64,000 nt of DNA from NCBI RefSeq assembly GCF_003987435.1, contig NZ_PIQG01000001.1:372001-436000 (forward strand). The letters are read 5' to 3'. The notes below the pieces were generated by a model. That model made no database searches, had not been told where the DNA came from, and was given only the letters and a program-made list of their open reading frames with translations. Source of the stretch: Pseudidiomarina taiwanensis. GTDB taxonomy: Bacteria > Pseudomonadota > Gammaproteobacteria > Enterobacterales > Alteromonadaceae. Made by a program: the position numbers and the translations under genes. Positions 1-64,000 of the stretch are shown here, in pieces (position 1 is the first letter of the stretch; the number at the start of each line of letters is the position of its first letter).

Positions 1-1237
1 GAAACAGCATTTCGGGGATGCGCTCATCTTCAAATTGCAAGCTCAAGCCAGCCAGTTGCTCTGGCGGGGTCGCGCGGATCATGGTCATCGCTTGACGATC
101 GTGATCACTGAAAAACGCACCGCTATAAAGCTCAAAATCAGGATCTTGCAGCGAAGGATGGGGTTGATAGTCACGTTGCTCGCTGACGACATCGATGACC
201 CGTTGGCGGAATTCGGGTTGTTGCCGTAACCATTGATAGCGCTCGATTAACTCGGGGACTGAAATGTCGAGCTCGCTGGCACGCTGTTCTGAGAGAACTT
301 TAATCGGTGCCAGAAATGGACATTTATTAAGGGCGAGGACTTTACCGCCAAATGCTTCGAGTTGTTGTTCTAGACGCTCTTGCTTAGGCATAAAGCGGCG
401 CTCGCGCATGGTCTCAGCTGTTGCCTCAAGAAAGGCCCGCGGGTCACAGCGTAAATCCCAATAAATCAGCTGATTGGGTTGATCCGGATGTTCATCGAGG
501 GGCATGATAAAGCTGGTATAGCCGTTATCTGCACCGTAAAACCCATGCACATGCAGCAGCGGTTGAGCGCTTTGCTCGGCTTCGGCGATGAGCTTTTTCA
601 AAGCGGCTTTACCGCGATGCTGAAAAGCGAAATCAAACAAGCGTGGTTGTTTCGTTTTAATTAATTTGGCAATGGCAATGGTGGCATAAACGTCAGCCAT
701 GGCATCGTGGGCTTGCCCGTGATCGATGCCGTTTGCGCGAGTTAAATCTTCAAGTTTAAGGCTGACCCGACCATCATCGTGTTGCGGCCACTGAATTCCC
801 TCTGGGCGCAGGGCATAACAGGCCCGCACTAAGTTGATCAGATCCCAGCGGCTATTGCCGTTTTGCCAAGTGTGCGCATAGGGGTCGTGAAAATTGCGAT
901 AAAACAAATAGCGGGTGACTTCATCGTCGAACTGGATGTTGTTGTAACCCACCGTCACGGTATTCGCTTGACTAAATTCAGCCGCAATACGGTTAGCAAA
1001 CTCGGCTTCAATCGTGCCATTTTGTAAGGCGTACTGTGGCGTGATACCCGTCACCAAGACCGCCATTGGCTGCGGCAGAAATTCTTGGCTTGGCTGGCAA
1101 TAAAGCCGCAACGGACGCGCACAGGGTTCAAGCTCGAGATCAGTGCGTAAACCTGCGAATTGCGAGGGGCGGTCAAGTTGTGGATTTACCCCCCAAGTTT
1201 CGTAATCATGCCAGTAAAAAGTTAGTTGCGGATCCAT
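1..1237 (-). CDS. sbcB: Exodeoxyribonuclease I, 3' end cut by window edge
   Basis: The reverse strand reads without a stop from an ATG at 1235-1237 to the left edge, giving about 412 residues. The N-terminus contains the DnaQ-type exonuclease motif DYET followed by DRPSQFAGLRTDLELEP, which is diagnostic of exonuclease I, and the last readable residues (EDERIPEMLF) match the helical C-terminal region of the family. E. coli SbcB is about 475 residues, so roughly 60 residues lie outside the window. By family knowledge the enzyme degrades single-stranded DNA 3' to 5' in mismatch repair and recombination. It is divergent from the asparaginase gene; the 163 bases between them must hold both promoters. 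Confidence 0.93.
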   Translation of the reverse strand, partial: MDPQLTFYWHDYETWGVNPQLDRPSQFAGLRTDLELEPCARPLRLYCQPSQEFLPQPMAVLVTGITPQYALQNGTIEAEFANRIAAEFSQANTVTVGYNNIQFDDEVTRYLFYRNFHDPYAHTWQNGNSRWDLINLVRACYALRPEGIQWPQHDDGRVSLKLEDLTRANGIDHGQAHDAMADVYATIAIAKLIKTKQPRLFDFAFQHRGKAALKKLIAEAEQSAQPLLHVHGFYGADNGYTSFIMPLDEHPDQPNQLIYWDLRCDPRAFLEATAETMRERRFMPKQERLEQQLEAFGGKVLALNKCPFLAPIKVLSEQRASELDISVPELIERYQWLRQQPEFRQRVIDVVSEQRDYQPHPSLQDPDFELYSGAFFSDHDRQAMTMIRATPPEQLAGLSLQFEDERIPEMLF

Positions 1238-1400
1238 AATACTCAGATACAAATTGGTCTTACCTCAACCATAACCATGCGCTTGATTTTGCGCAAGCAT
1301 TCAACTCGCTCGAATGCGTAATTTGCCCGATAGAACGAGTGGTATCTGAACGACAGCGGTGGCACTATGAATAACGTTAGTCGAACAGAGGACTTAGGCA

Positions 1401-2435
1401 ATGAAATTTATTTCAAGTATGAGTGCACTTGCGTTACTTGCCGCTGCGGCGATGAGCCCGGCGATTTTGGCCAGTGATAGCGAAACTCATCCCATTGCGA
1501 TCGCTATTCACGGTGGTGCGGGAACGATTTCGCGGGCAAATTTAACAGCTGAGCAAGACCGCGCCTATCGCGCTAAGCTTAAAGAAGCCGTTGATGCGGG
1601 CCATCAGATTTTGGCCAGCGGTGGAGCCAGTATGGAAGCGATCATTGCAGCGATTCAGATCCTTGAGGATTCGCCGTTTTTCAATGCAGGTCGTGGGGCT
1701 GTGTATACCTACGATGGCATCCATGAACTCGACGCTTCGATTATGGACGGCGCCACGCGCGAGGCTGGCGCGGTTGCTGGCGTGACCACAGTTAAAAGCC
1801 CAATTGCCCTCGCCGAGAAGGTGATGACCAATTCAGTGCACGTTATGCTAAGTGGCGCTGGGGCGGAGCAATTTGCTGCCGAGCAGGGCCTCGAACTGGT
1901 TGAAAACAGCTATTTTAATACTGACCAACGGCGCCAGCAGTTAGAGCGCGTTAAAGCGGCAATGGAGCAAGCCAATCAGCAAGCGATGGCGCAACTCGAT
2001 GTCGATTACAAATTCGGTACCGTCGGTGCGGTAGCGATTGACCAACAGGGGAACGTCGCTGCGGGCACTTCGACCGGTGGTATGACCGCCAAGCGTTATG
2101 GCCGGGTTGGCGATGCGCCGATTATTGGCGCGGGCACTTGGGCCGATAATGAAAGTTGTGCGGTAAGTGCAACGGGCCATGGGGAATACTTTATCCGTTA
2201 TCATGTTGCCGCGGACATTTGTAACCGCATGAAGTACCTCGGTGAAGATGTGCAAACGGCAGGTGATGCGGTGATTTTTGATACCTTGTTGCCAGCTGGT
2301 GGGACCGGTGGTGTGATCATTGTTGACCATGAAGGCAACGTTCACATGCCGTTTAACACCGAAGGTATGTATCGCGCCAAACGTGTTGGCGACGAGGCCG
2401 CTGTCGTCTCCATATACGCAGATGAAGCGCAATAA
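1401..2435 (+). CDS. Exported isoaspartyl peptidase / L-asparaginase (Ntn hydrolase)
   Basis: A 344-residue plant-type asparaginase (family T2). An N-terminal signal peptide (MKFISSMSALALLAAAAMSP, probable cleavage after ILA near residue 24) predicts export to the periplasm. HGGAGT (residues 37-42) and the autocleavage site GTVG with nucleophile Thr207 are present, so the precursor should split into alpha and beta subunits before Thr207. Family members hydrolyse beta-aspartyl dipeptides and asparagine. The gene stands alone, with 81 bases to hrpA. The signal peptide sets it apart from the cytoplasmic E. coli IaaA and fits a peptide-scavenging lifestyle (inference). Confidence 0.93.
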   Translation: MKFISSMSALALLAAAAMSPAILASDSETHPIAIAIHGGAGTISRANLTAEQDRAYRAKLKEAVDAGHQILASGGASMEAIIAAIQILEDSPFFNAGRGAVYTYDGIHELDASIMDGATREAGAVAGVTTVKSPIALAEKVMTNSVHVMLSGAGAEQFAAEQGLELVENSYFNTDQRRQQLERVKAAMEQANQQAMAQLDVDYKFGTVGAVAIDQQGNVAAGTSTGGMTAKRYGRVGDAPIIGAGTWADNESCAVSATGHGEYFIRYHVAADICNRMKYLGEDVQTAGDAVIFDTLLPAGGTGGVIIVDHEGNVHMPFNTEGMYRAKRVGDEAAVVSIYADEAQ

Positions 2436-2516
2436 ACTCTCCGCTCTAGCGTAGTCATTGCGGCACGAGGCTGTTAAAATTAGCAGCCTCTGTAGCCCGC
2501 AAAGAGGTTTGCTGAT

Positions 2517-5500
2517 TTGCAGCCAATCAAGTTCCCAGCAGAATTACCTGTTGTTCAAGCAAAAGCTGAGATTCAAGCCGCGATTCAAGCGCATCAAGTG
2601 ATTATCGTCGCCGGTGAAACGGGCAGCGGTAAAACCACTCAGTTGCCGAAAATGCTATTGGAACTTGGCTATGGTAAAGCGGCGCATGGCGGCAAAACCT
2701 TAATTGCTCACACCCAGCCGCGGCGACTTGCCGCGCGCAGTGTAGCGCAGCGGATTGCCAGTGAGCTTGAAACTGAACTTGGCTCCTTGGTGGGTTACAA
2801 AATTCGTTTCCAAGACCAGACGCAAGCGGGCACGGCAATTAAGCTGCTCACCGACGGCATGTTGTTAGCCGAATTGCAGAATGACCAGCTGCTGCGTCAA
2901 TATGATGCGATCATCATCGATGAAGCCCACGAACGCAGCCTTAATATCGACTTCTTACTTGGAGTTTTAGCAAAAATTTTGCCAAAACGCCCTGAGCTTA
3001 AACTGATTATCACTTCTGCAACCATCGAGACGGAGCGTTTTTCCAAGCATTTCGGTGAGGCGCCTATCATCACCGTAAGCGGCCGGACTTTTCCCGTTGA
3101 GGTGCGCTATCGGCCGTTAGAGAATGATGATGACGATGTGGTACAGGGTGTGTGCGATGCCATCGCTGAGATTGAGCGTGAAGGTGCAGGAGATGTGCTC
3201 ATATTCGCTAGTGGTGAGCGCGAGATCCGTGATTTTGCTGAAGCCCTACACGAGTTGGACCTAACAAATACGGAAATCTTACCCTTATTCGCACGCTTGT
3301 CCGCAGCGGAACAAAATCGTATCTTCCAGCCTCATAGCGGGCGCCGTATCGTGATTGCAACCAATGTAGCTGAGACCTCGTTGACGGTACCGGGGATCCG
3401 CTTTGTGGTTGATCCAGGCACAGCACGAATTAGTCGTTACAGCTATCGCACCAAAGTGCAACGATTGCCGATTGAAAAAATTTCCCAAGCGAGTGCCAAT
3501 CAGCGAATGGGGCGCTGTGGTCGAATCGGTCCGGGGATTTGTCTGCGACTCTACTCTGAAGAAGATTTTTTGCAGCGCCCGGAATATACCGATCCGGAAA
3601 TTTTGCGGACTAATTTAGCGGCGGTTATTTTGCAAATGACGTCCGCGCGCCTGGGCGACATCCGCCGTTTTCCGTTTATTCAAAAGCCCGATGAGCGCTT
3701 CATCAAAGACGGTATGAATCTGTTGCAAGAGTTGCATGCGTTAAAACCGCAGCACTCGCGTAAACACGGGATTCGGCTCACGCCACTTGGCCGTCAGCTT
3801 GCGCGGCTGCCGCTTGATCCGCGCTTGGCTCGAATGGTACTGGCCGCCCGCGATTACGGCTGTATCCAAGAGATCATGGTGATTGTTGCGGCGTTGAGTA
3901 TTCAAGATCCGCGTGAGCGACCGCAACAGGCGCAGCAAAAAGCGGACACCTTGCATCAGCGTTTTCACGATAAAGACTCAGACTTTATGGCGTATTTAAA
4001 TTTGTGGAATTATCTGCAAACGCAACAACATGAGCTTTCGAAAAGTCAGTTTCGCAAACGCTGCAAGCAGGAGTTTTTGCACTTTTTACGGATTCGCGAA
4101 TGGCAAGATGTGTATACCCAAATTCGCCAAACCGTGCGCGAGATTGGCTTACCGATTAATTCAGAGCCGGCGAATTACGAGGCCATTCACCGCGCCTTGC
4201 TCAGTGGTTTGCTTTCGCATATTGGCACAAAAGCTGAGCAATTCGAGTTCCAAGGCGCGCGCCAGCGTAAATTCTTTATATTCCCGGGCTCAGGTTTATT
4301 TAAAAAGTCGCCGAAATGGGTGATGTCCGCCGAACTGGTTGAAACGACCCGTTTGTATGCTCGCGTAAATGCCAAAATTGAGCCGGAATGGATTGAGCCA
4401 CTCGCTCAGCACTTGGTTAAACGTCAGTACTTAGATCCACACTTTAGCCGTCGCCAAGGCTCGGTGGTCGCTGATGAGCAAGTGACCCTGTTTGGCTTAA
4501 TTATTGTGCCGCGGCGTAAGGTTCAATATGGTCCAGTTGCGCCTGTTGCGGCACGCGAAATCTTTATTCGAGAGGGTTTGGTAGAAGGCCAGCTTAAGCG
4601 CCAATTACCCTTTATTCAGCATAATCTCGATTTAATCGAAGGGGTCCGTGAGCTTGAAGAAAAATCGCGGCGGCGGGATATTTTAATTGATAGCGAAGCG
4701 CTATTTGCAGCCTATGATGCGCTGATCCCCGAGCAAATTTATAACGAGCAATTGCTGGCGGGTTGGTGGCATAAGGCCAGTAAAAATGAGCCGAAACTAC
4801 TGTTTTTTACGCGCGAGCAGTTAATGGCGCAAGAAGCGGATCATGTGACCGCAGATGCGTATCCAAATTTTTGGCAGCAGGGCGACCTGAAATTGCCGTT
4901 GCTCTACAAATTTGAGCCGGGCACGGAAGATGATGGGGTGACTTTGGAGATCCCTCTCGCGCTGTTAAACCAAGTAAAGAATCAAGGCTTTGATTGGCTT
5001 ATTCCAGCGTTACAAGAGGATTTGGTGATTGCCTGGATTAAATCGTTACCAAAAACTTTGCGCCGGCATTTTGTCCCTGCACCGAATTATGCCCAAGCTT
5101 TCTTGGCTGATGTGGATGAACAAGCACGGCAACTGCCATTGTTAGAGGCGCTAACGGCCAAGTTTCGCCGCATGACTGGGGTGACAATTCCTGAGGATGC
5201 CTGGCAGCCAGAGTTGCTACCCGACCATTTGCGGATGAACTTCGCAGTGGTGGATGAAACGCATCAACGTATTGCGCAGCAGCGCGATTTAACCGAGTTG
5301 CAGCGCAGTTTGCAGGGGCGCGCCAAAGCAGCCGTGGCCGAGGTCGTGCAGGCACAGGCGCAAGCAACGCCGGAATATGTGAAGAACTGGAGTTTCGGTG
5401 AGCTTGCTAAAGTCGTTGAGCAACGCAAAGGGGCGTACTCAGTCAAAGCCTATCCAGGTTTGGTTGCGAGCGCAGCAGGCGTCAAAGTTGAGCTGTTTGA

Positions 5501-6236
5501 GCAACCCGAAAAGGCTGAGCAAGCGCATCAGCGGGGTCTGCGCGATTTATTGAAGCTGCAATTACCCTCGCCAATTAACTATTTGCAACAAACCCTCTCA
5601 AACAAGGCCAAGCTGGCCATGTATTACAACCCTTGGGGCAAAGTCGAGCAACTGCTTGATGATTGCGTGAATGCGGCGCTAGACCAAATGATTGAGCAAG
5701 CGGGCGAGGTTCGCAACGAAGCTGAGTTTAGTGCCTTGGTTGAGCATGCGCGGGCCCATTTGAATGATGCGGTCACCGAGATTGCGAGCCAGGTTGAGCG
5801 GATACTGGTGCAATCACAGAATGTCAAAAAGCGCTTGAAAGGGCGGGTACCACTGGATCAAATTCAAGCCCATGGCGATATTAAGCAGCAACTTGAGGGC
5901 TTGGTTTATCCTAAGTTTGTGAGTGAACTGGGGGCTGCGCGGCTGGCGGATGTGACGCGTTATCTGGCGGCGATTGAAAAACGTTTGGATAAGTTGCCTG
6001 CCGATCCAAACCGTGATCGGTTGCAGCTGCTGACCTTAAATCAGCTCGAGAAAGACTACACTGAACTGCTCGCGAAGGCCGAGCGGCTTGGGAATTATCA
6101 GGCGTTAAGTGAGTTGAATTCGATTCGTTGGATGTTAGAAGAGTTGCGGGTGAGCTTTTTTGCGCAGACGCTTGGAACTCGCTTCCCCGTATCAGAGAAG
6201 CGAGTGAAGACGGCTTTAGCTGGCGTAAAGGTCTAA
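2517..6236 (+). CDS. hrpA: ATP-dependent RNA helicase HrpA (DEAH box)
   Basis: A 1239-residue DEAH-box helicase. Walker A GETGSGKTT lies at residues 33-41, DEAH at 135-138, the SAT motif of motif III soon after, and the motif VI region QRMGRCGR follows. The long C-terminal part matches HrpA-type proteins (HA2, OB-fold and DUF3418 regions). The start is TTG: an in-frame TAG at 2493-2495 blocks extension, no ATG lies between it and the helicase core, and AGAGG at 2503-2507 is a ribosome binding site at good distance. E. coli HrpA (about 1300 residues) carries a longer N-terminal extension that is missing here. HrpA rescues stalled ribosomes by acting on mRNA. Its 3' end overlaps the convergent grxA by 21 bases. 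Confidence 0.95.
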   Translation: MQPIKFPAELPVVQAKAEIQAAIQAHQVIIVAGETGSGKTTQLPKMLLELGYGKAAHGGKTLIAHTQPRRLAARSVAQRIASELETELGSLVGYKIRFQDQTQAGTAIKLLTDGMLLAELQNDQLLRQYDAIIIDEAHERSLNIDFLLGVLAKILPKRPELKLIITSATIETERFSKHFGEAPIITVSGRTFPVEVRYRPLENDDDDVVQGVCDAIAEIEREGAGDVLIFASGEREIRDFAEALHELDLTNTEILPLFARLSAAEQNRIFQPHSGRRIVIATNVAETSLTVPGIRFVVDPGTARISRYSYRTKVQRLPIEKISQASANQRMGRCGRIGPGICLRLYSEEDFLQRPEYTDPEILRTNLAAVILQMTSARLGDIRRFPFIQKPDERFIKDGMNLLQELHALKPQHSRKHGIRLTPLGRQLARLPLDPRLARMVLAARDYGCIQEIMVIVAALSIQDPRERPQQAQQKADTLHQRFHDKDSDFMAYLNLWNYLQTQQHELSKSQFRKRCKQEFLHFLRIREWQDVYTQIRQTVREIGLPINSEPANYEAIHRALLSGLLSHIGTKAEQFEFQGARQRKFFIFPGSGLFKKSPKWVMSAELVETTRLYARVNAKIEPEWIEPLAQHLVKRQYLDPHFSRRQGSVVADEQVTLFGLIIVPRRKVQYGPVAPVAAREIFIREGLVEGQLKRQLPFIQHNLDLIEGVRELEEKSRRRDILIDSEALFAAYDALIPEQIYNEQLLAGWWHKASKNEPKLLFFTREQLMAQEADHVTADAYPNFWQQGDLKLPLLYKFEPGTEDDGVTLEIPLALLNQVKNQGFDWLIPALQEDLVIAWIKSLPKTLRRHFVPAPNYAQAFLADVDEQARQLPLLEALTAKFRRMTGVTIPEDAWQPELLPDHLRMNFAVVDETHQRIAQQRDLTELQRSLQGRAKAAVAEVVQAQAQATPEYVKNWSFGELAKVVEQRKGAYSVKAYPGLVASAAGVKVELFEQPEKAEQAHQRGLRDLLKLQLPSPINYLQQTLSNKAKLAMYYNPWGKVEQLLDDCVNAALDQMIEQAGEVRNEAEFSALVEHARAHLNDAVTEIASQVERILVQSQNVKKRLKGRVPLDQIQAHGDIKQQLEGLVYPKFVSELGAARLADVTRYLAAIEKRLDKLPADPNRDRLQLLTLNQLEKDYTELLAKAERLGNYQALSELNSIRWMLEELRVSFFAQTLGTRFPVSEKRVKTALAGVKV

Positions 6237-6482
6237 ATTCTCACGCGCATAGGCTTCAAATTCAGTGCAACCACCGATGTGTTGCTCATCGATGAAAATT
6301 TGCGGCACCGTGTGAACCGGCTTACCGACCGTCTTTTCAAGGTCAGCTTTGCTGATGCCTTCTTCATACATATCGATATAGCGGAACTCAAAATCATCGC
6401 GTTGCTCAGCGAGCTTCTCGGCAATTTGTTTCGCACGAACACAATACGGACATGCTGGACGTCCAAAAATCACTGTAAACAC
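6216..6482 (-). CDS. grxA: Glutaredoxin 1
   Basis: An 88-residue glutaredoxin with the dithiol active site C11-P-Y-C14 and the conserved TVPQIF and HIGG glutathione-binding segments. GTG at 6480-6482 is chosen as start: AAGGAG at 6490-6495 sits 7 bases upstream and the product then aligns with the 85-residue E. coli GrxA; a longer reading from 6518 adds 12 residues foreign to the family. GrxA passes electrons from glutathione to ribonucleotide reductase among other targets, which fits its place just downstream of the nrdAB-yfaE operon on the same strand. It overlaps the 3' end of hrpA. Confidence 0.94.
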   Translation of the reverse strand: MFTVIFGRPACPYCVRAKQIAEKLAEQRDDFEFRYIDMYEEGISKADLEKTVGKPVHTVPQIFIDEQHIGGCTEFEAYARENLDLYAS

Positions 6483-6598
6483 TCGGTTGCTCCTTAAGCT
6501 TGAAAAGTATATGTGCACTATTTTCTTACAATTTGTGTGGAAAAACCAATAAGTTTTCCCTATTACAACATTCGGTAGAATTGATACGCGAGAGTAGT

Positions 6599-6862
6599 TT
6601 AATGCTCAAGTTCGAGGTCGGAGGCGGGGACACAGCAGCAAGGGAGGCAATCACCGGGACGAACGAAGGCGAGGGGCTCGTTGATATAAGTCACGTCACC
6701 GCTCACCAACTTGCTGCGGCAGGCGCCACAGAAGCCTTCTCGACAGTGGTAATGGAGTTGAACCTTCTGGGCCTCGAGACTCTCGAGCAATGATTTATCG
6801 TCAGAATCGGAAACGGTCAGCGAATGCTGACCGTTAATTGTGACTTTGAAGGTTTTGCTCAT
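6599..6862 (-). CDS. yfaE: YfaE-type 2Fe-2S ferredoxin for NrdB cofactor maintenance
   Basis: An 87-residue plant-type ferredoxin. The cluster ligands are visible as C40-x4-C45-x2-C48 (CREGFCGAC) and a C-terminal LPCCC near residues 73-77; the acidic tail (DLELEH) is also typical. In E. coli YfaE reduces the diferric centre of NrdB to maintain or regenerate the tyrosyl radical. The gene starts 14 bases after the nrdB stop, so it is the third gene of the nrdA-nrdB-yfaE operon, matching the E. coli arrangement. Confidence 0.95.
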   Translation of the reverse strand: MSKTFKVTINGQHSLTVSDSDDKSLLESLEAQKVQLHYHCREGFCGACRSKLVSGDVTYINEPLAFVRPGDCLPCCCVPASDLELEH

Positions 6863-6876
6863 GATTGCATCGCGCC

Positions 6877-8007
6877 TTACAGCTCAAAGTCTCCGAGGTC
6901 TGTTGCCGATACTTGGCTATCAATTTGACCGACCAAATATGAACTGATTTCAGCTTCTTGTGGCGCCACTTGAACGTTATCTGAAACGAGATACTTGTTC
7001 ATCCATGGGAGCGGGTTACTACGCTGTTTAAACGGTGGTTCGAAGCCGATGGCTTCCATCCGTAGGTTAGCGATGTATTCGACATATTGGCACAGCATAT
7101 CTTCGTTAAGGCCGATCATTGAGCCATCTTTGAATAGATAATGCGCCCACTCTTTTTCCTGTTCGACAGCTTTCATAAAGATTGCGAGGGCGTCTTCGCG
7201 CAATTCTTCAGCGATTTCACGCATCTCTGGGTCGTCTTTATTGTACTGCCAGAGGTTGATGATTTGCTGAGTTGAAGCCAAGTGGAGGTTCTCATCACGC
7301 GCAATTAAGCGAATGATTTTCGAGTTTCCTTCCATCAAGTCGCGCTCGGCAAAAGCAAAGGTGCAGGCAAAGCTGACATAGAACCGAATGGCTTCAAGTG
7401 CGTTAACTGAGTTAATGCACAAGAACAATTTTTTCTTCAGTTCGCGCATGGTGACGTTATGTACTTCACCGTCGACCTCGATTTCGCCTTCACCGTGGGT
7501 TTGCCACAACTGAGTGTAGAAAATGAGGTCGTCATAATACTGCGAAATATCGTTCGCGCGCTTTTGAATCTCTTGGTTAATAACGATGTCTTCGAACACT
7601 TCACTCGGGTCAGAGAACAGGTTACGCAAAATATGCGTGTATGAACGCGAATGAATGGTCTCGAAGAACGACCAGGTTTCAATCCACGTCTCAAGCTCTG
7701 GAATCGAAACAATCGGCAGCAGGGCGATGTTTGGGCTGCGGCCTTGGATTGAATCAAGCAAGGTTTGATATTTCAGGTTCGAAATAAAAATATGCTTTTC
7801 ACTGTCGGTCAAGTTCTGGAAATCGACCCGGTCACGGCTTACATCAACTTCTTCTGGACGCCAGAAAAAGCTGATTTGTTTTTCGATAAGTTTCTCAAAA
7901 ATACTATGTTTTTGTTGGTCATAACGGGCCACGTTGACCGAGTTCCCAAAGAACATAGGTTCGTTCAATGGATCACTTTGATTCTTGTTAAACGTAGAGT
8001 AACTCAT
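6877..8007 (-). CDS. nrdB: Ribonucleoside-diphosphate reductase class Ia, beta subunit
   Basis: A 376-residue R2 subunit that holds the diiron centre and tyrosyl radical. The ExxH metal-ligand motif and radical tyrosine appear in [12 protein letters not shown], and the second ExxH ligand pair in RDENLHL; the acidic C-terminus (ATDLGDFEL) is the tail by which R2 binds NrdA. Length matches the E. coli protein (376). It lies 14 bases downstream of nrdA and is followed by yfaE, so the three are probably one transcript under NrdR control. It supplies dNDPs together with NrdA. Confidence 0.97.
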
Positions 8008-8021
8008 TGCGCATTTGCCTC

Positions 8022-10364
8022 TTAAATTTTACATGCACCGCCGGCACAATCATCATCTTCCTGCTCGACAGCAACTGTCGCACCATTCGCATTTTCTGCG
8101 TCGCGCTGTTGCTGATCGACTTTGTCGCGCAGATCAACCTGATTGTCCGATGCGCCATCACGGGTATTGTGGTAATACAAGGTTTTTACCCCGAGTTTGT
8201 ACGCATAAAGCAAGTCTTGCAGGAGTTGCTTCATCGGCACTTTGCCGCCTTCAAACTTGCTCGGGTCGTAGTTGGTATTGGCTGAAATGGTTTGGTCAAC
8301 GAATTTTTGCATGATGCCAACCAATTCCAGATACCCTTTATTACTTGGAATCGTCCAAAGCAGTTCATAGGCATCTTTTAAGGTTTCATACTCAGGCACC
8401 ACCTGTTTAGTGACCCCATCTTTTGATGCTTTGATACTGATATGGCCACGTGGTGGCTCGATGCCGTTGGTCGCATTTGAGATCTGCGATGAGGTCTCAG
8501 ATGGCATCAAGGCCGACAGGGTTGAGTTGCGCATGCCGTATTGCTGTACATCGGCTCGTAACTGTTCCCAATCAAGGTGGAGTTCTTCCGTACAGACCGC
8601 ATCGAGATCCTTTTTATAGGTATCAATCGGCATGATCCCTTGCGAGTAGGTGGTTTCGTTGAATTTCGGACAAGCTCCCAATTCCTTGGCAAGGTTCACC
8701 GAAGCTTTCATCAGATAGTACTGAATCGCCTCAAAGGTTTTGTGGGTAAGGGCATTGGCCGAACCATCGGAATAACGTACACCATTTTTCGCAAGGTAAT
8801 AGGCATAGTTAATGACCCCGATACCGAGTGTACGCCGCCCCATGGTTGCGTTGTATGCTGCAGGAACCGGATATTCTTGGTAATCAAGCAGGCTATCGAG
8901 CGCACGAACTGCAAGTTCAGCCAGCTCTTCAAGTTCATCAAGCGACTTAATCGCGCCGAGGTTGAATGCCGAAAGGGTACACAGAGCGATTTCACCATTC
9001 TCATCATTAACATGCTCGAGTGGCTTGGTCGGAAGTGCGATTTCAAGACACAAGTTGCTCTGCCGAATCGGTGCATATTCAGGGTTAAACGGACTGTGCG
9101 TATTGCAGTGGTCAACGTTTTGCAGGTAGATACGACCAGTACTGGCACGTTCTTGCATAAACAAGCTGAACAATTCGATGGCTTTGATGCGCTTTTTACG
9201 AATCGATTCATCTTGCTCGTATTGTGTATATAAACGCTCGAATTCAGCCTGGTTAGCAAAGAATGCTTCATACAGACCAGGCACGTCAGACGGGCTAAAC
9301 AGGGTGATGTAATCGTCTTTAATCAAGCGCTGATACATTAAGCGGTTGAACTGCACGCCATAGTCGAGATGACGGACCCGGTTTTCTTCCACACCACGGT
9401 TGTTCTTCAATACCAACAGGTTCTCGACCTCAAGGTGCCAAAGTGGATAGAACAAGGTTGCTGCACCACCGCGCACGCCGCCTTGCGAACAACTTTTAAC
9501 AGCCGTTTGGAAATATTTGTAGAACGGAATACAGCCAGTGTGGAACGCTTCACCGCCACGAATCGGACTACCGAGGGCACGAATACGACCCGCGTTAATA
9601 CCAATGCCCGCACGCTGTGAGACATATTTAACAATCGCACTTGCGGTGGCGTTAATCGAATCGAGACTATCGCCGGCCTCAATCAGTACACATGAGCTGA
9701 ATTGACGCGTTGGGGTGCGCACACCGGCCATAATTGGCGTCGGCAAACTGATCTTGAACTGAGATGCGGCATCATAGAAACGCTTAATGTAATCCATCCG
9801 CGTCTCGCGTGGATAGTTTGCGAACAAGCATGCAGCAACGAGTACGTACAAGAATTGCGCACTTTCATAAATGTCACCGGTTACGCGGTTTTGTACCAGG
9901 TATTTCCCTTCAAGTTGCTTCACCGCTGCGTATGAGAAGTTCAAGTCGCGGCTATGATCGATAAAGTCGTTCATTTGCGCGAATTCAGCTTCGCTGTAAT
10001 CTTCGAGGAGGTGTTTGTCGTAGCGACCCGCTGCGACCATTTTAGTGACTTGGTCAAACAGGTGAGGTGGCTCGAATTGGCCGTAGGCTAATTTACGCAA
10101 ATGGAAAATCGCTAAGCGCGCGGCCAAATATTGATAATCGGGCGCGTCTTCTGAAATTAAATCAGCGGCCGCTTTGATGATTGTTTCATGAATATCTTCG
10201 GTTTTAATCCCATCGTAGAATTGAATGTGTGACTTGATTTCAACTTGTGAGACGGAGACGTTATTTAAACCTTCTGCGGCCCAGCTAATGACGCGATGGA
10301 TTTTGTCCAAATCAAGCGGTTCACGTTCGCCGCTACGCTTGGTTACGAAGAGTTGCTTGTTCAT
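8022..10364 (-). CDS. nrdA: Ribonucleoside-diphosphate reductase class Ia, alpha subunit
   Basis: A 780-residue catalytic subunit. An N-terminal ATP-cone ([13 protein letters not shown] region) gives allosteric control. Active-site signatures include [15 protein letters not shown] and [10 protein letters not shown], which carry the redox pair and thiyl-radical cysteine, and the C-terminal swinging pair is in [12 protein letters not shown] at 10362-10364 is preferred because the product then starts [10 protein letters not shown] as in E. coli; a GTG three codons upstream is possible. The protein reduces ribonucleoside diphosphates with NrdB. Two NrdR-like boxes stand upstream. Confidence 0.97.
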
Positions 10365-10381
10365 GTTGCGCACCCGTTATC

Positions 10382-10411
10382 GTTATATTTAACTGTTTTA
10401 TGGGGACACAA
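10382..10411 (-). promoter_or_regulatory. Candidate nrdA promoter overlapping an NrdR box
   Basis: Read on the minus strand, TTGTGT (10406-10411) is followed after about 18 bases by TATAAC (10382-10387), or after 17 by ATATAA. The -35 element would lie within the proximal NrdR box, so NrdR binding would block polymerase directly. This is inferred from hexamer likeness only. Confidence 0.4.
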
Positions 10412-10421
10412 GATATTGTGT
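10406..10421. promoter_or_regulatory. NrdR box 1 (proximal)
   Basis: ACACAAGATATTGTGT is a near-perfect palindrome that fits the NrdR consensus (acaCwAtATaTwGtgt). It is 42 bases upstream of the nrdA start. Together with the second box it is the paired-site arrangement seen at bacterial nrd operons. Confidence 0.85.
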
Positions 10422-10448
10422 GGTTAATTGGTAAGCAGCGCACAAAAC

Positions 10449-10464
10449 ACACAATATATGGTGT
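10449..10464. promoter_or_regulatory. NrdR box 2 (distal)
   Basis: ACACAATATATGGTGT fits the NrdR consensus. Its centre lies 43 bases from the centre of the proximal box, about four helical turns, so both can be bound from one face of the DNA by the ATP-cone repressor NrdR. Confidence 0.85.
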
Positions 10465-10599
10465 CTAAGACTATGCCTAATGTAGACAGACAACGGGCTA
10501 TGATCAAGCGGATTTTTTAACGAAATTTGAGATTTTTGCTCGAGGGCTCAGGTGACATTCCCTAAAGCCCTTGACCTAACTAGATTTTATAAAAAGCAA

Positions 10600-10623
10600 G
10601 CCTTAAAAAATTTTTTTTAAGGC
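10600..10623. terminator. A/T-cored perfect palindrome at the end of the mupP-like gene
   Basis: A 24-base stretch is perfectly self-complementary: 11-base arms (GCCTTAAAAAA and its complement) around a central TT. It includes the stop codon of the phosphatase gene at 10617. It may end transcription of ubiG-mupP, but the T tract forms part of the stem, unlike a standard intrinsic terminator. The other bases from 10465 to 10599 show nothing I can name. Confidence 0.45.
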
Positions 10624-11264
10624 AATAAATCTAACAATTCGAGTGGGGTTTTTATGCGATGGTCAGCCTGCCACAAGTGTGGCGACTCATCAGCGTGAAT
10701 ATAACCATAGTCTGCAATGACGGTACGCATACCGGCGGCCTTACCGGCAATGATGTCGCGCTCTGCATCGCCGACGTACCAGGCTGTGGTTGGATCCACT
10801 CCTAGCAGTTCTGCTGCGTGTAGAATCGGATCAGGATGCGGTTTGGCCCGCGCTACGGTATCACCGCTCACCACCACTTCAATTGCCGCTAGAGCAGGAA
10901 ACTGAGGGACCAGCTGGTCGGTTAAAAAGCCCGGCTTGTTGGTGACAATCGCAACGGCAAAGCCGCGCCGGTTTAACGCCTCAAGCAATTGCTGAACCCC
11001 ATCGAATAGCTGGGTGTACTGGGCAAGATTGTTATTATAAATGTCTAAAAAACGGGTCCGTAAGGTCTCGCGATGGGCGTTAAAATAATCTTCACCAAAA
11101 CCGTATTTAAGAAGTCCAGCCGAGCCGTGCGATGCAATCGGTGTGTATTCACTCGCAGCAACTGCAGGGCGACCGTATTCACTGAGGACTTGATTTAATG
11201 CTGCACCGAGATCGGGTGCGGTATCAAGCAGGGTGCCGTCTAAGTCGAATAATACGGCACTCAT
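10617..11264 (-). CDS. HAD-family sugar phosphatase, MupP/Gph type
   Basis: A 215-residue HAD hydrolase of subfamily I. Motif I is [10 protein letters not shown] (nucleophile and acid/base aspartates), motif II is in VTNKPG, and motifs III-IV are KPHPDP and VGDAERD. The C-terminal [16 protein letters not shown] resembles MupP, the N-acetylmuramate-6-phosphate phosphatase of pseudomonads, and the ubiG-mupP order next to gyrA is the same as in Pseudomonas. A role in cell-wall sugar recycling is therefore likely, with phosphoglycolate phosphatase the alternative. The start overlaps the ubiG stop by four bases (ATGA), implying translational coupling. Confidence 0.82.
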
Positions 11265-11971
11265 GCAGGGCGCTCCAAACAGACGATGTAGTTCACATCG
11301 ACATTACTACTATCTAAATAAAAGCCGCGCCATGGTAAATAGTGCATGCCCGTCATGTGTGTTGCTTCTAAGCCAACTTGGTCGGTCATCTGCAGTAACT
11401 CAGCAGGTTGAATGAACTTGTTGTGCTGGTGCGTGCCTTTCGGAACCCAGCCCAGCACATACTCGGCAGCAACGATACCAAGCAACCAAGACTTGGCGTT
11501 TCGATTCAGGGTCGAAAGAAAGACCAAGCCACCTGGTTTCACTAATTTGGCAAGGGCATTGATAATGCTGGCTGGGTCAGGGACGTGCTCAAGCATTTCA
11601 AGACAGGTGACAATATCATATTGCGCTGGCGCTTCAGTGGCGTGTTGCTCTGCGGCAACGCAGCGGTAATCAATCTCAACTTTACTCTCAAGGGCATGCA
11701 AGCGAGCGACTTGCAGCGAGGCTTCTGCCATGTCGATAGCGGTGACCTGTGCACCTTGTTTCGCGAGCCCCTCAGCGAGTAAGCCTCCACCGCAGCCGAC
11801 ATCAAGCACGCGCTTACCGAAGACCCCGTCAGCTTGGCGTTGAATATAGTCGAGGCGCAGTGGATTAATTAAATGTAGCGGTTTGAACTCACCCTCTGGA
11901 TCCCACCAGCGTGATGCGATCGCACTAAATTTTTCAATTTCTGCAGGGTCAACATTCGATTTCGTGTTCAT
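11261..11971 (-). CDS. ubiG: Ubiquinone biosynthesis O-methyltransferase
   Basis: A 236-residue class I SAM-dependent methyltransferase. The SAM-binding motif [16 protein letters not shown] is present, and the N-terminal [20 protein letters not shown] is a UbiG signature. Length fits the E. coli protein (240). The enzyme carries out both O-methylation steps of ubiquinone synthesis at the inner membrane. It is the first gene of a two-gene unit with the MupP-like phosphatase and is divergent from gyrA, with 152 bases between them. Confidence 0.96.
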
Positions 11972-12067
11972 AGGACTTCTTTAACGGCGCAAAAGTGGGT
12001 ACAGTGTACCTAACCTAATGCGTTAAAAAAAGCGCCTTAAAAAGGGTGTCATGGCCTCGAGCAGAGG

Positions 12068-12097
12068 TTACAATAGGACACACGCAATTATTATAAA
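12068..12097 (+). promoter_or_regulatory. Candidate sigma-70 promoter of gyrA
   Basis: TTACAA (12068-12073) is followed after 17-18 bases by TTATAA/TATAAA (12091-12097), giving a transcript leader of about 20 bases before the gyrA start. The call rests on hexamer likeness and spacing only. Confidence 0.5.
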
Positions 12098-12123
12098 AAG
12101 TACGGTCGTTTAGGGATAAAAGT

Positions 12124-14772
12124 ATGAGTGATCTCGCCAGAGAAGTCGTTCCGGTCAATATTGAAGATGAATTAAAAAGCTCGTATCTCGATTACGCAAT
12201 GAGCGTTATCGTCGGACGAGCCTTGCCTGATGTCCGCGATGGCTTGAAGCCCGTTCACCGACGCGTCTTGTTCGCGATGAACGAACTGAAGAATGACTAT
12301 AACAAGCCCTACAAAAAATCGGCGCGTATCGTCGGTGACGTGATCGGTAAATATCACCCACACGGTGATAGTGCGGTATACGACACAATTGTGCGGATGG
12401 CACAGCCATTCTCGCTGCGTTATATGTTGGTCGATGGCCAAGGTAACTTTGGTTCAGTCGATGGTGACTCAGCCGCGGCCATGCGTTATACCGAAATTCG
12501 GATGGCGAAAATCGCTGCTGAACTGCTTTCAGACCTTGATAAAGAAACGGTCGACTTTGTGCCGAACTACGATGGCACTGAACAAATTCCAGATGTCCTG
12601 CCAACTCGTGTGCCCAACTTATTAGTGAATGGTTCTTCGGGTATCGCGGTGGGGATGGCGACCAATATTCCGCCGCACAACTTAACCGAAGTGATCGATG
12701 GCTGTTTAGCCATGATCGACAAGCCGGATATCACTATTGATGAATTGATGGAGTATATCCCGGGCCCTGATTTCCCCACCGCAGCTACCATTTCGGGCCG
12801 AGCAGGCATTATTGAAGCCTATCGCACCGGCCGCGGTCGTATTCATTTGCGTGCACGTGCTGAAATCGAAACCGATAGCAATGGTCGTGAAGCCATTATC
12901 GTCACCGAGATTCCATATCAGGTGAACAAAGCGCGCTTGATTGAAAAAATCGCTGAATTGGTGAAAGAGAAACGGCTCGAGGGTATCAGTGGTTTGCGTG
13001 ATGAGTCGGATAAAGACGGCATGCGCATTGTTATTGAATTGAAGCGCGGCGAAGTCGGTGAAGTTATCCTTAACCATCTCTATGCCAACACCCAAATGCA
13101 GGTGGTGTTTGGGATTAACATGGTGGCCTTGGATAAGAACCAGCCACGCTTGTTTAACCTTGCCGATATGCTTGAGTGCTTTATTCGCCACCGTCGCGAA
13201 GTGGTGACGCGTCGCTCAGTTTATGAATTACGTAAAGCCCGTGAGCGCGCTCATATTCTCGAAGCGCTCGCTGTTGCACTTGCCAATATTGATGAAGTGA
13301 TCGAACTCATTCGCCGCTCGCCAACGCCAGCAGAAGCTCGCGCTGGGCTGACCAGCCGTGCCTGGCAGTTGGGCGATGTCGCTGCGATGTTGGCTAGCGC
13401 CGGAGTCGATGCAGCGCGTCCTGATCATTTGCCAGCAGAATTTGGTATTCGTGATGGCCAGTACTATTTAACTGAAGAGCAAGCGCAAGCGATTCTTGAT
13501 TTGCGCTTACACAAGTTAACTGGGCTTGAGCACGAGAAAATTCTTGATGAATATCGTGGCTTGCTGTCACAAATCGAAGCGCTGTTACTGATTTTGAGTG
13601 ATTCAAACCGCTTGATGGAAGTTATTCGCGAAGAGTTAGAAGCCATTAAAGCGAACTTTGGTGATGCGCGTCGCACTGAAATTACTGCAGCTGCGCACGA
13701 CATCAGCATGGAAGATTTGATCAACGAAGAAGATGTTGTGGTCACCTTGTCCCACGCGGGCTACGTTAAGTATCAGCCATTGACTGAATATGAAGCGCAG
13801 CGCCGTGGTGGTAAAGGTAAAGCCGCAACCAAAATGAAAGACGAAGACTTCGTTGAACGGCTCTGGGTTGCCAATACTCATGACACGATTCTGTGTTTCT
13901 CAACTCGAGGTCGTATCTACTGGATGAAGGTCTATCAGTTGCCATTGGCAACACGGACCTCGCGCGGTCGTCCAATTGTCAATTTATTGCCATTGGAAGA
14001 GGGGGAACGCATTACCGCAATCTTGCCGACGCGTGATTATCCAGAGGATAAATTTGTCTTGATGGCGACTCGCAACGGTACGGTTAAGAAGACGCCATTG
14101 GTCGATTACTCGCGTCCACGTAACGGCGGTATCATTGCCTTGAACTTGAATGATGGCGATGAGCTGATTGGCGTGGCGCTGACCAGCGCAGGGGATGACG
14201 TGATGTTGTTCTCTGATGCCGGTAAAGTGGTGCGCTTCAGTGAAGAGCAAGTCCGCTCGATGGGTCGTACTGCAACTGGGGTTCGCGGTATTCGCTTAGA
14301 GCCAGAGCAAAAAGTCGTTAGCCTGATTGTTCCACAGCACTACGAAACTGCGGAAGAAGGCGAAGAGCCGGCGATTCTGACCGTAACTGAAAACGGTTAC
14401 GGTAAGCGCACACCACTTTCTGAGTATCCTGCTAAGAGCCGCGCCACCAAAGGTGTGGTATCGATTAAGGTAAGCGAGCGCAATGGCACAGTCGTCGGGG
14501 CTCTTGAAGTTGTTGATCAACATCAAATCATGTTGATTAGTAATAAGGGCACACTCGTCAGAACGCGTGTGAGCGAAGTATCTGTGGTGGGGCGGAATAC
14601 CCAAGGTGTCCGTTTGATTCGCACCGGACAAGATGAATTGGTAGTTGGATTACAGCGGGTTGACGATATCGATGAAGATGATGAAGTCGATAGCTTGGAG
14701 CCAGTTGATCCAGCTGAATTAGCGGCAGCAGAAGCTGAACAAGACCAAAACGACGATGACGAAACTGTATAA
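12124..14772 (+). CDS. gyrA: DNA gyrase subunit A
   Basis: An 882-residue GyrA. The catalytic tyrosine is Tyr122 in the RYTEIRM motif, and the GyrA-box QRRGGKG that wraps DNA around the C-terminal beta-pinwheel is present. The quinolone-resistance positions read Ser83 and Asp87, the sensitive form. The C-terminus is an acidic tail (DEDDEVD and DQNDDDE). With GyrB it introduces negative supercoils. Its last 17 bases overlap the start of serC, so the downstream aminotransferase may be coupled to it. Confidence 0.98.
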
Positions 14773-15841
14773 TTTCTCTGCTGGACCGGCAATGTTGCCG
14801 GTTGCAGTGATGGAACAGGCGCAAGCTGAGTTCCTTGATTGGAATGGCACCGGTTGTTCGGTGCTGGAAGTGAGTCATCGCGGCGATGCGTTTCTTGAAA
14901 TGGCCCATCAAGCCGAGCGTGATCTGCGCGAATTGATGGCCGTGCCGGATAATTATCGGACGCTGTTTATGCACGGAGGCGGGCGCGGTCAGTTCAGTGC
15001 GGTGCCGCAGAATATCGCCAGTAGCACAGATAGCGCCGATTATTTGGATTGCGGGATTTGGTCGGGCTTTGCCATTCGCGAAGCCGAGAAATATTTGGCG
15101 TCGGTCAATCGCGTGGCCGGTCAAGTTGACACTGAACAAGGGCGGGCGATTGCGCCAGTTGAACAGTGGCAGGTCAATCCGCGGGCAGCTTATTTCCATT
15201 ATTGTCCAAATGAGACAGTAGATGGGGTTGCGCTACACCAGATCCCTGCAGTTGAAGCACCGCTTGTGGCCGATATGTCGTCCAATATTCTCTCTGAACC
15301 GCTCGATGTTTCGCGCTTTGGCGTGATTTATGCTGGCGCACAGAAAAATATTGGACCGTCAGGGTTCGCCATAGCTATCGTCCGTGAAGATCTGCTTGGG
15401 GCACCGCAGCAATCGGTCTCGACCATTATGGATTACACCGTGCAAGCGGCTGATGGCTCGATGTACAACACTCCCAATACCTTTGCTTGGTATTTAGCTG
15501 GGCTGGTCTTTAAGTGGTTGAAGCAACAAGGTGGTGTGGCTGCGATGGGCAAGCTCAATCGAGCCAAAGCAGAGCATTTGTACGCATATATTGACAACTC
15601 TGGGTTCTATTCAAATCCAGTTCACCCTGCCTATCGTTCAATAATGAACGTACCCTTCTTACTTGCCGATGATGCACTTAATGCAACCTTCTTGAGCGAA
15701 GCTGAACAACATGGTTTGGTAGGCCTAAAAGGACATCGGTTTGTGGGCGGAATGCGAGCCAGTATCTACAATGCAATGCCGATGGCAGGGGTAGAAGCGC
15801 TGGTTTCATTCATGCAAGATTTTGAACAACGTTACGGTTAA
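14756..15841 (+). CDS. serC: Phosphoserine aminotransferase
   Basis: A 361-residue class V aminotransferase beginning [15 protein letters not shown], the family signature. The PLP lysine lies in [10 protein letters not shown], and HGGGRGQF binds cofactor phosphate. It makes phosphoserine from 3-phosphohydroxypyruvate and acts in pyridoxal phosphate synthesis. The start codon lies inside the end of gyrA, and hisC follows after 8 bases. The gyrA-serC-hisC-aroA order resembles the Pseudomonas block, but pheA, which sits between serC and hisC there, is absent. Confidence 0.97.
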
Positions 15842-15849
15842 TTTTCATC

Positions 15850-16959
15850 ATGTCAGAATTTAATGCCAAACAACTCGCAAATCCTGGAGTTCAAGAGTTA
15901 CATCCCTATCAAGCTGGGAAGCCGATTGAAGAGCTTGAACGTGAACTTGGCATCAAGGATATTGTTAAGCTTGCCTCGAACGAGAATCCACTCGGCATTA
16001 GCCCTAAGGTTAAGGCAGCGCTCGCAGCGGAAATTGAAGACCTAGCGCGTTATCCGGATGCAAATGGCTATTACCTCAAGGCTAAAATCGCTGAACAGTT
16101 TGGCGTTGAGATGAACCAGATCACCCTTGGTAATGGTTCGAATGACGTTTTAGAGTTGCTGGCGCGAACTTTTGTGAGTGATCAACATAGCGTGATTTTC
16201 TCGCAGCATGCCTTTGTAGTTTACCCGCTCGTCACTCAAGCCATTGGCGCGCGTGGTGTTGCGGTTCCAGCGAAAAACTATGGACATGATTTGGATGCGA
16301 TGGCGGCGGCGATTGATTCGACCACACGCATGATTTTTATCGCAAACCCAAATAACCCAACCGGAACCTTCTTAACCAGTGCTGAACTGTACGCGTTCTT
16401 GCAGAAAGTTCCGACGAACGTGTTGGTCGTGTTAGATGAAGCCTACTACGAGTACGTTGACGCGGCAGAACGCGCGCCGTCGGTGAGCTGGGTCGCGGAA
16501 TTCCCGAATTTGATTGTCAGTCGGACCTTTTCAAAAGCCTACGGGCTTGCTGGTTTGCGTGCCGGTCATGCCATTTCTCATCCGAGTGTGGCCGATTACA
16601 TGAACCGCATTCGGCAACCATTTAATATGAATAGCCTCAGTTTAAAAGCGGCCGAAGTCGCCTTAGATGACCACGATTATCTTGCTGAAGCGGTGGAGCT
16701 GAATAAGCAAGGCATGGCGCAACTGATTGCGTTTTGTGAACAGCATGACCTTGATTACATCCCTTCGCGCGGTAATTTTTTGACCATTGAAGTGGGTGAT
16801 AACGCCGCTGAAATTTACACCAAACTATTACATCGTGGCGTGATCGTGCGGCCGGTGGCTGGTTATGAATTGCCGCGTCATTTACGCGTCAGTATCGGTC
16901 TGAAAGAAGAGAATGAGGTCTTTATTCAGGCGATGCAGGCGATCTTGGCGGAAGGCTGA
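15850..16959 (+). CDS. hisC: Histidinol-phosphate / aromatic aminotransferase
   Basis: A 369-residue class I/II PLP aminotransferase of the HisC2 type. SNENPLG is the substrate-binding segment, NPNNPTGT the central motif, and the PLP lysine is in RTFSKAYGLAGLRAG. Proteins of this type convert histidinol phosphate, and several also transaminate prephenate or phenylpyruvate. It is placed between serC and aroA rather than in a his operon, so a role in aromatic amino acid synthesis is plausible but not shown by the sequence. Confidence 0.92.
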   Translation: MSEFNAKQLANPGVQELHPYQAGKPIEELERELGIKDIVKLASNENPLGISPKVKAALAAEIEDLARYPDANGYYLKAKIAEQFGVEMNQITLGNGSNDVLELLARTFVSDQHSVIFSQHAFVVYPLVTQAIGARGVAVPAKNYGHDLDAMAAAIDSTTRMIFIANPNNPTGTFLTSAELYAFLQKVPTNVLVVLDEAYYEYVDAAERAPSVSWVAEFPNLIVSRTFSKAYGLAGLRAGHAISHPSVADYMNRIRQPFNMNSLSLKAAEVALDDHDYLAEAVELNKQGMAQLIAFCEQHDLDYIPSRGNFLTIEVGDNAAEIYTKLLHRGVIVRPVAGYELPRHLRVSIGLKEENEVFIQAMQAILAEG

Positions 16960-16965
16960 GGCACT

Positions 16966-18270
16966 TTGGCATCCGCAGTCGATAAACTGACTCTGCGCGG
17001 CCTCACGCAATGTCGAGGTGAGGTCAAGCTACCAGGGTCAAAGAGTATTGCTAATCGAGCGCTGTTGATGGCAGCGCTTTGTCCGCAAGGGCAACGTACC
17101 ACTCTGACCAATCTATTACGGAGCGACGACACCCAGCATATGTTGGGTGCGTTGCGCCAGTTGGGCGTAACGGTTGACGAAAACCAAGCTGATCCGACTG
17201 AGGTTACGGTTGAAGGGTGTGGTGGGCGCTGGATGCTTAGCGCAACTGAGTTAGACCTTGGTAATGCAGGGACTGCGATGCGCCCCTTGCTGGCTGTGTT
17301 AGCGGCAACGTTGCAAGCATCTCAACAGATCACGCTAACGGGCAATGCCCGCATGCAAGAACGTCCTATTGCGGCGTTGGTTGAATCTTTACAGGCGCAG
17401 CAGGGAGCGATTCGCTATCGCAACAACGCGGGTTATCCACCGCTACAGGTCGAGAGCGGTTTGCAAGCCGGGCGTTTTGTTCTCGATGCAAGTGCCTCAT
17501 CACAATATGTCACCGCGCTACTTATGGCACTGCCGTTGTTGCCTGGCGACAGCGTTTTAGAGCTAAAAGGTGAGGTCGTTTCTTGGCCCTATATTCGTCT
17601 TACGATTAACATGTTGCGGCAATTTGGTATTCACATCGAGCGGCTTGGCAAACAGAGTTTTATGATCCGCGGCGAACAAAAGTATCAAAGCCCCCGCAGT
17701 TATTGGGTTGAGGGCGATGCCAGTGCCGCCTCATATTGGTTGGCAGCAGGCTTACTCGGTGGTGGGCCACTGCGCATCCATGGGGTGGGAAGCAAATCGC
17801 TACAGGGAGATATTGCCTTTGCCGAGTGGCTCGCCAAAGGCGGTGCTAAGCTGGAAATAACCGACCATTATATCGATGTATTAGGGGGGAAGTGGCAGGG
17901 AATTAGCGGCGATTTTAATGCCATTCCAGATGCCGCCATGACGTTTGCTCCGCTTGCGTTGTTCGCGCGCAAAGCGACCGTCATAGAAAATGTCGAGAAC
18001 TGGCGGATCAAAGAAACCGATCGACTCGAAGCAATGGCCACTGAGCTGCGTAAGTTTGGGGCGACTGTGCAGCTGACGCGTTCGAGCATTCGTATCGAGC
18101 CTCCTGCCAAGTTACAGCACGCAGAAGTTACCACCTACGATGATCATCGGATGGCGATGAGCTTCGCTTTGCTTGGCTTTAGCGCCAGTGGGGTGACCAT
18201 TTGCGACCCTGATTGTTGCGCCAAAACCTATCCTGAGTTTTTCTCTGAATTCACGCGTTTGTGTCAATAA
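16966..18270 (+). CDS. aroA: 3-phosphoshikimate 1-carboxyvinyltransferase (EPSP synthase)
   Basis: A 434-residue EPSP synthase. LPGSKSIANRALL near the N-terminus and NAGTAMRPLLA are the PEP and shikimate-3-phosphate binding signatures, and the C-terminal YDDHRMAMSF motif is present. The sequence resembles class I (E. coli-type) enzymes. The start is TTG with GAGG four bases upstream at 16958-16961; no ATG fits better. It joins PEP to shikimate-3-phosphate in the chorismate pathway. It begins 6 bases after hisC, so the two are co-transcribed. Confidence 0.96.
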   Translation: MASAVDKLTLRGLTQCRGEVKLPGSKSIANRALLMAALCPQGQRTTLTNLLRSDDTQHMLGALRQLGVTVDENQADPTEVTVEGCGGRWMLSATELDLGNAGTAMRPLLAVLAATLQASQQITLTGNARMQERPIAALVESLQAQQGAIRYRNNAGYPPLQVESGLQAGRFVLDASASSQYVTALLMALPLLPGDSVLELKGEVVSWPYIRLTINMLRQFGIHIERLGKQSFMIRGEQKYQSPRSYWVEGDASAASYWLAAGLLGGGPLRIHGVGSKSLQGDIAFAEWLAKGGAKLEITDHYIDVLGGKWQGISGDFNAIPDAAMTFAPLALFARKATVIENVENWRIKETDRLEAMATELRKFGATVQLTRSSIRIEPPAKLQHAEVTTYDDHRMAMSFALLGFSASGVTICDPDCCAKTYPEFFSEFTRLCQ

Positions 18271-18353
18271 CTGCGGCTGTTTTACGCCGAATAAACGTGC
18301 ATTTTCGCTCAAAATCCGTATAATTGCGGCGCTCGAATTACAGAGAGGACGCT

Positions 18354-19055
18354 ATGACGACTGCTCCGGTTATCACAATCGATGGGCCTAGTGGTGCAGG
18401 GAAAGGCACTGTTAGCCGTATTTTGGCCGAGAAATTAGGCTGGCATTTGCTTGATAGTGGCGCGATCTATCGAGTGCTTGCATTAGCGGCGTTACACCAT
18501 GGTTTTGCTGCCGACGACGAAGAAAGCTTGGTGGCATTGGCAGGCAGCTTAGACGTTAAGTTCGATGTTGAGCAAGAGCAAGCGCTGACCCATATCATTT
18601 TGGAAGGCGAAGATGTGACCATGACCATTCGCACTGAGCAAGTCGGTGGCATGGCATCGAAAATTGCGGCTCTACCGCGCGTCAGAGAAGCGTTGTTGCG
18701 CCGCCAACGCGCATTTAAAGAGTTGCCAGGATTGGTTGCTGATGGGCGCGACATGGGAACTGTGGTGTTTCAAGATGCGGCAGCGAAAGTATTTTTGACC
18801 GCATCCCCGGAAGAACGGGCGCAGCGCCGCTACTTACAATTGCTCGAAAAAGGCTTCTCTGCTAAAATTGATGAATTAATAACCGAAATCAAAGCGCGTG
18901 ACGAACGCGATATGAATCGAGCGGTAGCTCCTTTGATTCCGGCCGATGATGCACTCTACATCGATTCGACTGAAATGAGCATCGATGCAGTAGTGGATAA
19001 GATTTTAGAGTTTGCTTGTAGCAAGCTCTCAAAGACTGAGACGGTTGACTCGTAA
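18354..19055 (+). CDS. cmk: Cytidylate kinase
   Basis: A 233-residue nucleoside monophosphate kinase. The P-loop GPSGAGKGT starts at residue 10, and [10 protein letters not shown] and RDERDMNR are CMP-kinase signatures. ATG at 18354 is chosen because AGAGAGGA stands just upstream and the product then starts like other Cmk proteins; an in-frame start 10 codons earlier adds non-family sequence. It phosphorylates CMP and dCMP. It lies upstream of rpsA as in E. coli. Confidence 0.96.
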
Positions 19056-19073
19056 GCGAGCGACCAGCTTGGG

Positions 19074-19136
19074 GATTTATTGTAAGGATGCGATAAATCA
19101 AATTTAACAACCCCATCTCTCTGGACTGTTAGATGG
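19074..19136 (+). promoter_or_regulatory. rpsA leader: two GGA-loop hairpins, probable S1 autoregulation site
   Basis: Two hairpins lie just before rpsA. The first (19074-19099) has 9-base arms GATTTATTG/CGATAAATC with one U-G pair and an 8-base loop TAAGGATG. The second (19113-19136) has 6-base arms CCATCT/AGATGG and a 12-base loop containing TGGAC. In E. coli the rpsA initiation region is a chain of hairpins with conserved GGA in the loops and no true Shine-Dalgarno sequence, bound by protein S1 to repress its own translation. Here too no good Shine-Dalgarno sequence precedes the ATG at 19163. The match to that design is inferred from structure. Confidence 0.7.
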
Positions 19137-19162
19137 ACGTCTTAACTGAAGTAACTACTCAT

Positions 19163-20839
19163 ATGTCAGAAAATTTTGCACAGCTGTTTGAAGAGAGCCT
19201 GAAAGAAGTCGAAACTCGCCCAGGTTCAATCGTTAAAGGTACTGTCGTAGCGATCAACCGTGATGTCGTATTAGTCGACGCAGGTTTGAAATCTGAGAGT
19301 GCTATCCCAGTTGAACAATTCCGCAACAACGACGGTGAAGTCGAAATCAGCATCGGTGACCAAATTGATGTTGCACTTGACGCTGTTGAAGACGGTTTTG
19401 GTGAAACGATTCTTTCTCGTGAAAAAGCGAAGCGTCATGAAGCTTGGCTGCAGCTGGAAAAAGCTTACGAAGATCAAGAAACCGTTAACGGTATCATCAG
19501 TGGTAAAGTCAAAGGTGGCTTCACTGTTGATCTTGGTGGTGTTCGTGCGTTCTTGCCTGGTTCACTCGTTGATGTGCGCCCAGTTCGCGAAACAACCCAC
19601 TTAGAAAACAAAGAACTTGAATTTAAAGTTATCAAGCTTGACCAGAAACGTAACAACGTGGTCGTTTCACGTCGTGCTGTGATCGAAACCGAGAACAGTG
19701 CAGAGCGTGACGAATTGCTTGAGAACTTGCAAGAAGGCCAAGAAGTTAAAGGTATCGTTAAGAACCTTACCGATTACGGTGCTTTCGTTGATTTGGGCGG
19801 TGTCGACGGTCTTCTTCACATCACTGATATGGCCTGGAAACGCGTTAAGCATCCAAGCGAAGTTGTAAACGTTGGTGACGAAATCAACGTGAAAGTATTG
19901 AAGTTCGATCGTGATCGCACTCGTGTATCACTCGGCTTGAAACAGCTTGGCGAAGATCCATGGGCAGATATCGCAGCACGTTACCCAGAAGGGCACCGTC
20001 TGCAAGGTCGTGTCACCAACTTGACCGACTACGGCTGCTTCGTTGAAATCGAAGAAGGCGTTGAAGGTTTGGTACACGTTTCTGAAATGGATTGGACCAA
20101 TAAGAACGTTCACCCATCTAAAGTTGTTAACTTGGATGACGTGGTTGAAGTTATGGTTCTTGAAATTGACGAAGAGCGTCGTCGCATTTCACTTGGCTTG
20201 AAACAGTGTAAGCCGAACCCTTGGGAAGAGTTCGCGAAGAACTTCAACAAAGGCGACAAAGTTTCTGGCAAGATCAAGTCAATCACTGACTTTGGTATCT
20301 TCATCGGTCTTGATGGCGGTATCGATGGCTTGGTTCACTTGTCTGATATCAGCTGGAATGCTACAGGCGAAGAAGCCGTTCGTGAATTCAAGAAAGGTGA
20401 AGAAGTTACCGCTGTTGTGTTGCAAGTCGACGCAGAGCGCGAGCGTATTTCGCTCGGTATCAAGCAGCTTGAAGAAGATCCGTTCAACAATTATCTGGCA
20501 GCTAACAAAAAAGGTGCTATCGTTACTGGTAAGGTTATCGAAGTTGATGCCAAAGGTGCGAAAGTCGAATTGGCTGACAGCGTTGAAGGGTATGTTCGTG
20601 TTGCGGACATCTCACGTGATCGCATCGAAGACGCAACAACCGTCCTTAACGTAGGTGACGAGATTGAAGCGCGCTTCATGGGCGTTGATCGTAAGGGCCG
20701 TACCTTAAGCCTCTCAATTCGTGCGAAAGACGAAGTTGAAGAGAAAGAAGCGATTGAATCTGTCAACAAGCAAGCAGAAGAAGATAACTTCAGCAACGCT
20801 ATGGCAGAAGCTTTCAAAGCTGCGAAAAGCGACGACTAA
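19163..20839 (+). CDS. rpsA: 30S ribosomal protein S1
   Basis: A 558-residue protein with six S1 (OB-fold) repeats; repeats three to six show the ISLGLKQ-type ending. ATG at 19163 gives [20 protein letters not shown], nearly identical to the E. coli N-terminus, rather than the start ten codons upstream. The bases before it (ACTACTCAT) contain no Shine-Dalgarno sequence, as in E. coli rpsA. S1 binds mRNA leaders on the small subunit and unfolds them for initiation. Codon choice is strongly that of a highly expressed gene. ihfB follows after 67 bases. Confidence 0.98.
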
Positions 20840-20906
20840 TAGCTATTAGACTAACTTAGGTGTCCGACTAGTGGTCGCGTGACGCATACAATAGGAGGTA
20901 GTAACG

Positions 20907-21188
20907 ATGACGAAGTCTGAGTTAATGAAGCGATTAACTGGCTTGTATCCGGGACTTTCTCCGCGTCAGATCGAAGATGCGGTCAAAGAACTTATTGAAC
21001 ACATGGTGCAACAGCTTGCCACTGGTGAGCGCATTGAAATTCGTGGGTTTGGTAGTTTTTCCCTGCATTATCGGGCACCACGTATTGGCCGCAACCCAAA
21101 AACCGGCGCTAAAGTCGAATTGGATGGCAAATACGTGCCACACTTTAAACCAGGTAAAGAGCTTCGCGAACGCGTAGATAATCTTTAA
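20907..21188 (+). CDS. ihfB: Integration host factor subunit beta
   Basis: A 93-residue HU/IHF-family DNA-bending protein. The beta-arm signature [10 protein letters not shown], with the DNA-intercalating proline, and the C-terminal [13 protein letters not shown] are typical of IhfB. A strong AGGAGG ribosome binding site precedes the ATG. It pairs with IhfA to bend DNA sharply at specific sites. The rpsA-ihfB order is conserved in gammaproteobacteria. A clear terminator follows, ending the block that begins at gyrA. Confidence 0.97.
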
Positions 21189-21225
21189 GGTTGAGTGAGG
21201 CGAGTTGAATTCGTCGAGTAATTGG

Positions 21226-21261
21226 AAACGGCATGTTATAGTTATGACATGCCGTTTTTTT
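21226..21261 (+). terminator. Intrinsic terminator after ihfB
   Basis: Arms AAACGGCATGT (21226-21236) and ACATGCCGTTT (21247-21257) are perfectly complementary over 11 bases, followed by a run of T up to 21261. It separates ihfB from lapA. Confidence 0.9.
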
Positions 21262-21279
21262 ATGGATAAAGGGCCGTAA

Positions 21280-21540
21280 ATGTTACGCTTTCTATTTGTC
21301 AGCTTACCGCTATTACTGCTATTCGTGATTGCCCTTGGCTTTGGCGCTTTGAATAAGAGTGTGTTAACTGTCGATTTTATCTTTTTTAAAGCTGAGTTGT
21401 CGGTTGCTGTGGTGACCGCTTGCTTCTTAGTACTCGGTTTCGCACTCGGAATCTTGAGTATGCTAGCTCGGCAACTTCTGTTACGCCGTGAAAATCGCCG
21501 TTTAAGACGCCAGACTGTTCAGCAAAATACGGATATTTAA
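21280..21540 (+). CDS. lapA: LapA-type lipopolysaccharide assembly membrane protein (DUF1049)
   Basis: An 86-residue inner-membrane protein with two hydrophobic helices (about residues 2-24 and 41-65) and a basic cytoplasmic tail rich in arginine (LLRRENRRLRRQ). This is the LapA/YciS layout. In E. coli LapA works with LapB and YejM in controlling FtsH degradation of LpxC, the committed enzyme of lipid A synthesis. It is followed directly by lapB (the stop codon abuts its ATG), then pyrF, as in E. coli. Confidence 0.9.
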   Translation: MLRFLFVSLPLLLLFVIALGFGALNKSVLTVDFIFFKAELSVAVVTACFLVLGFALGILSMLARQLLLRRENRRLRRQTVQQNTDI

Positions 21541-22698
21541 ATGTTAGAACTGCTCTTTCTGTTGTTACCGATTGCTGCAGCCTATGGTTGGTTCATGGGT
21601 CGCAATAGTGTTCGCAACGAAGATCGTAAAGAGCAGGAGCAATTTTCCAAACAATATGTGACCGGTCTGAATTTACTGCTTTCTGACCAACCCGATAAAG
21701 CTGTTGACCTTTTTATTGAGCTGCTGAATGTTGATTCAGACACACTCGAAACGCATTGGGCCTTAGGCAAGTTATTTCGCCGTCGGGGCGAACTCGACCG
21801 CGCCATTAAAGTGCACCAAAATCTTACCTCTCGACCGACCATAACCGAGCAAGAACGGCGTAGCGCAATGTTTGAGCTAGGTCTCGATTATCTTGCGGCT
21901 GGGCTTTACGATCGGGCGGAAGAAATGCTGCTGGCCTTACAGACAGATAAGTACTTTGCAGAGCGCTGTCAGCGTCATTTATTGGAGCTGTACGAAGCCA
22001 CTCACGAGTGGGATAAAGCGATTAAAATTGCGCTCAAACTTACCCGTACTGATCGTTCGATTTCGAGTACTGTAGCCCAGTTATACTGCGAGTTAGCGAG
22101 CAAGCAGGAAGAATCTCAGTACAGTGAAAAATACTATTTGAAAGCACGCCAGCATGACCCTGATTGTGTACGTGCCGCTCTTGCGCTCGGTAAGGCATGG
22201 TTTGCTGAAGGCAAGTTTAAAAAGGCGCGCCAAATTTTAACTGGGATAAAGGACGAAGATCCTGATTTTCTGCCCGAAGCGTTGCCACTTATTAAAGCCT
22301 GTTTTGATGCTGAGAAAGACCAACAGGGCTTGATTCATTACTTACATGATTGTGTGAAAACCGCCCATTCGACCTCTGCAGCGATTATGTTGTCGGAAAT
22401 TATCGCCAGCGAGAATGGGGTGGATGCGGCCGAGCAGTTTGTTCAAAGTGCATTGATCCGCAATCCAACCATGAAGGGCTTCCATCAACTGATGGATTTT
22501 CATATTCGTGCAGCCGATGTTGGGAAAGCCCGCAATAGTCTCAAAATGTTACAGCGTTTGGTGCAGCAACAGATGCAGCAACGCCCGAAGTACCGTTGTC
22601 GTCATTGTGGCTTTTCAGGTAGTACCTTGTACTGGCATTGTCCGTCGTGCCGTAGCTGGGGACAAATAAAGCCAATTATTGGACTTGATGGAGAATAA
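21541..22698 (+). CDS. lapB: LapB lipopolysaccharide assembly protein (TPR and rubredoxin-like)
   Basis: A 385-residue protein: one N-terminal membrane anchor (about residues 2-18), a series of tetratricopeptide repeats, and a C-terminal rubredoxin-like zinc domain with two CxxC pairs (CRHC and CPSC). In E. coli LapB (YciM) brings LpxC to FtsH and holds LPS synthesis in balance. Its ATG follows the lapA stop without a gap and its stop abuts the pyrF ATG, so the three genes form a tight operon. Confidence 0.95.
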   Translation: MLELLFLLLPIAAAYGWFMGRNSVRNEDRKEQEQFSKQYVTGLNLLLSDQPDKAVDLFIELLNVDSDTLETHWALGKLFRRRGELDRAIKVHQNLTSRPTITEQERRSAMFELGLDYLAAGLYDRAEEMLLALQTDKYFAERCQRHLLELYEATHEWDKAIKIALKLTRTDRSISSTVAQLYCELASKQEESQYSEKYYLKARQHDPDCVRAALALGKAWFAEGKFKKARQILTGIKDEDPDFLPEALPLIKACFDAEKDQQGLIHYLHDCVKTAHSTSAAIMLSEIIASENGVDAAEQFVQSALIRNPTMKGFHQLMDFHIRAADVGKARNSLKMLQRLVQQQMQQRPKYRCRHCGFSGSTLYWHCPSCRSWGQIKPIIGLDGE

Positions 22699-23394
22699 AT
22701 GACCTCTCAATCACGAATTTTTGTGGCACTAGATTATGCCGACTGTAATGCAGCGCGCGAACTTGTTGCGCAATTAAACCCTGAGCAATGTGGTTTAAAA
22801 GTCGGCAAAGAACTGTTCACTCGCGGCGGTGCTGAGCTCGTTAAAGAGTTTATTGCTGCGGGTTTTGACGTTTTCTTAGATTTAAAATTTCATGATATCC
22901 CAACGACCGTTGCAAAGGCGGTGCGGGCGGCAGCTGAACTTGGCGTATGGATGGTGAATGTCCATGCCAGTGGTGGCTCGCGTATGTTAACCGCCGCGCG
23001 CGAAGCACTAGAGGGGTTACCAAAGCGGCCTTATTTAATTGCTGTGACGGTGCTGACTAGCATGGAACAAGCCGATTTAGCTGAGGTTGGCGTGCAAGGT
23101 ACAGTCGCAGAGCAGGTTGAGCGTCTCGCCCAACTTACTTACGCTAATCAATTGGACGGAGTGGTCTGTTCAGCGCATGAAGCAGAGCAGTTAAAGCAAA
23201 AATTTGGGGCTGGCTTTATGCTGGTTACGCCCGGAATTCGACCACAAGGCGCTGCACTTGGCGATCAGCGCCGGGTGATGACTCCAGTTCAAGCAAGCCA
23301 ACTTGGTATAGAAGTATTGGTGATTGGTCGACCCATCACTCAAGCGCCAGATCCTGCCCGCGCACTTGCCGAAATCTATGCTTCACTGACATAA
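22699..23394 (+). CDS. pyrF: Orotidine-5'-phosphate decarboxylase
   Basis: A 231-residue TIM-barrel decarboxylase. The catalytic DLKFHDIP motif (Asp-x-Lys-x-x-Asp) and the phosphate-binding VTPGIRP and VIGRPIT segments are present. It carries out the last step of UMP synthesis. It is the third gene of lapA-lapB-pyrF, as in E. coli; the following 86 bases hold an imperfect GCGCT/AGCGC hairpin near 23401-23425 without a T tract. Confidence 0.97.
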
Positions 23395-23480
23395 AGTTAA
23401 GCGCTTGCAACAAGAGTGCGAGCGCCACACTTGCTATGCTTATTTCACTAACATTGGGTTAGTGAAATAGGAGCATAAAA

Positions 23481-23798
23481 ATGTTACGGAAAACATGGTT
23501 TATCCCATTGGCAATGAGCAGTTTAGTCATGGTTGCAGGCGTTAACTCAACAGCAGCTTTGAGTGCGCCGTTAGCCCCCCAAGCAAATGCTGCGGTTGCA
23601 GTGAATCAAGTCAATTTAAACCAAGCGAGTGCGGAAGAACTCGCGCTGAATCTCACCGGTGTGGGGCTTAAACGGGCCCAGGCTATCGTTGAATTGCGTG
23701 AGAAACTCGGCGGTTTTAGCGATATTAAACAGTTATTGCAGGTGAAAGGAATTGGCCCGCGAATGTTAGAGCTGAACCAAGAGCGGATGATTTTGTAG
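23481..23798 (+). CDS. ComEA-like exported helix-hairpin-helix protein
   Basis: A 105-residue protein with a signal peptide (hydrophobic stretch to about residue 30) followed by VNLNQASAEELA and two helix-hairpin-helix motifs (TGVGLKRAQAIVELRE and VKGIGPRMLE). This is the short ComEA form of Gram-negative bacteria, which binds incoming DNA in the periplasm during transformation. No other competence gene is near, so the role is by family only. It is convergent with the rhombosortase-like gene. Confidence 0.88.
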   Translation: MLRKTWFIPLAMSSLVMVAGVNSTAALSAPLAPQANAAVAVNQVNLNQASAEELALNLTGVGLKRAQAIVELREKLGGFSDIKQLLQVKGIGPRMLELNQERMIL

Positions 23799-23806
23799 GC
23801 TCTATT

Positions 23807-23832
23807 AGCGCTGAGTGTTAGGGCTCAGCGCT
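23807..23832. terminator. Inverted repeat between convergent genes
   Basis: AGCGCTGAG (23807-23815) and CTCAGCGCT (23824-23832) are perfect 9-base arms around an 8-base loop. It overlaps the stop codon of the minus-strand protease gene and follows the ComEA-like gene, so it may serve both as a terminator, although no T tract follows in either direction. Confidence 0.5.
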
Positions 23833-24393
23833 GTCTGCCAATTGCTTCAAGCTACGCTGATGAACCAAGGCGGCGAAAACTCCAGCGACCACACCCATGG
23901 TATGAATCAGAGCTAGATCTAGATTAGCGAGCTCTAATAAGAGCTTTGCAACTAAACCGAGTGCAGGAAGGATAATCAGCCAATTGGCACGACGTTGTTC
24001 GTTTTGCCACTCTAACACTAGACCTAGCGCTAATAAGCCATGATTGATGGCTGAAAAACCAATAAATTGCTCAGGTCGCCCGATTAGTTGCAACAGCACG
24101 GCAGCACTGATGGCGATAATAAGAATTGCATTAAGATAGGAGCGAAGGGTGAAATGACGCTGAAACAGGGCGGTGAGTAACAGCAGTGCAGCTATGTTGC
24201 CGGCTAAATGTAACCATGACTCATGGATGAAATGGGCACTAAACCAGCGCCACGGTTCAGCTCGGTTTTGGCTCAGGTCAAAACTTAAATAATTCACTAA
24301 GTCAGCTTGTAGAGTTGACTGAATATAAAGCCAGAGCAGGACCAAGGCGAGTGCAACAGCATTCCAAAATACCGGGTTTTTTATTTTAGGCAT
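23818..24393 (-). CDS. Rhombosortase-like rhomboid intramembrane serine protease
   Basis: A 191-residue integral membrane protein with about six hydrophobic helices. Rhomboid features are clear: H54, H57, and H62-x3-N66 (AHFIHESWLHLAGN), the nucleophile motif GFSAINHG with Ser114, and a late histidine, His164, in a helix (IHTMGVVAG). The compact size and the GxSxxxHG form match rhombosortases, which process proteins that end in a GlyGly-CTERM tail, better than GlpG. No protein in this window carries such a tail, so its targets lie elsewhere. Confidence 0.72.
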   Translation of the reverse strand: MPKIKNPVFWNAVALALVLLWLYIQSTLQADLVNYLSFDLSQNRAEPWRWFSAHFIHESWLHLAGNIAALLLLTALFQRHFTLRSYLNAILIIAISAAVLLQLIGRPEQFIGFSAINHGLLALGLVLEWQNEQRRANWLIILPALGLVAKLLLELANLDLALIHTMGVVAGVFAALVHQRSLKQLADSAEP

Positions 24394-24478
24394 GGGGCTT
24401 TTTCATCCTAACGCATAAACATAAAGCTATGATAGCATGAGTTTATCCTTGTTCGTTTTCGTCAGTAAAGGGGGCTTT

Positions 24479-26233
24479 GTGCTTCGTTTATCTCTTCTTG
24501 TTAGTTCAATCTCTTTGTTGTTACTTGGATGCCAACCAGCGGTGCAAGACTCAGCACAAGTTGCCGCTGATCCTGAAGCGACCACGGCCGTGGTGGCAAA
24601 ACAGAAGGTTGTTCGTGATAACTATATGGTTGCAGCAGCTACGGCGGATGCAACTGAGGCAGGCGCTCGTATTTTGGCAGCTGGAGGGACCGCAATCGAC
24701 GCGGCGGTCGCGGTACAAGCCATGCTAACGCTCACCGAGCCGCAATCTTCAGGCATCGGCGGCGGTGCGTTTATCTTGTATTGGGATCAAGCAGAGCAGA
24801 AACTTTATACCATTGATGCTCGTGAGACTGCGCCTGCAGCTGCTACACCGAAGCTGTTTTATGACGCCGAGGGTAATCCACCAAGCTCGTTTTGGGGCGC
24901 AGTTATAGGTGGGCGCAGTGTTGGCGCACCAGGAGTAATTCGTGGTTTAGAATTGGCGCATCAAGAGTTCGGGCAACTGCCGTGGGCGGATTTATTCAGC
25001 GATACTATCGCAAAAGCTGAGAATGGCTTCGTGGTGGGCGAACGATTAGCGCAATTATTGCAACTAGAAATCAACCCGGGTTTACGCACTTCACCAACCG
25101 CCAAAGATTATTTTTATCCAAATGACCAGCCGTTAGCAGCGGGTACAATCAAACGCAATCCTGAATTTGCACACACTCTGCGGTTGATTGCAGAGCAGGG
25201 GGCAGATGCTTTCTATCAGGGTGAAATTGCCGCTGAAATCGTCAAAGCGGTCAGCGAGGATCCGCGCGCGCAAGGGCTATTATCGCTTGCTGATTTAAGC
25301 AACTACCAGGCCAAATTCCGCGAACCAGTTTGTAACGGTTATCGGGTTTATCAAGTTTGTGGCATGGGACCGCCAAGCTCTGGTGGTGTGACTGTTTTGC
25401 AAATTCTCGGCATTCTCGAATCGTTCGAGATCAGCGAACTTGAACCTAATTCGAGTGAATTTGTGCATTTGTTCACGCAGGCATCACGCTTGGCATTTGC
25501 CGATCGCAACCGCTATTTAGCCGACCAAGATTTTATTGATGTGCCCATCCAGAATATGCTTGATAAAGGCTATTTAGCTGAGCGCGCAGGTCTTATTAGT
25601 GAGACTGACATGGGTAAAGCGGCAGCCGGTGAGTTTACTGCTTATGTGCGTGCAGATGATCAGTCACCAGAATTTCCGAATACCAGCCATTTCTCGATTG
25701 TCGACCAATACGGTAATGCAGTGGCAATGACCACCAGTATTGAAATGGGTTTTGGTAGCACAGTGATGGCTGCAGGTTTTTTGCTGAATAACCAACTGAC
25801 CGATTTTAGTGTGATTCCTGTGGTAGACGAGAAATTGGTCGCGAATCGGGTTGAGGCAGGTAAGCGTCCACGCAGCTCAATGTCGCCAACTATGGTATTT
25901 AGTCGCGATGGTTCGCGCTTGCAGCATGTGATTGGCTCGCCCGGTGGCTCGCGAATCATCAACTATGTGGCGTTAAGTTTGATCGGATTAATGGACTGGC
26001 AGCAAGATGTTCAAACAGCTATCGATATGCCAAGAATTACCAATCGCAACACCCGCACGGCGTTAGAGCAGGGCACAGTGGCCGAAGAGCTTAAAGCTGA
26101 GCTTGAGGCGCGTGGCCATGAGGTGGAGGTGCGTGATCTGAATAGCGGACTGCATGGAATTAGTTTGCGTCCAGATGGCAAGCTTGAAGGAGGCGCCGAT
26201 CCACGCCGCGAAGGCGCGGTAGCTGGCGGTTAA
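24479..26233 (+). CDS. ggt: Gamma-glutamyltransferase, predicted lipoprotein
   Basis: A 584-residue gamma-glutamyltranspeptidase of the Ntn-hydrolase type. The autocleavage nucleophile is Thr402 in the NTSHFSIVD motif; PSSGGVTVLQ and SPTMVF are conserved substrate-pocket segments. GTG at 24479 is chosen over an ATG at 24437: AAAGGGGG lies just upstream and the product starts with a classic lipoprotein signal with lipobox LLLGC (Cys19). The protein should be membrane-anchored in the envelope, where it splits glutathione and other gamma-glutamyl peptides. The lipid anchor is unusual, since E. coli Ggt is a soluble periplasmic enzyme. Confidence 0.93.
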   Translation: MLRLSLLVSSISLLLLGCQPAVQDSAQVAADPEATTAVVAKQKVVRDNYMVAAATADATEAGARILAAGGTAIDAAVAVQAMLTLTEPQSSGIGGGAFILYWDQAEQKLYTIDARETAPAAATPKLFYDAEGNPPSSFWGAVIGGRSVGAPGVIRGLELAHQEFGQLPWADLFSDTIAKAENGFVVGERLAQLLQLEINPGLRTSPTAKDYFYPNDQPLAAGTIKRNPEFAHTLRLIAEQGADAFYQGEIAAEIVKAVSEDPRAQGLLSLADLSNYQAKFREPVCNGYRVYQVCGMGPPSSGGVTVLQILGILESFEISELEPNSSEFVHLFTQASRLAFADRNRYLADQDFIDVPIQNMLDKGYLAERAGLISETDMGKAAAGEFTAYVRADDQSPEFPNTSHFSIVDQYGNAVAMTTSIEMGFGSTVMAAGFLLNNQLTDFSVIPVVDEKLVANRVEAGKRPRSSMSPTMVFSRDGSRLQHVIGSPGGSRIINYVALSLIGLMDWQQDVQTAIDMPRITNRNTRTALEQGTVAEELKAELEARGHEVEVRDLNSGLHGISLRPDGKLEGGADPRREGAVAGG

Positions 26234-26251
26234 GGCGAGCGCAGAGCGAGG

Positions 26252-27370
26252 TTAAGGCTGAGTGACGTACTTGATAAAATCGCCATAACCTCGCGCTTCC
26301 ATTTCGCTCAAAGGAATAAACTCCATTGCAGCTGAGTTGATGCAATAGCGTAAACCAGTGGGTGCAGGTCCATCGGTAAAGACATGACCTAAATGGGAGT
26401 CGGCGATTTTACTGCGAACTTCAGTGCGGGTCATAAACCAGCTCCGATCGGTATGTTCGGTTACCATTTCAGCTTGAATGGGTTGGGTAAACGCGGGCCA
26501 ACCTGAACCGGAATCGTACTTATCTGCAGATGAGAATAGCGGCTCGCCACTGACCACATCAACATAAATACCAGGGCGCTTTTCATCGTTATATTCATTA
26601 CTGAACGCGCGCTCGGTTTTATTCTTTTGCGTGACCGCATATTGCAATGGGGTTAGACGCTCCTGTAATTCTTCATCGGTGGGTTTGCGAAAAGATTGCC
26701 ACGCAGCAGTTGGTGTAGGCTCAGTCTCCATAACAGTGTCCTTAAAGCGAGTATAGTCGACTTCGTAATCATCGCCCCAAACCGCCTCGGTGAATTGAAA
26801 ACGGCCAGAGTTATAAGTGTAGATCTGATAGCGCACAGGATTCTTTTTATAGTAATCCTGATGGTACTCTTCGGCCGGCCAAAAGCGCTGAGCAGGCTCG
26901 ATAGGAATGACTACAGGCTCTGAATAGCGACGCGCTTGCTTGAGCGTTGCTACAGCTTGTTCGGCAAGACGTTTTTGTTCGCTATTGTGATAGAAAATCC
27001 CGGGCCGGTATTGTTTGCCACGGTCAACGAATTGGCCGTCAATGTCGGTCGGGTCCATCATCCGCCAAAGCGCTTGTAATAGCCCGGTGTAACTAACGAT
27101 AGACGGGTCATAATAGACTTCAACCGCTTCTGTGTGGCCGGTGAGACCACGCGCAACTTGTTCGTAGCGCGGATTCGCCTCACTGCCACCGGTATAGCCT
27201 GATATTACTTCGCTCACCCCTGGGACTTCTTCGAATGCTTTTTCGACGCACCAGAAGCAGCCTCCGGCAAAGGTGGCTCGACTTAAGCCATCGGTATCGC
27301 GCGCCTGCGCTGGCAAGACGGCTCCAGCTAAGAAGTAGACGAGGATAAAGCCGATGGCGATTTTTTTCAT
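26252..27370 (-). CDS. msrAB: Exported bifunctional methionine sulfoxide reductase MsrA-MsrB
   Basis: A 372-residue protein: signal peptide (residues 1-23), an MsrA domain with the GGCFWC active site, and a C-terminal MsrB domain with GSGWPAF and catalytic cysteine in RYCINS. It should repair both sulfoxide epimers of oxidised methionine in the periplasm. The zinc CxxC pairs of many MsrB proteins are replaced ([10 protein letters not shown]). There are only three cysteines in the whole chain, two in GCFWC and one in RYC: the usual resolving cysteines of both domains (in the NCGR and CGWP positions of relatives) read serine. Its start overlaps the DUF1499 stop by four bases. Confidence 0.94.
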
Positions 27371-28113
27371 GACTTTAAGGCCTCATCAAGTGACACAATA
27401 AAGGCGCGGATGCGTTGCGCGTTGACACCGACATCGCTCATTCCTACCCGTGATTTGCTGCGAACATCGACGCGAGTCATGCCATCTTCGGTGATAGCGC
27501 GCAGCACCACATCATCCTTAAAACCAAACCAAAAGGTGGTATCGGTGGCTTCAAAGCGGCCGGCAGCAGGAACACTGGCAACGATTTCCCAGCCCATTGC
27601 TGTTGCCACTTGCTCGGCCGCAGCGACAATCTCAGTAACGCTTGCTGACGTCTCGTAAGTGGTGATGTCAGGGTAGTGTTGTAATTGCAAAGCCGCAGTC
27701 TCAGCACCCGCGTATTCAACCGGGTTCGGCGCATCTGCACGAAGCGGAGCAACCGCAACAAATTCTGGCGGGTTTTCCGTATCTGTGCTGATGTCGTGGA
27801 TCCGTGGAATATTCGGACTAGTTGCTGTTGCGTATTGCTGATAGGGCAAGATAAAGGTGATCGCCCCCAGTACAATGGCCAATACAGGTGCACCTTTACC
27901 TAAATTGGCCTGGCGCCCAAGGGTGACGGAGTACAATAAAATAAGCAGACCAATAATTGCGATGATTCCGCCACCAATCGCAGCATAGCGTAACACCGTA
28001 AAGGCTTCACGTAAGCCAAGGGTTTGCGCTTGATAAAGCGGGCCGGCAAGAGCGAGAGCGAGAATGGCAATTACTGCCAACAAAGCAAGCAGAGATGAGA
28101 GTTTTTTAATCAT
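27367..28113 (-). CDS. DUF1499 membrane protein
   Basis: A 248-residue protein with three hydrophobic segments in the first 110 residues, then a DUF1499 domain marked by the [12 protein letters not shown] segment and a C-terminal [22 protein letters not shown]. The function of DUF1499 is unknown. It is translationally coupled to msrAB (ATGA overlap), so a link to envelope oxidative damage is possible. It is divergent from the TonB-dependent receptor across 149 bases. Confidence 0.85.
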
Positions 28114-28233
28114 TATAATTCACCTTAATTAGACATGTTTCATGGTACGCATCAGCGCTAAGCCTAGATCATCTTATCGCGAAACGCCTTATTTTCGTCA
28201 CAAAGTGAACATTGTTGCGGATTTGTCGTATAG

Positions 28234-28252
28234 ACTGAACAGATTATTCAGT
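28234..28252. repeat. Inverted repeat just upstream of the TonB-dependent receptor
   Basis: ACTGAA and TTCAGT, a perfect 6-base inverted repeat with a 7-base spacer, ends one base before the AGGAGAAG ribosome binding site (28253-28260). It may be a repressor site or a small hairpin affecting translation. No known riboswitch is seen in the 149-base gap. Confidence 0.4.
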
Positions 28253-28262
28253 AGGAGAAGTT

Positions 28263-30608
28263 ATGTTGTTAAGCGCCTATATCACGGCCGCAGCACTTGC
28301 TGCTGCGCAAGAGCCCGTCACGCCAGAACAAACAGAGCAAAACGAAATTGAGATTATCGAAGTGCGCGGTGAGCGCAATGCAGCGCTTACCCTGCCGAAT
28401 GAGACCCCGGTCGATAGCGGTTTTGGTGATGCAAGCTCGATGTTTGACAGTAATCGGGCGGTGACCGCAATTTCGAAAGCGTTGCGCGAGGCACTGGCGA
28501 TCGATGACATGCACGATGTACAAAAAGTGGCGCCCAATACCTATGCTGCGGCGGGTTTTGGTGCACCAAGTTTACCGACTATTCGAGGTCAACTAGGCGA
28601 ACTCTTTCAGCTCGGGATGCGCCGCCAAGGTGGCAATAATGGACTGGGGATTCCAATGTCGTTTAATGGCGTGGATGAAATTGCCGTGGTTCGTGGAATG
28701 GCTCCAGTCATGTACGGTTCGACTCAGCGTACCGGGGGCTACTTACAACTGCAACCGAAGCGGGCCAATTTGAGCCAGCAGCAAGGCGAAGTAAATTTGA
28801 GCGTCGGCAGCTGGCAGCAATACCAAGGGCAATTTGACTACAATAGTGTGCTGAATGCCGATAGCTCAGCACTTCGCATCAGCGCTGAAGTTGTTCGCGA
28901 AGATAGCTTCTATGATTTCACCGAATATGAAAGTGATAGCCTTTATCTTGCTTATGCACATCAATTTAATCCTGACGTCCGCTTAGATTTACATGCTGAG
29001 TTTTATCAAGTTGACTGGACCGATAATGCTGGAATTAACCGACCGACCCAGGCGCTCATCGATGACGGTTTGTACGTAACAGGCCAGGGCCGCCAAGCAA
29101 ATGGTTCGAACGTGCCAGGGGCCTTTAGTCTGGTTACACCAGAAGCGCTTGTAGATATTCCTCGTTCACGTGTTTATACCGATCCTGAAGATATCAACAA
29201 CGCTCAGACCTATCTTATCTACGGGTTACTTGATTGGCGCATCGCGACCGATCTCGACTTTAGTCAGCGTTTCTATTTACAGCATCTGCAGCGCGAAGAG
29301 ATAGCGCAGAACTCGTTTGTTGAAATCGTTGATGGTGCGACCACCTTTGAGACCCGCTCAGAATTTCGCAAGGCTTGGCAAGATGGTGGGGTAACTTGGT
29401 TTGGCGCAAACTTGCGTTACAACGATGTACTCGGCTTTAGCCAATTTACCACGGAAGCCGATTTACCGGTTGATTTGCTGGGTCCTATTGAAAATCGTCG
29501 GATTCCACTGACTGCAGCGCAGCAAGCTCGATTAATTGAGTTGCGTCCAGGTGTGTTTGTCTCGCCCGGCACGCAATATGATTTAAACCAAGATGGCGCA
29601 GGTGACTTCAATTTATCCGATACCACTGATTCCACCAGTTACCAGTGGGGGCTGTTTGCGCAACATAACTATCCAATCTCCGAGCAGTGGCAAGTCGAGT
29701 TGGGCCTGCGCGCTGATTACTACGATGTGACCGCCGCTGATCCCTTTGCCCAACAACTCACTGGCAACCAGGTCGAGGATAGCTATTCAGACTGGCTTTG
29801 GGGTAAACACCTGAGCCTTCGCTATGAACCAAGTGCAGGGCAGGCACTTTACGTGACCTGGCAGCAGAGTGACTCAACCTCAAATAGTCTTGCTGGTGGC
29901 ACTGTGCTTGGCGCGGATCAACAGATCAATCCGCTTAACTTTGCGACCGAGAACGAAAATATCGAACTTGGCTATAAATGGCAGCCGCTTGATAGCAATT
30001 GGTACCTCGACCTTGTTGCCTACAACCAAAAGCGAAGCCTGCGGAATCGAGATGGATCAAATTCAGGCATTAAAGCCCGAGGCTTTGAGAGTCAATGGTT
30101 TTATCAGGCCGAGCAGGCTTGGCTGAGTCTCAGCTATAGCTATCTTGATGCCCGTTTTGATGACTCAGCGGCGTTTCAAGATTCGCGCTCGGTTTATGAT
30201 GCCTTTACCACAGACCGGCCTGATCTTGTCGCGGGGACGGGAGTAGGCGCGCCAAATTTTGCTAGCTTCCCAGCAGCGGATGTGCGCGTACAGGGGTTAC
30301 CGGACCACACTGCGGCGTTAGCAACGGGTTATCGTCTAAACGATGCTTGGCAAGTGGGCGCCGATCTGACCTTTAACAGTGATTACAAACTGGATTATCT
30401 CGACCTTGTTCGGATACGTGATCAGTTTACTCTGAATATCAATGCGATTTGGCAACTCAGCGAACAGTCGCGGGTCCGCTTTGATGTGTTTAACGTCACC
30501 GATGAAGAAAATTGGTCGCCGGTATTTGAAGGGGGCTACTTTGGCTCGACTTTGGTGTTCCCGGAACTCCCGCGCCATGTTGAAGTCAGTTATCGTTATT
30601 CGTTTTAA
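28263..30608 (+). CDS. TonB-dependent outer-membrane receptor
   Basis: A 781-residue receptor. A short signal peptide ends near residue 15 (AALAAAQ), followed by a TonB-box-like IEIIEVRG, a plug domain with a TIRG and VVRGMAPVMYGSTQRTGG pattern, and a long beta-barrel ending in aromatic YRYSF, as required for barrel insertion. Ligand unknown: it is distant from the siderophore and B12 receptors I can recall. The next gene starts 17 bases downstream and the four after it overlap one another, so it probably feeds the ABC importer encoded there. ATG at 28263 is preceded by AGGAGAAG. Confidence 0.9.
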   Translation: MLLSAYITAAALAAAQEPVTPEQTEQNEIEIIEVRGERNAALTLPNETPVDSGFGDASSMFDSNRAVTAISKALREALAIDDMHDVQKVAPNTYAAAGFGAPSLPTIRGQLGELFQLGMRRQGGNNGLGIPMSFNGVDEIAVVRGMAPVMYGSTQRTGGYLQLQPKRANLSQQQGEVNLSVGSWQQYQGQFDYNSVLNADSSALRISAEVVREDSFYDFTEYESDSLYLAYAHQFNPDVRLDLHAEFYQVDWTDNAGINRPTQALIDDGLYVTGQGRQANGSNVPGAFSLVTPEALVDIPRSRVYTDPEDINNAQTYLIYGLLDWRIATDLDFSQRFYLQHLQREEIAQNSFVEIVDGATTFETRSEFRKAWQDGGVTWFGANLRYNDVLGFSQFTTEADLPVDLLGPIENRRIPLTAAQQARLIELRPGVFVSPGTQYDLNQDGAGDFNLSDTTDSTSYQWGLFAQHNYPISEQWQVELGLRADYYDVTAADPFAQQLTGNQVEDSYSDWLWGKHLSLRYEPSAGQALYVTWQQSDSTSNSLAGGTVLGADQQINPLNFATENENIELGYKWQPLDSNWYLDLVAYNQKRSLRNRDGSNSGIKARGFESQWFYQAEQAWLSLSYSYLDARFDDSAAFQDSRSVYDAFTTDRPDLVAGTGVGAPNFASFPAADVRVQGLPDHTAALATGYRLNDAWQVGADLTFNSDYKLDYLDLVRIRDQFTLNINAIWQLSEQSRVRFDVFNVTDEENWSPVFEGGYFGSTLVFPELPRHVEVSYRYSF

Positions 30609-30624
30609 CTAGAGACACGAGAAG

Positions 30625-32787
30625 ATGCTCAAGAAAGTTTCGATTATTGCAGTTATCGTGCTGATTCTAGCGGCCTTTTATCAATTTGATTTGGGTCAGT
30701 ATTTAACCTTGGCAGAACTTAAGGCACAGCGTGAAGTACTAAACGATTTCTATCAAAGTCATACCCTAGCGGTATTTGCGCTGTACTTTATTGGCTATGT
30801 CATCGCGACTGCAGTATCGATCCCAGGGGCGATTATTCTCACCCTTGGTGCTGGGGCTATCTTCGGTTTTGTGAATGGCCTCATCCTGGCTTCATTTGCC
30901 TCAAGCATAGGTGCCAGTTTGGCGTTTTTAAGTGCACGCTTTGTGCTTCGAGATAACTTAGAGCGCCGTTTTGAGCAGCGTTTGAAAACGCTCAATGCCG
31001 GTGTGCAAAAAGATGGCGCTTGGTATTTATTCACCTTACGCTTGGTACCGATTTTTCCGTTTTTCTTGATTAACCTCTTGATGGGGTTAACTCGGATGCC
31101 ATTGCGGACCTATTATTGGGTCAGTCAAATTGGCATGCTTGCCGGCACTGCGGTCTACGTCAATGCTGGCACACAGCTTGCTCAATTAGAGAGTATCAGT
31201 GGTATCGTGTCACCCGGTTTACTCGCGAGTTTCGCGCTCTTGGGCATTTTTCCACTCGTCGCGAAATGGTTCGTTAGCGTAATGAAACGCAAGCAGGTGT
31301 ATCGCGGTTGGACGCGTCCCCGGCAATATGATGACAATGTGATCGTGATTGGCGCTGGGGCTGGTGGCTTGGTCAGTGCCTATATTGCCGCGGCGGTAAA
31401 AGCTAAAGTTACCTTAATCGAAGCCAGCGAAATGGGTGGCGATTGTCTCAATACCGGCTGTGTCCCATCAAAAGCCTTGTTACATGCTGCGCACGGCGCG
31501 CACAGTATCAAGCGACTGCAAGCCGTGGGGATTAATTCAGGCTCGGTTCAGGTCGATTTTAAGCGGGTGATGGCCAAAGTGAAGGCAACCATCGCACGGA
31601 TTGAACCGAATGATTCGGTTGAGCGCTATCAAGGCCTAGGGGTGAATGTCATTCAAGGTTATGCCAAGCTCGTCTCTCCGTGGCAGGTTGAGGTGTATGA
31701 CCAGAGTGGTGAACTCATCACCACCCGTAGCGCTCGTTCGATTATTGTCGCAACGGGTGCGAGTCCGCTAATTCCGCCTATTCCGGGCTTGCAGGACACC
31801 CCATTTTTAACCTCTGAGACGATTTGGTCTTTGCAACACCAGCCTGAGACCCTTGCGATTTTGGGGGCAGGACCGATTGGCTGTGAATTTGCCCAAGCTT
31901 TTACGCGGCTCGGTAGCAAAGTCGTGCTGTTTGACCAAGCCGAGCAGATCTTGGGTAAAGAAGATGCTGATATGGCGCAATTGGTGCAGCAGCAACTTGA
32001 GCAAGATGGGGTTGAGATTCAACTCGGTGCCCGAGTAATCCGCACTGAAGTGACCCCCACTGAAGATGGCGGCGAGAGCATTACGATCGAGGTTGAGCAT
32101 GCTGATGGCAGCACGGCTTTGCATCAAGTCGACTCGGTTTTGGTCGCAGTGGGGCGGAAGCCACGAACGAGTGGGTTTGGTTTGGAAGAGCTAGGGGTAC
32201 AAATCGATTCAACGATTTCGACAGATGCGTTTTTACGCACCAATTACCCCAATATTTTTGCGGTTGGTGATGTGGCTGGCCCGTATCAATTTACCCACAC
32301 TGCCAGTCATCAGGCTTGGTATGCAGCGGTTAATGCGCTATTTGGTTTTGCCAAGAAATTTAAAGCCGATTATCGAGTGATCCCATGGGCAACCTTTACT
32401 GCCCCTGAGATTGCGACTGTCGGCTTGACTGAGAAAGAAGCGCAAGCGCAAGGGATTGCCTATGAGGTCACTGAGCACGATATGAGCGAAGTTGACCGCG
32501 CCATTACGGATGATATCGCCTACGGCAAAGTAAAAGTGCTGACGGTCCCAGGCAAGGATAAGATCCTCGGGGCGACCATAGTCGGTGCGCACGCTTCGGC
32601 GTTAATTAGCGAGTTTGTAACCGCGATGAAATTCAACCACGGTCTCAATGATATTTTAGGGACGATTCATTTGTACCCAAGCTTGCCCGAGGCGAACAAA
32701 TACGTGGCAGGAAATTGGAAACGGGCGCATGCCCCGCAAGCCGCGTTAAAGTGGCTCGAGCGCTTGCATCGTTGGAGACGTAAGTGA
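30625..32787 (+). CDS. Fusion of TVP38/DedA-like membrane domain with FAD pyridine nucleotide-disulfide oxidoreductase
   Basis: A 720-residue two-domain protein. Residues 1-220 form a TVP38/TMEM64 (SNARE-associated) membrane domain with several helices and the motif TLRLVPIFPFFLINLLMG. Residues 236-720 are a flavoprotein disulfide reductase: FAD-binding GAGAGG (243-248), redox pair Cys274-LNTG-Cys279, NAD(P)-binding GAGPIGCEFA, and a C-terminal HLYPSLPEA in place of the lipoamide-dehydrogenase HxxPTxxE site. It lacks the C-terminal Cys-Cys and N-terminal metal-binding domain of mercuric reductase. Similar fusions exist in gammaproteobacteria with no firm function. It is co-transcribed with the receptor before it and ynjB after it. 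Confidence 0.93.
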   Translation: MLKKVSIIAVIVLILAAFYQFDLGQYLTLAELKAQREVLNDFYQSHTLAVFALYFIGYVIATAVSIPGAIILTLGAGAIFGFVNGLILASFASSIGASLAFLSARFVLRDNLERRFEQRLKTLNAGVQKDGAWYLFTLRLVPIFPFFLINLLMGLTRMPLRTYYWVSQIGMLAGTAVYVNAGTQLAQLESISGIVSPGLLASFALLGIFPLVAKWFVSVMKRKQVYRGWTRPRQYDDNVIVIGAGAGGLVSAYIAAAVKAKVTLIEASEMGGDCLNTGCVPSKALLHAAHGAHSIKRLQAVGINSGSVQVDFKRVMAKVKATIARIEPNDSVERYQGLGVNVIQGYAKLVSPWQVEVYDQSGELITTRSARSIIVATGASPLIPPIPGLQDTPFLTSETIWSLQHQPETLAILGAGPIGCEFAQAFTRLGSKVVLFDQAEQILGKEDADMAQLVQQQLEQDGVEIQLGARVIRTEVTPTEDGGESITIEVEHADGSTALHQVDSVLVAVGRKPRTSGFGLEELGVQIDSTISTDAFLRTNYPNIFAVGDVAGPYQFTHTASHQAWYAAVNALFGFAKKFKADYRVIPWATFTAPEIATVGLTEKEAQAQGIAYEVTEHDMSEVDRAITDDIAYGKVKVLTVPGKDKILGATIVGAHASALISEFVTAMKFNHGLNDILGTIHLYPSLPEANKYVAGNWKRAHAPQAALKWLERLHRWRRK

Positions 32788-33929
32788 TGCGGCAATGGTT
32801 GCTGGCACTTAGCCTGCTGCTGAGCGGCTGGTTTTGCTCGATTGCTTACGCAGCACAAGATTGGCAAGCAACCCTTGCGGAGGCGCGCGGGCAGACGGTG
32901 TATTTTCATGCTTGGGGCGGTCAACAAGAAGTTAATGATTATCTGCAATGGGTCGCAGCTGAATTGGCGCGGCAATATGATATTCGCTTAGTACATGTCA
33001 AAGTTGCGGATATTGCCGAGTCGGCGCAACGTTTGGTTAATGAAAACCAAGCCGAGCCGTCGGCAGTGGACCTACTATGGATTAACGGTGAGAATTTTCA
33101 CTTTCTAAAACGCCAGCAGCAATTGCTTGCAGAGCTTGATAAGAAAGTTCCCAATCGTTCGTTACTGGCTCCCGCAGATGAATGGCAGCGAGATTTTGGC
33201 GTCGCAACTGATGGCTACGAATTACCATGGGGCGTAGGCCAGTTTCAATTGTTAGTCAGAGAACAGGTGCTGAACGAAGTCAATGTCACTACAGCTGAGC
33301 TTAGTCCGCAGCAATTACTGCGTTATGCAAAAAAGCACCCCGGTCGCATCAGTTATCCAAAGCCGCCCGAATTTCACGGCTCAACCTGGCTGAAAAATTT
33401 AATCTGGTCATTGAGCGCAGGTGACCCGCGTTTATTGGAGGCGCCAACAAACGCAGCTGAGCAAGCGTTATTGCCCCTGCTATGGGGCTACCTTGATGAG
33501 CTGCACCCCTTGCTTTGGCGGGCGGGTGAGGAGTTTCCGGCAAGCCAAGCGCAAACCTTAAATATGCTGGCGAATCAACAGCTGGATATGGCGCTTAGCT
33601 TCAGTCCGCAGCAGCTTTCGCAACTGCAGCAGCAAGGCTTGATGCCCCGTGGAATTACGCGGGCCTATTTAGCAGGCGGTGCCATTACCAATCATCATTA
33701 CCTCGCGATCAGTCGGCGCACTGCGGTGCCTGCGGCCGCCTTGGTCAGTTTAAATTTCCTGCTTAGCCCCGAGGCACAGCAGGCCAAGCGAGATTCTGCT
33801 TGGGCCGATTTATCTGTGTTGCAGCAGGCGCGCACAGGCGCCAATACAGAACTGTTTCCAACTGCGCCAGAATTGCACGTGGATTGGGTCGAACGATTGG
33901 AGCAAACGTGGCTCGCTCGTTACCAATAA
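32787..33929 (+). CDS. ynjB: ABC transporter substrate-binding protein, YnjB family
   Basis: A 380-residue periplasmic binding protein with a signal peptide ending near AYA (residue 22), followed by the YnjB-type N-terminus (VYFHAWGGQQEVNDYLQWVA). Family 1-like extracellular fold; the E. coli homologue YnjB has no proven substrate. The ATG overlaps the stop of the fusion gene by one base (TGATG), with GGAG nine bases upstream; a GTG one codon earlier is possible. Its 3' end overlaps the permease gene by 22 bases. Confidence 0.9.
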   Translation: MRQWLLALSLLLSGWFCSIAYAAQDWQATLAEARGQTVYFHAWGGQQEVNDYLQWVAAELARQYDIRLVHVKVADIAESAQRLVNENQAEPSAVDLLWINGENFHFLKRQQQLLAELDKKVPNRSLLAPADEWQRDFGVATDGYELPWGVGQFQLLVREQVLNEVNVTTAELSPQQLLRYAKKHPGRISYPKPPEFHGSTWLKNLIWSLSAGDPRLLEAPTNAAEQALLPLLWGYLDELHPLLWRAGEEFPASQAQTLNMLANQQLDMALSFSPQQLSQLQQQGLMPRGITRAYLAGGAITNHHYLAISRRTAVPAAALVSLNFLLSPEAQQAKRDSAWADLSVLQQARTGANTELFPTAPELHVDWVERLEQTWLARYQ

Positions 33930-35512
33930 TTGTCGCAACCAGCTGGGTAGGGTTCTGCTTAGTGCTCCCCGTGCTTGGCGTACTGTTGCTCATTGGTGAT
34001 GGATTGTGGCGGGTTTTGGGTCGTGGTGCGGAGCTCTTAAGCTCATTTTTTGAGGTGCCGGGCTTGTTGAGTATGGTCGGGCAGAGTCTCGGAACGGCAC
34101 TGATATCTGTGTTCATTAGTTTCGTACTGGTGCTATTGACCTTGCCGCATACTTTGCAGCGCTCACAATCGTGGTTTGCACGGGTGTTAATCGGGATGCC
34201 ACACTTAGTTGTCGCGATTGGCTTAGTTTGGTTGCTGGCACCGACCGGTTGGTTATGGCGCGTATTTGGCGCTACTGAGCCATCTATCACCTTATTCGAG
34301 CAGCAAAGCTTGATAAGCCTGTGGTTGGTCTTGGTGCTCAAAGAATTTCCGTTTTTGTGGCTAGTTGCGGGGATCGCGTTAAAGCGCCTCCCGGTCGCCA
34401 ATTGGTTTGTGCAAGGTCGCGCGCTTGGGCGCACCGACGCCCAGATATGGTGGTTAGTGGTGGTACCGGCGGTGGTGCGACAGCTTCGCTTGGCCCTGAT
34501 TATCGTGGCCGTGTATTCAGCCAGTGTCGTTGATGTGGCTTTATTACTTGGGCCGCAAAGCCCACCGCTATTCGCCGTGCAAGTGTATCAATGGTTTATG
34601 GATTTCGGTCCACAGCGGGCTGACTATGCGCGCTGGGGGAGTATTTTACTGTTGGCTTTGAGCTTACTGCTCGTTGGCATCGTCGTGTTGCATGAGCGCG
34701 TTTTTCTTTGGTTAACAGCAAGAGGGCTGAGCCGGAGCAGGGTATTGGGGCTTCCACCGGCTTGGCTACCCCAAGTGATGCTGACGGTGCTGCTGTGCTT
34801 GTTAGTGCTGATAGTATTCCAGTTACTGATTTTAACCGGCGCGCGCGGTTGGTTTTTCCCGCAGCTGTGGCCTGCCAGTTGGGAGCTCCAGCAAGTATTA
34901 CAAACGGTACAGAATCTTGCTCCGACTATTTTAAGTTCATTCCTGCTCGCCGCAGTGGTCAGCGTTCTCGCAACCGTTACTGTGGTCCTGTTAACTGAAT
35001 TACAACGGCATTATCAAAAACAGGTTTCGTTAACTCTGGTGTTGCTCCCTTTATTACTGCCGCAGATCATTTTGCTGTTAGGCTGGCAAAGCGCTTATTT
35101 TCTCTTCAGTAATACCCCTCATTGGGCTTGGATTGTGCTGTGCCATCTGCCATTTTCGATTGCTTACACTTTTATCGTGTATGCGCCGATTGAAGCACTA
35201 TATCCGCAGCGCACTCTGGTGGTAGCACAGAGTTTAGGTCACAGCTATTGGCAGGCGTGGTGGCGATTAAAAGCGCGCAGCTTAGCGCGGGTCATTGGTT
35301 TTAGCTTTGGTTTTGCTGCGGTAATCGCGCTGGCCCAGTATTTGCCAGTACAGATGACGGCGGCAGGGCGAGTGCAAACGCTCACCACTGAGTTTGTAAG
35401 TTTGGCAAGTGGCGGAATACGGCCTGAAGTTGTGACGATTGGACTGGTGTTAACTTTGGTGTCGTTTATTGCTTTATCATTGCAAACGGTAAAGGGGGAT
35501 ACGCAGTCATGA
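33908..35512 (+). CDS. ynjC: ABC transporter permease, YnjC family
   Basis: A 534-residue inner-membrane permease made of two fused halves with about twelve helices in all; each half has the binding-protein-dependent loop (GRALGRTDAQIWWLVVVP in the first and AQSLGHSYWQAWWRLKA in the second). Two permease halves in one chain is the thiamine/iron (ThiP/SfuB-like) design. GTG at 33908 has GGAG five bases upstream; a longer frame from 33800 has no support. It pairs with YnjB and YnjD. Confidence 0.9.
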   Translation: MARSLPIIVATSWVGFCLVLPVLGVLLLIGDGLWRVLGRGAELLSSFFEVPGLLSMVGQSLGTALISVFISFVLVLLTLPHTLQRSQSWFARVLIGMPHLVVAIGLVWLLAPTGWLWRVFGATEPSITLFEQQSLISLWLVLVLKEFPFLWLVAGIALKRLPVANWFVQGRALGRTDAQIWWLVVVPAVVRQLRLALIIVAVYSASVVDVALLLGPQSPPLFAVQVYQWFMDFGPQRADYARWGSILLLALSLLLVGIVVLHERVFLWLTARGLSRSRVLGLPPAWLPQVMLTVLLCLLVLIVFQLLILTGARGWFFPQLWPASWELQQVLQTVQNLAPTILSSFLLAAVVSVLATVTVVLLTELQRHYQKQVSLTLVLLPLLLPQIILLLGWQSAYFLFSNTPHWAWIVLCHLPFSIAYTFIVYAPIEALYPQRTLVVAQSLGHSYWQAWWRLKARSLARVIGFSFGFAAVIALAQYLPVQMTAAGRVQTLTTEFVSLASGGIRPEVVTIGLVLTLVSFIALSLQTVKGDTQS

Positions 35513-36159
35513 TCACCAAATTTGCTTGGCAACAATTGGCGATTCAGCTGGGGATGCGTGAGTATCGGCTACCGCCAATCGAACTAACGGGCTCAGATTG
35601 CTTGGTGCTCATGGGGGGCAGTGGGGCAGGTAAATCGTCGCTACTGCATTGGTTGCTTGGTGATAAACAAACGCACGTTAGTTGTCGCGATGAGGTTTAT
35701 TTGAACGGTGAACCGATTAATGACAAAAGCATTCAAGCGCGCCGAATCGGTCTGCTGATGCAAGATGTGCTGTTGTTTGAGCACCTCTCGGTACTCGATA
35801 ATTTGCGTTTTGCACTGCCGCATCGCTGGCGTCGTAAAAAGCCAGCAGAACAGCAGGCCTATCTACTTGAGCGCCTCAGTCAAATTGAAATGGCTGAGTT
35901 CGCTAATGCTGCACCTGCGCAACTAAGCGGTGGGCAAGCAGCGCGGATTGGCTTATTGCGCGCATTAATTGCTGAGCCACTTCTGATGTTGCTAGATGAG
36001 CCCTTTGCAGCGCTTGATCCGCGCCTGCGCAGCAAAATTCGAGATTGGACTTTTGCCCAGTTACAGCAAGCTGAGGTTCCCTGTATTATGGTGACGCACG
36101 ATCTCGGTGATATTCCAGCCACTGCCAAGCAACTGAATCTTGAGGATTACCATGTTTGA
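35509..36159 (+). CDS. ynjD: ABC transporter ATP-binding protein, YnjD family
   Basis: A 216-residue ATPase. Walker A MGGSGAGKSS, Q-loop LLMQDVLLFEHLSV, signature LSGGQAARIG, Walker B LLMLLDEPF and the switch histidine in VTHD are all present, so it should be active. The start overlaps the ynjC stop by four bases (ATGA) and its end overlaps ynjF by eight. It powers the YnjBC importer. Confidence 0.94.
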   Translation: MITKFAWQQLAIQLGMREYRLPPIELTGSDCLVLMGGSGAGKSSLLHWLLGDKQTHVSCRDEVYLNGEPINDKSIQARRIGLLMQDVLLFEHLSVLDNLRFALPHRWRRKKPAEQQAYLLERLSQIEMAEFANAAPAQLSGGQAARIGLLRALIAEPLLMLLDEPFAALDPRLRSKIRDWTFAQLQQAEVPCIMVTHDLGDIPATAKQLNLEDYHV

Positions 36160-36766
36160 CTCCCAGCTTCATCGAAGCGTCCAAAAACCGCTGCAGAGCC
36201 TCGCAAAAGCATGCTTAAAACTCGGTTTAAGCGCCAATCAAGTGACGTTACTTGGTTTTGCCGTTGGGCTAGCTGCTGCGGTTGCAATTAGCCAACAAGC
36301 CTATTGGCTCGGCTTACTCGGTATTCTTTTGAATCGGATTGCCGATGGGCTTGATGGTGCGATGGCGCGCTTGAGTGAGGTCAGCGATGCGGGAGGTTAT
36401 CTTGATATCAGCCTCGATTTTATCTTTTATTCGGCCATCCCATTTGCATTTTTGCTGGCCGATCCCGATGCCAATAGTATCGCTGCAGGGCTTTTGATGG
36501 TGACTTTTATGGGGACCGCCGCTACCTTTTTAGGGTTTGCTATTCAAGCCGAAAAGCACGGTATCGATAATCCTAAATTCCCGAATAAATCATTGCATTA
36601 TATGGGTGGGATCACCGAAGGAGGTGAGACCATCGTGGCCTTTAGCTTGATGTGTATCCTGCCGGCACACTTTGCGCTGATTGCGTTTGTTTTTGCTGGG
36701 CTGTGTTGGCTAACGGCTTTGAGCCGTTTATGGGCAGGCTATCAAACGCTTAAAGATCGGATTTAG
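36152..36766 (+). CDS. ynjF: CDP-alcohol phosphatidyltransferase, YnjF-like
   Basis: A 204-residue membrane enzyme with about five helices. The full catalytic motif of the family, DG-x2-DG-x-AR-x8-G-x3-D-x3-D, is seen in DGLDGAMARLSEVSDAGGYLDISLD. Such enzymes move a CMP-linked phosphatidyl or alcohol group in phospholipid synthesis. E. coli ynjF is in the same cluster as ynjBCD, with unknown product. ATG at 36152 has TGAGGA upstream. It overlaps ynjD by eight bases and the convergent hydroxylase by 17. Confidence 0.9.
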   Translation: MFDSQLHRSVQKPLQSLAKACLKLGLSANQVTLLGFAVGLAAAVAISQQAYWLGLLGILLNRIADGLDGAMARLSEVSDAGGYLDISLDFIFYSAIPFAFLLADPDANSIAAGLLMVTFMGTAATFLGFAIQAEKHGIDNPKFPNKSLHYMGGITEGGETIVAFSLMCILPAHFALIAFVFAGLCWLTALSRLWAGYQTLKDRI

Positions 36767-37577
36767 GCTTGGTAAACGGAATCTTCAAGAGCTGCCAAAG
36801 GGGGGTTGAGCTCGCTTCACTTGGATATTCATCAAGTCCGATTTCTAGCCCATCCGGGCCTTTTTCTGCACGCGCGGTATAACTGCCGAACAAACGATCC
36901 CAAATAGATAGGTTAAAGCCGAAGTTACTATCGGTTTCAACTTGCGCCCGCGAGTGGTGAATACGATGCATATCTTGGGTCACGATAAGCTTACGAACCC
37001 ATGGTTCGATGCGGCGCGGCAGCGCGACATTGCCGTGATTGAACATAGATGAGGCATTCAGAATCACTTCAAAAATAATCACTGCCAGTGGACTTATGCC
37101 AAGCGCCAGTACAGCGATTATCTTGATGAGCATTGAAATAATGATCTCAAGTGGGTGAAAACGCAGGCCGGTACTGACATCAAAGTCGATATCCGCATGA
37201 TGAACACGGTGCAGACGCCAAAGCAGGGGGATACGGTGAAAAAGTCGATGTTGCCAATAAATGATAGCGTCAAGGCAGATAACCGCGATAACGATGGCTA
37301 ACCCAGGCAAGGCTTGGTTTAGTTGGAAACTATTGAATAGCCCGAATTGATGTTGCTGAGCATAAGCCGCAGCGCCAACGGCACCCGCAGGGATAAGCAG
37401 TCGCAACACTAAGGTGTTAACCACAACCAAACCAAAGTTGGCACGCCAACGTCGCCATTTTGAAATTTTAGCCTGACGCTTCGGGGCGAGCTGCTCCCAA
37501 CTGAGCATCAGCAGCAACATCAGCCCGAAGGCACCGAGTCGCAACCAAACTTCATAAGCAAAAGGCTCAGTTGGCAT
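36750..37577 (-). CDS. Fatty acid hydroxylase / sterol desaturase family membrane protein
   Basis: A 275-residue integral membrane di-iron oxidase. The histidine boxes HRLFH, HRVHH and HRIHH bind the di-iron site, and about four hydrophobic helices surround them. Family members hydroxylate or desaturate fatty acids, sterols or carotenoids; the substrate here is unknown. It is the last gene of metG-rlmI-hinT-hydroxylase on the minus strand (12 bases after hinT) and overlaps ynjF tail to tail. Confidence 0.88.
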   Translation of the reverse strand: MPTEPFAYEVWLRLGAFGLMLLLMLSWEQLAPKRQAKISKWRRWRANFGLVVVNTLVLRLLIPAGAVGAAAYAQQHQFGLFNSFQLNQALPGLAIVIAVICLDAIIYWQHRLFHRIPLLWRLHRVHHADIDFDVSTGLRFHPLEIIISMLIKIIAVLALGISPLAVIIFEVILNASSMFNHGNVALPRRIEPWVRKLIVTQDMHRIHHSRAQVETDSNFGFNLSIWDRLFGSYTARAEKGPDGLEIGLDEYPSEASSTPLWQLLKIPFTKPKSDL

Positions 37578-37589
37578 GGTCTTGCCTGT

Positions 37590-37961
37590 CTACAGTTGCT
37601 TTGGCTGATGATTAGCGAACGGTGGCCAGCCCATGGTTACGCCAGCGAGCATATGCAGGTGAATGTGATACACCGACTGACCGCCATCTTGATTACAGTT
37701 CATCACCACCCGATAGCCTGACTCAGCGAAGCCATGCTCGGCGGCAAGCTGTTTCGCAACTAAGTATAAATGACCCACTAACGGAGCATCGTCGGCACTG
37801 ATATCGTTAATCGTTGCAATAGGCTTTTTCGGAATGATCAGCACATGAAAAGGCGCTTGCGGATGAATGTCGCGAAATGCCAAGGCTTGCTCATCTTCAT
37901 AAACAATATCGGCTGGGATTTCGCGATTTATGATTTTGGTAAACAACGTTTCGGTAGTCAT
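37590..37961 (-). CDS. hinT: HIT-family purine nucleoside phosphoramidase
   Basis: A 123-residue HIT protein with the nucleotide-binding motif HIHLHML near residue 100 and N-terminal FTKIINREIPADIVYEDE typical of HinT. By family it hydrolyses adenosine phosphoramidates and aminoacyl-adenylates. Its ATG lies two bases after the rlmI stop, so the two are co-transcribed with metG, whose by-product aminoacyl-adenylates are HinT substrates. Confidence 0.93.
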   Translation of the reverse strand: MTTETLFTKIINREIPADIVYEDEQALAFRDIHPQAPFHVLIIPKKPIATINDISADDAPLVGHLYLVAKQLAAEHGFAESGYRVVMNCNQDGGQSVYHIHLHMLAGVTMGWPPFANHQPKQL

Positions 37962-37963
37962 GT

Positions 37964-39145
37964 TTAACCTCGCAACACTAAACCTTTTAAGTACAAGGAC
38001 TCAGGGAAGTTTAACTGTACAGGATGATCGGCCCCCTGATAAAGTCGCTCGACAATTTTTAAAGGGCGTTTGGCGTCAAGCGCTGCATCCGCCACAACCT
38101 TCTGGAATAAATCGGCGCTTAACAGACCTGAACAAGAGAAGGTCAGCAGGGTGCCGTCTTTTGCCAGTAACATAGCAGCTAACCGATTAATGTCTTTATA
38201 ACCGCGACAGGCACGATTGAGGTTGGCTTTGCTATCGACGAACTTGGGTGGGTCGAGGATAATCACATCGAACCGCTCGCCACGGGCATGGAACTCGCGT
38301 AACGCCTCAAACACATCGATTTGACGGTTATCAGGCGCACTGAGTTGATTGCGCTCGTGGTTGCTGGCAGCGATTGCGAGCGAAGGTTGTGACACATCAA
38401 GGTTAATGACCTCTCGCGCTCCAGCGGCACTTGCATATAAACCAAAGCCGCCGGTGTAACTAAAGGCATTTAGGACGCGTTTACCTTTGACGTATTTCTG
38501 TACCGCGGCGCGACTGTCACGTTGATCAAGGTAATAGCCCGTTTTATGGCCGTGCTCAATATCAACTTGCAGTTGCAGTCCATTTTCGGTGATCCACAAG
38601 GCCGCGAGTGGACTGGCAGTCGGAGCTTGGTAATGTAACTGGCAAAGCGGCGCTAGGCCTTCTTTTTTGCGCACGTCGACATCTGAACGCTCGTAAATCG
38701 AACACTCTGGGAGTAATTCACGCAGCGCTTCAATGATACTGTCGCGCCAGTAATCGGCACCGCGGCTTAATAATTGAACCACCACCCAGTCGGCGTAGCG
38801 ATCAATAGTAATGCCCGGTAGGTTATCGGCTTCAGCTGCCACCAGCCGCACTGCATCACTATTAATCTGCAAGTTTTGACGGTACTCAATTGCGGCTGCG
38901 ATCTGTTGTTTAAAAAATTGCGGATCGATGACATCCCGTTGGCTAAAGCTCCACATCCTTACGCGGATTTGTGATGTGGGTGACCAGGCCCCAAAGCCAA
39001 GCCAATCGCCGTTGGCCGCGTGCACCGCGACGGTCTCACCTGGTTCTGGTTGGCCTTTTACCCGAGCAATCGCGCCACAAAACACCCAAGGGTGTTGGCG
39101 GCGCAAGGATTTATCTTTGCCTTCATGAAGATGAATGGTGGCCAC
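37964..39145 (-). CDS. rlmI: 23S rRNA m5C1962 methyltransferase
   Basis: A 393-residue protein: N-terminal PUA-like RNA-binding domain (KSLRRQHPWVFCGAI), then a SAM-dependent methyltransferase with VLNAFSYTGGFGLYA and catalytic LDPPKF and FSCSG motifs. It matches RlmI (YccW), which methylates C1962 of 23S rRNA. It starts 3 bases after the metG stop. Confidence 0.93.
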   Translation of the reverse strand: MATIHLHEGKDKSLRRQHPWVFCGAIARVKGQPEPGETVAVHAANGDWLGFGAWSPTSQIRVRMWSFSQRDVIDPQFFKQQIAAAIEYRQNLQINSDAVRLVAAEADNLPGITIDRYADWVVVQLLSRGADYWRDSIIEALRELLPECSIYERSDVDVRKKEGLAPLCQLHYQAPTASPLAALWITENGLQLQVDIEHGHKTGYYLDQRDSRAAVQKYVKGKRVLNAFSYTGGFGLYASAAGAREVINLDVSQPSLAIAASNHERNQLSAPDNRQIDVFEALREFHARGERFDVIILDPPKFVDSKANLNRACRGYKDINRLAAMLLAKDGTLLTFSCSGLLSADLFQKVVADAALDAKRPLKIVERLYQGADHPVQLNFPESLYLKGLVLRG

Positions 39146-39148
39146 GAG

Positions 39149-41173
39149 TTATTTTACTCGCATGCCAGGCTCGGCGCCGTCATCAGGGTTGAGGATGAAA
39201 ATATCTTTGCCGCCAGGCCCAGCTGCGAGCACCATACCTTCGGACATGCCAAAGCGCATTTTACGCGGCGCCAAATTAGCCACCATCACGGTGTTCTTAC
39301 CGACCAAAGAGGCCGGATCATAAGCCGCTTTAATGCCAGCAAATACTTGGCGCTGCTCACCCCCTAGGTCAAGCATTAAGCGCAACAATTTATCCGCGCC
39401 TTCGACGTGTTCCGCACTGACGATTTTAGCGACGCGCAGGTCAACCTTGGCAAAACTTTCGAAATCGATTTCAGCAGCGATTGGATCGTCTTGCAGATGC
39501 GGATTTTCTGGCTGTGCGGGCGCCGTATCGGTTTTAGATGCTTCGATCATGGCTTTAACCTGTGTCATGTCTACGCGCTGTAATAACGCTTTAAAGGGTT
39601 CAATCTGATGATTGGTTAGAATGCTTTGGCTACTATCCCAGTTAAATTCATCCTTAAGGAAGTTTTGGACCCGTTGACTTAACTCTGGTACCACCGGCGT
39701 CAGATAAATCATCAGTAAGCGGAATAGGTTGATGCCGATCGAACAGATTTCATGAACTTCCGCAGCTTTTGCTGGATCCTTAATCAATTGCCATGGCTCA
39801 GCATCAGCAATATACGCATTCGCTTTATCTGCAAGCGCCATAATAATCCGCATGGCTTTGGCAAATTCGCGTTGCTCATAGGCCTCGCTGATGCTGCTTG
39901 CAGCTTGTTGGAATTCTTCTAGCAGGCTGGTATCGCTCAGTTCCGCTGCCAGTTTGCCATCAAACTTTTTCGAGATGAAGCCGGCACAGCGACTGGCAAT
40001 ATTCACCACTTTACCGACCAGGTCGGCATTAACCCGTTGGGCAAAATCTTCAAGATTGAGGTCGAGATCATCAATGCGACTGGTCAATTTAGCCGCAAAG
40101 TAATAACGCAAGTAATCTGGGTCAAGATGATCTAAGTAGGTCCGAGCCATGATGAAAGTCCCTTTTGACTTTGACATCTTGGTGCCGTTGACGGTAATAA
40201 AACCGTGCGCCCAAACATTGGTCGGTTGGCGGAAGTTGGCACCATAGAGCATGGCGGGCCAGAATAGGCTGTGGAAATAAATAATATCTTTACCGATGAT
40301 GTGGTAGAGCTCCGCCTTACTATCTACTTGCCAGTAATCATCAAAGTTTGCGGCACCGGTGCGGTCGCAATAGTTCTTGAAGCTGCCCATGTAACCAATC
40401 GGCGCATCTAACCAAACATAGAAAAACTTACCTGGCGCGTCAGGAATTTCAAAGCCAAAATAAGGCGCGTCACGACTGATATCCCAGCGCTGCAAGCCAC
40501 CTTCAAACCATTCATTTAGTTTGTTTGCCATTTCTGGTTGGAGCGAACCAGAACGCGTCCATTGTTGAAGCATTTCGGCAAAGGCGGGCAGGTCAAAGAA
40601 ATAATGCTCGGACTCACGCAGCACTGGGGTTGCACCCGACACCGCTGAGGTTGGATTTTTCAGTTCAGTAGGAGCATAAGTCGCACCGCACACATCGCAG
40701 TTATCGCCATATTGATCTTCGGCGCCACACTTAGGGCAGGTGCCTTTGACAAAGCGGTCCGGCAGGAACATTTGTTCTTGCGGGTCGTAAAGTTGCTCGA
40801 TGGTTTCAGTTTTAATATGACCGGCATCGCGCAGACGGGTATAGATAAGTTCGGCAAAATGGCGGTTTTCGTCACTGTGGGTGGTGTGATAATTGTCAAA
40901 CGCCACGTGAAAATCCGCAAAATCACGCTCATGATTTACTTTCATTTCGGAGATCATTTGCTCTGGGCTGATGCCAAGCTGTTTCGCTTTGAGCATGATT
41001 GGGGTGCCGTGCGCATCATCCGCACAAACAAAATGACACTCGTGTCCGCGCATTTTTTGGAAACGCACCCAAACATCGGCTTGGATATAACCTAGCATGT
41101 GACCGAGATGAATCGGGCCATTTGCGTACGGTAGTGCATTCGTGACTAATATTTTGCGGGATTCTGATGCCAT
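39149..41173 (-). CDS. metG: Methionyl-tRNA synthetase
   Basis: A 674-residue class I synthetase. The HIGH-like motif reads HLGHM, the zinc knuckle has CPKCG and CDVCG pairs, KMSKS appears as KMSKSKG, and a C-terminal EMAP/Trbp111 tRNA-binding domain starts near residue 570 ([20 protein letters not shown]). The length matches E. coli MetG (677). It is divergent from apbC, as in E. coli. Confidence 0.98.
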
Positions 41174-41333
41174 AAACAGGGTGTCTCCAACCAGCGAAAA
41201 ACGCAGTAAAAACCGATAAATTATGGCTTCGATTGTACCTGATCTGATACTAGCAATCCAGATGAAGTGTCCGTATCATGCGGGCTATGACTTAATATAT
41301 GAAAACCTCATTGACCATGAAGTTGGGGATGCT

Positions 41334-42356
41334 ATGTTTGGTTTGTTTGGTGGTAAAAAATGGCAGAAACGCTTGGCAGAAATACCTTTAGTTGGTTGCC
41401 AGCAAGGGCTTCCTGAACAATGGCTGGTGCTCGATGACAGCGTTGAACCTCAGCGCATAACAGTGACTGCACCGTTCGCGGTTCCAGATGATTGGTTAGC
41501 GCCGCTGCAAGCCGATGAAGTCCTCGGCCAGTTTGACTGGCAGTTACAGCGCAACATAGCCCTGCTTCCCAATAGTCAGCCAGAACTGCCACTGGTATAC
41601 GGCAATGTGGTGCTCATCGCCTCGGGTAAAGGGGGCGTTGGGAAGTCGTCTGTGACCGCACAACTAGCCATGGCACTCGCTCAAATGGGTGCACGGGTAG
41701 GGGTGCTTGACGCGGATATTTATGGACCATCGATGCCGGTCATGTTTGGTGCCGTGGATGATAAGCCAGCGACCGATGGCAATAAGATAGCCCCAGTGCA
41801 ACGTCACGGCGTTACGGTCAGCTCACTTGGTTATCTCACTGCGGATAAAGATGCAGCCATTTGGCGCGGGCCGATGGCTAGCGCAGCCCTGCAGCAGCTG
41901 TTGCGCGATACGAAGTGGCCTAAATTAGATTATTTATTAGTGGATATGCCACCGGGAACCGGCGATATTCAACTGACGTTCGCACAAAAATTACCCGTAA
42001 CGGGCGCCGTAATTGTTACCACTCCGCAAACGGTGGCGTTAGCGGATGCTGAGCGGGGCATTACCATGTTCCGAAAAGTGGGTGTGCCGATTGTTGGACT
42101 GGTCGAAAACATGAGTTTTTACCAGTGCAGTGCCTGCGGTCAGCGTGACTTTATATTTGGTGAGCAAGGTGGAGTGGCTGTCGCCCAAGCCGAGCAGGTC
42201 CCGTTATTGGGCCAATGGCCGTTACTGACGCCGCTACGGCAGCAGTTAGATGAAGGTCTCGGGCCAATCCAAGAACCAGAAAATCTGGCTACCTTGATCA
42301 AGAACACAGCAACAAGGATGGCTGCCGAATTGTATTTTTCTAAGCAGCATGATTAA
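41334..42356 (+). CDS. apbC: Iron-sulfur cluster carrier ATPase (Mrp/ApbC)
   Basis: A 340-residue P-loop ATPase. The deviant Walker A GKGGVGKSSV, the switch DADIYGPSMP and DMPPGTGD motifs, and the cluster-binding CSAC are present. Family members hold and transfer 4Fe-4S clusters. ATG at 41334 (MFGLFGGKKWQKRL) is preferred to an in-frame start at 41223, because the upstream bases read as a promoter region (TATCAT, TTAATATAT) between divergent genes; the longer N-terminus is not excluded. dcd follows after 34 bases. Confidence 0.88.
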   Translation: MFGLFGGKKWQKRLAEIPLVGCQQGLPEQWLVLDDSVEPQRITVTAPFAVPDDWLAPLQADEVLGQFDWQLQRNIALLPNSQPELPLVYGNVVLIASGKGGVGKSSVTAQLAMALAQMGARVGVLDADIYGPSMPVMFGAVDDKPATDGNKIAPVQRHGVTVSSLGYLTADKDAAIWRGPMASAALQQLLRDTKWPKLDYLLVDMPPGTGDIQLTFAQKLPVTGAVIVTTPQTVALADAERGITMFRKVGVPIVGLVENMSFYQCSACGQRDFIFGEQGGVAVAQAEQVPLLGQWPLLTPLRQQLDEGLGPIQEPENLATLIKNTATRMAAELYFSKQHD

Positions 42357-42390
42357 CACAGCGCAATAAACCGAATAAAGAGAACAAACA

Positions 42391-42981
42391 ATGCGTCTTA
42401 CCGATGAACAAATTGAGCAGTATTTAGATGAAGGCCGAATAGCCATTGAGCCGCGCCCTCTGAGCGAGGATATCTCTGGGGTAACCGTGGATATCCACTT
42501 AGGTAATGAATTTCGAGTGCTGCAGGACCATGCCGCGCCGTATATTGATATCAGTGGGTCGCGAGAAGCGATTGATGCCGCTATTCAATCGGTGATGAGT
42601 GATCCAATTATCTTGACCCCAGAGCAAGCCTTCTTTATCCATCCGGGTGAATTTGCCCTAGCGGTGACCCAAGAGTCGGTGACTTTACCAGCAGATATGG
42701 TGGGTTGGCTTGATGGGCGATCGTCTTTGGCTCGGCTTGGCTTAATGGTGCATGTGACGGCGCATCGGATTGATCCGGGTTGGTCAGGGCAGGTGGTGCT
42801 TGAGTTTTATAATAGCGGTAAATTACCGCTGGCATTACGTCCACAGATGAAGATCGGTGCACTGAGCTTTGAGCAATTAGAGCGGCCTTGCAGCCGCCCA
42901 TATAATCATCGTAAAGATGCCAAATATAAGGACCAACGCGGCGCTGTCGCTTCACGAATCAGCGCCGATAAGTCTGAATAA
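42391..42981 (+). CDS. dcd: dCTP deaminase
   Basis: A 196-residue trimeric dUTPase-fold enzyme. The catalytic segment [26 protein letters not shown] and VLEFYN (catalytic Glu) are seen. Length is near E. coli Dcd (193). It makes dUTP from dCTP for thymidylate synthesis. It is convergent with the M14 peptidase, three bases apart. Confidence 0.97.
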
Positions 42982-42984
42982 GGC

Positions 42985-45654
42985 TTAGCGAAGTGGGGTT
43001 GCGTGAGCCGCCCCACCGAAAATCGCATTCATCAAGAGCACATTTAAACCATCGAAATAGGCCCGATAGTTCGGATCTTGCGTAAATGCGATGACCATAC
43101 CTTTACTGGCAGGTTGCCACATCAACAGTGGCTTGTGCGCCAACTGTTGCTGGTTCTCCGCCCATAGATAACCACTTGCAACGACACGATCGGCAGCTGC
43201 AAAGCTGACGATATTGCGACCATGATCAATGGTCAGTGGTCGATAGATATGGTTGCCAACGGCAATGCTAATCACTTCATCTTTTACTCCAGCGCTTAAC
43301 CAGTGATCCTGGTCAACCTCTGCGCGGGCTAATACACCAGAGGTCCAGTATGGGTCTGGGTTGTCGGCCTCTATGTAGTGCGCAAGCTCAGCGTGGTCGT
43401 GGAAGATTTTGCCCGCCACACGTTTCTCGGAGCCATGGCTTGGCTCGCTCTTTTGTTCTGCACTCTTTTCCCGCGCCGACGCGAGTAAGTCGCTGTCGAT
43501 GGCCCATTGCGTCGCAGTTCCCATGGTAATTAAGACACCGCCACGGTTGACCCAGTTACGAATGTTTTCAACCCCAGCTTCGCCAAATGCGGCACTGATA
43601 TTGCCCCATGCTGCTGGGATGATTAGTACTTGATAGTGGCTCAAGTCTGAGCGGGCGAGTTGTTGTGGGCGAATCGCCGTAGTCGGGTAACCCATTTGTT
43701 GTTCAATTACGAACCGACTGTGACCCGCACTTAGGCTCGAGAAAGGCTCATCCCAAGCAATCGCGACGTTAGGTGCGTGGAGCTTCTTCACATTCACCGA
43801 GCCGAAATTTGGACCGTCGGTCACCCAGCTTGAATCTACACCCACAACTTTCGCACCGGTTGATTGGGCGAGCTGCACCACTGTCGACGCGAGCTCCTCA
43901 CCATTCTCTGCTTTAGTTAAAATAAGACTACCAGCAGGATAACGCTGGCCATTGGCATGAGTGAAGGCTAAGTCGGTCCGCTTGATGGTTAAGCCTTGGC
44001 GCAAAGCTGCGGCCAGGAAACGCCCAGCGTTCATATCGCCCCACGGGACAATAAAGCCAACTTTTGCGGTCGGATTAATGACTTGACCCGCATCAATAAG
44101 ATCTGAACTCACCGCAGACATTGCCACCCGCGGCAACTTATCACATGCATCCGTTTCGACATTAAACATCAGCGGCAGTGACCATGCTGTTACATCATAA
44201 ATCTGGTCCGGCAAGTTATTGGCACGCAGCTGCTCTTGTTCCGCAAGGAAGTCAGCGGCCATATCGATTTGTTGATCGAGTAGCACCCGCACCATAAAGT
44301 GCGCAGGTTGCGCTGAATCGACGATATAGCTTCCGGCTGGGTAGGTTTTACCACAGGCCTTGAATTGCGCGTCACTGGCCATGACATCAACCCCATGCCG
44401 ACGCAGTAAACCAGCGATTTTACGTGCCGCGGCAGGGTCTTTTTGATCAGCAATAATACGCACGCGATCGTCTGCTTTTTCACCTAATTCGATCGCCATT
44501 GAGCGGTAATTCCAAAAGTCTTGGAGCAAGGCTTGGCGACGCTCGGCTGCGGTCTCTATGGTTGCAAGTGAGGCAATAAAGTGACGTTGCACGCCATCAC
44601 CATAGGTCAGGATATCGCCATCTACGGTACGGAATTTGTGACCACGGGCAGATGCCATTTCGTAGGTTGCCGCAAGCGTACCGTGAAAGAGTGGCCAACT
44701 GGCGCCATAGCCCGGATAGAAGGCATCAAAAATTTCACGGGTGAAATAATCATAACCTTCTTGGTCGAACCAACGTCCGTTGTTTTCGCCAATTTTCCAC
44801 AGGCTCTCGCGCTGACTCTCGGTGATAAGTGGGTTATATGGGCGCGCTTCTGGGGTGAAGTAATAACTCATATCACCGCCCATTTCGTGCAAATCGATAA
44901 ACAGTAGAGGGTAATAGTTCAAGAGCGCTTCAACTTGACCTGCGATTTCTGGCTGAGTTAGTGCTAACCAGTCGCGGTTTAAGTCGAATAAATAATGGTT
45001 AGAGCGCCCATTTGGCCATGGTTCGTTGTGCTCTGCAGAAATACGATCCGCGCTATGCTCAAGACCGACCGTCATGTAATAACGACTGACAAAGCGGGCC
45101 CGTCCATCTGGATTTTGTAGCGGGTCGATAAAAACGACCGTATTCTCAAGGTATTCTGACGTTTCTGCGTTAGGCGAAGCCAGTAAGTGATAAGCCGTTA
45201 ACATACCCGCTTCTGGTGATGAGATTTCATTACCATGGACACCGTACGACAACCAAACGCTGGCTGGCATCGACTCAATCAATTGTTTTGCTTCGCGCTC
45301 GCTGGTTTGGCGAGGGTCAGCCAAGCGTTGCATATTGGCTTCAAAATCGTCGAGTTGGGCGATATTTTTAGCGCTCGAAATGATCGCGTAAAAAAGTGGA
45401 CGGCCTTCCCATGACTCGCCGTAATAACGCAGCTTAATCTGCTCAGGATGTGCCTCAGCTAAAGCTTGGAAGTAGGTATAAATTTGCTCTGGTGAGCTAA
45501 TCCGACTGCCAACAGGATAACCAAGAGTATCGGTCACGGTTGGCGTGGATGCTTGGTAACTATGGCTGAGCCCTAATTGCTCAACACTTGCATGGGCTTG
45601 ACTGCAGACAAGGCCAATACTAACCAGTGCAGCAGAAAGAAATGACAGTTTCAT
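42985..45654 (-). CDS. Secreted M14-family zinc carboxypeptidase
   Basis: An 889-residue exported peptidase. A signal peptide (MKLSFLSAALVSIGLVCSQA) begins at the ATG 45652-45654; longer in-frame starts add a sequence unlike a signal and run into yvcK. The M14 zinc site reads HGNE (H, E) with a later LHEMGG (H), and a catalytic Glu is expected in TYEMASARG. The C-terminal half (about 450 residues) is not part of the catalytic domain and includes a Rossmann/DJ-1-like glutamine amidotransferase-type segment (VLIIPAAWGN). It should release amino acids from peptides outside the cytoplasm. It lies 10 bases after yvcK. Confidence 0.9.
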   Translation of the reverse strand: MKLSFLSAALVSIGLVCSQAHASVEQLGLSHSYQASTPTVTDTLGYPVGSRISSPEQIYTYFQALAEAHPEQIKLRYYGESWEGRPLFYAIISSAKNIAQLDDFEANMQRLADPRQTSEREAKQLIESMPASVWLSYGVHGNEISSPEAGMLTAYHLLASPNAETSEYLENTVVFIDPLQNPDGRARFVSRYYMTVGLEHSADRISAEHNEPWPNGRSNHYLFDLNRDWLALTQPEIAGQVEALLNYYPLLFIDLHEMGGDMSYYFTPEARPYNPLITESQRESLWKIGENNGRWFDQEGYDYFTREIFDAFYPGYGASWPLFHGTLAATYEMASARGHKFRTVDGDILTYGDGVQRHFIASLATIETAAERRQALLQDFWNYRSMAIELGEKADDRVRIIADQKDPAAARKIAGLLRRHGVDVMASDAQFKACGKTYPAGSYIVDSAQPAHFMVRVLLDQQIDMAADFLAEQEQLRANNLPDQIYDVTAWSLPLMFNVETDACDKLPRVAMSAVSSDLIDAGQVINPTAKVGFIVPWGDMNAGRFLAAALRQGLTIKRTDLAFTHANGQRYPAGSLILTKAENGEELASTVVQLAQSTGAKVVGVDSSWVTDGPNFGSVNVKKLHAPNVAIAWDEPFSSLSAGHSRFVIEQQMGYPTTAIRPQQLARSDLSHYQVLIIPAAWGNISAAFGEAGVENIRNWVNRGGVLITMGTATQWAIDSDLLASAREKSAEQKSEPSHGSEKRVAGKIFHDHAELAHYIEADNPDPYWTSGVLARAEVDQDHWLSAGVKDEVISIAVGNHIYRPLTIDHGRNIVSFAAADRVVASGYLWAENQQQLAHKPLLMWQPASKGMVIAFTQDPNYRAYFDGLNVLLMNAIFGGAAHATPLR

Positions 45655-45664
45655 CAGTGCTATC

Positions 45665-46579
45665 CTAAAGTTGCTGGAGCGCTTGCTCCAATGCAGAGTG
45701 AAGTTTTTGTGGTTGGTGACGATGCGCTGCATCTTCCGTCGCGCAGTCACACGCCACAACCGGTCGATGTAAATCACCGCTTGCTTGGTTACTAATAATT
45801 AAATCAATAAATTTGTGCCCAACCTGGGTTTCTAACCAGCGGACCCGCTCGGCCAAACTTAGGGCGCCAGCAGGACTATGCTCGGGCACCAGATTATCAA
45901 TAAAAATTACTGGGGCTGCAGCAGATGCGATAGTTTGTGCATATTCAGCTATCAATAACGGCGGCATGATCGAGGTCAAAAAACTTCCCGGGCCAATAAT
46001 AATCAGATCGCTCTCATGAATAACCGATAACGCCTCAGGCGTTGGAGTCACAGCTTTTGATAAGCGCAAGCGGCTGGGCATGTGATGGAGTTGGTCTACC
46101 AGTAACTCGCCAAAGCACTCAAGCCCATCTGCAGTTTCTGCCACTAAATCAACAGGCGTTTCCGACATCGGCAATAAACGGGTGTTCACTTCAAGTAAAT
46201 TTGAGAGGAGAGCAATCCCATCAAGCGGCCGCGCGGAGAGTTCATCTAACACGTGTAAAATCAAGTTACCCAGATTGTGCCCCGGTAATAACTCAGCACT
46301 TTCATCAAAGCGATAATTAAGTAGGTCTCGTGCCAGTGGATTGGTCGTCAACTGTGCTAAGCAGTTGCGGATATCGCCCCAAGCAATGCAATCTTTGTGG
46401 CGGCGTAACATTCCAGTGGAGCCGCCGTCATCGGTAGTGGCGACGATCCCCGTTAAACGTTCCTGTAAAAAAGCTAACGCCGCGAGCACGCGGCCAAGGC
46501 CAGTCCCCCCACCAAGGGCAACCACGGCCTTGCGGCTATTTAATAGTGGGGTGGTGGAAAGCGCTTCAAAAACCGCCAT
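45665..46579 (-). CDS. YvcK/YbhK-type gluconeogenesis factor (CofD-like)
   Basis: A 304-residue protein of the CofD/YvcK family, with ALGGGTGLGRVL, TTDDGGSTG and GHNLGNL motifs as in E. coli YbhK. In Bacillus the homologue GlmR binds UDP-GlcNAc and steers carbon to cell-wall precursors; the role of YbhK is less clear. ATG at 46577-46579 has AAGGAG 11 bases upstream; a TTG seven codons earlier is possible. It is probably co-transcribed with the M14 peptidase. Confidence 0.9.
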   Translation of the reverse strand: MAVFEALSTTPLLNSRKAVVALGGGTGLGRVLAALAFLQERLTGIVATTDDGGSTGMLRRHKDCIAWGDIRNCLAQLTTNPLARDLLNYRFDESAELLPGHNLGNLILHVLDELSARPLDGIALLSNLLEVNTRLLPMSETPVDLVAETADGLECFGELLVDQLHHMPSRLRLSKAVTPTPEALSVIHESDLIIIGPGSFLTSIMPPLLIAEYAQTIASAAAPVIFIDNLVPEHSPAGALSLAERVRWLETQVGHKFIDLIISNQASGDLHRPVVACDCATEDAAHRHQPQKLHSALEQALQQL

Positions 46580-46726
46580 ATCTAATGCGACTCCTTGCAA
46601 CTAGTTACTGTTACTTTACGAGCCTTCAGGCTGCGGCGCAATCATTCTGTAATAATGCGATCTTTTGTAAAGGCCGGGTAAATATAGCTCTAGTTGAGCA
46701 GTAAAAGCTGGAAGCAAGCGGATAAT

Positions 46727-46755
46727 TTGATATAAATAATAGCGGATTGCATATG
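46727..46755 (+). promoter_or_regulatory. Candidate promoter of the DUF4382 lipoprotein gene
   Basis: TTGATA (46727-46732) with a 17-base spacer and CATATG (46750-46755). The rest of the 205-base gap 46580-46784 is AT-rich and holds the divergent yvcK promoter; no other feature is seen. Confidence 0.35.
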
Positions 46756-46784
46756 ATGTTCAGCGTATAAAGAAGGGTAACTTT

Positions 46785-47762
46785 ATGTTAAAAATTAATA
46801 AGACGCACGCTTTAGTTATCGCCGCTATTGCAGGCTTAACCCTGCACGGCTGTGGCGGCGGCAGCGATACACCTCCTGAAGCGACCAACGCTCGGTTTAG
46901 TTTGGCGGTCAGTGATGCTCCAGTCGATAGCGCCGATGAAGTATGGGCCTGCTTCTCTGCAGTCGAACTGGTAGGTAATGCAGCCGGCGAACAAGTGTTC
47001 ACCATCGGCGAAGATAATAACACTATCGAAGCGAATGATGTCTGTAAGGATAGCAGTGGCGAAGTTATCCCGAACACCCGTGGAATCAATCTTTTGGCCT
47101 TTACTGGCTCAGATTCGGAGAGCTTGATTACTGGGGCGGAGGTGCCTGCTGGAAGCTATGGTCAAATTCGCCTCATCATGGCGGATGGTTCATATGTCCT
47201 GCAAGGAACGGATGAAGTTCCACTCTCAGTGCCATCAAACGAACTTAAATTCGATGGCGTGACGTTCGATTTAGCTGGGAATAGTAGCTACACGGTTGAG
47301 TTTGACTTGCGCAAAGCGCTAACGAACCCCGTCGGTCAAGCAGGCTATTTCTTGAAACCACGCGGCGTACGTTTAGTCGATAACACAGAAATTGGCCACA
47401 TCGAGGGTAGTGTTGCAGAAGCACTACTGATTACCAATGAATGTACCGTTGCTCCAGAAGACACCTCGACACCTGTTGCGGCGGTGTATCTCTATCCGGG
47501 TGTTGATTTAGACAGCACCACGCTTGCCGATTTCGGTGGTACTGAGGCCGTTGAGGCGTATGCAGCGGCGCCAGTGTTATTTGATGGTGCAACTGCGTAC
47601 ACCTTTGAATTGGGTTTTGTCGCTGCTGGTGATTACGTTGCGGCGTGGACTTGTAACACTAGCGATGATCCTGAGGCTGATGATGATATCGTGTTCATCG
47701 GCCAACAGAACATTACCGTGAATAGCGGTGGTGAAACGACTCAGGTTGATTTTTCTGAGTAA
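46785..47762 (+). CDS. DUF4382 lipoprotein
   Basis: A 325-residue predicted lipoprotein: signal peptide with lipobox LHGC (Cys23) and a glycine-rich linker, then the DUF4382 domain (LAVSDAPVDSADEVWACFSAVEL) and a C-terminal beta-rich region with DUF1735-like acidic repeats. Function is unknown; it probably sits at the cell surface or in the periplasm. It is a single gene closed by a strong terminator. Confidence 0.88.
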   Translation: MLKINKTHALVIAAIAGLTLHGCGGGSDTPPEATNARFSLAVSDAPVDSADEVWACFSAVELVGNAAGEQVFTIGEDNNTIEANDVCKDSSGEVIPNTRGINLLAFTGSDSESLITGAEVPAGSYGQIRLIMADGSYVLQGTDEVPLSVPSNELKFDGVTFDLAGNSSYTVEFDLRKALTNPVGQAGYFLKPRGVRLVDNTEIGHIEGSVAEALLITNECTVAPEDTSTPVAAVYLYPGVDLDSTTLADFGGTEAVEAYAAAPVLFDGATAYTFELGFVAAGDYVAAWTCNTSDDPEADDDIVFIGQQNITVNSGGETTQVDFSE

Positions 47763-47787
47763 CTTTGTTCATGCAACTCTCCTTTGC

Positions 47788-47810
47788 AGGGCTCTTCGGA
47801 GCCCTTTTTT
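47788..47810 (+). terminator. Intrinsic terminator after the DUF4382 gene
   Basis: AGGGCTC and GAGCCCT arms around the stable tetraloop TTCG, followed by a T run to 47810. Confidence 0.93.
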
Positions 47811-47885
47811 GTTGAGCTTGGCTAGCCAACGGGCCGAAGATTCCGCATACTAATGCGGTGTATTACATCGTTTAGGACACGTCTT

Positions 47886-48371
47886 ATGAGCAAATTATTT
47901 CAGCTTGGTGGATATGTAGGGGCCATGACTTTCTTGGCTGCGTGCAGTGTTTATATTCCACCAGCCGCTGCGGAACTTGCACAAGAGCCATTATGTATTG
48001 CCGATCACCCCCACACGATAACTGTTGAGATCGCTGATACCTATGACTCGCGGGCGCGTGGTTTGATGTTTCGCGAGAGCTTAGCAGAGCATGCGGGGAT
48101 GTTATTTCGCTATCAAGATGATCGTCCGAGCAGCGCCGGGTTTTGGATGTACAATACCTATTTACCACTCGATATCGCTTATATAGGTGCAGATAATCGG
48201 ATCAAAGCAATTATTGCGATGGATCCTTGCCCGAGTATCGACCCTAAACGTTGCCCCAGCTATCAGCCGGGGGTCAGCTATCGAAGCGCACTTGAAATGA
48301 ATCAAGGTTATTTCGCTAAATACAACATTGGCATCGGCAGAGAAATTGTCGCATGCCCACAGAACAAGTAG
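47886..48371 (+). CDS. DUF192 lipoprotein
   Basis: A 161-residue predicted lipoprotein (signal MSKLFQLGGYVGAMTFLAAC, lipobox LAAC at Cys20) with a DUF192 domain: VEIADTYDSRARGLMFRESLAEHAGMLF and FWMYNTYLPLDIAYIGADNRI are typical of the family. DUF192 function is unknown. ATG at 47886 gives a proper signal peptide; an earlier frame start adds 11 residues. The M28 peptidase follows after nine bases, so the two may be co-transcribed. Confidence 0.88.
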   Translation: MSKLFQLGGYVGAMTFLAACSVYIPPAAAELAQEPLCIADHPHTITVEIADTYDSRARGLMFRESLAEHAGMLFRYQDDRPSSAGFWMYNTYLPLDIAYIGADNRIKAIIAMDPCPSIDPKRCPSYQPGVSYRSALEMNQGYFAKYNIGIGREIVACPQNK

Positions 48372-48380
48372 GAGACCAAC

Positions 48381-50060
48381 ATGAGAGGAGCAGTATCCTC
48401 AGTTATGCTAGCGACGGTGTTGCTTGCGGGGTGCTCTGAGGCAACGCAAAGTGAGAGCACAGTCGACTCGGCCACGGCGACAGTCGCCGCTGATACCTAT
48501 AGCTTTAATGAGAATTATCGCGACTATCTTGCGACGTTAAGCGCAGATGAGTTCGCCGGGCGCGCACCGGCATCAATCGGTGAAGAACTCACGGTCGCGA
48601 TGGTCGAAGAAAAATTCAAAGCTTGGGGTCTTAAGCCTTATAACGCTGAGACAGGCAGTTATCAGCAACCCGTGCCGCTGGTCAAAATGATGCCATATAA
48701 AGTCAGTGAAATGAGCTTTAGTGCCGCTGACCTTGAACCTTTGGCGTACCGCACGGAAATGATGGCATGGTCGCCACGGGTACAAGAGCGAACTGAGCTG
48801 GTTGACAGCGAGTTGGTGTTTGCCGGCTACGGTATTGTTGCGCCAGAGTACGGCTGGAACGATTACGAAGGGTTAGATGTTGCAGGTAAAACCGTCGTTG
48901 TTTTAGTCAATGACCCAGGCTACGACAGTCAGGACCCTGAGGTATTCAATGGTAAAGCCATGACTTATTACGGACGCTGGACTTACAAATTTGAAGAAGC
49001 CGCCCGCCAAGGCGCAGCTGGCGTATTGGTGATCCATGAAACTGGCCCAGCGGGATATGGCTGGGGCGTTATCGCCGGTGGCTCTCCGGTGCGCTTTGAC
49101 TTGGCGCGTGAAAACAAAAATATGGATTTAAGCGCGGTGCAAGGTTGGCTTAGCGAAGCCAGTGCCGATAAGTTATTCGCACGGATTGGCTCGAGCTATG
49201 CCGAGATGCGGCAACGAGCGCAAGCCGAGGATTTCTCGCCGATATCGTTGGAAACGGGGATTAACCTGAGTGTTGATACCAAATTTGAATATTTGGATTC
49301 ACCTAACTTAATTGGTTACATCGAAGGCAAGACACACCCCGAAGAACATATTGTGTATATGGCGCATTGGGACCACATGGGAACTGATCCGATTAACCCT
49401 GATGATGGCATTTATAATGGCGCACAAGATAATGCCAGCGGTACCGCTGGCGTGCTCGCTTTAGCCGAGTTTTGGGCGAGTCAGCCACAACCTGAGCGCT
49501 CAGTGGTGTTTGTGCTTGTCACTGCCGAAGAGCGTGGCTTATTGGGCTCGCAGTGGTATGCCAACCAACCTATGTTACCGCTCAGCAAAGCGGTTGCTGG
49601 AATCAATATGGATGTGATGAACGTCTATGGCCCAGTCAATGACATGGTAGTGGTCGGCTATGGTAATTCAGAATTGGAGGATTACCTGGGTAAATACGTT
49701 GCAAAGCAAGGACGTTATTTAGCCCCAGAGCCAACCCCAGAAGCAGGCTCTTTCTATCGCTCAGATCACTTTAATCTGGCCAAGAAAGGGGTGCCTATGT
49801 TGTACGCAAAAGGGGGCCAAGACCATATTGAATACGGCAAGGAATATGGCCAGCAGCAGCGGGCTGAATATGTCCGTGATGCTTATCACAAACCCGCTGA
49901 CGAATATGATCCAAACTGGGACCTGCGCGGTGTCCAGCAAGATCTTTGGTTGTATTTCTGGGTTGGCGAAGAACTTGCTAACAGCCGAGATTGGCCACAA
50001 TGGCGAGACGGTAACGAGTTCAAAGCCATTCGGGACGCTTCGGCGAACGAGCGCCGCTAG
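48381..50060 (+). CDS. M28-family metallopeptidase with PA domain, lipoprotein
   Basis: A 559-residue predicted lipoprotein (lipobox LLAGC at Cys18) with a protease-associated insert (GAAGVLVIHETG). M28 zinc ligands are visible: HWDHMG, GAQDNASGTAG (Asp), TAEERGLLGS (Glu-Glu), MDVMN (Asp) and RSDHFNL (His). It should act as an aminopeptidase anchored to the envelope. It follows the DUF192 gene and ends at a strong terminator. Confidence 0.93.
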   Translation: MRGAVSSVMLATVLLAGCSEATQSESTVDSATATVAADTYSFNENYRDYLATLSADEFAGRAPASIGEELTVAMVEEKFKAWGLKPYNAETGSYQQPVPLVKMMPYKVSEMSFSAADLEPLAYRTEMMAWSPRVQERTELVDSELVFAGYGIVAPEYGWNDYEGLDVAGKTVVVLVNDPGYDSQDPEVFNGKAMTYYGRWTYKFEEAARQGAAGVLVIHETGPAGYGWGVIAGGSPVRFDLARENKNMDLSAVQGWLSEASADKLFARIGSSYAEMRQRAQAEDFSPISLETGINLSVDTKFEYLDSPNLIGYIEGKTHPEEHIVYMAHWDHMGTDPINPDDGIYNGAQDNASGTAGVLALAEFWASQPQPERSVVFVLVTAEERGLLGSQWYANQPMLPLSKAVAGINMDVMNVYGPVNDMVVVGYGNSELEDYLGKYVAKQGRYLAPEPTPEAGSFYRSDHFNLAKKGVPMLYAKGGQDHIEYGKEYGQQQRAEYVRDAYHKPADEYDPNWDLRGVQQDLWLYFWVGEELANSRDWPQWRDGNEFKAIRDASANERR

Positions 50061-50094
50061 TATTACGCCAAGTTATTGGTAGAGTCGTTTTATC

Positions 50095-50127
50095 AGGCCG
50101 TGTGGGGTAAACTACACGGCCTTTTTT
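50095..50127 (+). terminator. Intrinsic terminator after the M28 peptidase
   Basis: Perfect arms AGGCCGTGT and ACACGGCCT around a 10-base loop, followed by a T run (50122-50127). Confidence 0.93.
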
Positions 50128-50154
50128 ATGCGAGTGGTTGGGTAGAGGAAAAGT

Positions 50155-50679
50155 ATGGACCTAGCTGTGCTATTGAGCCCTGCGGAATTGTTTGGGATCA
50201 GTGCGTTAATTTTAAATTTTATTGCCTACCGGCAAGAGTCTGCGAATCGTTATCGAGTGGTGTCGGCGCTGGCGTTGGCTGCGTTATCGATTCACTTTGC
50301 CATTATCGGTGCACTCGCAGGCTCGATTGTGACCGGGATGGCGGTGATTCGGAACATCATTGCGTTGCGCTGGCAGGGGCCAATTGTATTGTGGGGCTTT
50401 GTCCTGCTCAATGTTGTGTTAGCGGCTTATGAATTTAGTATCGGCACTGAATTGCTGCCGTTGCTGGCCGCGTATACTTCGTCGATTATTTTTTCAGTTG
50501 GCTCGATTCGCTTGAATGATCCTGAACAAATTCGGCGCTGGTTTATTGTCGCCGAATCACTCGGTTTAGCGTATGCCATTATGGTTGGCAGCATAGAAGG
50601 GATTATCTTTAATTTGTTCAATTTAGGCAGCATCATTCTCAAATTGTTACAGAATCGACGCAACCAAACATTGAGTTAA
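50155..50679 (+). CDS. YgjV-like inner-membrane protein
   Basis: A 174-residue protein with six or so hydrophobic helices. The N-terminus (ELFGISALILNFIAYRQ) and an ordered set of helices match the YgjV inner-membrane family, which has no known role. It lies between two terminators' reach, with 27 bases after the M28 terminator and 50 before the next gene. Confidence 0.78.
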   Translation: MDLAVLLSPAELFGISALILNFIAYRQESANRYRVVSALALAALSIHFAIIGALAGSIVTGMAVIRNIIALRWQGPIVLWGFVLLNVVLAAYEFSIGTELLPLLAAYTSSIIFSVGSIRLNDPEQIRRWFIVAESLGLAYAIMVGSIEGIIFNLFNLGSIILKLLQNRRNQTLS

Positions 50680-50729
50680 GAGTCATAAGCCATATATCTA
50701 TGACTATAAGTGAACTAATTTGAGGCCTT

Positions 50730-51056
50730 ATGAGGATTTATATTCAAAGATTACAGCAACAAGTGAAGCCTAACGCGCAAACAGGAAGTACCTTCGCGCG
50801 TATTTGGGGTTGGTTGATGTTTATCGCCTTATTGGTGATCGGCGCAATCTTTGGTGCGTTAGTCTTTTTTATCGGGTTATTAATGGCCATTCCGTTACTT
50901 TGGCGTAAACGCCGCGAGCTGAAGAGCGTCTGGCAATTCTCGCGCGCGGCCAAACAAGCCCAACAGCGGGCTCAAGCGCAACAGCAATATCGCCAAGATC
51001 AGCGCGATGATTCGATCATTGAAGGCGAGTACCGAGTCAAAAAAGACCAAGACTGA
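50730..51056 (+). CDS. Small membrane protein of unknown function
   Basis: A 108-residue protein that I do not recognise. A hydrophobic stretch (about residues 27-57) could form one or two helices, followed by a basic, glutamine-rich tail (QQRAQAQQQYRQDQRDD) that is probably cytoplasmic. It overlaps the next gene by one base (TGATG), so they are one transcript. Confidence 0.65.
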   Translation: MRIYIQRLQQQVKPNAQTGSTFARIWGWLMFIALLVIGAIFGALVFFIGLLMAIPLLWRKRRELKSVWQFSRAAKQAQQRAQAQQQYRQDQRDDSIIEGEYRVKKDQD

Positions 51057-51487
51057 TGAAACTTAAGCAGGTCGTCATAGCAGGATGTGTCGTTGCGCTG
51101 CTGGCGCTAACGGTTTACTTGCTAGAGTCGACTGAAACCTCAACACGACTCCCAGAGCACAAGGTCCGCTTGGAGTTGACCGAGCGCGCCGGTGAGTTTA
51201 ATCGAACCTTGCCACGCTTACTTGATGAACATACCAAATTTCAATACGCGGAAGCCGACCATTTGGGGATGCGTTTTGTTTACAGCCTGATTCAAGTCGA
51301 GCGTTTGAGTCACGATGTTGACGCACTGCGAGAACAAATCGAACCACAAATCAAACAGCAATATTGTCAGAGTGAAGCATTTGAATTTTATCGTAAGCAT
51401 GTACGCTTCTTTGAAATCGTTTATCGCGACCAAAACGATCAATTCTTATTTACCCTGAGGTTTGACGGCACCAACTGCTCTGATTAG
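51056..51487 (+). CDS. Membrane-anchored protein of unknown function
   Basis: A 143-residue protein with one N-terminal hydrophobic helix (about residues 5-23) and an exported domain with two cysteines late in the chain (QYCQSEAF and TNCSD) that may form a disulfide. No family is recognised. It is coupled to the preceding small membrane protein. The 96 bases that follow show no clear terminator. Confidence 0.65.
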   Translation: MKLKQVVIAGCVVALLALTVYLLESTETSTRLPEHKVRLELTERAGEFNRTLPRLLDEHTKFQYAEADHLGMRFVYSLIQVERLSHDVDALREQIEPQIKQQYCQSEAFEFYRKHVRFFEIVYRDQNDQFLFTLRFDGTNCSD

Positions 51488-51583
51488 TTACATTCTTTAT
51501 TACTTTTACACAGCGTTAACGGAGCGATTGAAAAAAATTTTCTAGAATAATCCCATCAGTTTGACCAAGGTAGGCAAAGGTTG

Positions 51584-51871
51584 ATGCGTAAATTGATTAT
51601 TCTACTTATGCTCGCGGCTGCTGTATTACAGTTCTACCGAGCAAATGGGGCTTCACCGACACAAGGGTTTCCATCACTTCATGAGATAGCCGGCGAACTG
51701 GTGCAACCCAAACAACGTAAACGTCCGCTTGAATTTATGTGTGATGGTCGGCGATACTGTTCGCAAATGACAAGCCGAGAAGAAGCGGAAAATTTCCTAG
51801 CGTTTTGTCCCGATACCCAGCTTGATGCCAATCAGAACGGGATCCCATGCGAGGATAGTACACGCTTCTAA
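51584..51871 (+). CDS. Excalibur-domain exported protein
   Basis: A 95-residue protein with a signal peptide or anchor (residues 1-22). The C-terminus CPDTQLDANQNGIPCE is the excalibur calcium-binding motif (DxDxNxxxC-type with DANxNGIPCE), joined by two upstream cysteines (MCDGRRYC). Such proteins are secreted or membrane-tied; the role is unknown. AAAGG lies just upstream of the ATG at 51584. Confidence 0.8.
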   Translation: MRKLIILLMLAAAVLQFYRANGASPTQGFPSLHEIAGELVQPKQRKRPLEFMCDGRRYCSQMTSREEAENFLAFCPDTQLDANQNGIPCEDSTRF

Positions 51872-51932
51872 AACTAGCTGAGACCGTTCAGTTAAGCAGG
51901 CTTTCCAGTAGTTCTAAGTGAAGAGTAAGCCT

Positions 51933-53759
51933 ATGTTGAAGTGGTTCGAGCAACGCTTAAATCCATTCCCGCCAGCCGATCTGGCCCAACCGCCCAATAA
52001 ATTATTCAAATTTTGCTGGTATTACACCCGCGGCGCGTGGCCATTGTTGCTGATTGCGGGTGTATCGACCACTTTGATTGCGCTTACGGAAGTCTGGTTA
52101 TTTAGTTTTATTGGGCAAATGGTTGATTGGCTCAGCCAGCAATCACGCGAGACCTTTTTACAGCAAGAATTCTGGTCGTTAACAGGCGTTGCTGCGCTGA
52201 TCCTTATTGGTTTGCCGCTGTTGGTATTAGTTCACAGTCTGGTCACTTATCAAGGCTTACTTGGCAATTATCCGATGCGGATTCGCTGGCGCTTGCACCA
52301 GTATTTATTGCGTCAATCACTGAGTTTCTATCAGGATGAATTTGCCGGGCGAATTGCCACTAAATTGATGCAAACTGCACTTGCAGTGCGCGAAGTGGTG
52401 ATTAAGTTATTCGATGTCTTAAATTATGTTGCGGTTTACTTTCTTGGCACTGTGGTGATTATCGCCAGCACCGATTGGCGTCTTGCTAGCCCGCTAGTGA
52501 TTTGGTTTGGGTGCTATTTATTACTGCTCCGTTATTTCGTTCCTCGGCTTGGCAAAGTGGCCGCCGCACAGGCGGATGCACGCTCGGTGATGACGGGGCG
52601 AATTGTAGACAGTTACACCAATATTCAGACCGTGAAGCTGTTTTCCCATGCCCAGCGTGAGAGCGCTTATGCGCGTGAAGGTATGCAAGGTTTCTTGCTG
52701 ACTGTGCATCGGCAAATGCGGGTGGTAACTGGGTTATATTTGTCCCTTTATAGTTTGAATGCGCTGTTGTTATTCAGCACTGGCTGGCTCGCGATTCAGC
52801 TGTGGTTACAAGAAGCCATTAGCCTTGGCGCTATTGCGGTAGCACTTGGCCTGGTATTGCGCCTGTGGGGGATGAGCCAATGGATTATGTGGGAAGTCTC
52901 AGCTTTGTTTGAGAATATCGGTACGGTGCAAGATGGCATGCAAACCATGTCTGTTGCGCAAGCCGTCACCGATGAAACCGATGCGGGCCGATTACAGGTG
53001 AGTGCTGGTCGAATTGAGTTTGATCAGGTCAATTTCGCCTACGGCGCGAACACCAGTGTTTTGAATCAGTTGAATTTTACTATCGAACCGGGTGAAAAAA
53101 TCGGTTTAGTAGGGCGTTCTGGTGCGGGTAAATCGACCTTAGTCAATGTGCTGCTGCGATTTTATGATATTGAAAGCGGCCAAATTCGAATCGATGGCCA
53201 AGACATTAGTAAAGTTAGCCAAGATAGCTTGCGCGAACATATTGGTATGGTGACGCAAGATACCTCACTGTTGCACCGTTCAGTCCGAGATAATATCGCC
53301 TATGGTCGTCCAGACGCTACCGATGCCGATATTGAGCACGCCATTGAGCGGGCCGAAGCGTCGGATTTCATTGCCAGTTTAGCCGATGCAAAAGGGCGCT
53401 GTGGACTCGATGCACACGTTGGTGAGCGTGGGGTGAAATTATCCGGGGGCCAACGCCAACGGATTGCAATTGCGCGAGTCATGTTAAAAGACGCACCGAT
53501 TTTAATTCTTGATGAAGCCACCTCGGCGCTTGATTCTGAAGTCGAAGCGGCCATTCAGGAAAACCTTTATCGATTGATGGAAGGTAAGACGGTGATCGCA
53601 ATCGCCCATCGACTCTCAACTATTGCAGCGATGGATCGATTGATCGTGATGGATGAAGGGCGCGTTATTGAGCAAGGAACTCACCAGCAACTGCTCGCTC
53701 AGCAAGGCTTATATGCACAGCTTTGGCAACGGCAGTCTGGCGGCTTCATTGCTGACTAA
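51933..53759 (+). CDS. ABC exporter half-transporter (fused TMD-NBD)
   Basis: A 608-residue exporter with a six-helix membrane domain (residues 30-320) and an ATPase domain: Walker A GRSGAGKST, signature LSGGQRQR, Walker B LILDEATS and switch His in AHRLST. The chain should work as a homodimer. Substrate is unknown; the sequence is typical of the MsbA/LmrA-like group. ATG at 51933 is preferred over a GTG at 51918, which has no ribosome binding site. The ECF sigma gene follows after 99 bases. Confidence 0.92.
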   Translation: MLKWFEQRLNPFPPADLAQPPNKLFKFCWYYTRGAWPLLLIAGVSTTLIALTEVWLFSFIGQMVDWLSQQSRETFLQQEFWSLTGVAALILIGLPLLVLVHSLVTYQGLLGNYPMRIRWRLHQYLLRQSLSFYQDEFAGRIATKLMQTALAVREVVIKLFDVLNYVAVYFLGTVVIIASTDWRLASPLVIWFGCYLLLLRYFVPRLGKVAAAQADARSVMTGRIVDSYTNIQTVKLFSHAQRESAYAREGMQGFLLTVHRQMRVVTGLYLSLYSLNALLLFSTGWLAIQLWLQEAISLGAIAVALGLVLRLWGMSQWIMWEVSALFENIGTVQDGMQTMSVAQAVTDETDAGRLQVSAGRIEFDQVNFAYGANTSVLNQLNFTIEPGEKIGLVGRSGAGKSTLVNVLLRFYDIESGQIRIDGQDISKVSQDSLREHIGMVTQDTSLLHRSVRDNIAYGRPDATDADIEHAIERAEASDFIASLADAKGRCGLDAHVGERGVKLSGGQRQRIAIARVMLKDAPILILDEATSALDSEVEAAIQENLYRLMEGKTVIAIAHRLSTIAAMDRLIVMDEGRVIEQGTHQQLLAQQGLYAQLWQRQSGGFIAD

Positions 53760-53858
53760 AACTGCTCACCAAAAATGGCGGACTAAAAAAATTGAGCAAA
53801 ACGGAATAAAACCAGGGCTTGGTTCGTTATAGTTCATATATCTCGTGCAGATAAGGAT

Positions 53859-54380
53859 ATGAACTTGACCCATCCACTTGAGCAGTTGAATCAATATAGC
53901 GGCGCTGCCATTGCGCTGGCACAGCAATATGCTGGTGATTTCGACGTGGCCGTTGATTTAGTCAATGACACCATGCTCAAGCTGTGCCAAGTTCGGCAAA
54001 TGCCGGTGGGGCATGAGCTAAAACTCTGGTTTTTAAAAGCGGTTCGTAATTACTGTATCGACCATTATCGTCGCCAACAAACGCAGCAACAGTTTTTGCT
54101 CCAAGCCAGCGGCTCAGCGCCGTTAACTGATTTAGATTCGCACACCAACCAGCCGCTAGAAGCACTGATTCAAGCCGACCAAACACGCCATTTTCATCAC
54201 GCTTTTGCACAGCTAAGTGATGCCCATCGGGAATTACTCGCACTGCGTGAGTTTAATCAATTGTCGTACCGCGAAATTGCCACGATTACGGGGTTACCTG
54301 TAGGGTCAGTTATGTCTGGCCTAAGTCGTGCTCGCGAGCATTTGCGGCAGCTCATTTTCGTGCCAGCTGAGCGCGGCTAA
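53859..54380 (+). CDS. ECF-family RNA polymerase sigma factor
   Basis: A 173-residue sigma-70 factor with region 2 (DVAVDLVNDTMLKLCQ and RNYCIDHYRR) and region 4 (LSYREIATITGLPVGSVMSGLSRAREHLR) but no region 3, the ECF layout. Its anti-sigma partner follows after 10 bases, with a YbjQ-like gene overlapping that. By analogy it responds to an envelope signal. The promoter it recognises cannot be read from this window. Confidence 0.92.
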   Translation: MNLTHPLEQLNQYSGAAIALAQQYAGDFDVAVDLVNDTMLKLCQVRQMPVGHELKLWFLKAVRNYCIDHYRRQQTQQQFLLQASGSAPLTDLDSHTNQPLEALIQADQTRHFHHAFAQLSDAHRELLALREFNQLSYREIATITGLPVGSVMSGLSRAREHLRQLIFVPAERG

Positions 54381-54390
54381 GGAGTTTGTT

Positions 54391-54837
54391 ATGTCATTGA
54401 AGCAAACCTGTCCAGATACAGAGCAGTTAAGCGCTTATCTTGATGGTGAGTTAACCCAACAGCAAGCACAACAAGTTGAACATCATTTGCAAGACTGTGA
54501 ATCGTGCCAAGCGCAACTGGCTCAATTAGAGCAACTGAGTGCGGCATTGCAGCACGAGGGGCAACGTTTTAAACAGGTTCAATTCAATGCCTTTGCTGAT
54601 AGTCATGAACGCAGCGATTGGTTGGTCAAACTCACCTGGCTCTTGCTGTTACTCGGTGGTTTGCCTTTGCTCGGCTATAGCCTTTATTTGCACTGGCAAA
54701 GTTTGGCTGAACTGGAGTGGTGGTTGGCTGCTGCACTCGGCTCTTTGTTGGGCGGTTTAATTTTAGCGTTTGTGGTGGTGCTGCGAGAGCGTTTAAGCGC
54801 TCGTAAAACTGATAAATTTAGGAAGGTACAACGATGA
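54391..54837 (+). CDS. Zinc-finger anti-sigma factor
   Basis: A 148-residue membrane protein. The N-terminal cytoplasmic part has the ZAS-type HxxxCxxC motif (HHLQDCESC) preceded by AYLDGEL; two hydrophobic helices follow (about residues 70-95 and 108-130). This is the usual form of anti-sigma factors that hold an ECF sigma at the membrane. ATG at 54391 has AAGGAG upstream; an earlier start inside the sigma gene is unsupported. It overlaps the next gene by four bases. Confidence 0.88.
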   Translation: MSLKQTCPDTEQLSAYLDGELTQQQAQQVEHHLQDCESCQAQLAQLEQLSAALQHEGQRFKQVQFNAFADSHERSDWLVKLTWLLLLLGGLPLLGYSLYLHWQSLAELEWWLAAALGSLLGGLILAFVVVLRERLSARKTDKFRKVQR

Positions 54838-55169
54838 AAACAATTAAAATTTATACGACCGAAACGGTCGCTGGTTACCAGATCACCGAGTCGCTTGGAT
54901 TAGTTCGTGGCAATACCATTCGGGCGCGCCATTTAGGCCGCGATATCTTGGCGGTGTTTCGCAATATTGTCGGGGGTGAAATTAACGACTACACCAAGTT
55001 AATGGCAGAAAGCCGCGAGCAAGCGCTGGAGCGCTTAATCGAGGATGCGCAAGCATTAGATGCTGATGCGATTGTCGGGGTGCGTTTTTCAACCTCAATG
55101 CTAGCGCAGGGCGCTGCCGAGTTATTGGCGTTTGGGACCGCTGTAAAACTGACCAAAAATACGGATTAG
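54834..55169 (+). CDS. ybjQ: YbjQ/UPF0145 family protein
   Basis: A 111-residue protein with the heavy-metal-binding-like YbjQ fold; VAGYQITESLGLVRGNTIRAR and DADAIVGVRF are family signatures. Function is unknown. Placement in the sigma/anti-sigma operon (ATGA overlap) suggests that its protein is part of the response, though the link is only positional. Confidence 0.88.
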   Translation: MKTIKIYTTETVAGYQITESLGLVRGNTIRARHLGRDILAVFRNIVGGEINDYTKLMAESREQALERLIEDAQALDADAIVGVRFSTSMLAQGAAELLAFGTAVKLTKNTD

Positions 55170-55245
55170 ATACACGGCGTAAGCGAACTAAATAGTTGCT
55201 GTAAACGTATTAGCTGAGTGTTTTTGCAGTTTATGTGTGGAACAG

Positions 55246-55506
55246 ATGGCAACTAAACCCAATTTATCCGCAGCAGATGTCTCGCGCGTCATCGAAATGG
55301 CCTGGGAAGACCGCACGCCATTTGAAGCGATTGAGCAACTGTATCAATTGCCCGAAGCCGAGGTAATTAAGCTGATGCGCCGTGAGCTTAAACCCAGCTC
55401 GTTCAGACTTTGGCGCGAGCGGGTCTCAGGGCGGGTGACTAAACACGGCAAAATCCGACCCGCAGGGATTACCCGAGCGTATTGCCCGACTCAATATAAA
55501 CGTTAG
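55246..55506 (+). CDS. TIGR03643 / DUF2805 family small protein
   Basis: An 86-residue protein with MAWEDRTPFEAIEQLY and LMRRELKPSSFRLWRERVSGR, which is the TIGR03643 pattern. Function is unknown. A helix-turn-helix-like arrangement (EAIEQLYQLPEAEVIKLMRR) suggests nucleic acid binding (inference). ATG at 55246 is chosen over a GTG three codons upstream. The strand points at the tRNA gene tail to tail. Confidence 0.75.
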   Translation: MATKPNLSAADVSRVIEMAWEDRTPFEAIEQLYQLPEAEVIKLMRRELKPSSFRLWRERVSGRVTKHGKIRPAGITRAYCPTQYKR

Positions 55507-55533
55507 GGATTGGTTAGAACGGGGGAAGAGAAT

Positions 55534-55610
55534 TGGTCGGCGTGAGAGGATTTGAACCTCCGACCCCTGACACCCCATGACAGTGCGCTACCAGGCTGCG
55601 CTACACGCCG
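55534..55610 (-). tRNA. tRNA-Pro (anticodon GGG)
   Basis: A 77-base tRNA on the minus strand with 7-base acceptor arms CGGCGTG/CACGCCG, discriminator A, and encoded CCA. The anticodon loop reads ATGGGGT, giving GGG. The T-arm GGTTCAAATCC is standard. In E. coli the tRNA-Pro(GGG) gene proL also lies directly downstream of yejM, so the gene order is conserved. It begins 102 bases after the yejM stop on the same strand and may be part of the same transcript. Confidence 0.97.
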
Positions 55611-55711
55611 ACCGAGGAGGGTATGATACTTTATTCGGCGCCTAGCGCAAGGGGCGGGCGCGGCAAAACAGCCTGTTTGCTCGCTTTTTCGCCAGGCTAC
55701 TGTTGTTCTTA

Positions 55712-57355
55712 CTATTGTTCTTGCTGTGGTTCTTTGGCGAAGCGCTTCAGTTCCTTCAACGACTCGATGAGAACCGGTGCGGGCACTTCCGGGTTCAGTA
55801 TCATGGTTTGTTTAACCCGATCCCAGCCCTGCAATTGGGCATTGCTGTCCAAAGCAAAGACCTTATCTTCGGTATAAATCACCACATGGCTCTCCATACT
55901 GGCGACAATGGGGTAGCGTTTACTCTCTGGCTCCGCAAGATCGACACCGGTCGCCCAGTTCTTGCTTTCATCAGCACAGGTCATGTAACGACTCACTATA
56001 GTCGGCATAATATCCGTTAATTGCGCCATCACTTGCGGCTTAATGGTGGTCGCTGCATTGGTCAGTAACGTGACGCTATTACGACTTACCTGATACGGGA
56101 AGCTCACAGCCTCATCCACCGGCATAACTGGAGTAAGACCAATGATCATGATTTCGTCATTACGCGTAAGCGCCTGTCGAATCGATCGTAGCAACGCAGG
56201 ACTGATGGTGCTTGCCAGTTCAATGGTAACGTCTCGCGCACTCACAGGGTTCGAGGTGGTGCTGAGTTGCTCGAGCCAAGCTTGCGTTGCTGGAGCAAGC
56301 TCAAGAGGGTGATATTGGCGGATACTAAAGCCCACCTGATAACTATTTAGTTGGGCTAAATAAGCAGGCATTTGCATGCCGTTTTCAGCCGCTGCAAAGG
56401 CATTACTGTATAGGCTAGGTAGTGCATAAACCAGTTCAAATAAAGCACTATCGAGTGTGGTTTGGCCAAGCACCGGGCGATCATAACGCATGAGTTCCGG
56501 GAACAAGGTGAGCAGTTGTTTGGTTTGCTCTGCGTCGAGTTGTGGTAACGCAATCAGATGGCTATTGCTGGAATTCGATTCCGCTGCGCAGAGCAGTTGC
56601 ATCTGTGGGTAACTTAAATCAATTGCTTTCACATCACGAAGCAGGCGTCCGGTCGTTTGCGCTTGCTGATTATCAAGCAAGCCATGTTTATTCATCAGGG
56701 TCTTGGCGGTGGTTGGATAGGAGACTGGGAACAGGTCGTCCTGCTTAGTGATCGGCGTATAGAAATTCGCATCCGCCCAGATATGGATTGAGTGACTCGC
56801 CAAGAAGCAGGTAACGAAGACCAGTGCCGAGTAGCTGCCAAGTTTGCGCCCACGAAGTCGTTCGAGCCGTTTGTAGGTGAGGTTGGCGATCACCAACTGT
56901 AACACCAACAGCACCACAAAACTCACTAATAGACCCAATACCAGGACGAAGCTCGCCCCGGCAAAGACGGATTCCGCATCGCTAGCAAGTCGTGATAGCG
57001 AGTAAGTATTCAGATGATAGCCATACTGGCGAAAGAAGATCGCATCAGCAATAAGAGCGATAAGACCTATGCTTGCAACAAGTGTGGCAATACCCCGCAA
57101 AACGCGCGAATAGGGGATCAGAATACAAAACGGAAAAATAAAAATGATAAAAACAATAAACGGCAAAAAGGCAAAGTGGCCAAGCCAGCTTAAGAATAAA
57201 TACAAATCGCCTAGGGCGCTGCCAGTCGCCTCTGCAGCCTCGACATAGAGCAAGCCAATCGCTAGGGCGAGGAGAATATTAACAAAGGTAAACCAATGCC
57301 CCCAACTAATCAGTCGGGCTATTTTATCGCGCTGTTGTTTGCGTTGCTTGCTCAT
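55712..57355 (-). CDS. yejM: YejM/LapC-like inner-membrane protein (DUF3413, degenerate sulfatase fold)
   Basis: A 547-residue protein: five membrane helices in the first 190 residues (DUF3413), then a periplasmic domain. E. coli YejM (PbgA/LapC, 586 residues) senses periplasmic LPS and blocks LapB. The end of the chain (DIMPTIVSRYM and WATGVDL) lines up with YejM, but the sulfatase-fold metal ligands and nucleophile are not seen: the position where an LD-G/S motif is expected reads LIALPQLD. The operon is yejL-yejM-tRNA-Pro, as in E. coli. Confidence 0.88.
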   Translation of the reverse strand: MSKQRKQQRDKIARLISWGHWFTFVNILLALAIGLLYVEAAEATGSALGDLYLFLSWLGHFAFLPFIVFIIFIFPFCILIPYSRVLRGIATLVASIGLIALIADAIFFRQYGYHLNTYSLSRLASDAESVFAGASFVLVLGLLVSFVVLLVLQLVIANLTYKRLERLRGRKLGSYSALVFVTCFLASHSIHIWADANFYTPITKQDDLFPVSYPTTAKTLMNKHGLLDNQQAQTTGRLLRDVKAIDLSYPQMQLLCAAESNSSNSHLIALPQLDAEQTKQLLTLFPELMRYDRPVLGQTTLDSALFELVYALPSLYSNAFAAAENGMQMPAYLAQLNSYQVGFSIRQYHPLELAPATQAWLEQLSTTSNPVSARDVTIELASTISPALLRSIRQALTRNDEIMIIGLTPVMPVDEAVSFPYQVSRNSVTLLTNAATTIKPQVMAQLTDIMPTIVSRYMTCADESKNWATGVDLAEPESKRYPIVASMESHVVIYTEDKVFALDSNAQLQGWDRVKQTMILNPEVPAPVLIESLKELKRFAKEPQQEQ

Positions 57356-57374
57356 TGGTTGTTGACCTTATCGG

Positions 57375-57590
57375 TTATTTATCCAAAGACTGTAACAGCA
57401 CTTTACCGAATTGTTCAGCGATCTGGTAGCTATCCTGTTGTTTAGGTAATTGCTTGATAACGTTGGTTACGGCATTTCCGAGCGTCATTAAGGCGAGGTC
57501 AGCAGGGGTTTGATCACTGACAAACACATCCATGAGTTGATCCAGTAGTTTTTGTTGGCGGTCGATATCGTATTTTGGTTGGATAGGCAT
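57375..57590 (-). CDS. yejL: YejL family small protein (DUF1414)
   Basis: A 71-residue protein whose middle (PADLALMTLGNAVTNVI) matches E. coli YejL (TDLSLMVLGNMVTNLI). ATG at 57588-57590 gives the family length; a longer frame start adds unrelated residues and runs into the yejK promoter. Function is unknown. It is 19 bases ahead of yejM in the same operon and divergent from yejK, as in E. coli. Confidence 0.92.
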   Translation of the reverse strand: MPIQPKYDIDRQQKLLDQLMDVFVSDQTPADLALMTLGNAVTNVIKQLPKQQDSYQIAEQFGKVLLQSLDK

Positions 57591-57660
57591 AGTTTTATCT
57601 CGGAGCATGATAGAATACCGGCAGTTTATCACAGGCATTGAGTAAGGACAGTCACTGACT

Positions 57661-58698
57661 ATGCAGGTTGAAATAAAACAAAGCATTATTCACCAATTTT
57701 ACGCCAACGATGGCCAAATCGGGCTGAGATTAGCGCCAGATGTGTTGGCGATCGATAGTGAAGTTGAGCTTTTATTAAATGAATTGACCGAAGTTTTTCA
57801 AGCGAAGCCGAGCAAAGGCTATGCCCGTTTCATTACCGCTGAAGATAGCGATGCGGAACAGTTAAGTGAGTTCCCGCCAACGCTATTAAACTGGCATCAG
57901 CAACAGACTGACTTTAATGCGTTTGCTAAACAAGCCGCACAAATGCTGCTGAGCCAGTTTCAGCATTACGGAATTGTAGAGCCTGGCTTTTTACTCTTGT
58001 CACATTATATTGAACGGGGCTGTCAGCAACTGGTGGTCGCCTACTTACCGAGTCGAGATGGCGTAACAGTTGCCCCCGATCTCACCGTTGATCGCTCCTC
58101 ACAACTCGATTTAGCCAAGCTGCAACTGGCCGCCATTATCAATCTTACTGAGTGGCAAGAAGAGCCTGATAACACCACCTACATCACTTTTATCAAAGGT
58201 CGGGTGGGGCGCAAAGTCTCCGACTTCTTTTTAGACTTTATGGGCTGCGCTGAAGGCCTAGATGCCAAGAAGCAGTCACAACAGCTTGTCCAGAGCCTGC
58301 AACAATATGTGCACGAAGAGGGTTTAGATGCTGATGTTGCGAAACAAGTGCGACAGAAAGCGTATGAATTGTGCCAAGACAATTGGCAGCAGAATAATCC
58401 GGTAAGTGTCAGCGATTTTTCTGCTAAATTGCAGGAAGATATTCCAACGGAACGCACCTTCGAAGCATTTAATGCTGCACAAGAGATACCTATTGCAGAG
58501 TCCTTTCCAGTTGATCGCACAAGTTTACGTAAGTTGGTCAAGTTTCAAGGCCAAGGCGGTGGGCTCAGCATTGGCTTTGATCAAGAGTTATTAGGGGCGC
58601 GGGTCGAATATGATGTTGAGCATGATCGTTTAACTATACATGGCACGCCACCTAACTTGCGTGATCAATTACGCCGTTATTTCGGTATTGATAGCTAG
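57661..58698 (+). CDS. yejK: Nucleoid-associated protein YejK (NdpA)
   Basis: A 345-residue NdpA-family protein (E. coli YejK is 335). The N-terminus VEIKQSIIHQFYAN and the central TTYITFIKGRVGRKVSDFFLDFMGC are typical. It binds the nucleoid; its detailed role is unknown. It is divergent from yejL-yejM across 70 bases and ends at a bidirectional terminator. Confidence 0.94.
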   Translation: MQVEIKQSIIHQFYANDGQIGLRLAPDVLAIDSEVELLLNELTEVFQAKPSKGYARFITAEDSDAEQLSEFPPTLLNWHQQQTDFNAFAKQAAQMLLSQFQHYGIVEPGFLLLSHYIERGCQQLVVAYLPSRDGVTVAPDLTVDRSSQLDLAKLQLAAIINLTEWQEEPDNTTYITFIKGRVGRKVSDFFLDFMGCAEGLDAKKQSQQLVQSLQQYVHEEGLDADVAKQVRQKAYELCQDNWQQNNPVSVSDFSAKLQEDIPTERTFEAFNAAQEIPIAESFPVDRTSLRKLVKFQGQGGGLSIGFDQELLGARVEYDVEHDRLTIHGTPPNLRDQLRRYFGIDS

Positions 58699-58708
58699 TA
58701 GATGATAT

Positions 58709-58737
58709 AAAAAACGCCGGCATGGGCCGGCGTTTTT
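58709..58737. terminator. Bidirectional terminator between yejK and cspD
   Basis: Perfect arms AACGCCGGC (58713-58721) and GCCGGCGTT (58726-58734) with the loop ATGG, with A run before and T run after, so it can end transcription from both convergent genes. Confidence 0.93.
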
Positions 58738-58755
58738 AATGGGCAGGGTGCAAGG

Positions 58756-58965
58756 TTATTTTTGCACCGGAATAATGTTGGTTGCGTGGAGACCTTTCGG
58801 GCCTTCTTCGAGCTGAAACTCGACATCTTGGCCTGCTTTTAAGGTGCGATACCCATCCATTTCGATGGTTGAGTAGTGCGCAAAAATGTCTCCCTCGCGG
58901 TCTTCAGCTTCAATAAAGCCGAAGCCCTTTGAGTTGTTGAACCATTTCACTTTACCGGTTGCCAT
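58756..58965 (-). CDS. cspD: Cold-shock-like protein CspD
   Basis: A 69-residue cold-shock domain with RNP1 KGFGFI and RNP2-type DIFAHYSTI. The divergent clpS-clpA neighbourhood identifies it as CspD, which in E. coli inhibits replication in stationary phase. The 233-base gap to clpS is AT-rich and must hold both promoters and the cspD leader; no distinct regulatory site is recognised there. Confidence 0.94.
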   Translation of the reverse strand: MATGKVKWFNNSKGFGFIEAEDREGDIFAHYSTIEMDGYRTLKAGQDVEFQLEEGPKGLHATNIIPVQK

Positions 58966-59198
58966 ACTTCTACTTCCTTTGTTCTGCTTGTTATATCGTT
59001 ATTATGATTGGCGTTTATAGTTATTGTCGCACTTGAAATGTGCGCTTGTTAACGCCATGTTTCACTTTAGGTAAGTTTTAATCAGTGTCAAGTCAAAATT
59101 TGCGCAAAATATCGCCAAATTGGTGGAGTAGAAAAATTTGCACACGAATCGTGGGCTTTTTCGTTCAATTCGGTCTATACATTAAGTAAGGCGTTGAT

Positions 59199-59513
59199 AT
59201 GAGTAATGAACAACATCAATCACATGATGAAGTTTCCCAACGCGAACGGCTGAGTATCAAGCCGCCATCAATGTATAAAGTCATTTTAAATAATGACGAT
59301 TACACGCCGATGGACTTTGTGATTGAGGTTTTAATGAAGTTTTTCAGAATGGATCAAGAGCGGGCAACCGAAACCATGTTGACCATTCACTATAAAGGGC
59401 GGGCCGTGTGCGGAATATTCTCTGCAGATGTTGCCGAAACCAAAGTCACGCAAGTGAATCAATATGCACGCCAGCACGAACACCCGTTGCTCGCGTCAGT
59501 CGAGAAAGCGTAG
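59199..59513 (+). CDS. clpS: ATP-dependent Clp protease adaptor ClpS
   Basis: A 104-residue adaptor with the ClpS core ([20 protein letters not shown] and a late [11 protein letters not shown]). It binds N-terminal degrons (Leu, Phe, Trp, Tyr) and passes them to ClpA, which follows 21 bases downstream. The Aat enzyme that makes such degrons is encoded 2.6 kb away. Confidence 0.97.
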
Positions 59514-59534
59514 TAGAGCAAGAGAGGTCGCTAT

Positions 59535-61799
59535 ATGCTCAATAAAACACTCGAGGTAAGCTTAAACGACGCCTATAAATTGGCGCGTGACTACCGGCAT
59601 GAATTGATGACGGTCGAGCACTTATTGGTCGCGCTGCTCGATAACCCAGAAGCGAGCCAAGCCTTGCGCGCCTGCGGTCTTGATTTTGATAGTTTACGGA
59701 GCGAGTTACTCAGCTATATTGAGCGCAGTACGCCGGGTTATGATCACACAGTGACAGATATTGAAACCCAGCCCACACTTGGCTTTCAACGTGTATTACA
59801 ACGTGCGGTATTTCATGTGCAGTCGTCCGGTAATAGTGAAGTCACCGGCGCCAATGTTCTGGTTGCGATCTTTTCTGAACAAGAATCACACGCGGTTTAT
59901 CTGCTGAACAAGCATGAGATCACACGGCTTGATATTGTGCATTACCTTTCGCATGGCTCGGCAAGCCTTGATGATCACTCTGAACTAGGCGACAAAACCG
60001 AGCAGCAAACAGAAGAGGGGACGGAAGCCGAGTCACAGAAGTTCTTGCAGCGCTTTTGCACCAATTTAAATGAGCAAGCCTCGCTGGGTAAAATTGACCC
60101 TCTCATTGGTCGTGACAGCGAACTAGAGCGCTGTATTCAAGTGCTTTGTCGACGCCGCAAGAACAACCCTTTGCTGGTTGGCGAGGCGGGTGTTGGAAAA
60201 ACAGCAATTGCAGAAGGCCTAGCATTTCGGATTAATGAAGGTGATGTGCCAGAGGTTATGCTCAACACCACAATTTATTCTCTTGATTTAGGTGGTTTAC
60301 TTGCCGGGACTAAGTATCGAGGCGATTTTGAGAAGCGCTTCAAGCAGTTGCTAAAAGAGCTCACTGAGCAGCGCCATGCCATTTTATTCATTGATGAAAT
60401 TCATACCATTATAGGTGCTGGTGCGGCCAGTGGAGGGGTGCTCGACGCCTCAAACTTGCTCAAGCCGTTGCTATCCAATGGCCAATTAAAATGTATCGGC
60501 TCGACCACCTACAATGAGTACAAGAATATTTTTGAAAAAGACCGCGCTTTGGTGCGGCGTTTTCAAAAAATTGATGTGGTTGAACCTTCGGTCGAAGATA
60601 CGACCCGTATTCTCGAAGGCTTGCGCGAGCGCTACCAGGCACACCACGGGATTCGTTACACGCAACCAGCCTTGCGCGCCGCGGCTGAATTATCAGCGCG
60701 ATACATCAACGAGCGTCACCTGCCGGATAAAGCCATTGATGTCATGGACGAGGCAGGTGCACGGCAACGGTTACTGGCCCCTTCGAAGCGCAAGAAAACA
60801 ATAGGGGTGAGTGATATCGAGCAGGTGGTCGCGAAAATGGCGCGGATCCCCGAGCAATCAGTGTCACGCTCAGACCAACAAACCTTACGCCAACTTGATC
60901 GTAACTTGAAGTTGGTGGTGTTCGGTCAGGATCAAGCCATTGACTCGCTCACCGCAGCAATTCGACTTGCTCGCTCAGGCTTAGCGGATGAGGGCAAGCC
61001 GATTGGCTCATTCTTGTTTGCCGGGCCAACAGGCGTGGGGAAAACCGAAGTCACGCAGCAATTGGCTAAAGCACTTGGGATTGAACTGATTCGTTTTGAT
61101 ATGTCGGAATATATGGAACGGCATGCAGTAAGTCGCTTAATCGGTGCACCGCCAGGCTATGTGGGCTATGAGCAGGGTGGCTTGTTAACAGATGCAGTAA
61201 TTAAACATCCGCATGCAGTGGTGTTATTGGATGAAATTGAAAAAGCGCATCCTGATCTTTTTAATATTCTGCTGCAAGTCATGGATCACGGTTCATTAAC
61301 GGATAATAACGGTCGTAAAGCCGATTTCCGCAACATCATCCTGGTGATGACGACCAACGCGGGGGCACGCGAAACAGAGCGGCCATCGATTGGCTTTGCG
61401 CAACAGGATCATGCTCCTGATGCCATGAAAGAAATTAATCGGATGTTCTCTCCAGAGTTTCGTAACCGGCTTGACCAGGTGGTGTGGTTTAACCATCTTG
61501 ATCAAACCATTATCGAGCAGGTCGTGGATAAATTTATTTGCGAGTTACAAGCTCAGCTTGATCAGAAGAATGTCAGTTTAGAGCTTTCTCCTGCGGCATA
61601 TAAGTGGCTTGCTGAGAAGGGCTATGATCGTGCGATGGGCGCGCGGCCGATGAGTCGGGTGATTCAAGAGCATTTGAAAAAGCCGCTGGCAAACGAAATC
61701 CTGTTTGGCAAGTTAAGCCAAGGCGGCCATGTGAAAGTAGCCGTCAAGGGTGGAGCGCTTGCGCTTGAAATAAACGAGTCGGCGAAAGATCTGGCGTAA
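59535..61799 (+). CDS. clpA: Clp protease ATP-binding subunit ClpA
   Basis: A 754-residue AAA+ unfoldase (E. coli 758). N-domain, then two ATPase modules with Walker A GEAGVGKT and GPTGVGKTE, Walker B FIDEIHT and LLDEIEKAH. The IGL/IGF loop (SIGFAQQ) that docks ClpP is present. ClpP is elsewhere in the genome. It ends at a terminator shared with infA. Confidence 0.98.
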
Positions 61800-61820
61800 T
61801 GATTTAAAGCATAAAACTAA

Positions 61821-61846
61821 AAAGCCCGCTTGCTGCGGGCTTTTTT
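61821..61846. terminator. Bidirectional terminator between clpA and infA
   Basis: Arms AAAGCCCGC (61821-61829) and GCGGGCTTT (61835-61843) with a 5-base loop, followed by a T run to 61846; a matching A run before the stem gives a T tract on the minus strand as well. In E. coli the serW tRNA lies between clpA and infA; it is absent here. Confidence 0.93.
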
Positions 61847-61863
61847 GAACACAAATGGCAATT

Positions 61864-62082
<219 letters not shown>

Positions 62083-62144
62083 TCAATTCCTCGGTTTGAT
62101 CTGTGACGACGAAAAAGTGGCCTGAATTCTAGCGGTTTTCACGC

Positions 62145-62852
62145 TTAAATGCCAATACTTAGCGTTTTTAACTGCCAAAAAGCTCGTAATGATTCTGATT
62201 CAGCTGTGTTGAGATGCTCTAAGAAGCTATTTCGTGGCATTTCGATTGCGCCTAAACGGGCTAAATGGGGGTTCATAATTTGCCCGTCAAGCAAGCGTCC
62301 ACCGGCCTTAAAAAATTGCACTGCGAACTGTTGTAATAACAATTTTGAGGCGTTTGTTTCGAGGTGAAACATACTTTCCGCAGAAAAGCAGCTCGCCACC
62401 CGGACACCGTACATTCCTGCAACTAATTGCTGCTGCTCGTTCCAGAGTTCCACTGAGCAGGCGCGCTGTTGTTGGTACAGACGGGTATAGGCCAAGACCA
62501 TTTCCGGGTGAATCCAGACGCCTTGGTGCCGATGAATTTTACGGCAAAGGTCGACGACACGCGGAAAAGCCTGATTAAGTGTCAGTCGATAGTGCTGACA
62601 CTTAACGGTATGGCGGCGCATGCTGCGGCTAATGTGCAGACTATCTGGGGTAAACACCGCACGCGGGTCGGGGCTCCACCAAAGGATTGGCTCGCCGGCT
62701 TGATACCAGGGGAAAATACCATTTTGATAGGCCTCAAATAGGCGTTGTGGCTGCAGATCGCCACCTATTGCAAGGAGACCGTTGGGATCGTTTAAAGCAC
62801 AATCAGGCGCCGGAAAACCATCTTCCACGGCGCCTAATTGAGTGAGCTGCAT
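62145..62852 (-). CDS. aat: Leucyl/phenylalanyl-tRNA-protein transferase
   Basis: A 235-residue L/F-transferase. FPAPDCALNDPNGLLAIGGDL and WYQAGEPILWWSPDPRAV are diagnostic, and the GNAT-like substrate pocket region AESMFHLETNASK follows. It adds Leu or Phe to proteins with N-terminal Lys or Arg, creating degrons for ClpS-ClpA. It begins 4 bases after the trxB stop, so trxB-aat is one unit; E. coli has cydCD between them. Confidence 0.97.
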   Translation of the reverse strand: MQLTQLGAVEDGFPAPDCALNDPNGLLAIGGDLQPQRLFEAYQNGIFPWYQAGEPILWWSPDPRAVFTPDSLHISRSMRRHTVKCQHYRLTLNQAFPRVVDLCRKIHRHQGVWIHPEMVLAYTRLYQQQRACSVELWNEQQQLVAGMYGVRVASCFSAESMFHLETNASKLLLQQFAVQFFKAGGRLLDGQIMNPHLARLGAIEMPRNSFLEHLNTAESESLRAFWQLKTLSIGI

Positions 62853-62856
62853 GAAG

Positions 62857-63858
<1,002 letters not shown>

Positions 63859-63893
63859 TCATGAGTTTAAAGGCTTGCGCGCCGCAAAACAAC

Positions 63894-64000
63894 TTAGCTT
63901 TGGATCGCCGACAACGGGTCAAGATAATCCAAACCGAGTGTTGCACCGAGGTCATCATGCACTGCTTTATAGGTAATTTTACCTTTGTGCATATTAAGGC
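63894..64000 (-). CDS. ald: Probable alanine dehydrogenase, C-terminus only
   Basis: The last 35 codons of a minus-strand gene cut by the right edge. They read LNMHKGKITYKAVHDDLG and end LDPLSAIQS, close to the GLNxxxGKxTYKAV ending of alanine dehydrogenases. The order ald then trxB fits Alteromonadales gene neighbourhoods as I recall them. The identity rests on this short tail, so it is probable rather than certain. Confidence 0.72.
   Translation of the reverse strand, partial: LNMHKGKITYKAVHDDLGATLGLDYLDPLSAIQS

Follow-up and report, generated by a model that had tools for sequence, protein, structure and literature searches.

A recurrent operon of a TonB-dependent receptor, a VTT-flavoenzyme fusion, YnjBCD and YnjF in Pseudidiomarina taiwanensis, and the alternation of YnjB with ArsS beside the fusion

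Six intact reading frames on the plus strand of a 64-kb window of Pseudidiomarina taiwanensis (the window being the whole stretch of DNA that was analysed) occupy positions 28263-36766 and form one recurrent unit, a putative operon. They encode a dedicated TonB-dependent receptor, a fusion of a membrane domain with a flavoenzyme, the YnjBCD importer and YnjF (Table 1). In other genomes, the fusion is tied to ArsS (TIGR04167), the arsenosugar radical-SAM enzyme; this association is new here and is invisible from the sequence of the window alone. No fusion-bearing genome of our sample carried both ArsS and YnjB. The operon may be an uptake and membrane-processing cassette that replaces the ArsS arsenosugar pathway at a common membrane step, a reading to which we give a probability of about one in three.

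A preliminary description made from the sequence placed the six genes on one strand, with a gap of 16 bases at the first junction and overlaps of 1-22 bases at the others. The reading frames, their strand, coordinates and junctions were confirmed. The gap lies at 30609-30624, and the later overlaps are, in order, 1 or 4, 22, 4, and 8 bases (a GTG at 32784 is also possible as the start of ynjB). Promoter and terminator scans gave results near chance (12 versus 10.6 and 15 versus 15.1). No recognisable operator stood out 5' of the receptor in 26 related sequences; the top gapped word pair occurred in 5 of the 26, versus 2-3 after letter shuffling, and a common operator was rejected. A defence system was also rejected, the PADLOC matches being weak or of the ATPase type for YnjD only. 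None of the ten window proteins scanned with Pfam and NCBIfam models belonged to an arsenic-specific family.

Table 1. Genes of the operon and its two neighbours in the window
Feature	Positions	Strand	Evidence and remarks
TonB-dependent receptor, dedicated subfamily	28263..30608	+	PF00593 barrel, 70 bits
VTT (TVP38/DedA COG0398-type) membrane domain and MerA/Lpd-like flavoenzyme in one chain	30625..32787	+	PF09335, PF07992, PF02852
YnjB periplasmic substrate-binding protein	32787..33929	+	NF008633, 389.5 bits; ATG start
YnjC-like ABC permease	33908..35512	+	Putative GTG start; E. coli YnjC match; between ynjB and ynjD in relatives
YnjD ABC ATPase	35509..36159	+	ABC_tran, 82 bits
YnjF CDP-alcohol phosphatidyltransferase	36152..36766	+	PF01066, 30.9 bits
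Fatty-acid-hydroxylase/sterol-desaturase-family gene, convergent with ynjF	36750..37577	-	PF04116, 111 bits
DUF1499 gene, oriented away from the receptor; recurs as a neighbour but may not belong to the unit	27367..28113	-	PF07386, 82 bits

Both parts of a TonB-dependent receptor were found in the first gene product, the barrel with PF00593 and the plug by profile alignment to siderophore receptors. A profile of 20 relatives matched siderophore receptors including the plug region (best E 6.5e-20), and the best NCBIfam match was 49 bits against a cut-off of 317. The predicted structure contains an N-terminal helix, a plug and barrel strands, with a mean pLDDT of just 71.6 and 170 residues below 50. 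Among 275 genomes of the order, in each of which the best three first-look candidates were scored, 13 members of the receptor subfamily were detected, 12 within the operon (window included) and the thirteenth at a broken contig end. The gain of an outer-membrane receptor proposed in the preliminary description is borne out by this dedicated subfamily.

The fusion scored 87.9 bits with PF09335 (cut-off 33.9), 208 bits with PF07992 and 95 bits with PF02852. Its architecture is already known, as is ynjBCD. A fusion of this architecture, a COG0398 DedA domain with a pyridine nucleotide-disulfide oxidoreductase, has been reported as the commonest COG0398 fusion, in a description whose available parts give neither a function nor a link to ArsS or YnjBCD (PMC10127716). 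Public records name it 'bifunctional TVP38/TMEM64 family protein/FAD-dependent oxidoreductase'. The catalytic His of class I disulfide reductases (Lpd, GR) stands before a Pro near the C-terminus; this position is His in E. coli Lpd, Tyr684 in the window fusion and Tyr in 12/12 other aligned fusions, so a plain class I disulfide reductase was rejected. MerA shares the Tyr and the CxxxxC redox pair, which was invariant in 13 aligned fusions. The window fusion differs from MerA by its membrane domain, by its TIGR02053 score (364 bits, under the cut-off of 454) and by the lack of the C-terminal Cys-Cys, which was present in the MerA compared and absent from 13/13 fusions; on this last point a plain mercuric reductase was also rejected. 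The membrane-tethered disulfide oxidoreductase suggested earlier is weakened and not supported in that form: the CxxxxC pair stands, whereas the catalytic His is replaced as in MerA and the Cys-Cys of MerA is missing.

YnjB exceeded the NF008633 cut-off of 203 bits and was 38.5% identical to YnjB of E. coli; among 14 control genomes, this model was matched in three, E. coli among them, and over the cut-off in one. The homologues of YnjC (35% over 101 aa, E 1e-10 in BLAST; no match to a Pfam or NCBIfam model) and YnjD (42.6% over 190 aa, E 6e-46) lie directly 3' of YnjB, as expected of a YnjBCD ABC importer. YnjF is 48% identical to its E. coli counterpart, exceeds the PF01066 cut-off of 22 bits, and shows in its translation DG-x2-AR-x7-G-x3-D-x3-D, the Asp motif of CDP-alcohol phosphatidyltransferases. 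The structure predicted for YnjB (pLDDT 93.3) has the fold of a substrate-binding protein and resembles binders of sugars, sugar phosphates, glycerophosphocholine, sulfoquinovosyl-glycerol, polyamines, iron and metal-citrate alike; a ligand call from the fold was rejected, since many ligand classes match equally. The earlier statement that no substrate can be named stands as well: the literature on the E. coli cluster, as far as it was available, reports regulation alone and yielded no substrate or product for ynjBCD or ynjF. In E. coli, YnjB, YnjC, YnjD and YnjF homologues and VTT-domain proteins likewise share one neighbourhood (ydjXYZ-ynjABCDE and ynjF), which differs from the operon in several ways: it lacks a receptor and a flavoenzyme, its two VTT proteins are separate, it contains YdjY, YnjA and YnjE, and its ynjF is encoded on the other strand. 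Activation of ydjXYZ-ynjABCD by FNR has been reported in the part of the source available (PMC3688515), an observation that the import-cassette reading does not predict.

A survey of genomes indicated that the six families recur as neighbours within the order and the class; the rare adjacency that would have refuted the preliminary description was not observed. The set is carried in other gene orders by distant families (e.g., L103 and L089/L090). Regions around 80 YnjB matches, a subset of all matches, were taken: from 87 loci (L032-L118), seven short ones (L072-L078) were set aside, and no YnjB above 80 bits was seen at 6 of the remaining 80. The receptor was present at 15 of the resulting 74 loci, and 44 of the 74 had no fusion in view. 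Genes at the loci surveyed were picked as open frames, so that short or overlapping ones may have escaped; each neighbour family was assigned by BLAST or clustering against a single example, with family models run on the examples only. In most relatives the unit goes beyond six genes and also includes DUF547 and, in the same orientation, a fatty-acid-hydroxylase gene; in this respect the earlier description was incomplete. DUF547 is absent from the window and had no match in its genome, and was rejected as a constant part. The hydroxylase gene comes after ynjF and shares its strand in, for example, L032, L034-L039, L043, L048 and L055-L058, and is on the opposite strand in the window and in 6/7 ynjB-bearing loci of the genus. 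DUF1499 homologues were found at 4/80 YnjB-search loci, 6/16 loci L203-L218 and 7/80 fusion loci (the best-scoring 80 of at least 588 matches, as for all fusion loci below). Five Sphingomonadales loci, all of one lineage, have a NupC-like nucleoside transporter after the fusion (example 272 bits, under the family cut-off of 442), with YnjF next in four of them.

Among 303 Gammaproteobacteria genomes (set membership inferred), the fusion or its flavoenzyme was found in 96, ArsS in 147 and YnjB in 10; the YnjB counts come from a larger sample (14/369 over the cut-off), with G031, G597, G645 and G656 outside the 303. ArsS accompanied 75 of the 96 (odds ratio 6.7, p 1e-12), and the fusion was present in 8/10 YnjB genomes (p 0.002). 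Fusion, ArsS and YnjB occurred together in 0/303 genomes; the chance of all 8 YnjB falling among the 21 fusion genomes without ArsS is 1.5e-6, uncorrected for descent. The 96 include 14 flavoenzyme-only matches, the YnjB-bearing G341 among them, without which 82 genomes remain (63 with ArsS, 7 with YnjB, none with both; 1.3e-5). By family, ArsS was absent in 5/6 YnjB families versus 6/56 others (p 4e-4), and in the sixth, f171, ArsS and YnjB are in different genera. Neither was found in 13/96 fusion genomes, 2/10 YnjB genomes had no fusion, and ArsS and YnjB coexist in G379, where the fusion is lacking. ArsS was on the same contig as the fusion for 14/97 fusion matches, within 10 kb for 13 of them. 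At 48/80 fusion loci, neither context was present in the stretch examined. The TIGR04167 control gave a match in Synechococcus elongatus alone. In a quick fusion tree (LG+G4, SH-aLRT only; two long branches meet, and the label 'neither' includes loci ended by contig breaks), a minimum of 12 changes is required for the YnjB context, 10 of them forced by strong branches, and at least 6 switches for YnjB versus arsenosugar context alone; the labels are clustered (6 changes versus 18.7 in shuffles). Because of this clustering and because ArsS is missing from 56/56 genomes of the window's order, part of the exclusion reflects lineage.

The two contexts also share flanking genes. Arsenosugar loci (ArsS, ArsM-like, TIGR04282, TIGR04283) resemble the YnjB loci in that DUF547 and hydroxylase homologues adjoin the fusion in both, and a DoxX-like gene is also at one arsenosugar locus. 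They differ in that the window operon has an importer and a receptor, and its genome no match to ArsS or to the TIGR04283 glycosyltransferase (positive in 1/20 genomes, G656). In one stretch, L079, YnjBCD and the fusion occur together with representatives of both arsenosugar glycosyltransferase families, and no ArsS was found in its genome.

As to transport direction, order of reactions, lipid attachment and substrate, we infer the following for the proposed cassette. A small molecule taken across the outer membrane by the receptor would be bound by YnjB and imported through YnjCD; its reduction and/or attachment to lipid at the inner membrane may fall to the VTT-flavoenzyme and YnjF, together with the hydroxylase encoded nearby. 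The fusion step would be fed by synthesis in ArsS bacteria and by import in this group. ArsS has been reported to adenosylate arsenic in the part of the source available (PMC12159101). The substrate might be of riboside or nucleoside type, possibly an arsenosugar-like organoarsenical. A wider version, which we consider improbable, makes all YnjBCDF systems, E. coli included, the import branch and ArsS the other; marine bacteria without ArsS would salvage algal or cyanobacterial arsenosugar-type ribosides through the TonB receptor, and YnjF would re-attach them to lipid after reduction by the VTT-flavoenzyme.

Several other explanations have to be weighed. The operon could instead import a known nutrient (polyamine, thiamine-like cation, sugar phosphate or glycerophosphodiester) by ordinary TonB and ABC transport, with the imported alcohol used by the lipid and flavoenzyme genes; the link to ArsS would then mean no more than that the fusion is a general membrane redox helper. 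The YnjB profile has weak matches (E 9e-5 to 3e-3) to proteins that bind polyamine, 2-aminoethylphosphonate, agropine or iron, its fold is close to those of proteins binding sugars, sugar phosphates, glycerophosphocholine and sulfoquinovosyl-glycerol, and a YnjF-type enzyme could join any alcohol to CDP-diacylglycerol. This account is almost as probable as the proposed cassette. It leaves unexplained why sampled fusion genomes never combine ArsS and YnjB and why flanking genes are common while ArsS and importer differ; in addition, the Rfam scan of the window found one tRNA and no riboswitch, a weak argument against thiamine or cobalamin (B12). Uptake of a metallophore or metal-citrate, with metal reduction by the MerA-like flavoenzyme, is unlikely. 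It is consistent with the receptor profile, whose matches include ferripyoverdine, pyochelin and pseudopaline receptors, with the iron- and metal-citrate-binding relatives of the YnjB fold, and with the Tyr at the MerA position, but the receptor is absent from most YnjB loci, no metal regulator came to notice near the loci in a survey not aimed at such genes, the lipid transferase has no evident role and the fusion has no MerA Cys-Cys.

More improbable still is a sulfur or selenium redox system, in which an imported thio or seleno compound is handled by the flavoenzyme and, in E. coli, by the YnjE sulfurtransferase. The E. coli operon has YnjE, the AhpD-like YnjA and a 4Fe-4S protein, a YnjE-like rhodanese adjoins the fusion-YnjBCDF set at L069, the window carries a divergent MsrAB gene, and 15 of the best-scoring 80 fusion loci have homologues of a TIGR03169-like flavoprotein (example 279.5 bits, cut-off 310), whose family occurs N-terminal to SelD. 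However, a YnjE-type rhodanese was found at 0 of the same 80 loci, and the window proteins scanned with Pfam and NCBIfam models included neither SelD nor a selenoprotein. Eight loci of the genus have receptor and fusion without ynjBCDF, as a chance or selfish neighbourhood with no common function would allow; such linkage is very unlikely because the unit recurs, in distant families with differing gene orders, and because the receptor subfamily is specific to the operon.

The combination of receptor, fusion and YnjBCDF and the swap of ArsS for YnjBCD appear to be new; no earlier paper on either was found in a search with most subscription papers outside its coverage. According to the available part of a 2025 review, the mechanisms by which arsenosugars and arsenolipids enter cells, in a human context, are largely unknown (PMC12608789). 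Alternation of ArsS and YnjBCD beside one membrane flavoenzyme gives the unexplained E. coli cluster a testable role. If the proposed role is true, it would link an orphan enteric transporter to organoarsenical cycling and would point to a route by which algal arsenosugars enter marine bacteria.

Reading frames and family scans agree with the six plus-strand genes of the preliminary description, positions included, in a source genome of 2.2 Mb that is 99.9% complete. A 16-base gap between receptor and fusion is followed by overlaps of 1 or 4, 22, 4 and 8 bases, and a single transcript over the six genes is predicted as likely from this spacing. Genes for a bifunctional MsrAB and a DUF1499 protein (26252-28113) are divergent from the receptor, an arrangement kept in five further Pseudidiomarina loci.

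Genes of the operon and the assignments obtained for them
Gene	Position	Strand	Assignment
1	28263-30608	+	TonB-dependent receptor (family models)
2	30625-32787	+	VTT domain joined to pyridine-nucleotide flavoenzyme (family models)
3	32787-33929	+	YnjB, 389.5 bits against a cut-off of 203
4	33908-35512	+	Permease without family model, homologous to E. coli YnjC
5	35509-36159	+	ABC ATPase
6	36152-36766	+	CDP-alcohol phosphatidyltransferase (YnjF)

Of 295 genomes from the order, 105 contain a YnjB scoring above its cut-off. A sample of 80 loci around YnjB matches, a subset of all matches, held YnjB in 74, accompanied by the fusion in 30, YnjF in 47, the receptor in 15 and a VTT protein without flavoenzyme in 6. 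In twelve order-level loci (L032-L039, L041, L048, L055, L056) the genes are co-directional and ordered receptor, fusion, YnjB, YnjC, YnjD, YnjF; DUF547 separates the fusion from YnjB in 11 (exception L048), and a fatty-acid-hydroxylase gene comes after YnjF in 10 (exceptions L033, L041). The eight-gene form also occurs on two large plasmids, one of Catenovulum and one of Pseudoalteromonas, and a locus from another family (L103) has the order hydroxylase, DoxX-like, fusion, DUF547, receptor, YnjBCDF. Within the genus, the fusion is present in 16 of 26 genomes, counting that of the window; seven of the 15 other loci have fusion, YnjBCDF and receptor (partial in L207), and eight have receptor and fusion alone. 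These eight Pseudidiomarina loci (L209-L213, L215-L217) have a DoxX-like gene near in six cases, and at L210 an AhpD-like gene adjoins the receptor. YnjB lies in two separate frames at L050 (genome G001), with YnjC, YnjD and YnjF intact alongside; the fusion-YnjBCDF locus L069 (G010) has an adjacent YnjE-like rhodanese, and its fusion is the most divergent in the tree. The receptor subfamily was detected in 13 of 275 order genomes (E 1e-150; for each of these 13, scoring covered the three best among 8 to 51 first-look candidates). Twelve of the finds, the window's included, lie inside the operon, and one is on a contig ending just past the receptor. The receptor looks dedicated to the operon.

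The VTT-flavoenzyme architecture is described in part of one paper as the commonest fusion among COG0398 DedA proteins, for which its authors suggest a possible role as phospholipid scramblases (PMC10127716). The preliminary description called the fusion a disulfide oxidoreductase. Although CxxxxC is retained in 13/13 aligned fusions, Tyr replaces the His of E. coli Lpd; the one MerA used shares this Tyr but has a terminal Cys pair absent from the 13 fusions, so the name is unwarranted without an assay. In-frame stops occur in the fusion genes of two small genomes of about 1.5 Mb that retain ArsS (G402, G518).

Arsenosugar genes recur beside the fusion. Among the best-scoring 80 of at least 588 fusion loci, taken from named genomes, a homologue of the radical-SAM enzyme ArsS was found at 16 (scanned example TIGR04167, 471 bits against a cut-off of 300), an ArsM-like methyltransferase at 9 (named by similarity, the example being under NCBIfam arsenic-methyltransferase cut-offs), and homologues of the TIGR04282 and TIGR04283 glycosyltransferase examples at 12 and 15, respectively. 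At least one arsenosugar-type gene occurred in 25 of these 80 loci, YnjB in 7, both in 0 and neither in 48. Of 97 fusion matches, 13 were within 10 kb of ArsS and 14 on the same contig. Locus L079 holds YnjBCD, both glycosyltransferases and the fusion together; ArsS was not found in its genome. A TIGR03169-like flavoprotein was seen at 15 and DUF3047 at 10 of the best-scoring 80 loci (e.g., L131, L140, L180).

A set of 303 Gammaproteobacteria included 147 with ArsS, 96 with the fusion or its flavoenzyme and 10 with YnjB. Fusion (or flavoenzyme) and ArsS co-occurred in 75 (odds ratio 6.7, p 1e-12); 8/10 YnjB genomes had the fusion or flavoenzyme (p 0.002) and 1/10 had ArsS (p 0.02). None of the 303 had all three, and 13 of the 96 had neither ArsS nor YnjB. 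With kinship ignored, the chance of all 8 YnjB genomes falling among the 21/96 without ArsS is 1.5e-6; dropping 14 flavoenzyme-only matches leaves 7 among 19/82 (1.3e-5), and counting by family gives ArsS lacking in 5/6 YnjB families versus 6/56 others (p 4e-4). One family (f171) has fusion plus ArsS in one genus and fusion plus YnjB in another. Among 59 chosen genomes ArsS was detected in one, G379; that of the window was one of the 58 without a match. G379 carries DUF547-receptor-YnjB sets at two loci and, elsewhere, a VTT-ArsS-TIGR04283-TIGR04282 locus, with no fusion match at 1e-150. At its loci L089 and L090, the YnjC-like permease is two genes and putative ThuA-kind proteins, judged by look, lie downstream.

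A quick tree was made from 124 fusions, and context labels on it were compared with shuffles. For the YnjB label the minimum was 12 changes, of which strong branches demand 10 (mean of shuffles 36.8), and YnjB versus arsenosugar context only required 6 (18.7); contexts are therefore lineage-clustered, yet with several switches. An outer branch of the window's clade (99) is L199, with ArsS, both glycosyltransferases and hydroxylase, and the group beside the main Alteromonadales clade (93) includes L143, with ArsS, ArsM-like, DUF547, hydroxylase and both glycosyltransferases. DUF547 or hydroxylase is thus common to both contexts, whereas ArsS and importer differ.

We give a probability of roughly one in three that the operon is an import branch standing in for ArsS synthesis. 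Against this, the exclusion between ArsS and YnjB is partly due to lineage, and many fusions show neither in view. In E. coli the importer has no flavoenzyme with it and, according to part of one report, is activated by FNR (PMC3688515). The YnjB fold singled out no ligand in structure model comparison. ArsS is described in part of another report as adenosylating arsenic (PMC12159101), so a transporter in its place could import a riboside or nucleoside. A NupC-like transporter follows the fusion in five Sphingomonadales loci (L154, L176, L178, L182, L198; only L176 scanned, 272 bits against a family cut-off of 442), with YnjF next in four, and these loci point the same way. That the substrates are algal or cyanobacterial arsenosugar-type ribosides, taken up for salvage, is improbable.

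Receptor, YnjB and YnjCD form the customary route for parts of these kinds. Under the import-branch reading, a substrate would cross the outer membrane through the receptor and pass to YnjB and then YnjCD, YnjF would couple CDP-diacylglycerol with an alcohol, and the VTT domain could move the lipid; import and ArsS synthesis may supply a common membrane step.
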